From Acinetobacter sp. (GTDB taxonomy: Bacteria > Pseudomonadota > Gammaproteobacteria > Pseudomonadales > Moraxellaceae), in contig JAITLL010000074.1 in NCBI GenBank assembly GCA_031277915.1, positions 1-49,653 on the forward strand: DNA of 49,653 nt. Direction: 5' to 3'. Below are positions 1 to 49,653 of the stretch, piece after piece. The first letter of the stretch is position 1, and every line of letters begins with the position of its first letter. The notes beneath the pieces are model-generated. The model did not search any database. It saw nothing but the letters and a program-made list of their open reading frames with translations, and was not told the origin of the DNA. Made by a program: the position numbers and the translations under genes.

Positions 1-12
1 TTAGGAAGGATT

Positions 13-729
13 ATGCGTATTGACCAACGTGCATTAGACCAATTACGTGAAGTGAAAATTACACGAAACTACACCCGTTATGCTGAAGGTTCTGTGCTGG
101 TCGAATTTGGTCACACCAAAGTCCTTTGTACTGCAAGCATTGATAACTCAGTGCCACGCTTTTTAAAAGGCCAAGGTCAAGGCTGGGTAACAGCAGAATA
201 TGGTATGTTACCGCGTTCAACACATTCACGTTGTGACCGTGAAGCTGCTCGTGGCAAACAAACTGGTCGTACTCAAGAAATCCAGCGCCTCATTGGCCGT
301 AGCTTACGTGCTATGGTTGATTTGAAAAAGCTGGGTGAAAACACGATTACGATCGACTGCGATGTCATTCAGGCAGATGGCGGTACACGTACAGCTTCAA
401 TCACTGGTGCTGCTGTAGCATTGGTTGATGCCATGAATGTTCTACTTGCACAGAAAAAAATTAAGCATGATCCGCTTAAAGGATTAGTGGCTGCAATTTC
501 TGTAGGTATGTATCAAGACGAAGTACTTCTTGACCTTTGCTATGAAGAAGATTCGAACTGTCAAACTGACTTAAACGTAGTAATGACGCAAGCTGGTGAG
601 TTTATTGAAATTCAAGGTACAGCCGAAGATAAACCGTTTACTCGCGCACAAAGCGATGCCATGTTAGAAATGGCAGAAAAAGGAATTGCCGAGCTGATTA
701 AAAAGCAACAAGAAGCTTTAGGCTGGTAA
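13..729 (+). CDS. rph: Ribonuclease PH
   Basis: This 238-residue protein matches RNase PH in length and sequence along its whole span. RNase PH is a phosphate-dependent 3'-5' exoribonuclease that trims tRNA 3' ends in the cytoplasm and works as a ring-shaped hexamer. The family pattern is clear: MRxDxRxxDQLR at the N-terminus, [15 protein letters not shown] at about residues 57-71, a following R-E-A-A-R-G-K segment, and [18 protein letters not shown] in the middle. A strong AGGAAGGA ribosome site lies just upstream of the ATG. An intrinsic terminator follows the stop, so it is probably the last gene of its transcript. Nothing is unusual. The identification is very secure. Confidence 0.97.
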
Positions 730-747
730 TTTTACGCTTTTAGAAAG

Positions 748-771
748 ACGCATCTTCGGATGCGTTTTTTT
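748..771 (+). terminator. Intrinsic terminator of rph
   Basis: A 7-bp stem (ACGCATC/GATGCGT) is closed by a stable UUCG tetraloop and followed by a run of seven T. It lies 19 bases after the rph stop codon. Confidence 0.9.
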
Positions 772-859
772 ATGCCTTCATCAAATCGACATAAAAACAT
801 CACTAGGCTGTCACTTTTTCACTTTATTAGTAGTTCGCATTTAAACCGTTTGGAAAAAA

Positions 860-997
860 ATGATGCGAAAAATTTCACTTTTATTTATTACGTCTTTAGC
901 ACTTATGCTCAGTGCTTGTAACGATGACAACAAATCAGATAATTCATCGTCAACACCACCACCAACCAGTAATTGCAAAATGCACTGTGCGCCATAA
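860..997 (+). CDS. Small lipoprotein, 45 residues, upstream of plc
   Basis: The ORF encodes a 45-residue protein starting MMRKISLLFITSLALMLSAC. Two lysine/arginine residues, a hydrophobic stretch and the lipobox L-S-A-C (Cys20) form a textbook lipoprotein signal. The mature part is only about 26 residues and is rich in Asn, Asp, Ser, Thr and Pro, with two more cysteines (C39 and C43). Its stop is 20 bases before the phospholipase C start, so the two are probably co-transcribed. Its function is unknown. It could be a small outer-membrane lipoprotein or a leader-like peptide. Two adjacent ATG codons (860, 863) could both start it. The ribosome site is weak (TTTGGAAA). Confidence 0.6.
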   Translation: MMRKISLLFITSLALMLSACNDDNKSDNSSSTPPPTSNCKMHCAP

Positions 998-1017
998 TAA
1001 AAATTAAGGATGAAAAA

Positions 1018-3186
1018 ATGAATCGTCGCGAATTTCTTTTAAATTCTACAAAAACTATGTTTGGGACCGCTGCTCTGGCGAGTTTCCCACTGAGTATTCA
1101 AAAAGCGCTGGCTATTGATGCCAAAGTTGAAAGTGGCACTATTCAAGATGTTAAACACATCGTGATTTTGACTCAAGAAAACCGTTCTTTCGATAATTAC
1201 TTCGGAACATTAAAAGGGGTACGTGGTTTTGGTGACCGCTTTACCATTCCAATGACAGAAAGTAGAAAGGTTTGGGAGCAATACGACGCCAAGAAAAATA
1301 AAGTATTGCCTTATCATTTAGATAGCCGTTTAGGAAATGCTCAGCGCGTTTCAGGAACTCCTCACTCTTGGTCTGATGGCCAAGCTGCTTGGGACAATGG
1401 CCGAATGAGTGATTGGGTTGCTTATAAAAAAACACAGTCAATGGGCTACTACAAAAAACAGGAAGTTGAATATCAGTTTGCTTTAGCCAACGCTTTTACC
1501 ATTTGTGATGCTTACCACTGTGCTATGCATGCTGGGACTAACCCAAACCGTAAGTTTATATGGACAGGAACCAATGGTCCTACAGGTGCAGGTGTGGCTA
1601 GTGTCGTAAATGAGTTTGATGGAATTGGCCCATCAACAGAAGGTTATGAATGGACAACTTATCCTGAGCGCTTACAGCAGGCTGGCGTGACATGGAAAGT
1701 TTATCAAAACATGCCAGATAACTTTACTGATAACCCATTAGCTGGTTTCAAACAGTATCGCCGTGCAAATGAGCAATCTGGGCAACCTGTCAGCAATGAC
1801 ACACTGACGTGTCCAGCATACGATGAAAAAATCGATGCGATACAACCACTTTATAAAGGTATTGCCAATACCATGCCAGATGGTGGTTTTTTGGGTAGCT
1901 TTAAAGCTGATCTTGCTCAAGGAAAACTACCTCAAGTCAGCTGGTTAGTTGCTCCGGCAAATTATAGTGAGCACCCTGGACCTTCTAGTCCTGTACAGGG
2001 CGCGTGGTATATTCAGGAAGTACTAAATGCTTTAACTGAAAACGCTGAGTTGTGGAGCCAAACTGTTTTATTGGTGAATTTTGATGAGAATGATGGTTTC
2101 TTTGACCATACTCCTTCACCGAGTGCGCCATCTAAAGATGCAAATGGTGTTGCATATGGAAAAACGACTTTAACCGATCAGCAAATATCGTATGAGTACT
2201 TTAATCATCCAGCAGTAGCGACTTCCAAATCGCAACCTAAACCAGATGGTCGAGTGTATGGACCGGGTGTGCGTGTCCCTATGTATGTGATTTCACCATG
2301 GAGTCGTGGGGGGTGGGTGAATTCTCAAGTGTTTGATCATACTTCTATTTTACAGTTTTTAGAAAAACGCTTTGGTGTGCAAGAGCCGAATATTAGCCCA
2401 TACCGCCGTGCCGTATGTGGTGATTTAATGACAGCATTTAATTTTAAAACACCAAATCTCATGCCTATAGCTCAATTAGACGGGAAGAAAACAAAAGCTG
2501 AAGCCGATGCGATTCGTGTCGCTCAAGCTTTGTTGCCACAAGTTCCCGTACCGAGTCAGCAGCAATTTCCTTTACAAGAAATGGGGATTAGGCCTTCACG
2601 TGCTTTACCTTATATTTTGCACACCAGTGCCAAAGTCGATGCAGCACAAAAGACTGTAAAGCTGATGTTCTCAAACACTGGCAAGCAGGCAGCTGTTTTT
2701 CATGTGTATAACCGATTAGATCTTACGGTAGCTCCTCGTCGTTATATGGTTGAGATGGGTAAACAGCTTGATGATGTATGGAATGCTCCAACGGGGCAGT
2801 ATGACTTGTGGGTACTTGGGCCAAATGGTTTCCACCGTGCATTTAAAGGAGATCTAAACCAAGCCAACCAGGCGCAAGCACTACCGGAAATTAGAGTGTG
2901 TGTGGAAGAGTGTGATGCGAATTTATATTTGAAAGTTCGCCACGATGGTAATAAGTCAGTCAAGCTCACCGTCAAAGCAAATGCTTATCTACCAAATAAG
3001 ACGTGGACTATAGAAACAAATAGTTCTGAAAAAGAATTGGTTTGGGATATGTCTGAATTTGGTGGTTGGTATGACTTCACTGTGACTTTAGCTGATGATG
3101 CTACCTTCAGCCGTCGTTTTGCAGGGCGTATAGAAACTCAAGAAGATTCAATTTCTGACCCATATATGGGTTATTTAGAGTCTTAA
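1018..3186 (+). CDS. plc: Tat-exported phospholipase C (non-haemolytic type family)
   Basis: This bacterial phospholipase C of the acid phosphatase/alkaline phosphatase-like superfamily hydrolyses phosphatidylcholine-type lipids outside the cytoplasm. I place the start at ATG 1018 (722 residues), because AAGGA at 1006-1010 sits 7 bases before it. The longer reading from a TTG at 973 would overlap the lipoprotein gene. The N-terminus MNRREFLLNSTKTMFG carries the N-R-R-E-F-L Tat motif and a hydrophobic stretch ending near ALA. The family motifs LTQENRSFDNYFGT, HAGTNPNRKFIWTG and NFDENDGFFDH are all present. The C-terminal roughly 200 residues look like the paired C-terminal domains of this family. 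A. baumannii has more than one such enzyme, and I cannot say which paralogue this is. Confidence 0.93.
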   Translation: MNRREFLLNSTKTMFGTAALASFPLSIQKALAIDAKVESGTIQDVKHIVILTQENRSFDNYFGTLKGVRGFGDRFTIPMTESRKVWEQYDAKKNKVLPYHLDSRLGNAQRVSGTPHSWSDGQAAWDNGRMSDWVAYKKTQSMGYYKKQEVEYQFALANAFTICDAYHCAMHAGTNPNRKFIWTGTNGPTGAGVASVVNEFDGIGPSTEGYEWTTYPERLQQAGVTWKVYQNMPDNFTDNPLAGFKQYRRANEQSGQPVSNDTLTCPAYDEKIDAIQPLYKGIANTMPDGGFLGSFKADLAQGKLPQVSWLVAPANYSEHPGPSSPVQGAWYIQEVLNALTENAELWSQTVLLVNFDENDGFFDHTPSPSAPSKDANGVAYGKTTLTDQQISYEYFNHPAVATSKSQPKPDGRVYGPGVRVPMYVISPWSRGGWVNSQVFDHTSILQFLEKRFGVQEPNISPYRRAVCGDLMTAFNFKTPNLMPIAQLDGKKTKAEADAIRVAQALLPQVPVPSQQQFPLQEMGIRPSRALPYILHTSAKVDAAQKTVKLMFSNTGKQAAVFHVYNRLDLTVAPRRYMVEMGKQLDDVWNAPTGQYDLWVLGPNGFHRAFKGDLNQANQAQALPEIRVCVEECDANLYLKVRHDGNKSVKLTVKANAYLPNKTWTIETNSSEKELVWDMSEFGGWYDFTVTLADDATFSRRFAGRIETQEDSISDPYMGYLES

Positions 3187-3248
3187 GCTGGTAAGTTTTT
3201 CCCTTAATGAGGGTATTGGAATTTATTTCTCATTAGCTGGTGCTAAAA

Positions 3249-3484
3249 GTCATCTGCAACCTGTCTATAAGGATCTTATTTTTGCAACAAAATAGGATAG
3301 AGGATGAAAGTGGGCAGGTTTTGCAGATGGCAATGCCTTTTGCCTTGCATGGCTTTAGTCGCCATTCAGGGCAAAACCAAAGTAACAGAATTAGCTGTTG
3401 CAAAAAAAATCTAAACGGTAAGACTCCGTCGTGTAGGTTGATAAAGAGAAACAAGATATCCCTGTCACGATAGTAAATACAGGG
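3249..3484 (+). repeat. Dispersed intergenic repeat, copy after plc
   Basis: This non-coding stretch shares modules with two other gaps in the window. It opens with GTCATCTGCAA (3249-3259), and a near-perfect inverted copy TTGCAGATGGC lies at 3321-3331. The same pair occurs at 42774-42784 and 42859-42869. It also has TAAGACTCCGTCGTG at 3419-3433, which recurs in both other elements, and a TAGTAAATACAGGG segment that recurs at about 37541-37554. Overlapping ORFs of about 75 residues on both strands are best explained by the repeat and not by real genes. Confidence 0.65.
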
Positions 3485-3533
3485 TTTAGGCTGTTGATAT
3501 AAAACCTTATTTGCGGGAGAGGCTGTTGTACAG

Positions 3534-3623
3534 ATGAATAATAAAAATAAAGACTTACCTTTTGTAACAGAATCTCCTAAGCCTTGTCATATTTATCATT
3601 TACCTTGGAACCCTAATTTTTAA
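3534..3623 (+). CDS. Possible 29-residue small protein
   Basis: A short ORF starts MNNKNKDLPFVTESPKP and ends with HLPWNPNF. A purine-rich GGGAGAGG lies about 11 bases before the ATG, rather far for a ribosome site. It ends 19 bases before the 55-residue membrane ORF, so the two could form a small operon. I recognise no family. It may be chance coding. Confidence 0.3.
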   Translation: MNNKNKDLPFVTESPKPCHIYHLPWNPNF

Positions 3624-3642
3624 AAAGTGATGGGGAAAATTT

Positions 3643-3810
3643 ATGCTACAAGGTTTTATTGTATTATTAGCAGTCGTTACATTTGTCTTGATGGCTGCCG
3701 ACCCACGAGATAACAGGACACAAGCGACTCAGTCAGCATGGCAAAAAACACAAGCGGCAGACATGACCAAGTCGCAAAAACAAACCAATAACGATGTGGA
3801 TTTTATTTAA
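3643..3810 (+). CDS. Small single-pass membrane or exported protein, 55 residues
   Basis: The ORF encodes MLQGFIVLLAVVTFVLMAAD followed by a polar tail of about 35 residues rich in Gln, Thr, Lys and Asp. The N-terminal hydrophobic segment (residues 3-19) is long enough to cross the inner membrane or to act as an uncleaved signal. GGGGAAAA lies a few bases upstream as a possible ribosome site. Its stop overlaps the convergent nadC stop by four bases, a tight fit that supports a real gene. No function can be given. Confidence 0.5.
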   Translation: MLQGFIVLLAVVTFVLMAADPRDNRTQATQSAWQKTQAADMTKSQKQTNNDVDFI

Positions 3811-4652
3811 GCATTAAAACGCATTGATAAATCAACAGCTCTAACGTCTTTAGTTAGGACGCCCATAGAAATATAGTCGACCCCAGTAGTTGCTACTTCG
3901 CGTAAGTTTTCAATGGTGATATTGCCAGAAGCTTCAAGTTTACAACGTCCAGCTACATGCTTTACGGCATCAATCATTTGTTGTTGACTGAAGTTGTCGA
4001 GCATAACAATGTCCGCACCTGCTTCAAGCGCTTGGTTTAGCTCATCCCAAGTTTCAACTTCGACTTCAACAGGTTTGCCTGGTGCAATTTGGTGTGCTTG
4101 GGCAATCGCTTGGCCTATACCACCCGCTGCCATAATATGATTTTCTTTAATTAAGAATGCGTCAAATAAACCGAGACGATGGTTTTGTCCGCCGCCTACT
4201 GTTACTGCATATTTTTGTGCAATACGTAAGCCCGGTAGGGTTTTACGTGTATCAAGAAGTTTTGTATTTAAACCTTCAAGATGCTGAACATATTCAGCCG
4301 TTTTTGTTGCAACAGCAGACAAAGTTTGAATAAAGTTTAAAGCAGGGCGCTCTACAGTAAGTAAGCTACGTGCAGAACCTGCAAGCTTTAAAAAGGCTTC
4401 ATTTGCAGCAACATGGTCACCTTCTTGTTTTAACCAAGTCACCTGTACCGTGTTGTCATAAGCTGAGATGAGTGCATTTACCCACGGTTGTCCAGCCAAA
4501 ACCATATCTTCACGGCTAATGATCGTTGCGGTAGCCTGTTCATCTTCTGGTGTGAGCATGGCGGTAATGTCACCGTCCCCAATATCTTCTTGTAATGCTT
4601 GTTGAATATTGATTTGAATTGACTGTTCAAGCAAAGACTGAGGTATGCTCAT
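3807..4652 (-). CDS. nadC: Nicotinate-nucleotide pyrophosphorylase (quinolinate phosphoribosyltransferase)
   Basis: NadC converts quinolinate and phosphoribosyl pyrophosphate to nicotinate mononucleotide, CO2 and pyrophosphate in de novo NAD synthesis. The 281-residue length is normal. Family motifs include the DIGDGDITA segment near the N-terminus (about residues 21-29), the ERPALNFIQTLSAVAT segment, LDTRKTLPGLR near residues 132-142, GGGQNHRLGLFDAFLIKENH, and the C-terminal LEASGNITIENL and TGVDYISMG. GGAAA lies shortly before its ATG. It stands alone on this strand, convergent with the 55-residue membrane ORF and divergent from ampD across about 170 bases. Confidence 0.97.
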   Translation of the reverse strand: MSIPQSLLEQSIQINIQQALQEDIGDGDITAMLTPEDEQATATIISREDMVLAGQPWVNALISAYDNTVQVTWLKQEGDHVAANEAFLKLAGSARSLLTVERPALNFIQTLSAVATKTAEYVQHLEGLNTKLLDTRKTLPGLRIAQKYAVTVGGGQNHRLGLFDAFLIKENHIMAAGGIGQAIAQAHQIAPGKPVEVEVETWDELNQALEAGADIVMLDNFSQQQMIDAVKHVAGRCKLEASGNITIENLREVATTGVDYISMGVLTKDVRAVDLSMRFNA

Positions 4653-4823
4653 ACGATTTCCATTTTGTCGATGACACTAAAACTTGCGATATATTAGCAT
4701 CGTCGACTTTAAAAATAAGCTGTTTTGTGAGATTAATCGCGATAAACAATCGTGCTGACTACTTTGAAAAGTAGATAACTGATTTAAACTAAAACAATTG
4801 GCAAGCAATTTATTGGCATCTCA

Positions 4824-5393
4824 ATGAAGCAAATCACACCTTATGAAGTTATAGATGGACAATTAAAAGGGGCGAGGCAAGTTCCTTCTCCAAATTTTAA
4901 CCAACGTCCGGTTGGTGCCGAAATTCAAATGATCGTCGTTCATAATATTAGCTTGCCGCCGTCTCAGTTTGGAGGCAGATATATTGAGCAGTTTTTTCAA
5001 AATAAATTAGATTGGTCAGTTCATCCTTATTTTCAGACTATTGAAGGCATGCAAGTTTCTACACACTTGCTGATTTTACGTAGTGGGGAGGTCCTACAGT
5101 TTGTTAATTTTAATGATCGGGCATGGCATGCAGGTCGTTCGAGTTATTTAGGCAAGGTTGAATGCAATGATTATTCAATTGGTATTGAGCTTGAAGGAAG
5201 TGATGACTTGCCTTTTGAAGAAGTGCAGTACAGCGTACTAACTGATGTGGTTACCGCTATCCGTCAGGCCTATCCTGAAATTAAAAATCATATTGCGGGG
5301 CATTCAGACATTGCACCAGGCCGAAAAACCGATCCGGGGCCTTATTTTAAATGGCAGCACTTTAGACAGCTGTTAGTTCAGAAAAAAAGTTGA
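4824..5393 (+). CDS. ampD: 1,6-anhydro-N-acetylmuramyl-L-alanine amidase
   Basis: AmpD cuts the peptide from 1,6-anhydromuropeptides during cytoplasmic cell-wall recycling. Its activity keeps AmpR-type beta-lactamase inducers low. The 189-residue protein aligns along its length with the E. coli enzyme. The expected zinc ligands are H40 (in VVHNISLPP), H160 (in GHSDIAPGRKTDPGP) and D170, each offset by six from the E. coli positions. The conserved RAWHAG and NDYSIGIELEG segments are present. The ribosome site is weak. It lies between nadC (divergent) and murJ (same strand, about 80 bases), so peptidoglycan recycling and lipid II export genes are neighbours. Confidence 0.97.
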   Translation: MKQITPYEVIDGQLKGARQVPSPNFNQRPVGAEIQMIVVHNISLPPSQFGGRYIEQFFQNKLDWSVHPYFQTIEGMQVSTHLLILRSGEVLQFVNFNDRAWHAGRSSYLGKVECNDYSIGIELEGSDDLPFEEVQYSVLTDVVTAIRQAYPEIKNHIAGHSDIAPGRKTDPGPYFKWQHFRQLLVQKKS

Positions 5394-5474
5394 GTTCATT
5401 CATCATTTCACAACGAAAAGATTTTCTAGTTTCATTACAATAGCGTCTTTCGAATATAGCTGTAGGTGAGTACG

Positions 5475-7016
5475 ATGGCATTGTGGCGATCGACTTTTAT
5501 TGTCAGTGCGATGACGATGTTGTCACGAGTGTTAGGGCTTGTGCGTGATGTCGTATTGCTCAATGTGTTTGGTGCAGGTAAAGATTTTGATACCTTCGTC
5601 GTCGCTTTTCGTATTCCCAACTTCTTTCGACGATTGTTTGCCGAAGGTGCCTTTTCGCAAGCCTTTATTCCAGTATTAACTGAATATAAAACGGGTCGAG
5701 CACACGCTGAAGTACAGATCTTGATTAGTCGGGTATTTGGTTGCTTGCTAACAGTCATGACCTTACTGACTTTTGTGGCTATGGTTTTAGCACCTGCGAT
5801 CATTTATATGTACGCACCGGGTTTCCATAGCGATCCTGAAAAGTTCGATTTAGCAGTCAGCATGTTCCGGCTAACCATCCCTTATTTATTATTTATGTCA
5901 CTAACTGCCTTCGCTAGCAGTATTTTAAATAGTTATGGTTCATTTGCTTCACCAGCTTTTTCACCGGTTTTGCTGAACGTTGCGATGATCGCAGGTGCAT
6001 GGTGGCTTACGCCGTATATGGCTGAACCAATCAAAGCCTTAGGTTGGTCAGTGGTCGTGGCTGGGATATTACAGTTAGCTATACAAATTCCTGAATTGTG
6101 GCGTAAAAACCTACTGATTCCACCTAAAGTTGATTTTAAACATGAAGGTGTAGACCGCATTTTAAAATTAATGCTTCCAGCATTATTTGGGGTATCTGTT
6201 ACCCAGATTAATCTGTTATTAAATACGATTTGGGCCTCTTTCATGCAAGACGGTTCGGTATCTTGGCTCTACAGTGCAGAGCGTATGACTGAGCTACCTT
6301 TAGGTTTAATTGGTGTTGCGATTGGTACCGTAATTTTACCTTCGCTTTCAGCACGTCATGCTGAGCAAGATCAGGAAAAGTTCCGTGGCATGATCGACTG
6401 GGCAGCAAGAGTTATTGTGCTAGTGGGTTTACCAGCAAGTATCGCTTTATTTATGCTTTCTACACCCATTATTCAGGCTTTATTCCAACGTGGTGAGTTT
6501 GACCTACGCGATACACAAATGACAGCGCTTGCATTGCAATGTATGAGTGCTGGTGTAATTTCCTTTATGTTAATTAAGGTGTTCGCACCGGGCTTCTATG
6601 CACAGCAAGATACTAAAACACCAGTTCGTGTGGGGTTAATGTCGGTTGCCGCGAATGCCATTTTAAACGTTATATTTATTGGATTCTTTAAACTGATTGA
6701 CTGGCAGGCAGAGCATATGGCGCTTGCATTGGCATCTTCTGGTTCAGCTTTGGTAAATGCCGGTTTGCTCTACTTCTATCTACATAAGCGTAATATTTTC
6801 CGATTTGGCCCACATTGGAAAAAACTGGTACTTCAATATGGTTTAGCAAACCTTGCCATGATTGCAGCGCTTTGGTTTGGGCTAAATTGGTATAACGGCG
6901 AGCTTTCTCAGTGGGTTCGTGTTGCTGAAGTCGCAGGCTTATGCGTAGTAGGTGTGATGGCTTACTTAATTGGTTTACTGATTACTGGTTTTAGACCCAG
7001 AGATTTAAAACACTAA
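5475..7016 (+). CDS. murJ: Lipid II flippase MurJ (MviN)
   Basis: MurJ is a MOP-superfamily inner-membrane flippase that moves lipid II to the periplasmic face for peptidoglycan synthesis. From ATG 5475 the protein has 513 residues starting MALWRSTFIVSAMTMLSRVLG. AGGTGAG at 5464-5470 serves this ATG better than the in-frame GTG at 5466. About 14 hydrophobic segments are evident. Family motifs include LSRVLGLVRD near the N-terminus, FRIPNFFRRLFAEGAFSQAFIPV, and FQRGEFDLRDTQMTALAL. It is followed by an intrinsic terminator. Confidence 0.97.
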   Translation: MALWRSTFIVSAMTMLSRVLGLVRDVVLLNVFGAGKDFDTFVVAFRIPNFFRRLFAEGAFSQAFIPVLTEYKTGRAHAEVQILISRVFGCLLTVMTLLTFVAMVLAPAIIYMYAPGFHSDPEKFDLAVSMFRLTIPYLLFMSLTAFASSILNSYGSFASPAFSPVLLNVAMIAGAWWLTPYMAEPIKALGWSVVVAGILQLAIQIPELWRKNLLIPPKVDFKHEGVDRILKLMLPALFGVSVTQINLLLNTIWASFMQDGSVSWLYSAERMTELPLGLIGVAIGTVILPSLSARHAEQDQEKFRGMIDWAARVIVLVGLPASIALFMLSTPIIQALFQRGEFDLRDTQMTALALQCMSAGVISFMLIKVFAPGFYAQQDTKTPVRVGLMSVAANAILNVIFIGFFKLIDWQAEHMALALASSGSALVNAGLLYFYLHKRNIFRFGPHWKKLVLQYGLANLAMIAALWFGLNWYNGELSQWVRVAEVAGLCVVGVMAYLIGLLITGFRPRDLKH

Positions 7017-7020
7017 AATA

Positions 7021-7048
7021 AAAAAGCGATCATTTAAGATCGCTTTTT
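7021..7048. terminator. Bidirectional terminator between murJ and the FKBP gene
   Basis: An 11-bp perfect stem (AAAAAGCGATC/GATCGCTTTTT) with a six-base loop lies between convergent genes. It has A and T tracts on either side, so it can work in both directions. Confidence 0.88.
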
Positions 7049-7063
7049 TTATATCTTAAAAAC

Positions 7064-7759
7064 TTATTTTGGTAAAACTTGTAGCAATTCAATATCAAAA
7101 ATTAAAGTGCTATTTGGACCGATACTGTCACCAGCACCGACTTCACCATAAGCAAGTTTGGCAGGAATGAAGAAACGGGTTTTGCCGCCTTCTTTCATGG
7201 TTTGTAAGCCTTCTGTCCAACCTGCAATAACCTGATTCAACTGGAAATCGACAGGGTGATTACGTGCGATAGAGCTGTCAAAAACAGTCCCGTCGAGCAA
7301 ACGACCTTCATAGTTTACTTTTACACGAGAGGTCGCTTTAGGTGACTTACCAGAGCCTTCTTTTAATACTTGATATTGCAAACCCGATTTAGTCGTTACA
7401 ATACCCGATTTTTTAGCATTCTCTGCAAGGAATGCGGCACCAGCTTGAGCATTTTGTTGACCTAGCTTTTGAAATTCGACGAGCTGTTTCGCTTCTAAAG
7501 TTTTTTTATACTCATTAATTGCTTTAGCCATCTCTTCGTCTGTCAAGCGAGCGCTTTTCTTCTGTGCACCTTCTTGAAGACCTTGATAAAAGATATCAAG
7601 ATTTAAATCTGTTAATGCATCAGTATTATTCCGACCCATTAAATAACCATAGCTATAGCTAAACTGATCTTTTGCTGGGCTTTTATTTGTTATAGGCGCA
7701 GCAGCCAAAACAGATAAACTCATTGTCGATGCAGCAATAACCAAACTGATTTTTTTCAT
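7064..7759 (-). CDS. FKBP-type peptidyl-prolyl cis-trans isomerase, exported
   Basis: This 231-residue protein has a signal peptide (MKKISLVIAASTMSLSVLAAA), an N-terminal helical dimerisation domain of the FkpA/Mip type (about residues 25-115), and a C-terminal FKBP domain (SRVKVNYEGRLLDGTVFDSS ... VIAGWTEGLQTMKEGG ... IPAKLAYGE). It probably catalyses proline isomerisation and acts as a periplasmic or surface chaperone. The start is ATG 7759, because GGAAA precedes it and the longer reading begins only at a TTG. It is a tandem paralogue of the next gene, 50 bases upstream on the same strand. The names fklB and fkpA are both used for such genes; I leave the symbol open. Confidence 0.92.
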   Translation of the reverse strand: MKKISLVIAASTMSLSVLAAAPITNKSPAKDQFSYSYGYLMGRNNTDALTDLNLDIFYQGLQEGAQKKSARLTDEEMAKAINEYKKTLEAKQLVEFQKLGQQNAQAGAAFLAENAKKSGIVTTKSGLQYQVLKEGSGKSPKATSRVKVNYEGRLLDGTVFDSSIARNHPVDFQLNQVIAGWTEGLQTMKEGGKTRFFIPAKLAYGEVGAGDSIGPNSTLIFDIELLQVLPK

Positions 7760-7809
7760 GCCATTTTCCAAAAAAAACAGGAGAGTATAACGACTCTCCT
7801 GAATTGTTA

Positions 7810-8532
7810 TTATTTCACTGAAATGAGTTCAACATCAAAAATCAGTGTACTGTTTGCTGGGATCCCTGGAAGTTCTTGTGGACCATATGCAAGATTTGAT
7901 GGAATAAAGAAAGTCGCTTTTCCGCCTTCCTTCATGAGTTGAAGACCTTCGGTCCAACCTGGGATAACCTGATTAAGAGGAAACTCAACTGGCTGACCAC
8001 GTTTATAAGAACTATCAAAAACCTGACCGTTAATTAAACGACCTTCATAATGTACTTTAACAATGGACTGAGCTGTTGGCTGCTTACCAGTACCTTCTTT
8101 CGTAATGATATATTGCAAGCCTGATGCTGTAGTTTTTACTCCAGCCTTTGTTTTGTTTTCAGCAAGGAATTGTGCATCAGCAGATTCAGTAGCTGTACTA
8201 GCTTGCTCTGGTTTATCTTGGTGCTGCATTTTTTGTTGTAACTCTTTTTCATAAGCAGCAACAGCAGCTTTCAAATCTTCTTGAGTATAAGCGCTTGGCT
8301 GCTTGCTTCGAGCATCATGAATCCCTTGAACAAATGACTTGGTATCCAGTTCAGGAGGAGTTTGTTGTGCAACTTCATACCCAAGCACATAACTGATTTT
8401 TTGAATTGGAGAGGCATTTTTATCTGCTTTACGTCCGACTTCTGTGGTCGGATGTTGAGTTGCATAATATACAGGTACAAGTGCAGCACCGCCTAAAACT
8501 ACAGCGACAGCAATGGGTAAGGCTTTACTCAT
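7810..8532 (-). CDS. fkpA: FKBP-type peptidyl-prolyl isomerase, membrane-anchored (FkpA)
   Basis: A 240-residue FkpA/Mip-type protein. The N-terminus (MSKALPIAVAVVLGGAALVPVYYA) looks like a signal anchor, because no clear cleavage site follows. An FKBP-N dimerisation segment comes next, then an FKBP catalytic domain (VKVHYEGRLINGQVFDSSYKRG ... VIPGWTEGLQLMKEGG ... LAYGPQELPGIPANSTLIFDVEL). The start at ATG 8532 has GGAAC about nine bases before it. In A. baumannii the capsule locus is conventionally bounded on this side by fkpA, and wzc ends about 195 bases away. A terminator separates it from wzc, so it is probably transcribed on its own. Confidence 0.9.
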   Translation of the reverse strand: MSKALPIAVAVVLGGAALVPVYYATQHPTTEVGRKADKNASPIQKISYVLGYEVAQQTPPELDTKSFVQGIHDARSKQPSAYTQEDLKAAVAAYEKELQQKMQHQDKPEQASTATESADAQFLAENKTKAGVKTTASGLQYIITKEGTGKQPTAQSIVKVHYEGRLINGQVFDSSYKRGQPVEFPLNQVIPGWTEGLQLMKEGGKATFFIPSNLAYGPQELPGIPANSTLIFDVELISVK

Positions 8533-8686
8533 AAAAGGTTCCAAAAATAATCATTTGAGTCTAAAAGGCTGCTTTGATCTTAGCATGCTTCGACTTAAGC
8601 ATAGAATGTTTAACAAAAAAAACGAGTGGTTTTTTTATATATTTTAGTTAGTTTTAATTTGGCGAAACTTAAAAAATCAAATAAAA

Positions 8687-8710
8687 AAACCGGATCATTT
8701 GATCCGGTTT
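8687..8710. terminator. Terminator of the wza-wzb-wzc operon
   Basis: A perfect 10-bp stem (AAACCGGATC/GATCCGGTTT) with an ATTT loop lies 17 bases beyond the wzc stop. It has an A-rich run on the left, which gives a T tract on the minus strand. Confidence 0.9.
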
Positions 8711-8726
8711 TTAAAGAGATTCTTAA

Positions 8727-10922
8727 TTAATCTTCTTTTTGTGCTTTATATGCATAGGCATAGTTATAACCATAACCACCGCCACTAGAACGTTGAATGT
8801 CATTAAGGATAAAGCCATTCACTTTAACGCCAGCTTGTTCAAAGCGGTTAACAGTTAATTCAAGCTCTTTCATATGAGACTTGATATAACGAGCTACAAT
8901 TAAGTTCACGCCAGTGTACTGAGAAATAATAATACCATCAGTTACAGCCAGCACAGGTGGAGTATCAATAATGATATGATCATATTGAGTTTGTAGTTGT
9001 TCAAGTAATTCTTTGAACTGCGTAGAGCTCAACATTTCCGAAGGGTTGGTTGGGCTCTTACCACGGGTAATCACATCAAGATTCGCAACTTGTGTTTTAT
9101 GTAAAACTTGGGACAAGTTAGCCTGACCACTTAGTAGTTCAGAAAGACCAGGCTTGACATCAACATCAAAATATTTATGCATATAACCACGACGCATATC
9201 AGCATCAATCAGTAGTACACGCTTATTACTTTGTGCAAAAATAGTTGCTAGGTTAGTTGAAATAAACGATTTACCGACTTCTGGAGAGGGGCCAGCAATC
9301 ATAATAATATTATTCTTTGCTGTACTTAATGCGAAGTGGATAGCTGTACGAATACTACGGAGGCTTTCAATCGCAATATCATCACTGCTTTTAACGGCCA
9401 AAATAGGAATACTCTTTTTCTTCTTCAAAATACTCATACGAGTTTCTTGGATAGGAGAGCGAGGTACGGTTGCATAAACTGGAAGATCGAGCTCATTTTC
9501 AATTTGTGCAGAATCTTTAACTCCACTACGCATCATATTGCGTAATAACGCAATCAATATCCCAATAAATCCACCAACAAATAAAGAAAGAATTAATACA
9601 ATGAGTCTTCTTGGTTTTATTGGTTTAACTGGTTCTACTGCAGTATCAATAATACGGACATTACCAATTTCACCTGCATTGGCAATTTTAAGCTGTTGAT
9701 AAGAGTTAAGTAGCGATGTATATAACTCTGTATTGACTTTCACATCACGATAGAGTTGTAAATATAAACGTTGTGTTTCAGGAAGTTGTGTTAAACGATT
9801 ATTGAGATCAGCAATCTTTTTATTAATCTCTGCAATTTGTGCATCGATTTGGCGGATTAATGGATGATCATTGGTATATTTGGCAGAAAGTTCTGCTTGC
9901 TTCTGTTGTAACTCAATCTTAAGCTTTTCTAGATCAATATTTTGTTTAAGTAACAGTTCAGATTCAGCATTAACATCTACCGTTTTATACTTTTCTCGGA
10001 ATTGGTTAAATTTGATTTCGGAATCTTCTAACTGTTTTCTAAGCTCTGGTAACTGTTTTTCAAGAAAAGCTAAAGTCTGTTTGGATTCTAGAGACTTTCG
10101 CTCAATATTTTGTTTATGATAAACATTTAAAACATTATTGAGCACTTGGGTGATATGCTCTGGATCTTGACCTAAGTAGCTTAAACCAATAACACCCGTC
10201 ATTTTACCTTTTTCAGCAACGCTATAAATTGCATTAAATTGATTTACAGCGGTTAATAGAGCGAGCTTAGTTAGCGTATAGCTGTGATCTTTCAAATTAC
10301 TATGTGTATTAATCTGAACTTGCCACAACCCTTTTTGTGTATTTAGTACATTTTTCTTGTTTAGTAAACCATCAAATACAACTTGATCTTTATAAGTTAG
10401 AGTAAATTGATTTACATCTTTAAACTCTAATTTTAAAGGTTTATCTAAATAATATTCAGGTACACTGAGTTGTTTAACTATTAAATTATTTTTTTGGTTA
10501 GTGTAAATTACAGCATCATAACGATACTCTAGTTTGCTTTGGTCTTGTGAGACAAGTTTACCAATTAAACTAGATTGATTATCTTTGATGTTAATATCAA
10601 GGTTAAGATTCTGGATAACCTGCCCTAAAACCATTCTAGAACGAAGAATCTCTATTTCTGGATCAGCTGGTGATTTTTGAGATAGACCTCCACTGACTTT
10701 AGAAAGATCCCCAAGCAGGGCAGCAGAGGCAGCACCTTTACTATCTTCAACTTGTACCATCGCATCTACAGCGTAGGTGTCTGGTGTTATTCGTAAATAT
10801 AGCAAGGCACAAATTAAACTTAAGACCATGCAACATGCTATGATTTTCCACTGTGCAATCAATGAAAAGAATAACTCTTTTAAATCGATGCTATCTTCGT
10901 TAGTTTTAGAGTTTTGGTTCAT
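8727..10922 (-). CDS. wzc: Capsule polysaccharide co-polymerase and tyrosine autokinase Wzc
   Basis: Wzc controls chain length and export of Wzy-dependent capsule in the inner membrane. The 731-residue form starts MNQNSKTNEDSIDLKELFF. The alternative TTG at 10943 directly abuts the wzb stop. An N-terminal Wzz domain has a transmembrane segment near residues 25-50. A periplasmic coiled-coil region follows, then a second transmembrane segment (LIVLILSLFVGGFIGILIAL). The cytoplasmic BY-kinase has Walker A (AGPSPEVGKS, about residue 545), Walker A' (LLIDADMRRG) and Walker B (IIIDTPPVLAVTDG). The C-terminus ends in a tyrosine cluster (YGYNYAYAY), the expected autophosphorylation sites that Wzb reverses. 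It is the last gene of wza-wzb-wzc. The ribosome site is weak. Confidence 0.96.
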   Translation of the reverse strand: MNQNSKTNEDSIDLKELFFSLIAQWKIIACCMVLSLICALLYLRITPDTYAVDAMVQVEDSKGAASAALLGDLSKVSGGLSQKSPADPEIEILRSRMVLGQVIQNLNLDINIKDNQSSLIGKLVSQDQSKLEYRYDAVIYTNQKNNLIVKQLSVPEYYLDKPLKLEFKDVNQFTLTYKDQVVFDGLLNKKNVLNTQKGLWQVQINTHSNLKDHSYTLTKLALLTAVNQFNAIYSVAEKGKMTGVIGLSYLGQDPEHITQVLNNVLNVYHKQNIERKSLESKQTLAFLEKQLPELRKQLEDSEIKFNQFREKYKTVDVNAESELLLKQNIDLEKLKIELQQKQAELSAKYTNDHPLIRQIDAQIAEINKKIADLNNRLTQLPETQRLYLQLYRDVKVNTELYTSLLNSYQQLKIANAGEIGNVRIIDTAVEPVKPIKPRRLIVLILSLFVGGFIGILIALLRNMMRSGVKDSAQIENELDLPVYATVPRSPIQETRMSILKKKKSIPILAVKSSDDIAIESLRSIRTAIHFALSTAKNNIIMIAGPSPEVGKSFISTNLATIFAQSNKRVLLIDADMRRGYMHKYFDVDVKPGLSELLSGQANLSQVLHKTQVANLDVITRGKSPTNPSEMLSSTQFKELLEQLQTQYDHIIIDTPPVLAVTDGIIISQYTGVNLIVARYIKSHMKELELTVNRFEQAGVKVNGFILNDIQRSSGGGYGYNYAYAYKAQKED

Positions 10923-10943
10923 AAATTTACAACTAATATACAA

Positions 10944-11372
10944 TTATAATTGAGTGCGCCAATCTTGCACATAGCTTTGAATGTTGCGGCAAGTCTGATC
11001 AAAAAAAGCTTGGTCATGCTGATAAGGATCAGGTACATTTTGCCCTTGCCAATGGCCAAGCCTAAAAATTTTACCTTTTGCAAATGGCCAAGTTTGTTCA
11101 ATATGCTTTTGTTGATTATTGCTCATTACCAAAATTAAATCATTTTGTTTGATCAATTCAGCACTGAATTGACGAGCGACATGTGGTCTCATATCAATAT
11201 TCAACTGATCCATACAATGAATAGCTTTATCGTCTGCTGCGTGACCAACTAGAGCAGAAATACCAGCTGATGATATGTTTAGTGTAGGATGTTGAGCCTT
11301 TAAAAAATACTCTGCCATTGGACTGCGGCAAATATTACCCACGCAGACCACTAAAATATTTTGTAACTGCAT
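10944..11372 (-). CDS. wzb: Low-molecular-weight protein tyrosine phosphatase Wzb
   Basis: Wzb dephosphorylates the tyrosine tail of Wzc, cycling capsule polymerisation. The 142-residue form starts MQLQNILVVCVGNICRSPMAEYF. It carries the signature loop C-V-G-N-I-C-R-S (catalytic Cys10, Arg16) and the C-terminal acid in VPDPYQHD. ATG 11372 follows the wza stop (11374-11376) by one base, so translation is probably coupled. A longer reading from 11426 would overlap wza and add a non-homologous stretch. Confidence 0.95.
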   Translation of the reverse strand: MQLQNILVVCVGNICRSPMAEYFLKAQHPTLNISSAGISALVGHAADDKAIHCMDQLNIDMRPHVARQFSAELIKQNDLILVMSNNQQKHIEQTWPFAKGKIFRLGHWQGQNVPDPYQHDQAFFDQTCRNIQSYVQDWRTQL

Positions 11373-11373
11373 G

Positions 11374-12474
11374 CTAGTTTTTACCCAATTGATCAAAGGT
11401 ATAAAGTGCGCTTGAGAATGGCACAATCTGGTTCATAATGCGCTGCCAACGTGTTAAACCGGTTGCATCAATGTACACAATATCATTTTTTTGCATTTGG
11501 AATTGATTAGATAAGGCAAGGTTACCGAGGCTACTCAAGTTGAGCTGATAAATTGTTGATCTTTTTGTTTGTAAATCAGTACGCATAACGTAAATACGCG
11601 CGGCGCTTGCAGAGTATGGATTAACTCCCTCACTCTCACCCAGTACATCACTTAAGGTCATCCCTTGATCTCGTAATGGAATTGCTGAGCTTTTATTAGA
11701 CTCACCCATAACATAGAGTTTTTGATTTTGTTTAGTATTTACATAGATTGTGTCATTGGGTTGTACTAATAATTTGTGTAGAGAATATCCTTGTTTCTCA
11801 AGCGCAACGACATTTAAGTTATAAACTTCACCATTTCGAATAAGCTGAATATCAGTATTGTCACCCGACTCTTGATTTACACCTCCCGCCATACTTAGGG
11901 CTGTATAAATACTAATGGGCTGATCATCTAAATTATATTGCCCACTTTTCATGACCTGGCCATTAACAAAATAGCGTTTGGCTTGGTAAGACAGCACACG
12001 AACTACGACATCAGGTGTTTTTAAATACTTAGCAAATTGGCTACGTAAATATTTATTGGTCTCAGCCAGTGTTTTTCCTGCAATATGAACTTGTCCTACA
12101 AGTGGTAATTGAACATTTCCTGCCGAATCAATAGGGTATCCAAATGCTTTAATATCACTAGAAGCTCCTTGGATGGGGGGAGTAATTTCAGGGTAAGCCC
12201 AAAGTTGAATGGATAAAACATCTCCAGGACTTAAGCGATATTGATAAAAAGGAGTGTTGAATAAGGCGCTTATATTTCCTTGGGGACGCAAAGTGTCAGA
12301 ACTAATTTTTGGAATATTGTTTTGAGTAAGTTGAACAACAGAAACTTCTGCTCCTTGTTCTGTTTTAAAGCTCCCTTGTTCGGGTAAGTCGTAAGTTTGT
12401 AAGCCTGAGGTGACTGCACATCCTGTAAACGAAAGTGAAATGGCTAAAAATAATAATGTGCTTTGATGCTTCAC
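11374..12474 (-). CDS. wza: Outer-membrane polysaccharide export lipoprotein Wza
   Basis: Wza forms the octameric outer-membrane channel for capsule. I place the start at GTG 12474, giving 366 residues. AAAGGG lies about eight bases upstream, and the resulting N-terminus, KHQSTLLFLAISLSFTGC, is a proper lipoprotein signal with lipobox F-T-G-C (Cys18). Upstream ATG codons (12516, 12555) would place 14-27 odd residues before it. The protein has a polysaccharide export domain (YRLSPGDVLSIQLWAYPEI) and SLBB-type repeats (RYFVNGQVMKSGQY; KLYVMGESNKS). A C-terminal amphipathic segment (TRWQRIMNQIVPFSSALY) probably makes the membrane helix. It heads the leftward operon. Confidence 0.95.
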   Translation of the reverse strand: MKHQSTLLFLAISLSFTGCAVTSGLQTYDLPEQGSFKTEQGAEVSVVQLTQNNIPKISSDTLRPQGNISALFNTPFYQYRLSPGDVLSIQLWAYPEITPPIQGASSDIKAFGYPIDSAGNVQLPLVGQVHIAGKTLAETNKYLRSQFAKYLKTPDVVVRVLSYQAKRYFVNGQVMKSGQYNLDDQPISIYTALSMAGGVNQESGDNTDIQLIRNGEVYNLNVVALEKQGYSLHKLLVQPNDTIYVNTKQNQKLYVMGESNKSSAIPLRDQGMTLSDVLGESEGVNPYSASAARIYVMRTDLQTKRSTIYQLNLSSLGNLALSNQFQMQKNDIVYIDATGLTRWQRIMNQIVPFSSALYTFDQLGKN

Positions 12475-12608
12475 ATTCAAACCCTTTATTGTTTGTAATC
12501 CAATGATACTTTGCATGAAGACATTAGATTGTAGTCTAGAATTAACCCAAATCATACTTTATTTGCCAAGCAGTGATTGTATATTTCGAGAAAATTTTGT
12601 TTAAAGTC

Positions 12609-12617
12609 TGCTATATT
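12609..12617 (+). promoter_or_regulatory. Candidate extended -10 promoter for the capsule sugar genes
   Basis: TGCTATATT matches an extended -10 element (TGn plus TATATT) in the divergent wza-gna gap, about 60 bases before gna. No good -35 is visible at 16-18 bases, which is allowed for this class. A short inverted repeat (CATTTAA/TTAAATG) lies just before the gna ribosome site (GGTTAGG, 12664-12670). The assignment is tentative. I saw no JUMPStart/ops element. Confidence 0.35.
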
Positions 12618-12678
12618 AACGTAGTAGGTCGTATCCATGATGTTTCCCCATTTAAAATTAAATGGTTAGGTTTTATAT

Positions 12679-13956
12679 ATGTTTCAACTTGAGCAACTAA
12701 AAATAGCAATTATCGGCTTAGGGTATGTTGGATTACCTTTGGCGGTTGAATTTGGTAAACATAAACCTACAATCGGATTTGATATAAATGAAAATCGGAT
12801 ATTAGAGTTAAAAAACGGACATGACCATACGTTAGAAGTCACTTCAGATGAGCTAAGACACATACAGCAGTTATCGTATACAGCAAATATTGAACACTTA
12901 CAAAATTCAAACTTTTTTATTGTTACAGTGCCAACACCAATTGACGATTTTAAGCAGCCGGATTTGACTCCTCTTATAAAAGCATCTCAAAGTATTGCGA
13001 AGGTTTTAAAAAAAGGCGATATCGTTGTTTATGAGTCAACTGTTTATCCAGGTGCAACAGAAGAGGTATGTATACCTGAATTAGAAAAACATTCGGGTTT
13101 AAAGTTTAATCAAGATTTCTTTGTTGGTTACAGCCCAGAGCGTATTAATCCTGGTGATAAGCAACGGCGTGTCACCAATATTTTAAAAATTACTTCAGGT
13201 TCTACTCCTGATGTGGCTGATTACGTCGATCAAGTTTATAGTTTAATTATTGAGGCAGGCACACATAAAGCCCCAAGTATCAAGGTCGCTGAGGCTGCTA
13301 AAGTCATTGAAAATACACAAAGAGATGTCAATATTGCATTAATCAATGAATTGGCTTTGATTTTTAATAAAATGGGTATTGATACCGAAGACGTGCTGAA
13401 AGCAGCAGGTACAAAATGGAATTTTTTAAATTTTAGACCAGGTTTGGTAGGTGGTCATTGTATTGGTGTTGACCCGTACTATTTAACGCATAAAGCAGAG
13501 TCAATAGGGTTACATCCTGAAATTATTTTGGCGGCTCGCCGTTTAAATGATCGCATGGGTGAATATGTTGCAACTCAATTGATCAAAGAAATGGTAAAGC
13601 AGCGCATACAAGTGGTTGGTGCTCGTATATTAATTTTAGGTTTGAGTTTTAAAGAAAACTGTCCAGACATCCGAAACACCAAAATTGTAGATATGGTGAA
13701 AGCACTCAAAGAATACGATTTAGATCTTGATATTTACGACCCTTGGGTGGATAGTGCCGAAGTTGAAGGCGAGTATGGTTTAGCTCCAGTTATGGAATTA
13801 AAGCAAGATCATTATGATGCAATAGTTATTGCTGTTGCCCATGATCAGTTTAAAGCAATGTCGAGTCAGGAACTCGTTGCATTAGGCAAAGAGAAACATG
13901 TTTTATATGATTTAAAATATGTTTTGGATAAAGAACAAAGTGATATTCGACTGTAA
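12679..13956 (+). CDS. gna: UDP-N-acetylhexosamine 6-dehydrogenase Gna
   Basis: This 425-residue member of the UDP-glucose/GDP-mannose dehydrogenase family is of the Gna/TviB/WbpA kind. Members oxidise UDP-GlcNAc or UDP-GalNAc to the uronic acid with two NAD+. The N-terminal Rossmann motif is GLGYVGLP (residues 13-20). VTVPTPID is at about 82-89, and the catalytic Cys261 sits in [12 protein letters not shown]. The C-terminal domain has [15 protein letters not shown]. In Acinetobacter K loci this gene opens the rightward operon and supplies a HexNAcA precursor. Whether the K unit here contains that sugar depends on the glycosyltransferases. Unlike the downstream ugd product, it keeps its active-site cysteine. 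Confidence 0.92.
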
Positions 13957-13985
13957 AAATTACTAGTTATTAGCATAGGAATTTT

Positions 13986-15044
13986 ATGAAAATTTTAGTC
14001 ACTGGCGGTGCAGGTTTTATTGGTTCTGCTGTCATTAGAAATATTATAAAAAATACTCAAGATGAAGTATTAAATATAGATAAATTAACATATGCAGGCA
14101 ATTTAGAATCATTGTCTGAAATTGACACGGATTCACGATATCAATTTGAAAAAGTTGATATTTGTGATAGTGAACGTTTAACGGAAATTTTTAAAGTTTT
14201 CAAACCAGATGCTGTGATGCATCTAGCAGCCGAGTCACATGTAGATCGTTCTATTGATGGTCCCGCTGAGTTTATTACAACAAATATTGTGGGAACATAT
14301 ACATTATTAGAGGTTGCACGTAAGTACTGGTTACAATTAAATGAAGAAAAGAAAGCCTCTTTTAAATTTCATCATATTTCAACAGATGAGGTTTATGGTG
14401 ATTTAGAAGGTACAACAGATTTATTTACTGAAACGACATCTTATGCACCAAGTTCGCCTTATTCAGCAAGTAAAGCTAGTTCTGATCATTTAGTACGTGC
14501 TTGGCATAGAACATATGGTTTGCCAACTATAGTGACGAATTGTTCAAATAATTACGGTCCATACCACTTTCCAGAAAAGCTCATTCCATTGGTGATCTTA
14601 AATGCGCTGGATGGTAAGGCTTTACCGATTTATGGCAAAGGTGACCAGATTCGTGATTGGTTGTATGTAGAAGATCATGCCAAGGCTCTATATAAAGTTG
14701 TGACCGAAGGTAAAGTTGGAGAAACCTATAATATCGGTGGTCATAATGAAAAACAAAATATAGAAGTTGTGAAAACAATTTGTAAAATTTTAGATGAATT
14801 AAAACCACAAAATAATCATCAACCTTATGAGACATTAATTACTTTCGTAAAAGATCGCCCAGGACATGATTTACGTTATGCAATTGATGCCTCAAAAATT
14901 GCAAAAGATTTAGGCTGGAAGCCTGAGGAAACATTTGAAACAGGTATTAGAAAGACTGTTGAGTGGTATTTAAATAATTTAGAGTGGTGCCGCCGAGTAC
15001 AAGATGGCAGTTACCAAAGAGAAAGATTAGGTGTAAGTGCATAA
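13986..15044 (+). CDS. rmlB: dTDP-glucose 4,6-dehydratase
   Basis: RmlB converts dTDP-D-glucose to dTDP-4-keto-6-deoxy-D-glucose. The 352-residue protein is an extended SDR enzyme with GGAGFIG (residues 7-13), [12 protein letters not shown], the active-site S-T-D-E-V-Y-G motif, Y-S-A-S-K (catalytic Tyr and Lys), and RDWLYVEDH. Its stop overlaps the rmlA start by one base (TAATG), so translation is coupled. With RmlA and the next two genes it makes a 3-acetamido-3,6-dideoxyhexose. There is no rmlC or rmlD, so L-rhamnose is not made here. Confidence 0.96.
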
Positions 15045-15916
15045 TGAGTACAAAAGGTATAATTTTAGCAGGTGGTTCTGGGACACGTTTGTATCCGATC
15101 ACAAAGGGCGTTTCAAAACAACTATTACCAATTTACGATAAGCCGATGGTTTACTATCCATTATCTGTGTTGATGTTGGCTGGTATTCGTGAAGTTCTCA
15201 TTATCAGTACACCAGATGATATCGAGGGTTTTAAGCGATTATTGGGTGATGGTTCACAATTCGGTGTTGAATTAAGTTATGCGATTCAACCAAGTCCGGA
15301 TGGTTTAGCTCAAGCATTTATTATTGGCGAAGAGTTTATTGGCGAAAGTAATGTGTGTTTAGTACTTGGCGACAATATTTTCTATGGTCAAGGTTTTACA
15401 CCAATGCTACGTCAAGCTGTGGCCCGTCAAAAGGGTGCAACCGTATTTGGTTATCAAGTTAAAGATCCTGAACGTTTTGGTGTTGTTGAGTTTGATGAGC
15501 AAAAAAGAGCAGTTTCATTAGAAGAGAAACCAAAAGATCCAAAATCGAATTTTGCGGTTACTGGACTTTATTTTTACGATAATGATGTAGTGAAAATTGC
15601 AAAACAAGTAAAACCTTCAGACCGTGGTGAACTTGAGATCACGACAGTGAACCAGATGTATCTAGACCGTGGTGATCTCAATGTTGAGTTACTTGGACGC
15701 GGTTTTGCTTGGTTAGATACCGGAACACATGCAAGTTTGCTTGAAGCCGCTCAATTCGTAGAAACCATTGAAAAACGTCAAGGTTATAAAGTGGCATGTC
15801 TTGAAGAAATTGCACTTCATAATGGTTGGTTGACGAAAGCTCAAGTATTAGAAATCGGCCAAAGCATGAGTAAGAATGATTATGGTCAATATTTGATTTC
15901 TTTGGTAACCGAATAA
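15044..15916 (+). CDS. rmlA: Glucose-1-phosphate thymidylyltransferase
   Basis: RmlA makes dTDP-glucose from glucose-1-phosphate and dTTP. The 290-residue form starts [19 protein letters not shown] longer reading from 14984 only runs back inside rmlB. The nucleotide-binding [25 protein letters not shown] and [10 protein letters not shown] motifs are all present, as is the conserved [11 protein letters not shown] near residue 225. It overlaps rmlB by one base and is two bases from the next gene, so all are in one operon. Confidence 0.96.
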
Positions 15917-15917
15917 A

Positions 15918-16772
15918 ATGAGCCTTGTAAAATTAATTGACTTGCCGAGTTTTGGTGATGAGCGAGGTGGTTTGGTTGCGATTGAGTCTAATCAGTCAAT
16001 TCCTTTTGATGTGAAACGTTTGTATTACATCTTTAATACGTCACAAAAACCGCGTGGCTTTCATGCTCATATTGATTTAAAACAAGTTGCAATATGTTTG
16101 AAAGGTAGCTGTAGATTTATTCTCGATAACGGTTCTACTAAAGAAGAAGTTGTTTTAGATAACCCGACCCAAGGTTTGGTTATTGAAGGATTGATCTGGC
16201 GTGAAATGCATGATTTTTCAGAAGATTGCGTATTACTAGTTTTAGCAAGTGAACACTTTACAGAGCAAGATTATATTCGAAATTACGATGAGTTTCTGCG
16301 TGTAGTAAATAAGCCTTATATTCATCCATTATCCGATGTTAAATCTAAAAATATTGGTCAAAAAACAAAAGTTTGGCAATATAGTGTGATTTTCCCACAA
16401 GCGGTTATTGGAGAAAATTGTAATATTTGTGCGCATACAATGATTGAAAATGATGTGCAAATTGGTAATAACGTCACAATTAAATCAGGTGTGTATATAT
16501 GGGATGGGATTACATTAGAAGATAACGTTTTTGTTGGCCCTAGTGTTACTTTTACAAATGATAAGGCCCCCCGTTCAAAGCAATATCCCGATGAGTTTCT
16601 AAAAACTATAGTTGAACAAGGTGCAAGTATTGGCGGTAATGCTACCATTTTGCCAGGCATAAGAATTGGTCGAAATGCATTGGTTGGTGCAGGTGCGGTA
16701 GTAACTAAAGATGTTCCGGAAAATGCAATTGTAGTAGGAAATCCTGCAATTATTAAAGGCTATGTGAAATAA
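15918..16772 (+). CDS. Fused dTDP-4-keto-6-deoxyglucose 3,4-ketoisomerase / sugar N-acetyltransferase
   Basis: Two enzymes are joined in 284 residues. Residues 1-130 form a cupin of the FdtA/QdtA (WxcM-like) kind, with GDERGGL and the catalytic-type [11 protein letters not shown] (H49, H51). They should move the keto group of dTDP-4-keto-6-deoxyglucose from C4 to C3. Residues about 137-284 are a left-handed beta-helix acetyltransferase of hexapeptide repeats (for example [39 protein letters not shown]). This part should acetylate the 3-amino sugar made by the next gene's product. In many bacteria these are separate proteins; a fused enzyme, FdtD, is known. The C4 configuration of the product (Fuc3NAc or Qui3NAc) cannot be decided from what I see. 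Confidence 0.88.
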
Positions 16773-17887
16773 TGATTCCTTTCTTAGATTTAAAAAATAT
16801 AAATAGTCAATATCGTGCAGAACTAATCGAGGCTTGCACTCGTGTTATAGATTCTGGATGGTACATAGGCGGAAATGAGCTAGCTCAATTTGAACAAAAC
16901 TTTGCGGAATATTGTGGAGTAAAATTTGCAATTGGAGTTGCAAATGGTTTAGATGCCTTGATTCTTACGCTTCGAGCATGGAAAGAGTTGGGGAAACTAA
17001 ATGATGGTGATGAAGTAATCGTCCCATCAAATACATATATTGCAAGTATTTTAGCAATCACTGCCAATAACCTAACTCCAGTTTTAGTTGAACCGGATAT
17101 TAATACTTATAATATTGATCCAAGCAAGATTGAAGCTGTAATTACTCCAAAAACGAAAGTAATCTTACCTGTTCATTTATATGGGCAATTAGCAGAAATG
17201 CCTGCAATCATGGCAATTGCAAATAAATATAATCTACTTGTTTTAGAGGATTCAGCTCAATCACATAGTGCTGAAATTAATGGAATAAAAGCTGGAAACT
17301 GGGGAGATGCTTCTGGTTTCAGTTTCTATCCTGGTAAAAATTTAGGTGCATTAGGGGATGCTGGCGCTGTAACCACTAACAATGAAGAACTTGCACAAAT
17401 GTTACGTGCTCTTCGTAATTATGGTTCTCATGAAAAATATAAAAATTTAGTACCTGGTGTAAATAGTCGTCTTGATGAAATTCAAGCTGCCATGCTAGAT
17501 ATTAAATTAAAATATTTAGATCAAGAAATAGCTCATCGCCGTAAAATTGCGCAATTGTATTTGCAGCATATAGTAAATCCTTTAATCAAATTACCCTTAG
17601 CTCAGAAAAATGCTGAAGAGTATCAGCAACACGTTTGGCATTTATTTGTGATTCGTACTGAGCATCGCGAGGCTTTACAAAAGTACTTGGCTGAACAAGG
17701 TGTACAAACTTTAATTCATTATCCTATCCCACCTCACAAGCAACAGGCTTATAAAGAATGGAATGATTTAAGTTATCCTGTATCTGAAAAAATTCATGCT
17801 GAAGTGATGAGTTTACCTATTGGTCCTACACTAAGGGTGGAAGAGGCTGAGAAAGTAATTCAGATTTGTAATAATTTTAAAGTCTAA
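16772..17887 (+). CDS. fdtB: dTDP-3-keto-sugar aminotransferase (FdtB/QdtB type)
   Basis: This 371-residue PLP enzyme of the DegT/DnrJ/EryC1 family transfers an amino group from glutamate to C3 of the dTDP-3-keto-6-deoxyhexose. The family layout is complete: MIPFLDLK start, [36 protein letters not shown], the PLP lysine K189 in [15 protein letters not shown], and [10 protein letters not shown]. Its start overlaps the stop of the fused isomerase/acetyltransferase by one base, which ties the two steps together. It would be called qdtB if the product is Qui3NAc. Confidence 0.9.
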
Positions 17888-17888
17888 A

Positions 17889-19154
17889 ATGAATTTACTA
17901 AAAACAAGTGTATTAAATGGAGTGGCTGTTTTAATTAAAACGGCCACGATGTTTATTTTAAACAAGATTTTAGCTATTTATGTTGGTCCAGCTGGTTATG
18001 CGGCTATTGGGCAGTTCCAAAATTTTATACAAATGGTGACAACCTTCGCCGGTAGTGCAATTAATACTGCAGTTATTAAATATACGGCTGAGTATTATGA
18101 CGATGAAACTAAACAAAGAAATATATGGAAAACAGCGGGAAGTATAGTCTTACTTTTTAGCTTACTTTTTTCGATAATTATATTAATTTTTCAAAAACAA
18201 CTTTCAATTTATATTTTTCATACTGATCTATATCAAACAGTTTTTGTTTGGTTTGCTGTATTCCTAACACTATTTACCTTTAATGCACTTTTTTTAGCCA
18301 TTTTAAATGGAAAAAAAGAAGTTTTAAGATTAGTTGTCGCGAATATTGTAGGAAGTATTTTTTCTTTAGCTGTCACAAGCCTTTTAGCAATAAAATATAG
18401 TTTATATGGAGCTTTAGTTGCTCTTTCAATTTATCAATCTTTAGCTTTTTTAGTGACATTATTTATATGTTATAAAGCTGAATGGTTTAAGCTAAGTTAT
18501 TTATTTGGGAAAATAGATAAAGCTATTGCTAAAAAATTTGCGGCTTTCGCTTTAATGGCATTAGTCAGTGCTATATGTGTTCCCATTTCCCAAATGGCTA
18601 TTCGTAGTTATTTAACATATGAATACGGGTTAACTTATGCTGGATATTGGGAGGCAATGATTCGTTTAAGTGCAGCATACCTTATGTTAGTTACGACGAC
18701 ATTGGGAGTATATTATTTACCAAGACTTTCTGAGTTATCAGAAATTGAAGAAATAAAAAAAGAAATTTACTTAGGATATAAATTTATATTTCCAGTTGCT
18801 GCTATAGGCGGAATTTTTGTTTATTTTCTTCGGGATTGGATCATTACCTTATTATTTACTAAAACATTTATGCCTATGCGAGATTTGTTTTTTTGGCAAA
18901 TGATAGGAGACTCTCTAAAAATTGGTAGTTGGATACTTGCATATCTAATGCTAAGTAAAGCAATGACAAAACTATTTATAACTACTGAAATTATATTTGC
19001 ACTTACCTCAATATTATTAACTTATATCTGTACTCAAATTTTTGGTTTTAAAGGTGTGTCTATTGCTCATCTAGTTAATTATGGAATGTACTGGATTATA
19101 GTCGGTTTTTTTATATTTAGAGTTTTAAATAATAAAGGTTTGAATAATGAGTGA
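17889..19154 (+). CDS. wzx: Repeat-unit flippase Wzx (WzxE-like)
   Basis: This 421-residue integral membrane protein has about 12 hydrophobic segments and belongs to the MOP/PST family. It should move undecaprenyl-diphosphate-linked K units across the inner membrane. It resembles E. coli WzxE over most of its length: an N-terminal GKLLA-like NKILAIYVGPAGYA, TVIKYTAEY-like VIKYTAEYYDD, and a C-terminal LRDWIITLLFTKTFMPMRDLFFWQMIGD. WzxE carries a unit containing the amino-deoxy sugar Fuc4NAc, so similarity here fits a unit with an N-acetylated aminodeoxyhexose. It is strongly AT-rich, like the following genes. Its end overlaps the next gene by eight bases. Confidence 0.92.
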   Translation: MNLLKTSVLNGVAVLIKTATMFILNKILAIYVGPAGYAAIGQFQNFIQMVTTFAGSAINTAVIKYTAEYYDDETKQRNIWKTAGSIVLLFSLLFSIIILIFQKQLSIYIFHTDLYQTVFVWFAVFLTLFTFNALFLAILNGKKEVLRLVVANIVGSIFSLAVTSLLAIKYSLYGALVALSIYQSLAFLVTLFICYKAEWFKLSYLFGKIDKAIAKKFAAFALMALVSAICVPISQMAIRSYLTYEYGLTYAGYWEAMIRLSAAYLMLVTTTLGVYYLPRLSELSEIEEIKKEIYLGYKFIFPVAAIGGIFVYFLRDWIITLLFTKTFMPMRDLFFWQMIGDSLKIGSWILAYLMLSKAMTKLFITTEIIFALTSILLTYICTQIFGFKGVSIAHLVNYGMYWIIVGFFIFRVLNNKGLNNE

Positions 19155-20010
19155 AATAAAAGCCCCTTTAGTATCTATTGTTATTCCATGTTATAACCAT
19201 GTAGATTATGTGCAAGGCTGTATTCAAAGCATAATTGATCAGACTTATCAAAATATTGAACTTATTATTATTGATGACGGTTCAAAAGATGAATCTGTTT
19301 TAAAGATAAAGGAAATGTTAGAAAAATGTGAGAATCGATTTTCTCGTTTTGAATTCAGACATCGACCAAATAAAGGACTGAGCGCCACATTAAATGAGGC
19401 ATTGAAGTGGTGTCAGGGAGAATATTTTGCGACATTAGCTTCAGATGATAAAATTTTTAACTATAAAATAATGAAGCAGGTCAATTATTTAGAAGATAGT
19501 AAAGACTTTGTTGCAATGTTTGGTGCTGTTGAGTTGATTGATGAAAATAATAAGAGGGTTGGTGAAATTAGACAACCTGATAAAATATTTACCTTTAATG
19601 ATTTAATATATACTGATCGATTTTTGCCTGCCCCAACTCAAATGATTCGTTTAGATGCCCTAAAAAGAGTGGGTGGGTTTATAGATGGCATGATCATTGA
19701 AGATTGGTATATATACTTAAAACTTTTAGAAACTGGTAATAAGATTCTATATAAAGATGAATTATATTCATATTATAGAACACATCAAGGTAATACCTTT
19801 TCTAATCCCTATAAAATGGCAATAGGGCGTTTGCAAGTTTTAAATGAATTTAAACAACACGAGTTATTTAAAAAAGCATATATAAAAGTTTGTTGGGATA
19901 ATGCGTTTGAAACACTAATTTTAGATTTTAAGCTTTCAATAACAGTATTGCTAGCCAGACTTTTTCATAAATTGAAAATGATTGTTAATAAAGTATTTGG
20001 AAGTAGATGA
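19147..20010 (+). CDS. Family 2-type glycosyltransferase
   Basis: A 287-residue GT-A fold enzyme starts with VSIVIPCYNHVDYVQGCIQSI. It has the nucleotide-binding IIDDGSKDES, the metal-binding ASDDK at about residues 98-102 and a later IEDWYIY with the likely catalytic acid. The C-terminus is basic with a hydrophobic patch, typical of peripheral membrane enzymes. It should add one sugar to the growing K unit on the cytoplasmic side. Donor and linkage cannot be told. It overlaps wzx by eight bases. Confidence 0.85.
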   Translation: MSEIKAPLVSIVIPCYNHVDYVQGCIQSIIDQTYQNIELIIIDDGSKDESVLKIKEMLEKCENRFSRFEFRHRPNKGLSATLNEALKWCQGEYFATLASDDKIFNYKIMKQVNYLEDSKDFVAMFGAVELIDENNKRVGEIRQPDKIFTFNDLIYTDRFLPAPTQMIRLDALKRVGGFIDGMIIEDWYIYLKLLETGNKILYKDELYSYYRTHQGNTFSNPYKMAIGRLQVLNEFKQHELFKKAYIKVCWDNAFETLILDFKLSITVLLARLFHKLKMIVNKVFGSR

Positions 20011-20011
20011 T

Positions 20012-21091
20012 ATGAAAAATATTTGCTTTTTAATAGGTGATATAAATCATTCTGGTGGTACAGAAAGAGTGACCACATTAATTGCTAATAATCTTATTGA
20101 AAAATATAAAGTACATATATTGTCTTTATCAGGTGGCGAGAATCCTTTTTTTGAACAAAATAAAGCAATTATTAATGATAGACTTTTTTCAGAAAAAGTT
20201 TCAATGAGGAGAAATTTTTTTCAAACAGTCTATAAAATTAGAAAATATATAAATGATAATAAAATAGATACATTAATTATAGTGGATAGTATAAGTTGTG
20301 TTTTTAGTGTACCTGCTTGTATTGGATTAAATATTAAACATATTTGTTGGGAGCATTTTAATTTAAAAGTTAATTTAGGCTCTTCATTTAGGACTTTAGG
20401 ACGTTGGATGGCTGCAAAATGGTGTGACAAAATTGTTACACTAACTAATAGAGATAAAAATTTTTGGAATAAAAAATTCAATTTAGAAAAAGAAAAAAAA
20501 GTTATTGCGATTGCAAATCCTAGCCCTTACCAATTACAAGATAATCAGCCCAGTTTAGACAGTAAAACTATTTTATGTGTAGGGCGTTTAACATATCAAA
20601 AAGGATTTGATCTACTTATTCCTGCTTGGGCTGAAATTGAAAAAGCTTTAGTTGGTTGGAAAATTGTGATTGTTGGAACTGGGGAAGATGAAGATGATCT
20701 AAAACAAATGGCTAGAAATTACAATGTTGAAGGTTCTATGGATTTTGTAGGACAACAAAAAGATATGAGTCAGTTTTATAATAAAGCTTCTTTTTTTTGT
20801 ATGAGTTCAAGATTTGAAGGGCTACCTATGGTTTTGTTAGAAGCCAGAAGTTATAAATTACCTATAGTTTCTTTTGATTGCGATACCGGCCCAGCAGAAG
20901 TGATAGAAGATGGAAAAGATGGCTTTTTAGCACAAGCTGATAATTTACATGATTTTAGCCAAAAAATTTTAAAAATGGCTAAAATGGACGAAAATACTTT
21001 TTTGAATTTTGTAGAAAGTTCGAAAAGTACTTCAAATCGTTTTCAAATTCAAAATATCATTAATTTATGGATTGAGTTAGTAAGCCAATGA
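20012..21091 (+). CDS. Family 4-type glycosyltransferase
   Basis: From ATG 20012 the protein has 359 residues starting MKNICFLIGDINHSGGTERV. GGAAG at 19999-20003 supports this start over the ATG at 19982. It is a GT-B fold, retaining type: HSGGTERV near the N-terminus, LCVGRLTYQKGFDLLIPAW at the start of the second domain, and RFEGLPMVLLEA with the E-x7-E motif. D-C-D-T-G-P-A-E-V-I-E-D-G follows. It probably adds a sugar in the K unit. Codon and base use is very AT-rich. Its end overlaps wzy by four bases (ATGA). Confidence 0.87.
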   Translation: MKNICFLIGDINHSGGTERVTTLIANNLIEKYKVHILSLSGGENPFFEQNKAIINDRLFSEKVSMRRNFFQTVYKIRKYINDNKIDTLIIVDSISCVFSVPACIGLNIKHICWEHFNLKVNLGSSFRTLGRWMAAKWCDKIVTLTNRDKNFWNKKFNLEKEKKVIAIANPSPYQLQDNQPSLDSKTILCVGRLTYQKGFDLLIPAWAEIEKALVGWKIVIVGTGEDEDDLKQMARNYNVEGSMDFVGQQKDMSQFYNKASFFCMSSRFEGLPMVLLEARSYKLPIVSFDCDTGPAEVIEDGKDGFLAQADNLHDFSQKILKMAKMDENTFLNFVESSKSTSNRFQIQNIINLWIELVSQ

Positions 21092-22218
21092 TCCAGTTAA
21101 AACGAGAGCCTAGCATATTTTTCTTATGTGCTTTATTTTTTTGCTTTACATTAGATGTACAAGCTCCTCTTGCCTTTTACGGAACGCAGTTTATTGGATT
21201 ATCAATTTTAACTTTGTGTCGATTTTATATTTATCCCTATATAAAATTAGATATTGTTAAAATTTTAATTTTATCTATCGTCCTCTTAGAGATTCTTTGT
21301 TTTTTACAATATTTATATATTCAGCAAGCAATTTTAATACTCGTATATCAAAAAGTCGTTTTCCTTATATCTGTCGCTTTATTAATGTATGATTATATTA
21401 TTAAGGCAAATATAGATACCTTGCGAAAATCTATTGCATTTTATATTTGTTTTTTATCATTTATAGTGATTGCCCAATTTTTTGCTTTTTATTTTTTAGG
21501 AGTAGACCGTAGTTTATTAGATTTTGGTATTTTATTAGGTGGAGAGGAGTCGCGCACTTGGTATGTTGGTGATTGGATGTATAGACCAACAGGTATAACA
21601 TCTGAACCAGCAGTTTTTGTTGGAGTCCAATTTGGTTTATTAACTTTACAGTATTTTGTTGATAAAAATGCTAAATTTTCCAGAGTGTTAGGTATTCTGT
21701 CGCTTACACTTTCTATGTCATTCTTGGGTTTAATTTTATCAGCGTTATATCTTATTATTATTTATTCAAAAAATATTCAAAACTATATTTTTGGTGGAAT
21801 TGCAATTTTTATTTTTTATTTATTTAGTTTTGAGATGATTAACGAGAGGATTCAGCGTTTTAATGATGGAGATGATGGAAGTAATAATGTAAAGTTGCAA
21901 GCAATACAATATTTTTTTTCAGACTTTAATATGGTTGTTGGGGGGTATGGGTTTCTTTTTCCATCTAAAAACGCACCTCAGTTTTATGATGCGTTATTAG
22001 ATTTAACTTTCTATTTAAATACTATCACAGTATTTGGTGTTTTAATCGGCTCTTTCCTTCTTGTTTTATTTTTTTATTTATTATTTAGGTCAAACACCAC
22101 AGTTAAAGAAAAACTGTTGATTTGTTTGTCATTGATAAAACTTTCTAATCCCTCAGTATTATTTTTTGCATGTTTTGTATTACTTTGTTTTTCAATTTTG
22201 AATAAGAGAAATTTTTAA
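21088..22218 (+). CDS. wzy: Capsule repeat-unit polymerase Wzy
   Basis: This 376-residue protein has about 10 hydrophobic segments and a large periplasmic loop. The loop region (SRTWYVGDWMYRPTGITSEPAVFVGVQFG, about residues 150-180) has the R-P-x-G-x-x-x-E-P pattern common in Wzy. It should join K units at the periplasmic face. The family has little sequence conservation, so the call rests on topology, position among glycosyltransferases and the presence of Wzx and Wzc. It is the only polymerase candidate in the locus. Confidence 0.85.
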   Translation: MIQLKREPSIFFLCALFFCFTLDVQAPLAFYGTQFIGLSILTLCRFYIYPYIKLDIVKILILSIVLLEILCFLQYLYIQQAILILVYQKVVFLISVALLMYDYIIKANIDTLRKSIAFYICFLSFIVIAQFFAFYFLGVDRSLLDFGILLGGEESRTWYVGDWMYRPTGITSEPAVFVGVQFGLLTLQYFVDKNAKFSRVLGILSLTLSMSFLGLILSALYLIIIYSKNIQNYIFGGIAIFIFYLFSFEMINERIQRFNDGDDGSNNVKLQAIQYFFSDFNMVVGGYGFLFPSKNAPQFYDALLDLTFYLNTITVFGVLIGSFLLVLFFYLLFRSNTTVKEKLLICLSLIKLSNPSVLFFACFVLLCFSILNKRNF

Positions 22219-22219
22219 G

Positions 22220-23323
22220 ATGAAAATACTGTATTTAATTACAGGTCTTGGCGGGGGCGGTGCTGAAAAAGTAGTAGCTGACCTTGCTGATCAAATGCAT
22301 TTGCGAGGGCATCATGTAAAAATAGCTTATTTAAAGGGTGAAGCTATTGTTAAGCCGCAGTCTGCTAACATTGAATTAATTTGTTTGGAATTAAATAAAA
22401 TAATACAGTTTGGTAGTGCTTTTAAAAATTTTAAAACTATTATTGAAAATTTTAAACCTGACGTTGTGCATGCACATATGGTACATGCAAATATATTTGC
22501 GAGATTAGCTCGTAAATATATATCTTTTCCTCGTTTAATTTGCACGGCTCATAGTAATAATGAGGGTGGGCGCTTAAGAATGCTTGCATATAGGTTAACG
22601 CATGGTTTAGCAGATATGACTACAAATGTAAGTCGACAGGCATGTGAAAGCTTTGAAAGTTTTAGAGCTGTCCCTCAAGGTGCTATTTTCACTGTTTACA
22701 ATGGTATTGATCTTAAAAAATTTAATTACTCAGAACAGGTTCGTATTCAAACTAGAAAATTATTAAAAATAGAAGATCATACATTAATGTTTCTAGCAGT
22801 AGGACGTTTTCATGAAGCTAAAAACTATCCTTTATTAATTAATGCTTTTGAAGAGTTTGTACATACTATTTCTAATACGAAAGATAGTATTGCTGCTAAA
22901 TTATATATTGCTGGTGATGGAGAACTCCGTTCTGTTATTGAGGAGTTAATTGAAAAATATCAGCTCGAAGAAAAGGTTATTTTGTTAGGTCGTAGAGATG
23001 ATATTCCTGCTTTAATGTGTGCATCAGATTATTTTGTTCTATCGTCCGCTTATGAAGGTTTTGGACTAGTAGTTGCTGAAGCAATGGCTTGTAATAACTT
23101 TGTAATAGCAACCGACTGCGGTGGTGTGTCAGAAGTGATGGGCGGAACAGGCTTATTAGTTAATTCTCAGGAAAAAGATAAACTAGCAAGTGCATTTTTT
23201 ACTGCAAGCCAGTTAAGTGGTGAGGAGATAGCTCAAAATAATATTCGGGCAATAAAGTATATTAATGAAAAATTTAATCTCGATAATATTGTAAATCAGT
23301 GGTTAAGTATTTATGCAAAATAA
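22220..23323 (+). CDS. Family 4-type glycosyltransferase
   Basis: A 367-residue GT-B enzyme starts MKILYLITGLGGGGAEKVVADLA, a glycine-rich start typical of GT4. The C-terminal half has FLAVGRFHEAKNYPLLINAF, GRRDDIPALM, and YEGFGLVVAEAMAC with the E-x7-E donor-site motif. ATDCGGVSEVMGG follows. It should add one K-unit sugar. The ATG is one base after the wzy stop, and the gene overlaps its follower by 11 bases. Confidence 0.88.
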   Translation: MKILYLITGLGGGGAEKVVADLADQMHLRGHHVKIAYLKGEAIVKPQSANIELICLELNKIIQFGSAFKNFKTIIENFKPDVVHAHMVHANIFARLARKYISFPRLICTAHSNNEGGRLRMLAYRLTHGLADMTTNVSRQACESFESFRAVPQGAIFTVYNGIDLKKFNYSEQVRIQTRKLLKIEDHTLMFLAVGRFHEAKNYPLLINAFEEFVHTISNTKDSIAAKLYIAGDGELRSVIEELIEKYQLEEKVILLGRRDDIPALMCASDYFVLSSAYEGFGLVVAEAMACNNFVIATDCGGVSEVMGGTGLLVNSQEKDKLASAFFTASQLSGEEIAQNNIRAIKYINEKFNLDNIVNQWLSIYAK

Positions 23324-24470
23324 AAAAATCGCTCTTATTGGTACCACTGGTTCAAGTTTTTATGGTTTTCGGGCCGATTTAATAAAAACTCTAGTTGCCA
23401 ATGGCCATCAAGTATATGCTTTCACTTCTGAATATACGGAAGACTGTTTAGAAAAAATTAAAGCTTTAGGTGCTGAACCAATTACTTATCAGTTAAGTCG
23501 AGGTGGATTAAATCCTTTTGCTGATATTGCATCCACATATCAGCTTATTCGTAAAATAAAAAAAATTAAGCCAGATATTGTTTTTTCATATTTTGCTAAG
23601 CCTGTTATCTATGGGACATTAGCTGCGAGCTTTGCAAAGGTACCCCATATTGTTGGTATGCTTGAAGGGCTTGGATATACCTTTACAGCACAGCCAGAAG
23701 GTCAAAGTAGTAAAACGAAACTTATTCGTAATATTCAGGTTTTATTATATCGATTAGCCTTTCCAAGACTGGATGATATGATTTTTTTAAATCCTGATGA
23801 TGAAAAAGATCTTATACATACATATACTTTACCAGTTAAAAAGGTACATATTCTGGGTGGCATAGGTTTAGACTTGAAAGAGTATAGTTACAGCCCTGCT
23901 CCAATAGATCCTGTAAATTTTTTATTTATTGGGCGTTTGTTGAAAGAAAAGGGTATATTTGAATTTATTGATGCAATTAAAATTGTAAAACATAAACATC
24001 CTAACACAAAGTTTACAATACTGGGTGGTTTAGACACGCAGAATATGGGAGCATTGTCGAGGTCTGAGTTAGATGAACTGATCGCAGAAGGATTATTTGA
24101 ATATCCTGGTCATGTTTCTAATGTAAAAGATTGGATCGCCAACTCAAGTGTATTTGTACTTCCATCTTATAGAGAAGGCGTACCACGAAGCACACAAGAA
24201 GCTATGGCGATAGGACGTCCTATTATTACAACAGATGTTCCTGGGTGTAGAGAAACGGTAGTTGATAATGTGAATGGCTTTATTGTTCCTTGTTGGGACG
24301 CTGAAGCTCTAGCAAAAAAAATGTGCTTTTTTATTGAGGAGCCATCCCATATAAATCTTATGGGGCTAGAAAGTGTGAAAATGGCCCATCAAAAGTTTGA
24401 TGCTGAAAAAGTAAATAATAGATTATTCGAAATCATGGGTTTAAATAGTTCTTATGAAAAGATTGGTTGA
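23313..24470 (+). CDS. Family 4-type glycosyltransferase next to itrA
   Basis: A 385-residue GT-B enzyme with KIALIGTTGSSFYGFRADLI at the N-terminus. It also has FSYFAKPVIYGTLAA, FIGRLLKEKGIFEFIDA, and REGVPRSTQEAMAIGRPIITTDVPGCRETV, which has the E-x7-E donor motif. This last segment is typical of the subgroup that often acts early, on an undecaprenyl-linked HexNAc. Its position directly before itrA also fits transfer of the second sugar, but this is inference. It overlaps itrA by 17 bases. Confidence 0.87.
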   Translation: MQNKKIALIGTTGSSFYGFRADLIKTLVANGHQVYAFTSEYTEDCLEKIKALGAEPITYQLSRGGLNPFADIASTYQLIRKIKKIKPDIVFSYFAKPVIYGTLAASFAKVPHIVGMLEGLGYTFTAQPEGQSSKTKLIRNIQVLLYRLAFPRLDDMIFLNPDDEKDLIHTYTLPVKKVHILGGIGLDLKEYSYSPAPIDPVNFLFIGRLLKEKGIFEFIDAIKIVKHKHPNTKFTILGGLDTQNMGALSRSELDELIAEGLFEYPGHVSNVKDWIANSSVFVLPSYREGVPRSTQEAMAIGRPIITTDVPGCRETVVDNVNGFIVPCWDAEALAKKMCFFIEEPSHINLMGLESVKMAHQKFDAEKVNNRLFEIMGLNSSYEKIG

Positions 24471-25068
24471 TATTTTCATTGCTACAATAGCCTTACTCCT
24501 TCTATCTCCTATTTTTATAATAGTAGGTTACAAGGTAAGAAAGAATTTAGGTTCACCTGTTTTCTTTCTTCAAGAAAGACCAGGCAAAGACGGCAAAATT
24601 TTTAAAATGATTAAGTTTCGGTCAATGAAAGATGCTTTAGATAAGAATGGAAATCTTTTGCCGGATGAGGAAAGAATCACACCTTTTGGGCAGAAATTGC
24701 GTTCTACTACTCTAGATGAAATGCCGCAGCTTATTAATGTTCTAAAAGGTGATATGAGTATTGTTGGACCACGTCCTCAGCTTGCCGATTTTATGAAGCA
24801 CTATACCCCACGACAGATGCGTCGTCATGAGGTCAGACCAGGAATGACAGGCCTTGCTCAAGTGAGTGGGCGAAATAATTTAAGCTGGGAAGAGAAATTC
24901 GAGTTAGATGTTGAATATGTTGAGACTCATAATATCTTGTTAGACTTTAAGATTATGGCAAAAACAGTTCTGGTTATGTTGAAAAAAGAAGGTATTAACG
25001 CACCAGATCAGTTAGTAGGGGCAAGTCGTTTTTCTGGTTCTCCAAAAAAAGATGAAGTACAGTATTAA
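24454..25068 (+). CDS. itrA: Initiating glycosyl-1-phosphate transferase ItrA
   Basis: ItrA starts the K unit by moving a sugar-1-phosphate to undecaprenyl phosphate. The 204-residue protein is a small monotopic (PglC-like) transferase with one N-terminal re-entrant hydrophobic helix (residues 7-25). Its motifs are KFRSM (54-58), the catalytic D88-E89 pair in LDEMPQLINVLKGDMSIVGPRP, and VRPGMTGLAQVSGRN. The first sugar is usually a HexNAc (GalNAc or GlcNAc) or QuiNAc4NAc in this genus; which one cannot be told here. It ends the variable part of the locus. Confidence 0.93.
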   Translation: MKRLVDIFIATIALLLLSPIFIIVGYKVRKNLGSPVFFLQERPGKDGKIFKMIKFRSMKDALDKNGNLLPDEERITPFGQKLRSTTLDEMPQLINVLKGDMSIVGPRPQLADFMKHYTPRQMRRHEVRPGMTGLAQVSGRNNLSWEEKFELDVEYVETHNILLDFKIMAKTVLVMLKKEGINAPDQLVGASRFSGSPKKDEVQY

Positions 25069-25093
25069 TTGTTAGTTAAATAAAGTTAGCAGC

Positions 25094-25969
25094 ATGATTA
25101 AAAAAGCAGTTCTACCAGTGGCCGGTTTAGGTACACGTTTTTTACCCGCAAGTAAGTCTATTCCTAAGGAAATGGTTACTGTTGTTGATCGTCCAGCTAT
25201 TGAGTATGTAGTGCGTGAAGCGGTAGAAGCAGGAATTGAACAAATTATTTTGGTTACTCATTCTTCGAAGTCTTCAATTGAAAATTATTTTGATCGAAAC
25301 TTTGAGTTGGAGACAATCTTAGAACAAAAGAAGAAAATTGATTTACTTGCGGAGATTGTCAATATTGTGCCAGCTCATGTGAGCGTTGTAAGTGTAAGAC
25401 AACCCCAACCTTTAGGCCTCGGGCATGCTGTTTTGTGTGCGAAAAGTGTAGTGGGTCAAGACGATTTTGTTGTGTTATTGCCAGATGTATTGGTGAAAGA
25501 TAGCTCAGGACAGAATGATTTGTCACGTATGATTTCTCGTTATGATGAAAGTAAAGCGGCTCAGATCATGGTTGAAGCAGTGCCCGATCACTTGGTGGAT
25601 CAATACGGTATTGTTGATGTTGCAAAAAAACCGAATGAAGGTGAGAGCATTGCCATGCAGGGTATTGTTGAAAAACCTACTGTAGGTTCTGCTCCATCGA
25701 ATTTATCGGTAGTTGGTCGCTACGTTTTGCCTGCAAAAATTATGCAATTACTTGAAAAGACACCTAAAGGTGCGGGTAATGAAATTCAATTAACAGATGC
25801 GATTGCGATGTTACAACAAACTGATGTGGTAGAAGCCTATCGTATGCAAGGACAAACCTTTGATTGTGGTAGTAAGCTTGGCTATTTAAAAGCTGTTTTA
25901 CATTACGGTGTTGAACACCCTAAATTGGGAAATGATTTTAAACAGTTGATTCAAGAACTTGAATTATAA
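25094..25969 (+). CDS. galU: UTP-glucose-1-phosphate uridylyltransferase
   Basis: GalU makes UDP-glucose from UTP and glucose-1-phosphate, feeding Gne1 (UDP-galactose) and the annotated Ugd. The 291-residue length is normal. The GLGTRFLPASKSIPKEM nucleotide-binding motif, RQPQPLGLGHAVLCA, and LPDVLVKD are seen, with CGSKLGYLKA near the C-terminus. It is 25 bases after itrA and begins the conserved sugar-precursor block. Confidence 0.96.
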   Translation: MIKKAVLPVAGLGTRFLPASKSIPKEMVTVVDRPAIEYVVREAVEAGIEQIILVTHSSKSSIENYFDRNFELETILEQKKKIDLLAEIVNIVPAHVSVVSVRQPQPLGLGHAVLCAKSVVGQDDFVVLLPDVLVKDSSGQNDLSRMISRYDESKAAQIMVEAVPDHLVDQYGIVDVAKKPNEGESIAMQGIVEKPTVGSAPSNLSVVGRYVLPAKIMQLLEKTPKGAGNEIQLTDAIAMLQQTDVVEAYRMQGQTFDCGSKLGYLKAVLHYGVEHPKLGNDFKQLIQELEL

Positions 25970-26030
25970 AATTTTGTAGCTCAACTCAAATATTTGTAAA
26001 AATTAATGAAGATGTGAGCTGTTCAATATA

Positions 26031-26055
26031 TTCTCTTCCTGTAATAGGAAGAGAA
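26031..26055. repeat. Perfect 10-bp hairpin in the galU-ugd gap
   Basis: TTCTCTTCCT and AGGAAGAGAA pair perfectly around a GTAAT loop, 30 bases before ugd. No T tract follows, so it does not look like a normal terminator. It could be an mRNA stabiliser, a processing site or a protein site. Confidence 0.55.
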
Positions 26056-26084
26056 TTCTATAGAATATTAAAATCAGGTGTACA

Positions 26085-27347
26085 ATGAAAATCGCGGTAT
26101 TTGGAACCACCTTGCACGCTGGTGTAATGGCAGCGTTATTAGCTGAATATGGTAATCAGATCTATTGGTGTACAAGTGTCACCTGTGAAGAGAATATATC
26201 TGTACTTTCATATCAAGATCAAGAAGTTAATCATTATTTAAATAAACAAAGAAAAGCAGGTTTTTTAACAGAGAGCCCTTTCTCTCAAATTCCTTTAGAT
26301 ATAGAAGTTTATTTATTTTGTTTTAGCCCGACACAAATAGACCTAGCTTTAAAAACAGTTGAAAAGTTAAGTGAACGTCCAATTGTTCATCCAAGGTTAA
26401 TGGTTAATGGTTCAACTTTTGGTTTACGTGGGACAGAAAAATTAAAGCAACATTTACCCAAAGATGAATGGGTTTATTTTCCTGACGTGATTCAGGAAGG
26501 TAATGCGATTAATAGTGTACTTAATGTGAAACATGTCATTGTTGGGGTTGAGTCGGACTCTGCTCAAGACACGATGCAAGAGTTATTACGCCCATTCTTC
26601 CGTTTTAGCTATCAATATTTATTCATGCCGATTTTAGATGCCGAATTTACCAAGCTTAGTATTTCAGGTATGTTGGCAACTCGAATTAGTTATATGAATG
26701 ATCTTGCCCTAGTTGCGGAAAAGTTGGGTATTGATATTGCAAATATAAAACATGGACTTGCTGCTGATACTCGTATTGGCGCAGCATACCTATCTGCAGG
26801 TGTTGGATTTGGTGGTGAAAATTTTTCACATGATATTTTAACACTTTCGAGTACGGTTTCTGAAACAGGTGTGAAAAGTCGACTTCTAGAACAAGTATGG
26901 GCGATTAATGAGCAACAAAAAGAAATTTTATTCCGTAAATTATGGAACTACTATCATTGTGACCTGAGTGGGAAAACCGTCGCAATTTGGGGGGCTTCAT
27001 TTAAAGAGAATACTCCAAGTACGCATAACTCACCTATTCATATTTTATTGGCTGCTTTATGGGCTCAAGGCGTAAAGGTGCGTTTACATGATCCGCAAGC
27101 TCTTGATGAAATTGCAAGTCTATATGGAAATCGTGAAGATCTGATTTTATGTGCTGATCAATATGATGCAGTACAAGGAGCACATGCTTTATGTCTAGTT
27201 ACGGCATGGAAGCAGTATTGGAGTCCTGATTTTAAACAGTTACAACAATTGATGCAGCATCCACTTATTTTGGATGGGCGTAATATTTATGATCCAGCAT
27301 ATGTGAAATCTAAAGGTTTTGCTTATGAAGGAGTAGGTCGATTATGA
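26085..27347 (+). CDS. ugd: UDP-glucose 6-dehydrogenase-family protein, active-site cysteine missing
   Basis: The 420-residue protein sits where Acinetobacter capsule loci carry ugd and has the family fold: an N-terminal domain from [13 protein letters not shown], a central [23 protein letters not shown] helix, and [22 protein letters not shown] in the C-terminal domain. Several key residues differ from active enzymes. At residues 241-250 the sequence is [10 protein letters not shown], where active UDP-glucose dehydrogenases have G-G-x-C-x-P-K-D. The nucleophile cysteine is therefore Asn246 and the lysine is His249. The G-x-G-Y-V-G Rossmann motif and the Asn in the central helix are also changed. 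It may be inactive on UDP-glucose or have another role. It overlaps gpi by four bases. Confidence 0.8.
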
Positions 27348-29014
27348 GCAAATCTATCGAGAAGTTTCCTAAAGAGCTAGTTTCACCTATTGCACAGCTC
27401 CATTCTTTGGTCGAAAAAAGTTCAAAATCACATATAAAAGAATTATTCGCGACAGAGCCTGATCGATTTCAGAACTACTCTGTAAAGTTTGATCAATTGG
27501 TTTTTGATTATAGTAAGCACCGCGTGACTAAAAATGTTTTAGAGCAACTGGTAGCTTTAGCAAAAACTAAACAATTGAGTCACTGGATTGAACGGTTATT
27601 TTCTCAAGATAAAATTAACTGTACTGAACAGCGTGCGGCTATGCATTGGGCTTTACGTTTACCTTTAGAATATTCTAAATTTCCGGAATTAACTGAAAAA
27701 GTCCATAGTCAATTACAACGCATGTATGCGTTGGTCGAAAAAATCCATGCTGGACAATACCGTGGTGCTACAGGTGAAGTTATTCAGGATGTCGTTAATA
27801 TTGGGGTAGGTGGATCTGATTTAGGCCCTCAAATGGTGACCCATGCATTATCAGATTTTAAAGTAAAAACAGCTAAACCGCTCAATGTTCATTTCGTATC
27901 AACAATAGATGGTAGCCAGTTATCGGAATTGCTTCATCAGCTTCGTCCGGAAACGACTTTATTTATTATTTCTTCGAAGTCATTTGGCACGATTGATACT
28001 TTATCCAATGCACAAACAGTTCGACAATGGCTTGAAAAAGCGTTGGGTAAACATGAGCGGGTTGTAAAAAGCCATTTTATCGGTGTATCTACAAAAGCCG
28101 ACAAAATGTCAGATTGGGGAATTGCTCCTGAAAACCAATTATTACTTTGGGATTGGGTTGGCGGGCGTTATTCTCTTTGGTCGTGTATTGGTTTACCTAT
28201 TGCATTATCAGTTGGGGTTGATGGTTTTCAGCAGCTTTTAGCTGGAGCTCACGCTGTAGATGAACATTTTCAAAATACAAATTTTGAGCAGAATATTCCT
28301 GTTCTTATGGGATTGTTAGGCGTCTGGAATAATAATTTTTTAAATATTCAGACTCATGCTGTATTACCATATGATGGACGTTTAAAATATTTTGCGGCCT
28401 ATTTGCAACAGCTCGAAATGGAGTCTAATGGTAAATCAGTACAACGTACTGGACAAAAAGTTGAATTAGATACTTGTCCCATAGTATGGGGAGAAGTTGG
28501 ACCAAATGCTCAACATGCATTTTATCAGTTGCTTCATCAAGGAACTCAGGCTGTAAGTTGCGATTTTATCGCGCCTATACAACGTTATAACTCAGACCAT
28601 TTTACCTATGTAGAAAATGCTGAGGCATTAATTGAACAACATCATCTTGCACTTTCGAATTGTTTAGCACAATCGCGGTTGTTGGCTTTTGGTAATGAAG
28701 CGCTGGATGCGAAAGAGTTAGAAAATCTAGCTGTTTATAAGCAATATGAAGGAAACCAGCCAAGTTCAACATTACTCTTAAAAGAACTAAATCCTTATAG
28801 TTTAGGGATGTTGATTGCTTTATATGAGCATAAAGTGTTTGTTCAATCTGTAATCTGGAACATTAATCCGTTTGATCAATGGGGAGTCGAAAAAGGTAAA
28901 CAGATTGCTGATCAATTGCTACCGATTTTAAATGGTGTACAAAACGATCTTTCAACACTTGATGCTTCAACGCGTGGATTAATTAAAATTTTATTAGGAA
29001 AAATAGATGGCTAA
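27344..29014 (+). CDS. gpi: Glucose-6-phosphate isomerase
   Basis: Gpi interconverts glucose-6-phosphate and fructose-6-phosphate in the cytoplasm, linking gluconeogenesis to sugar-nucleotide supply. Acinetobacter lacks standard glycolysis from glucose, so the gene mainly serves synthesis of hexose precursors. The 556-residue protein has the family core: [68 protein letters not shown] and [12 protein letters not shown]. It overlaps ugd by four bases and gne1 by eight, so translation is probably coupled. Confidence 0.96.
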
Positions 29015-30026
29015 AATTCTGGTTACTGGCGGTGCTGGTTATATTGGTTCACACACTTGTGTAGAGCTTTTGGATGCAGGCCATGAAGTTATTGTTTTTG
29101 ATAATCTTTCAAACAGTTCAGAAGAGTCTTTAACTAGAGTTCAGGAGATCGCTCAAAAAAGTTTAACTTTTGTAGAAGGTGATATTCGGAATGCGAACGA
29201 ATTAGATCGTGTATTTCAAGATTATACAATCGATGCAGTTATACATTTTGCTGGTCTAAAAGCAGTTGGTGAAAGTCAGGAAAAACCGCTTATTTATTTT
29301 GATAATAATATTGCTGGTAGTATTCAGCTGGTTAAGTCAATGGAGAAAGCTGGTGTTTATACACTTGTATTTAGTTCTTCTGCAACAGTATATGATGAAG
29401 CGAATACTTCTCCACTAAATGAAGGAATGCCTACAGGCATGCCTAGTAATAATTATGGTTATACTAAATTAATTGTTGAGCAGATTTTGCAAAAACTTTC
29501 AATTGCTGACTCTAAATGGTCGATTGCTTTGCTGCGTTATTTTAACCCAGTAGGGGCACATAAAAGTGGATGTATTGGCGAAGATCCGCATGGTATTCCA
29601 AATAATTTAATGCCTTACGTTACACAGGTTGCTGTTGGTCGCCGTGAAAAACTTTCTATTTATGGCAATGATTATGACACAGTAGATGGAACAGGTGTAC
29701 GTGATTATATCCATGTTGTTGACTTAGCGAATGCACATTTATGCGCTCTAAATAATCGCTTAAAAGAAAATGGTTGCCGTGCATGGAATATCGGTACAGG
29801 TAATGGCTCTTCTGTTTTACAGGTTAAGAATACCTTTGAACAAGTTAATGGCGTAGCTATTGCTTTTGAGTTTGCACCACGTCGAGCGGGTGATGTAGCT
29901 ACTTCTTTTGCAGATAATGCTCGCGCTGTTGCTGAGTTGGGTTGGAAACCACAATACGGCTTAGAAGATATGTTAAAAGATAGTTGGAATTGGCAAAAAA
30001 ATAATCCGACAGGGTATAAAAATTGA
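29007..30026 (+). CDS. gne1: UDP-glucose/UDP-N-acetylglucosamine 4-epimerase
   Basis: This 339-residue extended SDR epimerase interconverts UDP-Glc and UDP-Gal, or UDP-GlcNAc and UDP-GalNAc. It has the NAD-binding [10 protein letters not shown] (about 8-17), [21 protein letters not shown], catalytic Y-G-Y-T-K, and [10 protein letters not shown]. In this genus the gene at this place is called gne1 and supplies galactose-type precursors. The GalE-like features mean I cannot decide which substrate it prefers. It is the last gene closely packed with galU-ugd-gpi. Confidence 0.93.
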
Positions 30027-30165
30027 TTATTTAATTTTTCTAAATATCAGTTACCTATCTTTATTGAATTGTGATAAAGCTTTTTTCTAAAAAGAGCCTA
30101 GAGTTGTAGTGACTACTTTCATGCTAGTATTCGCTACAATCTCCTATTAGCCTCTTTTTGTCGTC

Positions 30166-32007
30166 ATGGTTTTTCTGCGTCAACAACTGTTATTTATCTT
30201 TATTGCTTTTTTGTCTACCTGTATAGGTGTATATGTTGCATGGGATATGAACCTGACATGGGATAAGTTTTATAGCTATTTGATTTCAGAAAAAGCTATT
30301 TTTTCAATTCTCTTTAACTATGCAGTAATTCAACTATTTTTTATTGTAGTTGGTCGAAAGTATACAGCTCTTTTTTTAAGCCAATTATTCGTTATATTTT
30401 TAAATTTTATTAATAAAAAGAAGCAACAATATTTATTTAGTAATTTAAGCCCTGAAGATATTTTTTTACTTCCAGAGGCCATGAAAGCAACGCCTTGGCA
30501 CTTACAACTTATCTTTTTTACTCTTATTATTTTCTTTCTTATTATACTTTTAATTGCTATACGTAAAGAAAGTAAAGCCACTTTTCATACCTATGTTCCC
30601 AATATCGTTATTTTTGGATTGCTGGGTAGTGGCTTAATTTATTTAAATTTTATTAAAAATCCTACCGGGGCTTGTTTTTCTGATAATAAGCCTATGATTT
30701 GCGCCAGTTTACAGGAGTTTCCAAATACCAGAAATGACTGGATTGGAGACTATCGAAAAATTCAAGATTATGGCTTTGTGACTTTTTACGTTTCTAAAGT
30801 ATTGGATAATGTAACCAGCGTATTATTACCTAACCGTAAAGTATCTGAGCAAGACATACTACAAATTTTGCAGCAACATCATGTTGTTCAAACTTCAGAA
30901 GACAATGAGACGGAATATCCGAACATTGTTGTTGTAATGGAAGAGTCTTTTTGGGATTCACATCATTTAGAAAGTGGATTACCCAAAGATTTATTATCTT
31001 TTGTTCATCAAAATCAAGTCTCTAATTTATTGTCACCTTCTTTTGGTGGAGGTACAGCGAATGTCGAGTTTGAAGTGCTTACTAGCCTCAACACAACTTT
31101 TTTTCCAAATGAGTTGTTATATGTTTCTAAGCTGAAAAAACCAATTTATGCTCTGCCTTATTATTTAAATTCAATTGGTTATCAGACGGTTGCAATGCAT
31201 AATAACTATGGATATTACTATAATCGCAATAAGGTATATCCAGATTTAGGGTTTGATAAATTTATATCTCTTGAAAATATGATTGCTCAAAAAGATCGAT
31301 CTACAGTGTTTAATTTAGGTGGGTGGGCTACAGATGATATTATTTTTGATTCAATTAAGTCTACTTTAGAAGAGAGTGAGCAGCAGCCGAAGTTTATTTA
31401 TGCGATTACAGTTGAAAATCACCCGATGTATAACGATGATCGATTTGGTAAGCAAAGTTATAAATTTAACAAAGAGCTATCTGAAACTGAAAAGCAAAAG
31501 TTAAGTACTTATACCGCTGGAACTGCGCGTGCTAATCAAAAGTTAAAAGAACTCGCTGAATATTTAAAAACGGTAGATCGACCAACAATTTTAGTGGCTT
31601 TTGGCGATCATTTGCCGAATCTACAGGAAGTCTATGATAGTTATGGATTTTTTAAAGATGATCCTGACCGGACTAATCTCAAAAACTATCAGACACCGTT
31701 TGTAGTGTGGAGCAATTATAAATTAGATAAGAAGCCTTTGAAGCAACCTTATATTGCTGCAAGTTTTGTAGCTCCAAAACTATTGAAGTTGGCAGGACTG
31801 CCATTGTCAGATTACTATCAATTTGTTGATGATGTGTCGAGTTGTTATAGTGCCATTCACCAAAAATTTATTAATGAAAATCAAACATGTAATTTTGATA
31901 AGAAAGCGCTGTTAAAAGGTTATGAAAATCTAAATAAGGATGTATTAGATGGGCATAATCATACTTATAAGATTATGCAGAATACGCAAAAAGAGATGGA
32001 ACAATAA
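30166..32007 (+). CDS. pgt1: LTA synthase/sulfatase-like membrane phosphotransferase Pgt1
   Basis: The 613-residue protein has about five N-terminal transmembrane segments (to about residue 165). A periplasmic alkaline-phosphatase-fold domain of the LtaS/MdoB kind follows: NIVVVMEESFWDSHHL, SPSFGGGTANVEFEVLTSLNTTF (the usual nucleophile Thr region), TVENHPMY and LVAFGDHLPNL. Enzymes of this family move phosphoglycerol or phosphoethanolamine onto glycans. In A. baumannii the gene lies between gne1 and pgm in many K loci as pgt1, but its acceptor is not established. It is 139 bases from gne1 and has no clear ribosome site, so it may be expressed separately. Confidence 0.88.
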   Translation: MVFLRQQLLFIFIAFLSTCIGVYVAWDMNLTWDKFYSYLISEKAIFSILFNYAVIQLFFIVVGRKYTALFLSQLFVIFLNFINKKKQQYLFSNLSPEDIFLLPEAMKATPWHLQLIFFTLIIFFLIILLIAIRKESKATFHTYVPNIVIFGLLGSGLIYLNFIKNPTGACFSDNKPMICASLQEFPNTRNDWIGDYRKIQDYGFVTFYVSKVLDNVTSVLLPNRKVSEQDILQILQQHHVVQTSEDNETEYPNIVVVMEESFWDSHHLESGLPKDLLSFVHQNQVSNLLSPSFGGGTANVEFEVLTSLNTTFFPNELLYVSKLKKPIYALPYYLNSIGYQTVAMHNNYGYYYNRNKVYPDLGFDKFISLENMIAQKDRSTVFNLGGWATDDIIFDSIKSTLEESEQQPKFIYAITVENHPMYNDDRFGKQSYKFNKELSETEKQKLSTYTAGTARANQKLKELAEYLKTVDRPTILVAFGDHLPNLQEVYDSYGFFKDDPDRTNLKNYQTPFVVWSNYKLDKKPLKQPYIAASFVAPKLLKLAGLPLSDYYQFVDDVSSCYSAIHQKFINENQTCNFDKKALLKGYENLNKDVLDGHNHTYKIMQNTQKEMEQ

Positions 32008-32021
32008 TGTTCCATCTCTTT
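31990..32021. terminator. Hairpin between pgt1 and pgm, overlapping the pgt1 stop
   Basis: A perfect 13-bp stem (AAAGAGATGGAAC/GTTCCATCTCTTT) with an AATAAT loop lies between convergent genes. The left arm is within the last codons of pgt1. The T run is short, but position and strength suggest a shared terminator. Confidence 0.7.
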
Positions 32022-32034
32022 GATATGCACTCTA

Positions 32035-33405
32035 TTAAGACTGAATTAATCCAGTCAATTCATCTACATAATGCTGCATTGGTTGAGCTTGACGGTCTGC
32101 ACGACTTTCAATGTTGAGACGTAGTAAAGGCTCAGTGTTTGAAGCACGTACATTAAAACGCCATGCACCAAAGTCGAGGCTTACACCATCGGTGCGGTCA
32201 ATTTCTGGGTTTTGCTCGGCATAGAAATCGAAAATCTTTTGAATAGTGATTTGTGTATCAGCCACTTTAAAGTTAATTTCACCGCTACAAGGAAACTTGG
32301 TAATCATATTTTCAACGAGTGTTGAAAGTGATTGTCCTGTTTCCGAAAGTAGGGCAATAGTAAGTAACCACGGAATCATACCGCTGTCACAGTAAGCAAA
32401 GTCACGGAAATAGTGATGGGCACTCATTTCGCCGCCATATACGGCATTTTGTTCGCGCATGACATCTTTAATAAAGGCATGACCAGATTTTGACTGTACG
32501 GCAACACCTTTGTATTCATCTACGATATCAAATGTATTCCAGACTAAACGCGGGTCATGCACAATTTTCTCGCCTGATTGTTTAATCAAGAAAGCTTGAG
32601 CCAATAGACCAACAATATAGTAACCTTCAATGAACTCGCCTTTTTCATCAAACAAGAAACAGCGGTCAAAGTCGCCGTCCCAAGCAATTCCCATATCCGC
32701 TTTATGCTCAAGTACAGCATTACGGGTACTGTCACGGTTTTCAATTAAAATTGGGTTAGGAATCCCATTTGGGAAAGTACCATCTGCTTCATGGTGAATT
32801 TTAATAAATTCAACCGGTACGTTAAGTGCTTTAAATTTTTCTTCAATCGCGTCAATCACATGACCCGCAGCCCCATTACCCGCGTTTACCACTAACTTAA
32901 GTGGGCGGATTTTTGCTGGTTCAATATAAGTTAATAAGTGATCAACGAACTCAGGCAAAATGTTATAACTTTGAGTTGTACCTTTTTGGCTAACTTCTTC
33001 AAAGCTATTGGTTTCTGCTAGAGCCTGAATTTCTTTTAAACCTGTATCTGCACTAATTGGACGAGCATTTTCTCGAACAAGTTTCATGCCGTTATAGTCC
33101 ATTGGATTATGACTCGCAGTAACTTCGATACCACCTTGCACATCTAAATGGAAAGCGGCGAAGTAGACTTCTTCAGTACCCGTCATACCCAAATCAAGCA
33201 CATTCACGCCGGCATCATTTAAGCCGCGAATGGTCGCTTGTTTTAAATCCTCACTGCTTAGACGAATATCACAACCTACAACCACAGTCTTTGGTTTATA
33301 GATTTGTCCATAAGCACGGCCAATTTTATAAGCAATATCTTCATTCAATTCGGTGCCGAGTTTGCCTCGGATATCATAAGCTTTAAAACACGTTAAAGTA
33401 GTCAT
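32035..33405 (-). CDS. pgm: Phosphoglucomutase/phosphomannomutase
   Basis: The 456-residue enzyme of the alpha-D-phosphohexomutase family interconverts hexose-6- and hexose-1-phosphates, giving glucose-1-phosphate for GalU and RmlA. The four active-site loops are visible: the phosphoserine loop [11 protein letters not shown], the metal loop DGDFDRC, the sugar loop GEMSAHHYF, and the phosphate loop [14 protein letters not shown]. It points against the rest of the locus, as usual in this genus. A TATAAT on the minus strand (33443-33448) is a possible -10. Confidence 0.95.
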
Positions 33406-33442
33406 TATTCAATTCAATACATGTGGTTTGAGTTGTGTGCAC

Positions 33443-33448
33443 ATTATA
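33443..33448 (-). promoter_or_regulatory. Candidate -10 box for pgm
   Basis: The minus strand reads TATAAT, a perfect -10, 38 bases before the pgm ATG. No convincing -35 is seen at 16-18 bases. Confidence 0.35.
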
Positions 33449-33602
33449 CATAGATCATGAAACAGGAATGTTTATAGTTTTTATATTCAAATTTTTCACT
33501 TCATTTCTATAGACTCTATCTAAATTTATAAAAAAAGATTTTTACGGCTTTAGTCTAATAAATACATTTATAAATTAGAAATTGCTTGATTTTACTTAAT
33601 AG

Positions 33603-33619
33603 TATTGGTCATACCAATT
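33603..33619 (+). promoter_or_regulatory. LldR-type operator, upstream site
   Basis: TATTGGTCATACCAATT is an inverted repeat (ATTGGT-n4-ACCAAT). It closely matches operators of FadR-subfamily GntR regulators such as E. coli LldR. A second copy lies at 33708-33724, with centres 105 bases apart. It is upstream of the -35 of the lldP promoter. Confidence 0.75.
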
Positions 33620-33637
33620 ATAGAGATTATTTAATGA

Positions 33638-33666
33638 TTGACCTTGATAATGACTGTGTTTATGAT
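33638..33666 (+). promoter_or_regulatory. Sigma70 promoter of the lldPRD operon
   Basis: TTGACC (33638-33643) and TATGAT (33661-33666) are separated by 17 bases, close to consensus. The likely start is about 33673, giving a leader of about 115 bases. The two LldR-type operators sit on either side. Confidence 0.75.
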
Positions 33667-33707
33667 GCGATCTGTGGTTTGAGGAATGGCATTTGCACTT
33701 AAATTTT

Positions 33708-33724
33708 AATTGGTCATACCAATT
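33708..33724 (+). promoter_or_regulatory. LldR-type operator, downstream site
   Basis: AATTGGTCATACCAATT is a 17-base inverted repeat. It differs from the upstream copy in only the first base, and it lies downstream of the promoter at about +35 to +51. Confidence 0.78.
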
Positions 33725-33787
33725 GTGTTAAATGTTTAAAATTTTAAGGTACAAAAAATTTCGCCCCGGCATTTCAAGGAGATGACA

Positions 33788-35452
33788 ATGCTCAATATGT
33801 GGCAACAACTTTATGACCCTTTAAATAATATTTGGCTGTCCAGTGCGGTTGCATTAATCCCGATTATTTTCTTCTTTTTGGCATTGGCTGTTTTCCGTTT
33901 AAAAGGCAGTATTGCGGGTACGGGCACAGTTATTATTGCATTATTGATTGCGCTCTTTTTCTACCAAATGCCGGGTCAAATGGCCTTTGCGTCCATTATT
34001 TATGGTTTCTTCTACGGTCTATGGCCAATTTCATGGATTATCATCGGGGCAGTTTTTCTATACAAAATTTCGGTAAAAACTGGCCAGTTTGAAGTCATTC
34101 GCTCAAGCATTTTGTCAATTACTGAAGACCAACGTCTGCAAATGTTATTGGTTGGTTTTGCCTTTGGTACTTTCCTAGAAGGGGCGGCGGGTTTTGGTGC
34201 TCCTGTGGCAATTACCGCTGCACTACTGGTAGGTTTGGGTTTCAAACCACTTTATGCTGCTGGTTTATGTTTGATTGTAAATACAGCGCCAGTGGCTTTT
34301 GGTGCAATGGGTATTCCAATTATTGTGGCAGGGCAGGTTTCTGGTGTAGACACCATGGAAATTAGCCAGATGGTGGGTCGTCAGTTGCCATTTTTAACGC
34401 TGATTGTGCTGTTCTGGATTATGGCGATTATGGATGGTTGGCGTGGTGTTAAGGAAACTTGGCCTGCGGTGGTGGTCGGTGGTGGTTCGTTTGCGATTGC
34501 CCAGTATCTTACATCTAACTTTATTGGCCCTGAATTGCCAGACATTACTGCATCAATTGCTTCTCTAGTTAGCTTAACGTTGTTATTTAAAGCATGGAAA
34601 CCAAAACATATTTTCCGTTTTGAGCCAGAAGCAGGACAGGTTGATACAACTTCAAGCACTGTCGTAAACCAACGTTATAGCATTGGGCAAATTGCTAAGG
34701 CATGGTCGCCATTCGCAATTTTGACGGTGATGGTCACTATTTGGAGTATCAAACCGTTTAAAGCCTTATTTGCGAAGGATGGCGTACTTGAGCACTGGAT
34801 TTTTAAAATTGAAGTGCCTTATTTGCACAAAATTGTAGAGAAAATGCCGCCAATTGTGCCAACAAGCACACCATACGAAGCGATTTATAAGTTTGACTGG
34901 TTCTCTGCAACAGGTACTGCAATTTTTATTGCTGCAATCATCACTGCTATTTTCTTAAAAATGAAAGCAAGTGAAGCAGTAACGACTTTTGGTGAAACAC
35001 TCAATGAGTTAAAAACACCGATTTATTCGATTGGTATGGTGTTGGCTTTTGCTTTTATTGCGAACTATTCAGGTTTATCTGCAACTTTAGCTTTGGCACT
35101 AGCACATACGGGTCATGCGTTTACATTCTTCTCGCCATTTTTGGGCTGGCTTGGTGTGTTCCTTACGGGTTCAGATACATCTTCAAATGCTTTGTTCTCG
35201 GCACTACAGGCAACGACAGCTCAGCAAATTGGTATTCCGGAAGTATTGCTTGTAGCTGCTAATACCAGCGGTGGTGTGACAGGTAAAATGATTTCTCCAC
35301 AGTCGATTGCCATTGCGTGTGCAGCGGTAGGCTTAGTTGGAAAAGAGTCTGACTTGTTCCGTTTCACGGTAAAACATAGCATCATATTCACTGTCTTTGT
35401 TGGCATCATTATTACGGTTCAGGCTTATCTGGTTCCGTGGATGATTCCATAA
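33788..35452 (+). CDS. lldP: L-lactate permease
   Basis: This 554-residue inner-membrane transporter of the lactate permease family brings lactate in with protons. The start is ATG 33788, because AAGGAG (33776-33781) is six bases before it; the ATG at 33782 would touch the ribosome site. There are about 12-14 hydrophobic segments. Conserved parts include [40 protein letters not shown], and, near the end, [14 protein letters not shown] and [19 protein letters not shown]. It opens the lldP-lldR-lldD operon and conventionally marks the right border of the capsule region. Confidence 0.96.
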
Positions 35453-35471
35453 CTCCAGTGAAGGAAACGCG

Positions 35472-36224
35472 ATGAGAATCTCCGATCAAGTGGTCATGAA
35501 ATTGCAGGCATTAATTGAAGAGCGTCACATGAAAAAAGGTGACCGTTTGCCTGCCGAACGCCAGCTTGCAACTAGCTTAGGAGTTTCTCGTCCGTCTTTG
35601 CGTGAAGCAATTCAACAGCTCAATAGCCAAGGGGTACTCAGTAGCCGCCGTGGCGATGGGACTTATATTCAGCAGTTACCTGAGCAGTGGCCACAGCAAC
35701 TCATTGTGAACCCGATTAGTAACTTGATTGAAGAAGATCCGCTCTACCGTTTTGATGTGCAAGAGGCTCGGTTATTACTTGAAGGTGGTACGGCATGGTA
35801 TGCCGCATTACGTTCAACGGCTGAAGATCGCGCCAAAATCCATCATTATTTTAATGAAATCAGTCGTCATCAAAATGCGGGTGACTCAGCACAGGCCGCG
35901 GTGGCAGATGCTGAATTCCACTTGGCGATTGCTGAAGCATCTCACAATGTTGTGCTGATTCAGATGATGCGTAGCTTGTTTGATTTACTGCAATACAACG
36001 TCTTGTTGGGACGTAAAAAAGTTTATAACGACCCCATAAATGGTGACTTGTTGAGCGAACAGCATTTTCAGGTGATGGATGCTATTGATCGTAAAGATCC
36101 CGAGGCCGCACGCCAAGCTGTCTGCGGTCATATTGAATTTGTGATTAACCATGTGCGTTCTCTGGATGAAGACGAAGCTCGCCAGAAACGTGCAAATCGT
36201 TTAAATAGAGTTGATTCAAAATGA
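35472..36224 (+). CDS. lldR: GntR/FadR-family lactate regulator
   Basis: The 250-residue protein has an N-terminal winged helix (about residues 5-70: [42 protein letters not shown]) and a C-terminal all-helical FCD ligand domain. The family usually represses the lactate operon until L-lactate binds. The two ATTGGT-n4-ACCAAT sites upstream of lldP are its likely operators. AAGGAAA lies five or six bases before the ATG. Its stop overlaps the lldD start (ATGA). Confidence 0.93.
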
Positions 36225-37366
36225 TTATTTCTTCTGGCAATGATTATCGTGCTGCGGCACAACGTCGCTTACCTCCATTTTTATTTCATTACATTGATGG
36301 TGGAGCGTATTCGGAACATACCTTAAAGCGTAACGTACAAGATTTGTCAGAAATTGCATTGCGTCAACGTGTGCTCAATGACATGTCAGCGTTAAGTTTA
36401 GAGACCAAACTGTTTAACGAAACACTGTCGATGCCAGTTGCATTAGCGCCTGTGGGTTTAACAGGTATGTATGCGCGCCGTGGTGAAGTTCAGGCCGCGA
36501 TGGCAGCCGACAAAAAGGGCATTCCATTTACACTTTCAACGGTTTCTGTTTGTCCGATTGAGGAGGTCGCACCTGCAATTAATCGCCCAATGTGGTTCCA
36601 GCTTTATGTATTACGTGACCGTGGATTTATGCGTAATGCTTTGGAACGTGCAAAAGCAGCAGGCTGCTCAACACTTGTGTTTACTGTAGATATGCCTGTG
36701 CCAGGTGCGCGTTACCGTGATGCTCATTCGGGAATGAGTGGGCCAAATGCTGCGATGCGCCGTTATATGCAGTCCATGTTTCATCCGCATTGGTCATGGA
36801 ATGTCGGCTTAATGGGACGTCCACACGACTTGGGTAATATCTCTAAATATTTAGGTAAACCGACTGGTCTTGAAGATTATATTGGCTGGTTGGGCTCGAA
36901 CTTCGACCCATCGATTTCATGGAAAGACCTTGAGTGGATTCGTGAATTTTGGGATGGCCCAATGGTGATTAAGGGTATTTTAGACCCTGAAGATGCTAAA
37001 GATGCCGTGCGTTTTGGTGCAGATGGTATTGTGGTGTCGAATCACGGTGGCCGTCAGTTGGATGGTGTGATGTCTTCTGCTCGTGCATTGCCTGCAATTG
37101 CCGATGCAGTGAAAGGTGATTTGGCGATTTTGGCTGACTCAGGCATTCGTAATGGTTTAGATGTCGTGCGTATGTTGGCGCTCGGTGCTGATACGGTTTT
37201 ACTTGGTCGTGCCTTTGTGTATGCCTTGGCAGCAGCAGGTGGGCAAGGGGTTTCGAACTTGCTTGATTTGATTGATAAGGAAATGCGTGTTGCGATGACG
37301 CTCACGGGTGCTAAGTCGATTTCGGATATTAATGCGGATTGTTTAGTACAGGCGATGAAGCTCTAA
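36221..37366 (+). CDS. lldD: FMN-dependent L-lactate dehydrogenase (quinone)
   Basis: LldD oxidises L-lactate to pyruvate at the inner membrane and passes electrons to quinone. The 381-residue protein has the alpha-hydroxyacid oxidase fold: [29 protein letters not shown] at the N-terminus, [32 protein letters not shown], and the catalytic His motif [33 protein letters not shown] and [14 protein letters not shown] follow. It overlaps lldR by four bases. A repeat-rich gap separates it from dld. Confidence 0.96.
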
Positions 37367-37391
37367 CATTTTCGTATTAACTTTGATGATA

Positions 37392-37621
37392 TTGGCACGA
37401 CGGAGTCTTATCGGAAAAAGTTCAATGTAAGTAGCTAATTGACGTTACTTTTTTAAAAAAGTAACCAAAAACCTTTGTTTCGATGACGGTACGTCCTTGC
37501 TACCGCATCGAAACGGCGGCATCCCTGCCGCCAACCGCAATAGTAAATATAGGGCTGATTCGAATTAGAGAATGAGCTAATTAAATTATAAATTACAAAC
37601 GGTAAGATGCCGTCGTGTTGG
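37392..37621 (+). repeat. Dispersed intergenic element with terminal inverted repeats between lldD and dld
   Basis: The element is bounded by CACGACGGAGTCTTA (37396-37410) and its inverted copy TAAGATGCCGTCGTG (37603-37617), 13 of 15 matching. TTGG flanks each end and may be a 4-base target duplication. Inside are a perfect 22-base palindrome (37444-37465), a 14-bp stem with one bulge (37477-37514) and a GGCGGCA/TGCCGCC hairpin (37515-37532). The end sequence recurs at 3419-3433 and 42961-42975. It encodes nothing and looks like a miniature mobile element or REP-like unit. Confidence 0.7.
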
Positions 37622-37658
37622 CCTAATTTGATAAATTGATGACCAAAAGGAAACCATC

Positions 37659-39365
37659 ATGCAAACATTTTCTCCTCAAGCAGTGATCGAACGTTTACAG
37701 AATATTGTAGGGCGTTCGCATGTTTTGACCGATGATCAAAGCACGCGTCAGTATCGTCAAGGTCGTCGTTTTGGTGAGGGGAAAGTACTTGCTGTGGTGG
37801 TACCAGGAACCTTGCTAGAGCAATGGCAAGTGCTCCAAGCTGCAATTGATGCTGATTATGTGGTGATTATGCAGGCGGCCAATACAGGACTCACTGGTGG
37901 TTCAACCCCGTATGGTGATGATTATGATCGTCCTGTTTTAGTGATGAGTACGCGTCGTTTAAAAGGCATACAAGTCATTCATGATGGTAAGCAAGTGATT
38001 TGTTTACCGGGTGCGACCTTAGATAATTTAGAGCAAATTTTAAAAGGCTATGATCGTGAACCACATTCAGTAATTGGTTCATCTTGTATTGGGGCATCAG
38101 TACTTGGCGGTGTCTGTAATAACTCTGGTGGTGCATTGGTACGCCGTGGTCCTGCGTATACTGAACTGGCATTATATGCTCAGGTGAATTCTGCTGGGCA
38201 GTTAGAACTGGTGAATCACTTAGGGGTGAATTTAGGTTCGACTCCCGAAGAAATTTTGACTCGTTTAGAGAAGCAGAAATATCAAGCCGTAGATATTTTA
38301 GATGACAGTGAAAAGCAGGCCTCGGACCATCGCTATGCGCATGATGTAACACAAGTTGATGAAGATACACCCGCTCGTTTTAATGCAGACCCATCACGTT
38401 TGTTTGAGGCTTCTGGGTCGGCAGGTAAAGTCTGTGTGTTTGCGGTACGCCTTGATACTTATGAAAAAGTAGAGAGCAATGTCTTTTATATTGGTACTAA
38501 TGATGCCGATGATTTAACAGCTATTCGCCGTTATTTACTTACCTCACTGCCAAGCCTACCAATTGCAGGTGAGTATATTCACCGAGATGCTTACTTGATT
38601 GGTGAAAAGTACGGAAAAGATACGTTCTTATTTATTGAAAAATTTGGCACAGCCAATGTTCCCAAAGCTTTTGCGATGAAAGATAAAGTCGATGGTTTCT
38701 TAGAAAGGTTTAAAATTAAAGGCTTAACAGACCATATTTTGCAGGCCATCACGTTCTTTTTACCAAGTCATTTGCCTAAGCGTATGACGGAGTATCGAGA
38801 CCGTTATGAGCATCATTTAGTGCTACGTGTTGAAAATAATTCAAAAGCTCAGGCCGAGCAGTTTTTAAAAGAATATTTTGCAGTGCATCAGTCAGGTCAC
38901 TATTTCGTATGTAGCGAAGAAGAAGGGCGAAAGGCTTTCTTACACCGTTTTGCGATTGCAGGGGCGGCAATTCGTTACCGTGATACACACCGTAGTGAGG
39001 TTGAAGATATTGTCGCGCTGGATATTGCGTTACGTCGTAATGACCGTGAGTGGGTAGAGCAACTGCCAGCCGAGATGGAAAAGAACATCCTCCATAAACT
39101 CTATTATGGGCATTTCTTTTGTCATGTTTTCCATCAGGACTATATTCTTAAAAAGGGCCATGACCCATTAGAAATGGAACATCAAATGTGGAAATTACTC
39201 GATGCACGCCGTGCTGAATATCCAGCAGAGCATAATGTCGGGCATCTCTACATTGCCAAGCCTGCATTGGCCAACTTTTACCAAAAACTCGACCCAACTA
39301 ACAGCTTTAATGTGGGGATTGGGCATACCTCAAAACTAAAATATTGGGGCAAAGCTAAATCTTAA
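37659..39365 (+). CDS. dld: Quinone-dependent D-lactate dehydrogenase
   Basis: Dld is a peripheral inner-membrane FAD enzyme that oxidises D-lactate to pyruvate. The 568-residue protein matches the E. coli length. The FAD-binding PCMH region has VVIMQAANTGLTGGSTPYG (about 68-86) and GSSCIGASVLGGVCNNSGGALVRRG. The C-terminal membrane-binding domain is typical (HNVGHLYIAKPALANFYQKLDPTNSFNVGIGHTSK). Together with LldD it allows use of both lactate isomers. It may be co-transcribed with lldPRD across the repeat element or have its own promoter. AAGGAAA precedes the ATG. Confidence 0.95.
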   Translation: MQTFSPQAVIERLQNIVGRSHVLTDDQSTRQYRQGRRFGEGKVLAVVVPGTLLEQWQVLQAAIDADYVVIMQAANTGLTGGSTPYGDDYDRPVLVMSTRRLKGIQVIHDGKQVICLPGATLDNLEQILKGYDREPHSVIGSSCIGASVLGGVCNNSGGALVRRGPAYTELALYAQVNSAGQLELVNHLGVNLGSTPEEILTRLEKQKYQAVDILDDSEKQASDHRYAHDVTQVDEDTPARFNADPSRLFEASGSAGKVCVFAVRLDTYEKVESNVFYIGTNDADDLTAIRRYLLTSLPSLPIAGEYIHRDAYLIGEKYGKDTFLFIEKFGTANVPKAFAMKDKVDGFLERFKIKGLTDHILQAITFFLPSHLPKRMTEYRDRYEHHLVLRVENNSKAQAEQFLKEYFAVHQSGHYFVCSEEEGRKAFLHRFAIAGAAIRYRDTHRSEVEDIVALDIALRRNDREWVEQLPAEMEKNILHKLYYGHFFCHVFHQDYILKKGHDPLEMEHQMWKLLDARRAEYPAEHNVGHLYIAKPALANFYQKLDPTNSFNVGIGHTSKLKYWGKAKS

Positions 39366-39380
39366 TATCGAGAAATAAAA

Positions 39381-39400
39381 AAAGGCGCCGAAGCGCCTTT
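39381..39400. terminator. Bidirectional terminator between dld and tyrB
   Basis: AAAGGCGC/GCGCCTTT closes on a CGAA tetraloop, with A and T runs on either side, between convergent genes. Confidence 0.88.
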
Positions 39401-39413
39401 TTTAATAGCTGTA

Positions 39414-40628
39414 TTATGCTGCTTCTGTTGATTTAGCAAGCACTTCTGCAACTGCTTTAGCAACAGTGTAAACATTGTTCATGTTTAAACCAGCAACACA
39501 AATACGACCACTACGTACTAAATAAATTGCATATTCTTCACGCAAGATATCAACTTGTTCTGCAGTTAGACCTGTGTAGCTGAACATACCTTTTTGGTTT
39601 ACAAGGTAGCTAAAGTCACGGTCTGGTAATGCTTTAGTCAGTTCGTCTTTCAAGATGCTACGCATTTTAATAATACGCTCACGCATCTCTTTTACTTCAC
39701 CTTGCCATTGTTGGTTAAGTTCAGCGTCATTTAACACTTCGTCAACTAACCAAGCACCTGTTGTAGGAGGGCTAGAGTAAATACGACGTACAGTCGCTTT
39801 TAACTGACCGAATGTGCATTGTGCAGCTTCTGCATCATCACAAACGAAAGTTAAGCCGCCAACGCGCTCGCCATATAAAGAGAAGATTTTAGAGAACGAG
39901 TTGCTCACAATGAAGTTTAGACCCGCTTGGTCTAAAGCACGGATTGCATACGCATCTTCTTCCATACCGTCACCGAAACCTTGGTAAGCGATATCTAGGA
40001 ATGGAATAAGGTTACGATCTTTTAATACTGCAATCACTTGGTCCCATTGTGCTGGATTTAAGTCAGCACCCGTTGGGTTGTGGCAGCATGGGTGCAATAA
40101 CACAATGCTTTGCTCAGGCAAAGTTTTAAGTGTAGAAAGCATACCGTCAAAATCTACACCACGTGTTTCGTTATCGAAATATGGGTAGAAATGAGTCTTG
40201 ATACCAGCGCCATTGAAAATCGCAACGTGGTTATCCCAAGTTGGTTGGCTTACCCAAACGTCTGAATTTGGGAAATAATTTTTTAAGAAGTCAGCACCAA
40301 CTTTCAACGCACCTGAACCACCAAGCGTTTGGATCGTCACAGCACGGCCAGCTTTAACTGCTGGGCTGTTTGCACCAAATAAAAGTGCTTGAATTGCTTC
40401 ACGGTAAGGTTTGAAGCCTTCCATTGGCAAATAAAGTTTGGTTTTACCGTTCTTAGGCTCAATACGCTTTTGCGCCTCAAGAATGGTTTCTAACTGAGGA
40501 ACAATACTGTCTTCGTTATAATAAAGACCAATACTCAAGTTTACTTTCTCAGAACGAGTATCAGCATTGAACTGTTCCATTAAAGATAAAATTGGGTCGC
40601 CTGCGTATGGGGGGATATGTTGAAACAT
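39414..40628 (-). CDS. tyrB: Aromatic amino acid aminotransferase
   Basis: This 404-residue class I PLP aminotransferase starts [20 protein letters not shown], closely like E. coli TyrB (MFQKVDAYAGDPIL). It should make tyrosine and phenylalanine from their keto acids and may also act on aspartate. Motifs are [35 protein letters not shown], and the PLP lysine in [17 protein letters not shown]. The ATG at 40628 has AAAGGAC eight bases upstream; the longer reading begins at a TTG. A tentative minus-strand promoter is TTGAAC (40708-40713) with TATTTT (40684-40689), 18 bases apart. Confidence 0.93.
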
Positions 40629-40851
40629 CAAAAAAGTCCTTTCATTCAACAATATGCATAGAGTTAAGTTTTTTCTGTTTCGAAAAATACGTTACATCTA
40701 TGTCGATGTTCAATAATGTACCAATAAAGCTACCGTGAAGCACCTGATAATTTCACTAATATCGATATTTTCTGGCTGAAAATGATAAAAAGATTTAAAA
40801 GAAATTACGGTAAATAGATACTAATTTATAACTCATGATTTCATTCAAGCA

Positions 40852-40865
40852 GATTGTCTACAATC
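40852..40865 (+). promoter_or_regulatory. GntR-type palindrome, distal site
   Basis: GATTGTCTACAATC is an imperfect 14-base palindrome, about 280 bases before the prp regulator gene. A related half-like site, TTGTAGAC, lies at 40883-40890. They share TTGTCnACAA with the site at 41132-41143 and lie between tyrB and the regulator. The rest of this roughly 500-base gap shows nothing else I can support. Confidence 0.5.
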
Positions 40866-41069
40866 TTGCTGTAATACATTGGTTGTAGACTAAAGTTTGA
40901 AACAAAAGATTAGCGGTCGAAAAGCAATAAAGAAAGCGCCATAAATCTATAGGTAAAATAATATTAAGCAACTGTTTTATAAATATTAATTTGTAAATGG
41001 TGTAATGCTTTAAATACAAGGTGATATAAGCGGTCAAACGATAAAAATTGACCTGATGCGTTCTGTAAA

Positions 41070-41080
41070 GTGTCAACAAT
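41070..41080 (+). promoter_or_regulatory. GntR-type operator half-palindrome upstream of the -35
   Basis: GTGTCAACAAT resembles the perfect ATTGTCGACAAT site downstream, and ends five bases before the -35 of the regulator promoter. Confidence 0.45.
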
Positions 41081-41084
41081 CACC

Positions 41085-41113
41085 TTGATTTTTTTCATTC
41101 ATACCGCTATAAA
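41085..41113 (+). promoter_or_regulatory. Sigma70 promoter of the propionate operon regulator
   Basis: TTGATT (41085-41090) and TATAAA (41108-41113) are 17 bases apart. The start would be about 41120, so the 5' leader is only about 25 bases. Palindromic sites lie on both sides. Confidence 0.65.
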
Positions 41114-41131
41114 AGCCATAATTGATTAAAA

Positions 41132-41143
41132 ATTGTCGACAAT
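41132..41143 (+). promoter_or_regulatory. Perfect GntR-type operator abutting the regulator start codon
   Basis: ATTGTCGACAAT is a perfect 12-base palindrome that ends directly before ATG 41144. It matches the kind of site bound by FCD-type GntR regulators (MatR/VanR-like). It would lie at about +13 to +24, which suggests autorepression. It occupies the place of the ribosome site. Confidence 0.65.
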
Positions 41144-41854
41144 ATGCAAGATTTGACCTTCGCACCAGAGCCATTACAGAGTCAGGGAAGAACACTGACC
41201 GAGAATGTATTTAAACAAATACAGACGGCGATTGTTTTGGGTCAAATTCCGGCAGGTAGCAAAATTTCTGAGCCTGAGCTGGCGCGAACTTATGGCATTA
41301 GCCGTGGGCCTTTGCGTGAAGCGATTCATCGCCTTGAAGGGCAACGTTTGGTTGAGCGCACAGCTCATGTGGGTGCACGCGTGGTTTCGTTATCCTTGCA
41401 ACAGTTTAAAGAGCTTTACCAGATTCGTGCATCTTTAGAAGGTTTAGCCTGCAATCTTGCTGCACAGCATATTGATAAAAAGCAAATTTTGGCGCTACGT
41501 GATGTTTTGCGTATGCATGCTGAAGATGAAAACTTTAAAGCAGGTAAAGGATATTACTTGCAAGAAGGGCAGGACGATTTTCACTACTGCATTATCAAAA
41601 GTAGTGGCAATAAAACCCTAGAAAAAATGCTATGCGATGAGCTTTATCACCTCATCCGTATGTACCGAATTCAGTTTTCAAACACACCCGATCGACCGAG
41701 CAAAGCTTGGGACGAACACATCCGTATTTTAGATGCAATTGCAGAAGGCGATGGTGAACTTGCCGAGCTGCTCATGCATCGACATATCAATGCTTCTTAC
41801 AAAATTATTGAGCAAACACTGCTACAAGCACAAGGAGAACATAACAATGGCTAA
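41144..41854 (+). CDS. GntR-family (FCD) regulator of the methylcitrate cluster
   Basis: The 236-residue protein has an N-terminal winged helix (about residues 15-80: [20 protein letters not shown], then [29 protein letters not shown]) and an FCD ligand domain. It overlaps prpB by eight bases and surely controls the cluster. Many other proteobacteria use a sigma54-type PrpR here instead. The ligand is probably 2-methylcitrate or a related intermediate, by inference. The start codon has no Shine-Dalgarno sequence; a palindrome fills that place. Confidence 0.88.
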
Positions 41855-42731
41855 ACAATCCGCAGGTCAGCTATTTCGCGATGCAGTAGCCCAAGAAAAG
41901 CCATTACAAGTGGTTGGAACCATTAATGCCAATCATGCACTTTTGGCAAAACGTGCAGGTTATAAAGCGATTTACTTATCAGGTGGTGGTGTAGCCGCTG
42001 GTTCTTTAGGCTTACCTGATTTGGGAATTAGTAACCTTGATGATGTATTGACAGACGTACGCCGTATTACCGATGTATGTGATCTTCCATTATTGGTCGA
42101 TGCCGACACAGGTTTTGGTGCTTCTGCATTTAACATTGCCCGTACTACAAAAGCACTGATCAAGTTTGGTGCTGCGGCAATGCACATTGAAGACCAAGTG
42201 GGCGCAAAACGTTGTGGTCACCGTCCGAACAAAGCCATTGTGACTCAAGAAGAAATGGTTGACCGTATTAAAGCTGCGGTTGATGCGCGTGGTGATGACA
42301 GCTTCGTGATTATGGCACGTACCGATGCATTGGCAGTAGATGGTTTACAAGCTGCAATTGACCGTGCAGGTGCTTACATTGAAGCGGGTGCAGACATGTT
42401 GTTCCCTGAAGCAATTACCGAGCTTGATATGTACAAGCAATTTGCTCAGACAACTGGTGCACCAATTTTGGCAAACATTACCGAGTTCGGTTCTACACCA
42501 CTGTTTACTACTGAAGAGTTGGCATCTGCCGATGTAAGCCTTGCGCTTTATCCGCTTTCTGCTTTCCGTGCCATGAATAAAGCAGCCGAAACTGTGTATG
42601 AAACCTTACGTAAAGAAGGTACACAAAAGAACGTGGTTGATATTATGCAAACGCGTAAAGAGTTATATGAACGCATTAACTACTATGCGTTTGAAGACTA
42701 CTTAGACAACGCATTTGCTAAAAAGAAGTAA
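41847..42731 (+). CDS. prpB: 2-Methylisocitrate lyase
   Basis: PrpB splits 2-methylisocitrate into pyruvate and succinate, the last step of the 2-methylcitrate cycle for propionate. The 294-residue form starts [21 protein letters not shown], and AAGGAG (41832-41837) is nine bases upstream. A longer reading from 41733 lies inside the regulator gene. The isocitrate lyase/PEP mutase motifs are seen: DADTGFG, the catalytic-loop motif K-R-C-G-H-R, and [12 protein letters not shown] 284-base gap with a repeat follows before prpC. Confidence 0.96.
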
Positions 42732-42773
42732 TAAATTAAAAAGTTGATTAATTGGAATCTGATACTCGGAGGC

Positions 42774-42975
42774 GTCATCTGCAACTGTTTGAGACAGGAC
42801 TACATTTTTTAAAAATGGTTCTGCGATAGATAGGATATTCGATGGTTGTGGACGAGTTTTGCAGATGACAATGGTTTTGCCTACTTTTGCCAAATGAGAA
42901 ACATCGTTTCGCAAGGTAGGTCGAACCGAAGGTTAATCCTGAAATAAGAAGTGAAAATGGTACGACTCCGTCGTG
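42774..42975 (+). repeat. Dispersed intergenic repeat between prpB and prpC
   Basis: GTCATCTGCAA (42774-42784) and its perfect inverted copy TTGCAGATGAC (42859-42869) match the pair after plc. The element ends with TACGACTCCGTCGTG (42961-42975), 14 of 15 bases the same as 3419-3433. Minus-strand ORFs here are repeat-derived. It sits inside an otherwise tight operon, 40 bases before prpC. Confidence 0.65.
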
Positions 42976-43015
42976 CTTAATAAATAAATTCAGATAGATA
43001 GGAAAGGACAATCTT

Positions 43016-44173
43016 ATGAGCTCAAATGAAACAACAACAGGCTTCAAACCAAAAAAATCAGTTGCACTTAGCGGACAAGTTGCAGGAAACACAGCACTTT
43101 GTACCGTAGGACGTAGCGGTAACGACTTGCACTATCGTGGCTATGACATTCTTGACCTTGCAGTCGGTAGCCAGTTTGAAGAAGTTGCTCACTTGCTTGT
43201 ACATGGCAAACTACCGAACAAAGCTGAACTCAAAGCCTATAAAGCAAAATTAAAAGCACTTCGTGGCTTACCAGCAGCACTTAAAACTGCACTTGAACAA
43301 CTTCCTCCGTCTGCACACCCAATGGATGTAATGCGTACAGGTGTTTCAGTTCTTGGTTGCTTAACTCCAGAACACGAAGACCACAACGAAGCGGGCGCAA
43401 AAGATATTGCTGATAAATTAATGGCTAGCCTAGGCTCAATGCTGCTTTATTGGTATCACTTCAGCAACAACGGTCGTCGTATTGAAGTTGAAACTGATGA
43501 CGACTCAATTGCAGCGCATTTCTTACACTTACTTCATGGTGAAAAACCATCTGAAGAGTGGATTGAAGCAATGCATACATCTCTCATTTTGTATGCTGAG
43601 CATGAGTTCAATGCATCAACATTTACGTCACGTGTGGTTGCAGGTACAGGTTCTGACATGTACTCGGCAATTACTGGCGGTATTGGCGCACTTCGTGGAC
43701 CTAAGCACGGCGGTGCAAACGAAGTTGCATTCGTAATTCAACAACGTTACGACAATGCAGATGAAGCAGAAGCAGACATCCGTAGCCGTGTTGAGAAGAA
43801 AGAAGTTGTGATTGGTTTTGGTCACCCAGTCTATACAATTTCTGACCCACGTAACGAAGTCATCAAAAAAGTTGCGCACGACTTAGCACAAGCGCAAGAG
43901 AACACCAAAATGTACCTCATTGCTGAGCGCTTAGAAGCAGTGATGAAAGATGCGAAAAACATGTTCCCGAACCTCGACTGGTTCAGTGCAGTGAGCTATC
44001 ACTTAATGGGTGTTCCAACTGCAATGTTCACACCATTATTCGTGATTGCACGTACAGCAGGTTGGTCAGCTCACGTGATTGAACAACGCCAAGACGGCAA
44101 AATCATTCGTCCAAGCGCAAACTACACAGGCCCTGAAAACCTCAAATTCAAACCATTGGCGGAGCGTGGTTAA
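43016..44173 (+). CDS. prpC: 2-Methylcitrate synthase
   Basis: PrpC condenses propionyl-CoA with oxaloacetate to 2-methylcitrate. The 385-residue length and short N-terminus fit the PrpC branch of the citrate synthase family, which is shorter than GltA. Conserved parts are [22 protein letters not shown], the first active-site His in GPKHGGANE, the second His in [14 protein letters not shown], and the Asp region [23 protein letters not shown] is upstream. It overlaps acnD by one base. Confidence 0.95.
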
Positions 44174-46779
44174 TGAACACAAAATACCGTAAACCGCTGG
44201 CAGGCACCCAGCTTGAATATTACGACGTGCGTCAAGCCGTTGAAGATATTCAGCCAGGCGCATACGAAAAACTGCCTTACACATCTAAAATACTTGCAGA
44301 GCAATTGGTACGCCGTGCCGATGCCGAGAACTTAACTGCTTATTTAACGCAGTTGATTGAACGCCGTCAGGACTTGGACTTTCCTTGGTATCCTGCACGT
44401 GTGGTGTGTCATGACATTTTGGGTCAAACAGCTTTGGTTGACCTTGCAGGTTTGCGTGATGCGATTGCCGACAAAGGCGGCGACCCATCTAAAGTTAACC
44501 CAGTTGTACCAACACAGCTTATTGTCGACCACTCTTTAGCAGTGGAATACGGTGGTGCTGACCCAGATGCTTTTGCAAAAAACCGTGCTGTTGAAGACCG
44601 CCGTAACGAAGACCGTTTCCACTTTATTGAGTGGACCAAAACCGCATTTAAAAATGTCGATGTGATCCCTGCGGGGAACGGCATTATGCACCAGATTAAC
44701 CTAGAGAAAATGTCTCCGGTGATTCAGGCGCGTGATGGCGTAGCATTCCCAGACACTTGTGTTGGTACAGACTCACATACACCACATACTGACGCTTTGG
44801 GCGTAATTTCTGTGGGTGTCGGTGGCTTAGAAGCTGAAAACGTCATGTTGGGCCGTGCATCTTGGATGCGTCTGCCAGACATTATTGGTGTTGAGTTTGT
44901 AGGTCAGCGTCAAGCAGGCATTACTGCAACAGATATCGTACTTGCTTTAACTGAGTTCTTGCGTAAAGAGCGCGTAGTGGGTGCTTACCTTGAGTTCTTT
45001 GGTGAAGGTGCTGACAGCATGTCTGTGGGCGATCGTGCAACCATCTCGAACATGACACCTGAGTATGGTGCAACGGCTGCGATGTTCTACATCGACCAAA
45101 ACACCATCGACTACTTACGCTTAACTGGTCGTGAAGATGCTCAAGTGGCATTGGTTGAACAGTACGCAAAAGAAATCGGTCTTTGGGCATCTGACATGAC
45201 CAAAGCAGAATACCCACGTGTACTACGTTTTGATCTATCAAAAGTCACACGTAACATTGCGGGCCCATCAAATCCACATGCACGTGTTTCAACTGCCGAC
45301 CTAAAAGAAAAAGGCATTGCGGGTGTTGTTGAAAACCGTTCTGACGGCTTAATGCCAGATGGTGCAATTATCATCGCTGCAATTACTTCATGTACTAACA
45401 CTTCTAACCCACGTAACACCGTGGCGGCAGGTTTGTTGGCACGTAAGGCAAATGAGCTAGGTTTAGTTCGTAAACCTTGGGTGAAATCGTCATTTGCACC
45501 GGGTTCAAAAGCGGCTGCACTTTATCTTGAAGAAGCGGGTGTTCTGAAAGACTTAGAGCAACTTGGTTTTGGTATTGTGGCTTACGCTTGTACGACGTGT
45601 AACGGTATGTCGGGTGCGTTAGATCCAGTCATTCAACAAGAAATTATTGACCGTGACTTGTACGCAACAGCAGTACTGTCTGGTAACCGTAACTTCGATG
45701 GCCGTATCCATCCATATGCAAAACAAGCGTTCTTGGCATCTCCACCGCTTGTTGTGGCGTATGCAATTGCGGGTACGATTCGTTTTGACATCGAAAAAGA
45801 TGCTTTAGGTCATGACAAAGAAGGTAACCCGATTTACCTGAAAGACATCTGGCCATCTGATGCTGAAATTGATGCGTTAGTTAAAGAAGCCGTGAAACCT
45901 GAACAGTTCCGTAAAGTCTACATTCCAATGTTTGACCTAGGTGTAACCGTAGAGGCCGAAAGTCCGCTTTATGACTGGCGTCCACAAAGTACTTACATCC
46001 GTCGTCCACCATATTGGGAAGGGGCGTTGGCTGCACCACGTACTTTAGCGAACATGCGTCCGCTTGCGATTTTAGGTGACAACATCACCACTGATCATTT
46101 GTCGCCTTCAAACGCGATTTTGATGGACTCGGCTGCGGGTGAATATCTTCATAAAATGGGCTTACCAGAAGAAGACTTTAACTCATATGCAACGCACCGT
46201 GGTGACCATTTGACTGCACAACGTGCAACATTTGCCAACCCGAAACTCTATAACGAAATGGTAGTTCGTTCAGACGGTACCATTAAGCAAGGTTCAAAAG
46301 CGCGTGTAGAGCCAGAAGGCGAAGTCATGCGTATGTGGGAAGCGATTGAAACCTACATGAACCGTAAACAGCCATTAATTATTGTTGCGGGTGCTGACTA
46401 CGGTCAGGGTTCAAGCCGTGACTGGGCTGCTAAAGGTGTACGCCTTGCAGGTGTTGAAGTGATTGTGGCAGAAGGTTTTGAACGTATTCACCGTACTAAC
46501 TTGGTGGGTATGGGCGTGTTACCACTTGAGTTTAAACCGGGTGTAAACCGCAAGACTTTAAAACTAGATGGTACTGAGCTTTATAGCGTGATTGGTAATA
46601 TCGCGCCGCGTTCGACTTTAACTTTAGTGATTGAACGTGCTACAGCGGATGGTAAAGAAGAGATTCTTGAAGTGCCAGTGACTTGCCGTTTAGATACAGA
46701 AGAAGAAGTTTCTGTATATGAAGCGGGCGGTGTATTACAGCGTTTTGCACAAGACTTTTTAGAAGGCCAAGTGGCTTAA
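44173..46779 (+). CDS. acnD: Fe/S-dependent 2-methylcitrate dehydratase AcnD
   Basis: AcnD is an aconitase-family enzyme that dehydrates 2-methylcitrate to 2-methylaconitate. The 868 residues and the N-terminus ([26 protein letters not shown]) fit the AcnD branch. The 4Fe-4S ligands appear in AITSCTNTSNP and in YACTTCNGMSG. Other motifs are CVGTDSHTPHTDALGV, LGDNITTDHLSPSNA, and DYGQGSSRDWAAKG with the active-site Ser and Arg. AcnD usually works with PrpF, but no prpF follows here. An intrinsic terminator comes about 32 bases after the stop. Confidence 0.95.
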   Translation: MNTKYRKPLAGTQLEYYDVRQAVEDIQPGAYEKLPYTSKILAEQLVRRADAENLTAYLTQLIERRQDLDFPWYPARVVCHDILGQTALVDLAGLRDAIADKGGDPSKVNPVVPTQLIVDHSLAVEYGGADPDAFAKNRAVEDRRNEDRFHFIEWTKTAFKNVDVIPAGNGIMHQINLEKMSPVIQARDGVAFPDTCVGTDSHTPHTDALGVISVGVGGLEAENVMLGRASWMRLPDIIGVEFVGQRQAGITATDIVLALTEFLRKERVVGAYLEFFGEGADSMSVGDRATISNMTPEYGATAAMFYIDQNTIDYLRLTGREDAQVALVEQYAKEIGLWASDMTKAEYPRVLRFDLSKVTRNIAGPSNPHARVSTADLKEKGIAGVVENRSDGLMPDGAIIIAAITSCTNTSNPRNTVAAGLLARKANELGLVRKPWVKSSFAPGSKAAALYLEEAGVLKDLEQLGFGIVAYACTTCNGMSGALDPVIQQEIIDRDLYATAVLSGNRNFDGRIHPYAKQAFLASPPLVVAYAIAGTIRFDIEKDALGHDKEGNPIYLKDIWPSDAEIDALVKEAVKPEQFRKVYIPMFDLGVTVEAESPLYDWRPQSTYIRRPPYWEGALAAPRTLANMRPLAILGDNITTDHLSPSNAILMDSAAGEYLHKMGLPEEDFNSYATHRGDHLTAQRATFANPKLYNEMVVRSDGTIKQGSKARVEPEGEVMRMWEAIETYMNRKQPLIIVAGADYGQGSSRDWAAKGVRLAGVEVIVAEGFERIHRTNLVGMGVLPLEFKPGVNRKTLKLDGTELYSVIGNIAPRSTLTLVIERATADGKEEILEVPVTCRLDTEEEVSVYEAGGVLQRFAQDFLEGQVA

Positions 46780-46811
46780 TATTTAGTCTATAACTGATTG
46801 AAAATTATTCT

Positions 46812-46842
46812 AAAAGACCCTATCTTCATGATGGGGTTTTTT
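46812..46842 (+). terminator. Intrinsic terminator after acnD
   Basis: AAAAGACCCTATC pairs with GATGGGGTTTTTT around a TTCAT loop, with two G-T pairs, and a T run follows. It ends the prp operon. Confidence 0.8.
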
Positions 46843-46968
46843 ATTTTACAGTTTATATAATACAAGCGAAAATTTCTGTTCATATATAGAAGAATTTCTA
46901 TATTTAGCTTAACAAAAAATTGTTTACAGTATGCTTAATAAAGCTTTTATAAGTAATATTATTTTAAT

Positions 46969-47307
46969 TTGATTTTTACAATAAAGAAATATATTATATT
47001 TTTATTTATTGTGGGATTTTTAGTGTCTATGGCGATAAAAAGATTATATGCTTTCGGTACAAGTGGTAAAGCTAAAGGAAAGATTTTTGAAGTTAAACAT
47101 AATAAAAATGGTTTTTATTTTTTAAATTTGAAAGTAGGGTGTGGCGGTGTCGATTCTACTAATAAAGCATTGAACAAAATAGAGGTAAAAACATTAGATA
47201 AAGCTTATGAATTATTGAGAGAGGGTAAATATTTAATTAATTTAACTGATGAGTTTGGAAGTAGGGCTTTACGTGAATATAGTAAAGTAAAGGTTGAGTA
47301 TTTTTGA
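46969..47307 (+). CDS. Hypothetical membrane-anchored or secreted protein
   Basis: An AT-rich ORF of 112 residues, with an N-terminal hydrophobic helix (IKKYIIFLFIVGFLVSMAI) and a soluble part of about 85 residues rich in Lys, Gly and beta-prone residues. I recognise no family. The reading opens at TTG 46969 with no ribosome site. The first ATG (47029) would cut off most of the helix, so the start is unsure. Base use is much more AT-rich than acnD, which suggests transfer. It is followed by a similar orphan gene. Confidence 0.5.
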   Translation: MIFTIKKYIIFLFIVGFLVSMAIKRLYAFGTSGKAKGKIFEVKHNKNGFYFLNLKVGCGGVDSTNKALNKIEVKTLDKAYELLREGKYLINLTDEFGSRALREYSKVKVEYF

Positions 47308-47386
47308 AATAAATATTTTAAATTTAATTAATTCTTTAATTTTTATCTTAAACTAAAATTGTAAAAATTAAATAAAAGAGAAAGGC

Positions 47387-47896
47387 ATGTTTTCAAACAC
47401 TATATCTGTTATTGCTTTAATAATATCAGCAATTACAGCTCTTTATACATATAAGCAATCAGATTTATTAAAAGAACAATATGAAAAACAACAAGAATTA
47501 GAAAAAGAGCTTAGATCTTATTCTGTCGTTATAGGAGCTGAAACTGAACGGAATTTAAGTAGAAGTATACGAAATGGTGAAATTATTGAATTCTCATTTC
47601 TCAATGGCTCTAATAAACCTGTTCGCTATAATGTAGAAATAAAAAGTGAAGGAATTGGTTTGTATTATCCTGGTGGTAAACCAAATAAAATTTATTTATA
47701 TTATCCTTTAAACTCTAAACGTTCAACATTAATACAGCCGAATGGTCGACCATATACAGGTTATTTTAGTTTGTGGATTTTTCAAAAACCATCACCAAAA
47801 GCAAAAGTCAGTATTTGGGTTAATGATGAACAGGTTGTGAATTATAATTATATATATAACTATAAAACTAAAATGTATGATTATATTTATGAATAA
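47387..47896 (+). CDS. Hypothetical membrane-anchored protein with coiled coil
   Basis: The 169-residue ORF starts at ATG 47387 after GAAAGGC. Residues 4-23 (NTISVIALIISAITALYTYK) form one transmembrane helix. Residues about 24-45 are charged and heptad-like (SDLLKEQYEKQQELEKEL), and the rest is beta-rich and high in Tyr, Asn and Pro. I recognise no family. The shape, an anchor plus coiled coil plus beta domain, fits a bitopic membrane protein, perhaps part of an accessory or defence module, but nothing in sight proves this. It is AT-rich and has no known partner besides the gene before it. Confidence 0.65.
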   Translation: MFSNTISVIALIISAITALYTYKQSDLLKEQYEKQQELEKELRSYSVVIGAETERNLSRSIRNGEIIEFSFLNGSNKPVRYNVEIKSEGIGLYYPGGKPNKIYLYYPLNSKRSTLIQPNGRPYTGYFSLWIFQKPSPKAKVSIWVNDEQVVNYNYIYNYKTKMYDYIYE

Positions 47897-47913
47897 TTTT
47901 AAAATATTAGTTT

Positions 47914-47939
47914 TTCTTCATCTGAAGAATAACTTTTTT
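47914..47939 (+). terminator. Possible weak terminator after the orphan gene
   Basis: TTCTTC/GAAGAA with an ATCT loop is followed after a few bases by a run of T. It is a short, weak stem in very AT-rich DNA. Confidence 0.35.
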
Positions 47940-48077
47940 AAATAAAGTTAGAGTATTTTTGGATAGGTTAATATTTAAATTTTTATAAATTTAGATTTCT
48001 TTTACTTACAAATTAAGGTGTGTATCCAAAATATATTTAATAATGCATTAAGAATACTTATGAAAGAATAAGAACAT

Positions 48078-48207
48078 AAAAAAAGCCCGACATCCTGTCG
48101 GGCTTTTTCGTATTTGGTTGCTAGATATGACTCCTGTCGTATCTCACGATCCTGATGCATGAACCTATTATTGTTGTTTTATGTTCCGGAACATCCTGTT
48201 CCTGTAT
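48078..48207 (-). ncRNA. Repeated small RNA, copy 1
   Basis: The minus strand holds a self-contained RNA unit of about 130 nt. The promoter is TTGGCG (48237-48242) and TATGAT (48214-48219), 17 bases apart. The terminator is GCCCGACA/TGTCGGGC (48085-48103) with seven U at the end. Five CAGGA motifs occur (minus strand, at 48093-48097, 48132-48136, 48150-48154, 48194-48198, 48200-48204). Several lie in hairpin loops: GGAAC-AGGAU-GUUCC, GAC-AGGA-GUC, and the terminator stem. The unit recurs at 49258 and 49513. It may belong to the repeated small RNAs that I recall being reported in A. baumannii (group I / C4-like), but I could not check this. Confidence 0.8.
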
Positions 48208-48213
48208 GAACTC

Positions 48214-48242
48214 ATCATAGAAAAAAAGCAGGGTGTCGCCAA
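48214..48242 (-). promoter_or_regulatory. Promoter of small RNA copy 1
   Basis: The minus strand reads TTGGCG, 17 bases, TATGAT. The same layout is kept in copy 2 (TTGGCA, 17 bases, TAATAT). Similarity between copies 1 and 2 continues a few dozen bases further upstream (for example GCGGATTGGC). Confidence 0.75.
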
Positions 48243-48329
48243 TCCGCTAAATCCCTAAATCTGTGTAAGATAAATCGTACAAATAACATTTTTTGCATTT
48301 ATGCCATCATCATCGGGCGAAATGGACAA

Positions 48330-48357
48330 TTGACATTCACTCTAACTGGGTTATATT
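48330..48357 (+). promoter_or_regulatory. Sigma70 promoter of the zinc-ribbon gene
   Basis: TTGACA (48330-48335) and TATATT (48352-48357) are 16 bases apart. The start would be near 48364, about 30 bases before the ATG. Confidence 0.75.
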
Positions 48358-48393
48358 CCTGTTTAATATATATACGATTATAGGAGTGTAATC

Positions 48394-48528
48394 ATGGTAA
48401 CAGCAGGCGAAAAACCCGGAACAGGCTTCTATTTCTGTGCTCAGTGCGGACATAGAGTGTTTTTAGAAATTAATACAGATCGTTTACCACCATGCACTAA
48501 ATGTTATTGCACTGAGTTTAAACGTTAA
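48394..48528 (+). CDS. Small zinc-ribbon protein, 44 residues
   Basis: The 44-residue protein starts MVTAGEKPGTGFYFCAQCGH and has two cysteine pairs, C15-x-x-C18 and C34-x-x-C37, with a further C39. This is a rubredoxin-like zinc ribbon that should bind one zinc ion. AGGAG (48382-48386) is seven bases before the ATG. A strong promoter and terminator frame it, so it is a single-gene unit. Related short zinc-ribbon proteins occur widely; their role is not established. It lies between small RNA copies 1 and 2. Confidence 0.88.
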   Translation: MVTAGEKPGTGFYFCAQCGHRVFLEINTDRLPPCTKCYCTEFKR

Positions 48529-48556
48529 GAATAAAATAATATTTGCGTTCGCATTT

Positions 48557-48592
48557 AACAAAAAGCCCTGTCACCTGATGGGGCTTTTTGTT
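48557..48592 (+). terminator. Terminator of the zinc-ribbon gene
   Basis: A 12-bp perfect stem, AACAAAAAGCCC/GGGCTTTTTGTT, encloses a 12-base loop. The stem's T tract serves as the release signal. It lies 28 bases after the stop codon. Confidence 0.88.
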
Positions 48593-48650
48593 AATTTAAA
48601 AATAAGACTTACATAATAAGACCCGTGATGGGCATGAAAAGGGAACCGTT

Positions 48651-49226
48651 ATGGAAACAATATTGGGTTTATGTATTGGTGTGGGTTTGAGCGCTGCCTG
48701 CGGTTTTCGCGTGTTTGTGCCGCTACTGGTCATGAGCATTGCAACCATGATGGGATGGTTTGAGCCATCGAAAGGTTTTGAGTGGTTAGCTTTGCCATCG
48801 GTGTGTTTGGCTTTAAGCGTGGCAACGGTGTGTGAAATTGCAGCCTACTACATTCCGTGGGTGGATAATGCCTTAGACACAGTTGCAACCCCTGCCGCTA
48901 TGATCGCGGGCACGCTCACCACGATGGCTGTGAGTAGTGGAGAAATGTCTCAGTTTGCCAGTTGGGCAGCAGCCATTATTGTTGGTGGTGGTACGGCAGG
49001 TATGGTGCAAATGAGTACCGTTGCTGCACGCGGTGTTTCAACTGCAACCACAGGTGGCTTAGGGAATTTTGTCGTTGCGACAGGTGAGTGGATTGGAGCA
49101 ATCTTACTTTCGGTTTCAGCTATGTTAGTGCCTGCGCTTGTGGCAATAGTGGTGCTGATTGCGGTTATTTGGGCAATACGTTGGATACGTCAGAAAAAGC
49201 AACAACAGGCGCATAGTCCGTTATAG
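48651..49226 (+). CDS. DUF4126-type membrane protein
   Basis: The 191-residue protein has about five hydrophobic segments, many Ala, Gly and Val, and a basic C-terminus (IRWIRQKKQQQAH). The N-terminus ETILGLCIGVGLSAACGFRVFVPLL and the P-W-V-D-N-A-L-D-T-V-A-T-P segment at about residues 69-81 are typical of DUF4126. It is an inner-membrane protein of unknown function. Small RNA copies 1 and 2 flank it and the zinc-ribbon gene. Its end is 32 bases before the terminator end of copy 2, which points toward it. Confidence 0.85.
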   Translation: METILGLCIGVGLSAACGFRVFVPLLVMSIATMMGWFEPSKGFEWLALPSVCLALSVATVCEIAAYYIPWVDNALDTVATPAAMIAGTLTTMAVSSGEMSQFASWAAAIIVGGGTAGMVQMSTVAARGVSTATTGGLGNFVVATGEWIGAILLSVSAMLVPALVAIVVLIAVIWAIRWIRQKKQQQAHSPL

Positions 49227-49257
49227 CTGTGTGTAAATATTATTTTTAAATAAGTAT

Positions 49258-49386
49258 AAAAAAAGCCCAACATCCTGTTGGGCTTTTTCGTATTTGGTTG
49301 CTAGATATGACTCCTGTCGTATCTCACATCCTGATGCATGAACCTATTATTGTTGTTTTATGTTCCGGAACATCCTGTTCCTGTAT
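49258..49386 (-). ncRNA. Repeated small RNA, copy 2
   Basis: This near-identical copy of the 48078 unit has promoter TTGGCA (49416-49421), 17 bases, TAATAT (49393-49398). It also has five CAGGA motifs and an intrinsic terminator with seven or more U. The terminator stem is GCCCAACA/TGTTGGGC: one G-C pair of copy 1 has become A-T, with both partners changed. One base is missing near 49327 compared with copies 1 and 3, which turns one CAGGATC into CAGGATG. Confidence 0.8.
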
Positions 49387-49392
49387 GACTTC

Positions 49393-49421
49393 ATATTAGG
49401 AAAAAAGCAGGGTACTGCCAA
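49393..49421 (-). promoter_or_regulatory. Promoter of small RNA copy 2
   Basis: On the minus strand TTGGCA and TAATAT are 17 bases apart, a near-consensus sigma70 promoter with the same spacing as copy 1. Confidence 0.78.
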
Positions 49422-49512
49422 TCCGCAAAAACCTTAAAAGCTTGTAAGAGAAATCTTACATTGAAGAATGATTTAGCTGTTTAAACCCTAAAAGTTCTCA
49501 ATATTCAGATAT

Positions 49513-49642
49513 AAAAAAAGCCCGACATCCTGTCGGGCTTTTTCGTATTTGGGTACTAGATATGACTCCTGTCGTATCTCACGATCCTGATGCATGAACC
49601 TATTATTGTTGTTTTATGTTCCGGAACATCCTGTTCCTGTAT
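49513..49642 (-). ncRNA. Repeated small RNA, copy 3 (promoter cut by the window edge)
   Basis: A third copy in tandem with copy 2, 255 bases on. The RNA part is complete: terminator stem GCCCGACA/TGTCGGGC with seven U, five CAGGA motifs, and the GGAAC-AGGAU-GUUCC hairpin. It differs from copy 1 by only a few bases (for example GGGTAC for GGTTGC near 49551). The -10 (AATAT...) is at the very end of the window and the -35 is outside. Confidence 0.75.
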
Positions 49643-49653
49643 GACTTCATATT

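Follow-up and report, generated by a model that had tools for sequence, protein, structure and literature searches.

Three repeat units at the end of a contig

The window, by which we mean the whole 49,653-nt stretch of Acinetobacter DNA that was analyzed, ends where its contig (C48 of a 3.48-Mb draft genome) ends, and three direct repeats of 140 nt each lie at that end (48076-48215, 49255-49394, and 49511-49650). All three are minus-strand units and appear to specify a small RNA (sRNA). The features of the locus are listed below; the sRNA starts are estimated, and R1 denotes the covariance model of the RNA family.

48078..48207, minus strand: sRNA copy 1, start placed 7 nt past the -10; R1 match 48078-48212, 163 bits
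48080..48108, minus strand: terminator hairpin of copy 1 with AGGAU loop; pairing intact in 100% of cells across 44 copies
48214..48219, minus strand: -10 of copy 1, TATGAT, read from the sequence; the -10 region is conserved
48237..48242, minus strand: -35-like TTGGCG of copy 1, read from the sequence; not conserved genus-wide
48264..48281, minus strand: putative GacA-box palindrome of copy 1, TGTACGATTTATCTTACA; 1 mismatch to TGTAAGN6CTTACA, 51 nt before the modelled start
49258..49386, minus strand: sRNA copy 2; R1 match 49258-49391, 163.9 bits
49260..49288, minus strand: terminator hairpin of copy 2 with AGGAU loop, from repeat comparison and fold
49393..49398, minus strand: -10 of copy 2, TAATAT, read from the sequence
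49416..49421, minus strand: -35-like TTGGCA of copy 2, read from the sequence
49443..49460, minus strand: putative GacA-box palindrome of copy 2, TGTAAGATTTCTCTTACA; 0 mismatches, 51 nt before the modelled start
49513..49642, minus strand: sRNA copy 3; R1 match 49513-49647, 162.6 bits
49515..49543, minus strand: terminator hairpin of copy 3 with AGGAU loop, from repeat comparison and fold
Outside the window, on contig C20 (locus L008): putative GacA box of copy 3; 2 mismatches, 51 nt before the modelled start

In an ungapped comparison with copy 1, copy 3 reaches 97% identity and copy 2, because of a one-base indel, 61%; gapped blastn gives 93–98% for copy 2. All three units fold better than dinucleotide-preserving shuffles (z of -5.1, -5.4, and -4.9 for copies 1, 2, and 3), and for each of them 0 of 200 shuffles folded as well as the real unit. 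The repeat alignment and the folds bear out an earlier note on this DNA, which had described three nearly identical minus-strand blocks of about 130 nt; the GC-rich stem followed by seven T/U, which it had placed at the end of every copy, can be read directly from the sequence. Its statement that gene-sized proteins are absent holds within the units; the interval from copy 1 to copy 2, though, contains two plus-strand genes, one for a zinc-ribbon protein (PF07295, 48394-48528) and one for a DUF4126 protein (PF13548, 48651-49226). That the units themselves form a small protein-coding gene is scarcely credible: a 52-aa ATG frame does extend over part of copy 1 (48002-48160), but it reads through the terminator, and copies 1 and 2 differ by a one-base indel within it that is seen again in the genus alignment. 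Among the upstream genes (43016-46779), citrate/methylcitrate synthase-like and aconitase-like proteins were recognized, judged by eye only.

The promoter of copy 3 extends beyond the window and was recovered as TTGGCG-N17-TAATAT on contig C20, which overlaps the window end exactly over 119 nt and ends in the same copy 3. Copies 1 and 2 read TTGGCG-N17-TATGAT and TTGGCA-N17-TAATAT, so the 17-bp spacing between -35 and -10 had been given correctly. The promoter boxes had also been called clear; across the genus, 45 aligned upstream regions show conservation of the palindrome and the -10 but not of the -35 region, the TTGGC box being confined to close relatives. In the source genome, model R1 detects, besides the three clustered copies, one on contig C6 (137 bits) and a degenerate fifth on contig C76 (L167:648-779, 58 bits), which has three GGA, is without a GacA box, and is probably in decay.

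AGGA hairpins and an upstream palindrome

Two features had gone unmentioned in the earlier note: the AGGA loops and the 18-bp palindromes at 48264-48281 and 49443-49460. Across an alignment of 44 distinct copies (A1, from 47 blastn rows minus two duplicates and one truncated row), each RNA has four AGGA hairpins, one of which is the terminator:

Hairpin 1: GGAAC[AGGAN]GUUCC
Hairpin 2, weak: CA(U/C)..AGGA..GUG
Hairpin 3, covarying: ends GAC[AGGA]GUY
Hairpin 4, terminator: GCCCGAC[AGGAU]GUCGGGC

Covariation was tested on a consensus structure drawn by hand from copy 1. Pairing was intact in 99.2% of paired cells in A1, changes on both sides of a pair occurred in 39 cells as against 7.7 in shuffles, and sliding the partners by 1–3 columns reduced pairing to 32–46%. 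RNAalifold, which was given no hand-drawn input, recovered three of the four hairpins (the weak second was missed) and proposed an additional pairing, GAAC..GUUY, enclosing an A-rich linker. A broader alignment (A3) of 59 rows, comprising 36 of the 44 A1 copies, 19 plasmid copies, and 4 copies from A. baylyi, contained 71 cells with both-side changes versus 16.4 in shuffles; in A3, neither the number of pairs with a both-side change (8, with 76 of 500 shuffles as high) nor that of further pair types (20, 474 of 500) rose above shuffles. The first two hairpins (HP1 and SL2) are too invariant for a covariation test.

The AGGA motif is strongly enriched, at 5.0 per chromosomal copy versus 1.3 in dinucleotide shuffles (45 copies) and 4.1 per plasmid copy versus 1.35 (19 copies). 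By pattern, the four loops are retained in 45, 45, 43, and 41 of the 45 chromosomal copies and in 19, 19, 16, and 16 of the 19 plasmid copies. Published CsrA determinants include ANGGAN loops and the sequence RUACARGGAUGU (PMC7652899); judged by their sequence, the AGGA loops of the Acinetobacter RNA fit these determinants, suggesting that CsrA may bind them.

CsrA binding gives no explanation for the A-rich linker AAAACAANAAUAAUA (e.g., window 48164-48181, minus strand), which is strongly conserved across the 44 copies and is possibly a base-pairing, Hfq, or RNase site. This conservation would suit an Hfq-type family of base-pairing sRNAs that contacts its targets through the linker and keeps the AGGA loops for stability or a second role, and some base-pairing sRNAs bind CsrA too (PMC7652899). 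We nevertheless consider such a family unlikely, since no part of the RNA is more constant than the AGGA loops, the least retained of which is still present in 41 of 45 chromosomal copies, and a GacA box is a mark of Csr sponge genes.

Every one of the 46 chromosomal rows examined has a palindrome of 18 bp close to TGTAAG-N6-CTTACA, with 0–3 mismatches, 50–52 nt ahead of the modelled start. The search covered 47 blastn rows from 32 loci, 46 of them with upstream sequence, and took the best match anywhere within at most 200 nt upstream; the rows are the best-scoring blastn loci and mutually related, so the copies are not independent. Only 0.2% of shuffled upstream regions had three or fewer mismatches at the place of the box (45 copies with at least 80 nt upstream), and three more A. 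baumannii copies (L164-L166), two of them diverged (79–82 bits), retain the box at 51–52 nt. The pattern by itself is not significant across the window (3 matches at no more than 2 mismatches, with 2.93 expected), and the argument therefore rests on the position and conservation of the box. Its 18-bp consensus is that of the UvrY site footprinted at E. coli csrB and csrC (PMC4682653), which points to activation by GacA.

The source genome encodes one CsrA, above the cut-off of both NF002469 and TIGR00202. In its N-terminal part, 50 of 52 residues are identical to the solved CsrA 1y00, which we take to be the E. coli protein. The nearest GacA-type regulator scored 266.5 bits in the genome search and 265.2 bits as a protein, below the curated NCBIfam cut-off of 280, and further response regulators are present. 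Because the palindrome points to GacA through its consensus only, these additional regulators leave room for a CsrA sponge whose box is read by a NarL/FixJ-type regulator other than GacA. We judge this very unlikely, given that the box is the same as the UvrY consensus established by footprinting (PMC4682653) and that all 16 genus genomes checked, including four with no detected RNA, have a GacA orthologue together with CsrA.

Distribution and relation to known RNAs

The RNA family is present in 116 of 120 Acinetobacter genomes (covariance model, E ≤ 0.001), usually in several copies, with match numbers per genome that may include terminator noise; blastn matched 111 of the 120. Weak covariance-model matches came from G014, G031, G098, and G099 (E 1e-7 to 1e-9), and at E ≤ 0.001 there was no match to the RNA in G026, G032, G050, and G077. 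Strict co-occurrence of the RNA with CsrA and GacA was rejected, since these last four genomes retain both proteins; either the tie between the RNA and these proteins is not strict, or the RNA has diverged too far there to be detected. In a scan of named genomes, the 80 listed of 87 matching stretches all had Acinetobacter titles, the covariance model was run on 10, and A. baylyi DSM 14961 was found to carry copies. A family-wide scan gave matches in 68 of 199 genomes, of which 64 belong to the genus and four to two other genera (E 1e-4 to 1e-3). Terminators also give matches of 21–35 bits, for the most part on the strand opposite to a true copy, so the four matches from other genera are at the level of terminator noise and were not counted as homologues. 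With their own promoter region, their own terminator, and several copies per genome across the genus, the units support the view of the earlier note that they are autonomous, repeated sibling RNAs.

None of the Rfam models CsrB, CsrC, RsmX, RsmY, and RsmZ matched the window at the gathering threshold, the Csr/Rsm models likewise found nothing in eight further loci (gathering), and no Csr/Rsm family was among the 56 matches at E ≤ 10 in 48000-49653. Those 56 (AgrB, STnc310, STnc430, MicC, and others) fall below gathering, mostly on terminator hairpins, and were discarded. A proposed check against CsrB and RsmX-Z had named the right functional class, but as no Rfam model of those families matches, we file the RNA as of the same type and not as a member of them. 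A second suggestion, a C4-like RNA of A. baumannii Group 1, is not supported. Multi-copy C4-type sRNAs do exist in A. baumannii (PMC5320573), yet we give almost no weight to a phage-derived C4-type antisense RNA: Rfam C4 matched neither the window at gathering nor 48000-49653 at E ≤ 10, and Group 1 is a C4-type family distinct from Group 3 (PMC5320573), to which we return below. As to a phage origin, the six matching "phage" records are all contigs of "Acinetobacter phage MD-2021a", and the one opened, with fabB and acnA, looks chromosomal.

The resemblance to RsmX, RsmY, and RsmZ of Pseudomonas and CsrB and CsrC of enterobacteria extends to AGGA/ANGGA hairpin loops in a short or multi-site non-coding RNA (PMC7911923, PMC2375449) and to a palindromic GacA/UvrY box upstream and sibling copies (PMC7911923, PMC2375449, PMC4682653). 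Unlike these RNAs, the Acinetobacter RNA has AGGA even in its terminator loop and lies on many plasmids. RsmA-regulating sRNAs have been predicted in Acinetobacter ADP1 by Fakhry et al. (2017), and others in a 2006 paper by Kulkarni et al. (PMC5568370); they share the genus, the intergenic location, and a similar size (119 and 139 nt), but are computational predictions for one strain, with no GacA box or plasmid copies given in the accessible part of the article (PMC5568370). A CsrB-like small RNA also appears in the model drawn in a 2025 paper on ADP1 (PMC12442408).

RNA-seq of A. baumannii AB5075 by Weiss et al. (2016) revealed four similar Group 3 sRNAs of 128–147 nt (ABUWs005, 061, 081, and 083), to which no function was assigned (PMC5320573). 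A. baumannii NZ_CP104448.1, a chromosome-length record filed as a plasmid, has six matches to our RNA family. Only positions were compared between the two genomes, and for the spacing between ABUWs083 and ABUWs005 across the origin the genome length of AB5075 is an assumed value. One copy in NZ_CP104448.1 shares the strand of tmRNA and is 16.3 kb away from it, much like ABUWs061 in AB5075, at 16.4 kb (PMC5320573). Another is about 101–103 kb from a cluster of copies, in rough agreement with the 98 kb between ABUWs081 and 083, and the cluster is 356 kb from a further copy, roughly like the ABUWs083-005 interval (PMC5320573). These spacings suggest that the Group 3 sRNAs are probably the family described here, and that it is expressed.

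We therefore interpret the three units as sibling non-coding RNAs that sequester CsrA and are activated by GacA, CsrB/RsmX-Y-Z in type, with a probability of about 0.85. Counting against this interpretation are the missing Rfam Csr/Rsm match, the GacA-type protein below its cut-off, the four RNA-less genomes with both proteins, the relatedness of the copies, and the loops lost in some plasmid copies; we hold to it because of the AGGA loops with covarying stems, the position of the box, the presence of CsrA and a GacA-type regulator, and the earlier ADP1 predictions. Phosphorylated GacA, its phosphorylation being presumed, would bind the palindrome upstream of each copy and activate a promoter whose -10 is good and whose -35 is not conserved. 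The transcript of about 130 nt, presumably made in the source organism as well, would then present four AGGA hairpin loops, including that of the terminator, as decoys for CsrA dimers, which would free the mRNA targets of CsrA, and several copies would supply a higher dose of sponge. The dosage or sibling-RNA regulation proposed in the earlier note is consistent with such titration of a protein. A widespread, uncharacterized Acinetobacter sRNA family would thereby gain a likely identity and a place in the Gac-Csr pathway, in a genus where csrA has been reported as essential on rich media (A. baumannii, PMC12802169) and GacS/A as controlling metabolism and the transfer of plasmid pAB3 (PMC10746170).

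Copies on plasmids and pdif-like sites

Plasmid copies of the RNA family are apparently new, as none were found in the literature searched. A first PLSDB count of 425 records was rejected because it included three chromosome-length A. baumannii records and was inflated by terminator-only matches; a query free of the terminator gave only 139 records, 138 from Acinetobacter and one from Klebsiella (17 Klebsiella records with the first query), at least two of the 139 being chromosome-length. Misfiled records noticed along the way (L141, NZ_CP104448.1; L145, CAKLQF020000013.1) are of two kinds, chromosome-length A. baumannii entries listed as plasmids in PLSDB and the chromosome-like MD-2021a "phage" contig. 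One query found 309 records, and another 473, that cover at least 80% of a unit running from a pdif-like site to the terminator; these counts include duplicates and come from overlapping lists. Among the plasmids fetched, the smallest is 5,688 bp long.

A first batch of 18 plasmid loci was picked for variety (3 of 20 plus 15 of 60 listed rows). All 18 gave full-length matches, with 19 copies at 102–143 bits, and the best box match within 150 nt was 51 nt upstream in 19 of 19 copies (1–4 mismatches). Eight more loci were drawn from the rows of the two pdif-to-terminator queries, seven of them chosen with a query starting at the pdif site; here the RNA matched in 8 of 8 (50–132 bits), and a search of the expected 110-nt stretch found a box with 0–4 mismatches in all eight, at about 51 nt upstream (within 2 nt of the model start). 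All 26 loci of this non-random sample have both the RNA and a box about 51 nt upstream. Some plasmid copies are without certain AGGA loops, and several in the second batch are eroded, L173 having one AGGA left and L174 two.

A pdif-like (XerC/D) site is found 291–313 bp upstream of the RNA in 23 of the 26 plasmid loci, seven of which had been selected by that site (15 of 18 in the first batch, with L151, L154, and L160 as exceptions, and 8 of 8 in the second). With the pdif (XerC/XerD) pattern used in this search, 0.02–0.06 sites per locus would be expected by chance (three loci tested). An opposite pdif-like site downstream closes a putative module around the RNA in L144, L146, L153, L156, L157, and L159, and RelE/HTH, NadS/RelE, VapBC, or Fic genes adjoin the RNA, by annotation, in 11 of the 18 first-batch loci.

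With some hesitation, we lean towards the view that hundreds of Acinetobacter plasmids, some smaller than 6 kb, carry a GacA-responsive CsrA-sponge RNA within XerC/XerD-mobile pdif modules, often beside toxin-antitoxin genes, and that the RNA tunes the Gac-Csr system of the host and spreads as cargo. With the same box spacing as on the chromosome, and commonly near pdif, a plasmid-borne RNA would act as an extra sponge in proportion to plasmid copy number. Plasmid pQBR103, which carries the CsrA/RsmA homologue RsmQ, similarly reaches into the Gac-Rsm circuit of its host (PMC9928087), but it brings a protein, whereas the Acinetobacter plasmids would bring an antagonist RNA with its own putative GacA box. 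If the plasmid copies work, plasmid and host would communicate by way of a decoy RNA equipped with a control element of the host itself, and the costs and benefits of small plasmids in Acinetobacter could be tested through one RNA.

Three further observations concern the surroundings of the RNA. In a single-contig genome of 3.9 Mb, a pdif-like site with 2 mismatches (L037:1265-1290) lies 208 bp upstream of a copy, hinting at chromosomal modules. Upstream of the sRNA, the first 166 bp or so counted from the pdif site are conserved and contain a terminator-like hairpin (L159:2668-2833 and the other pdif loci); queries including this stretch returned 1101 and 1043 plasmid records, many of which match it alone. 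On a small A. lwoffii plasmid, an nhaA-I riboswitch match (L152:1983-2033, 51 bits against a gathering threshold of 37) lies upstream of a SulP transporter gene.
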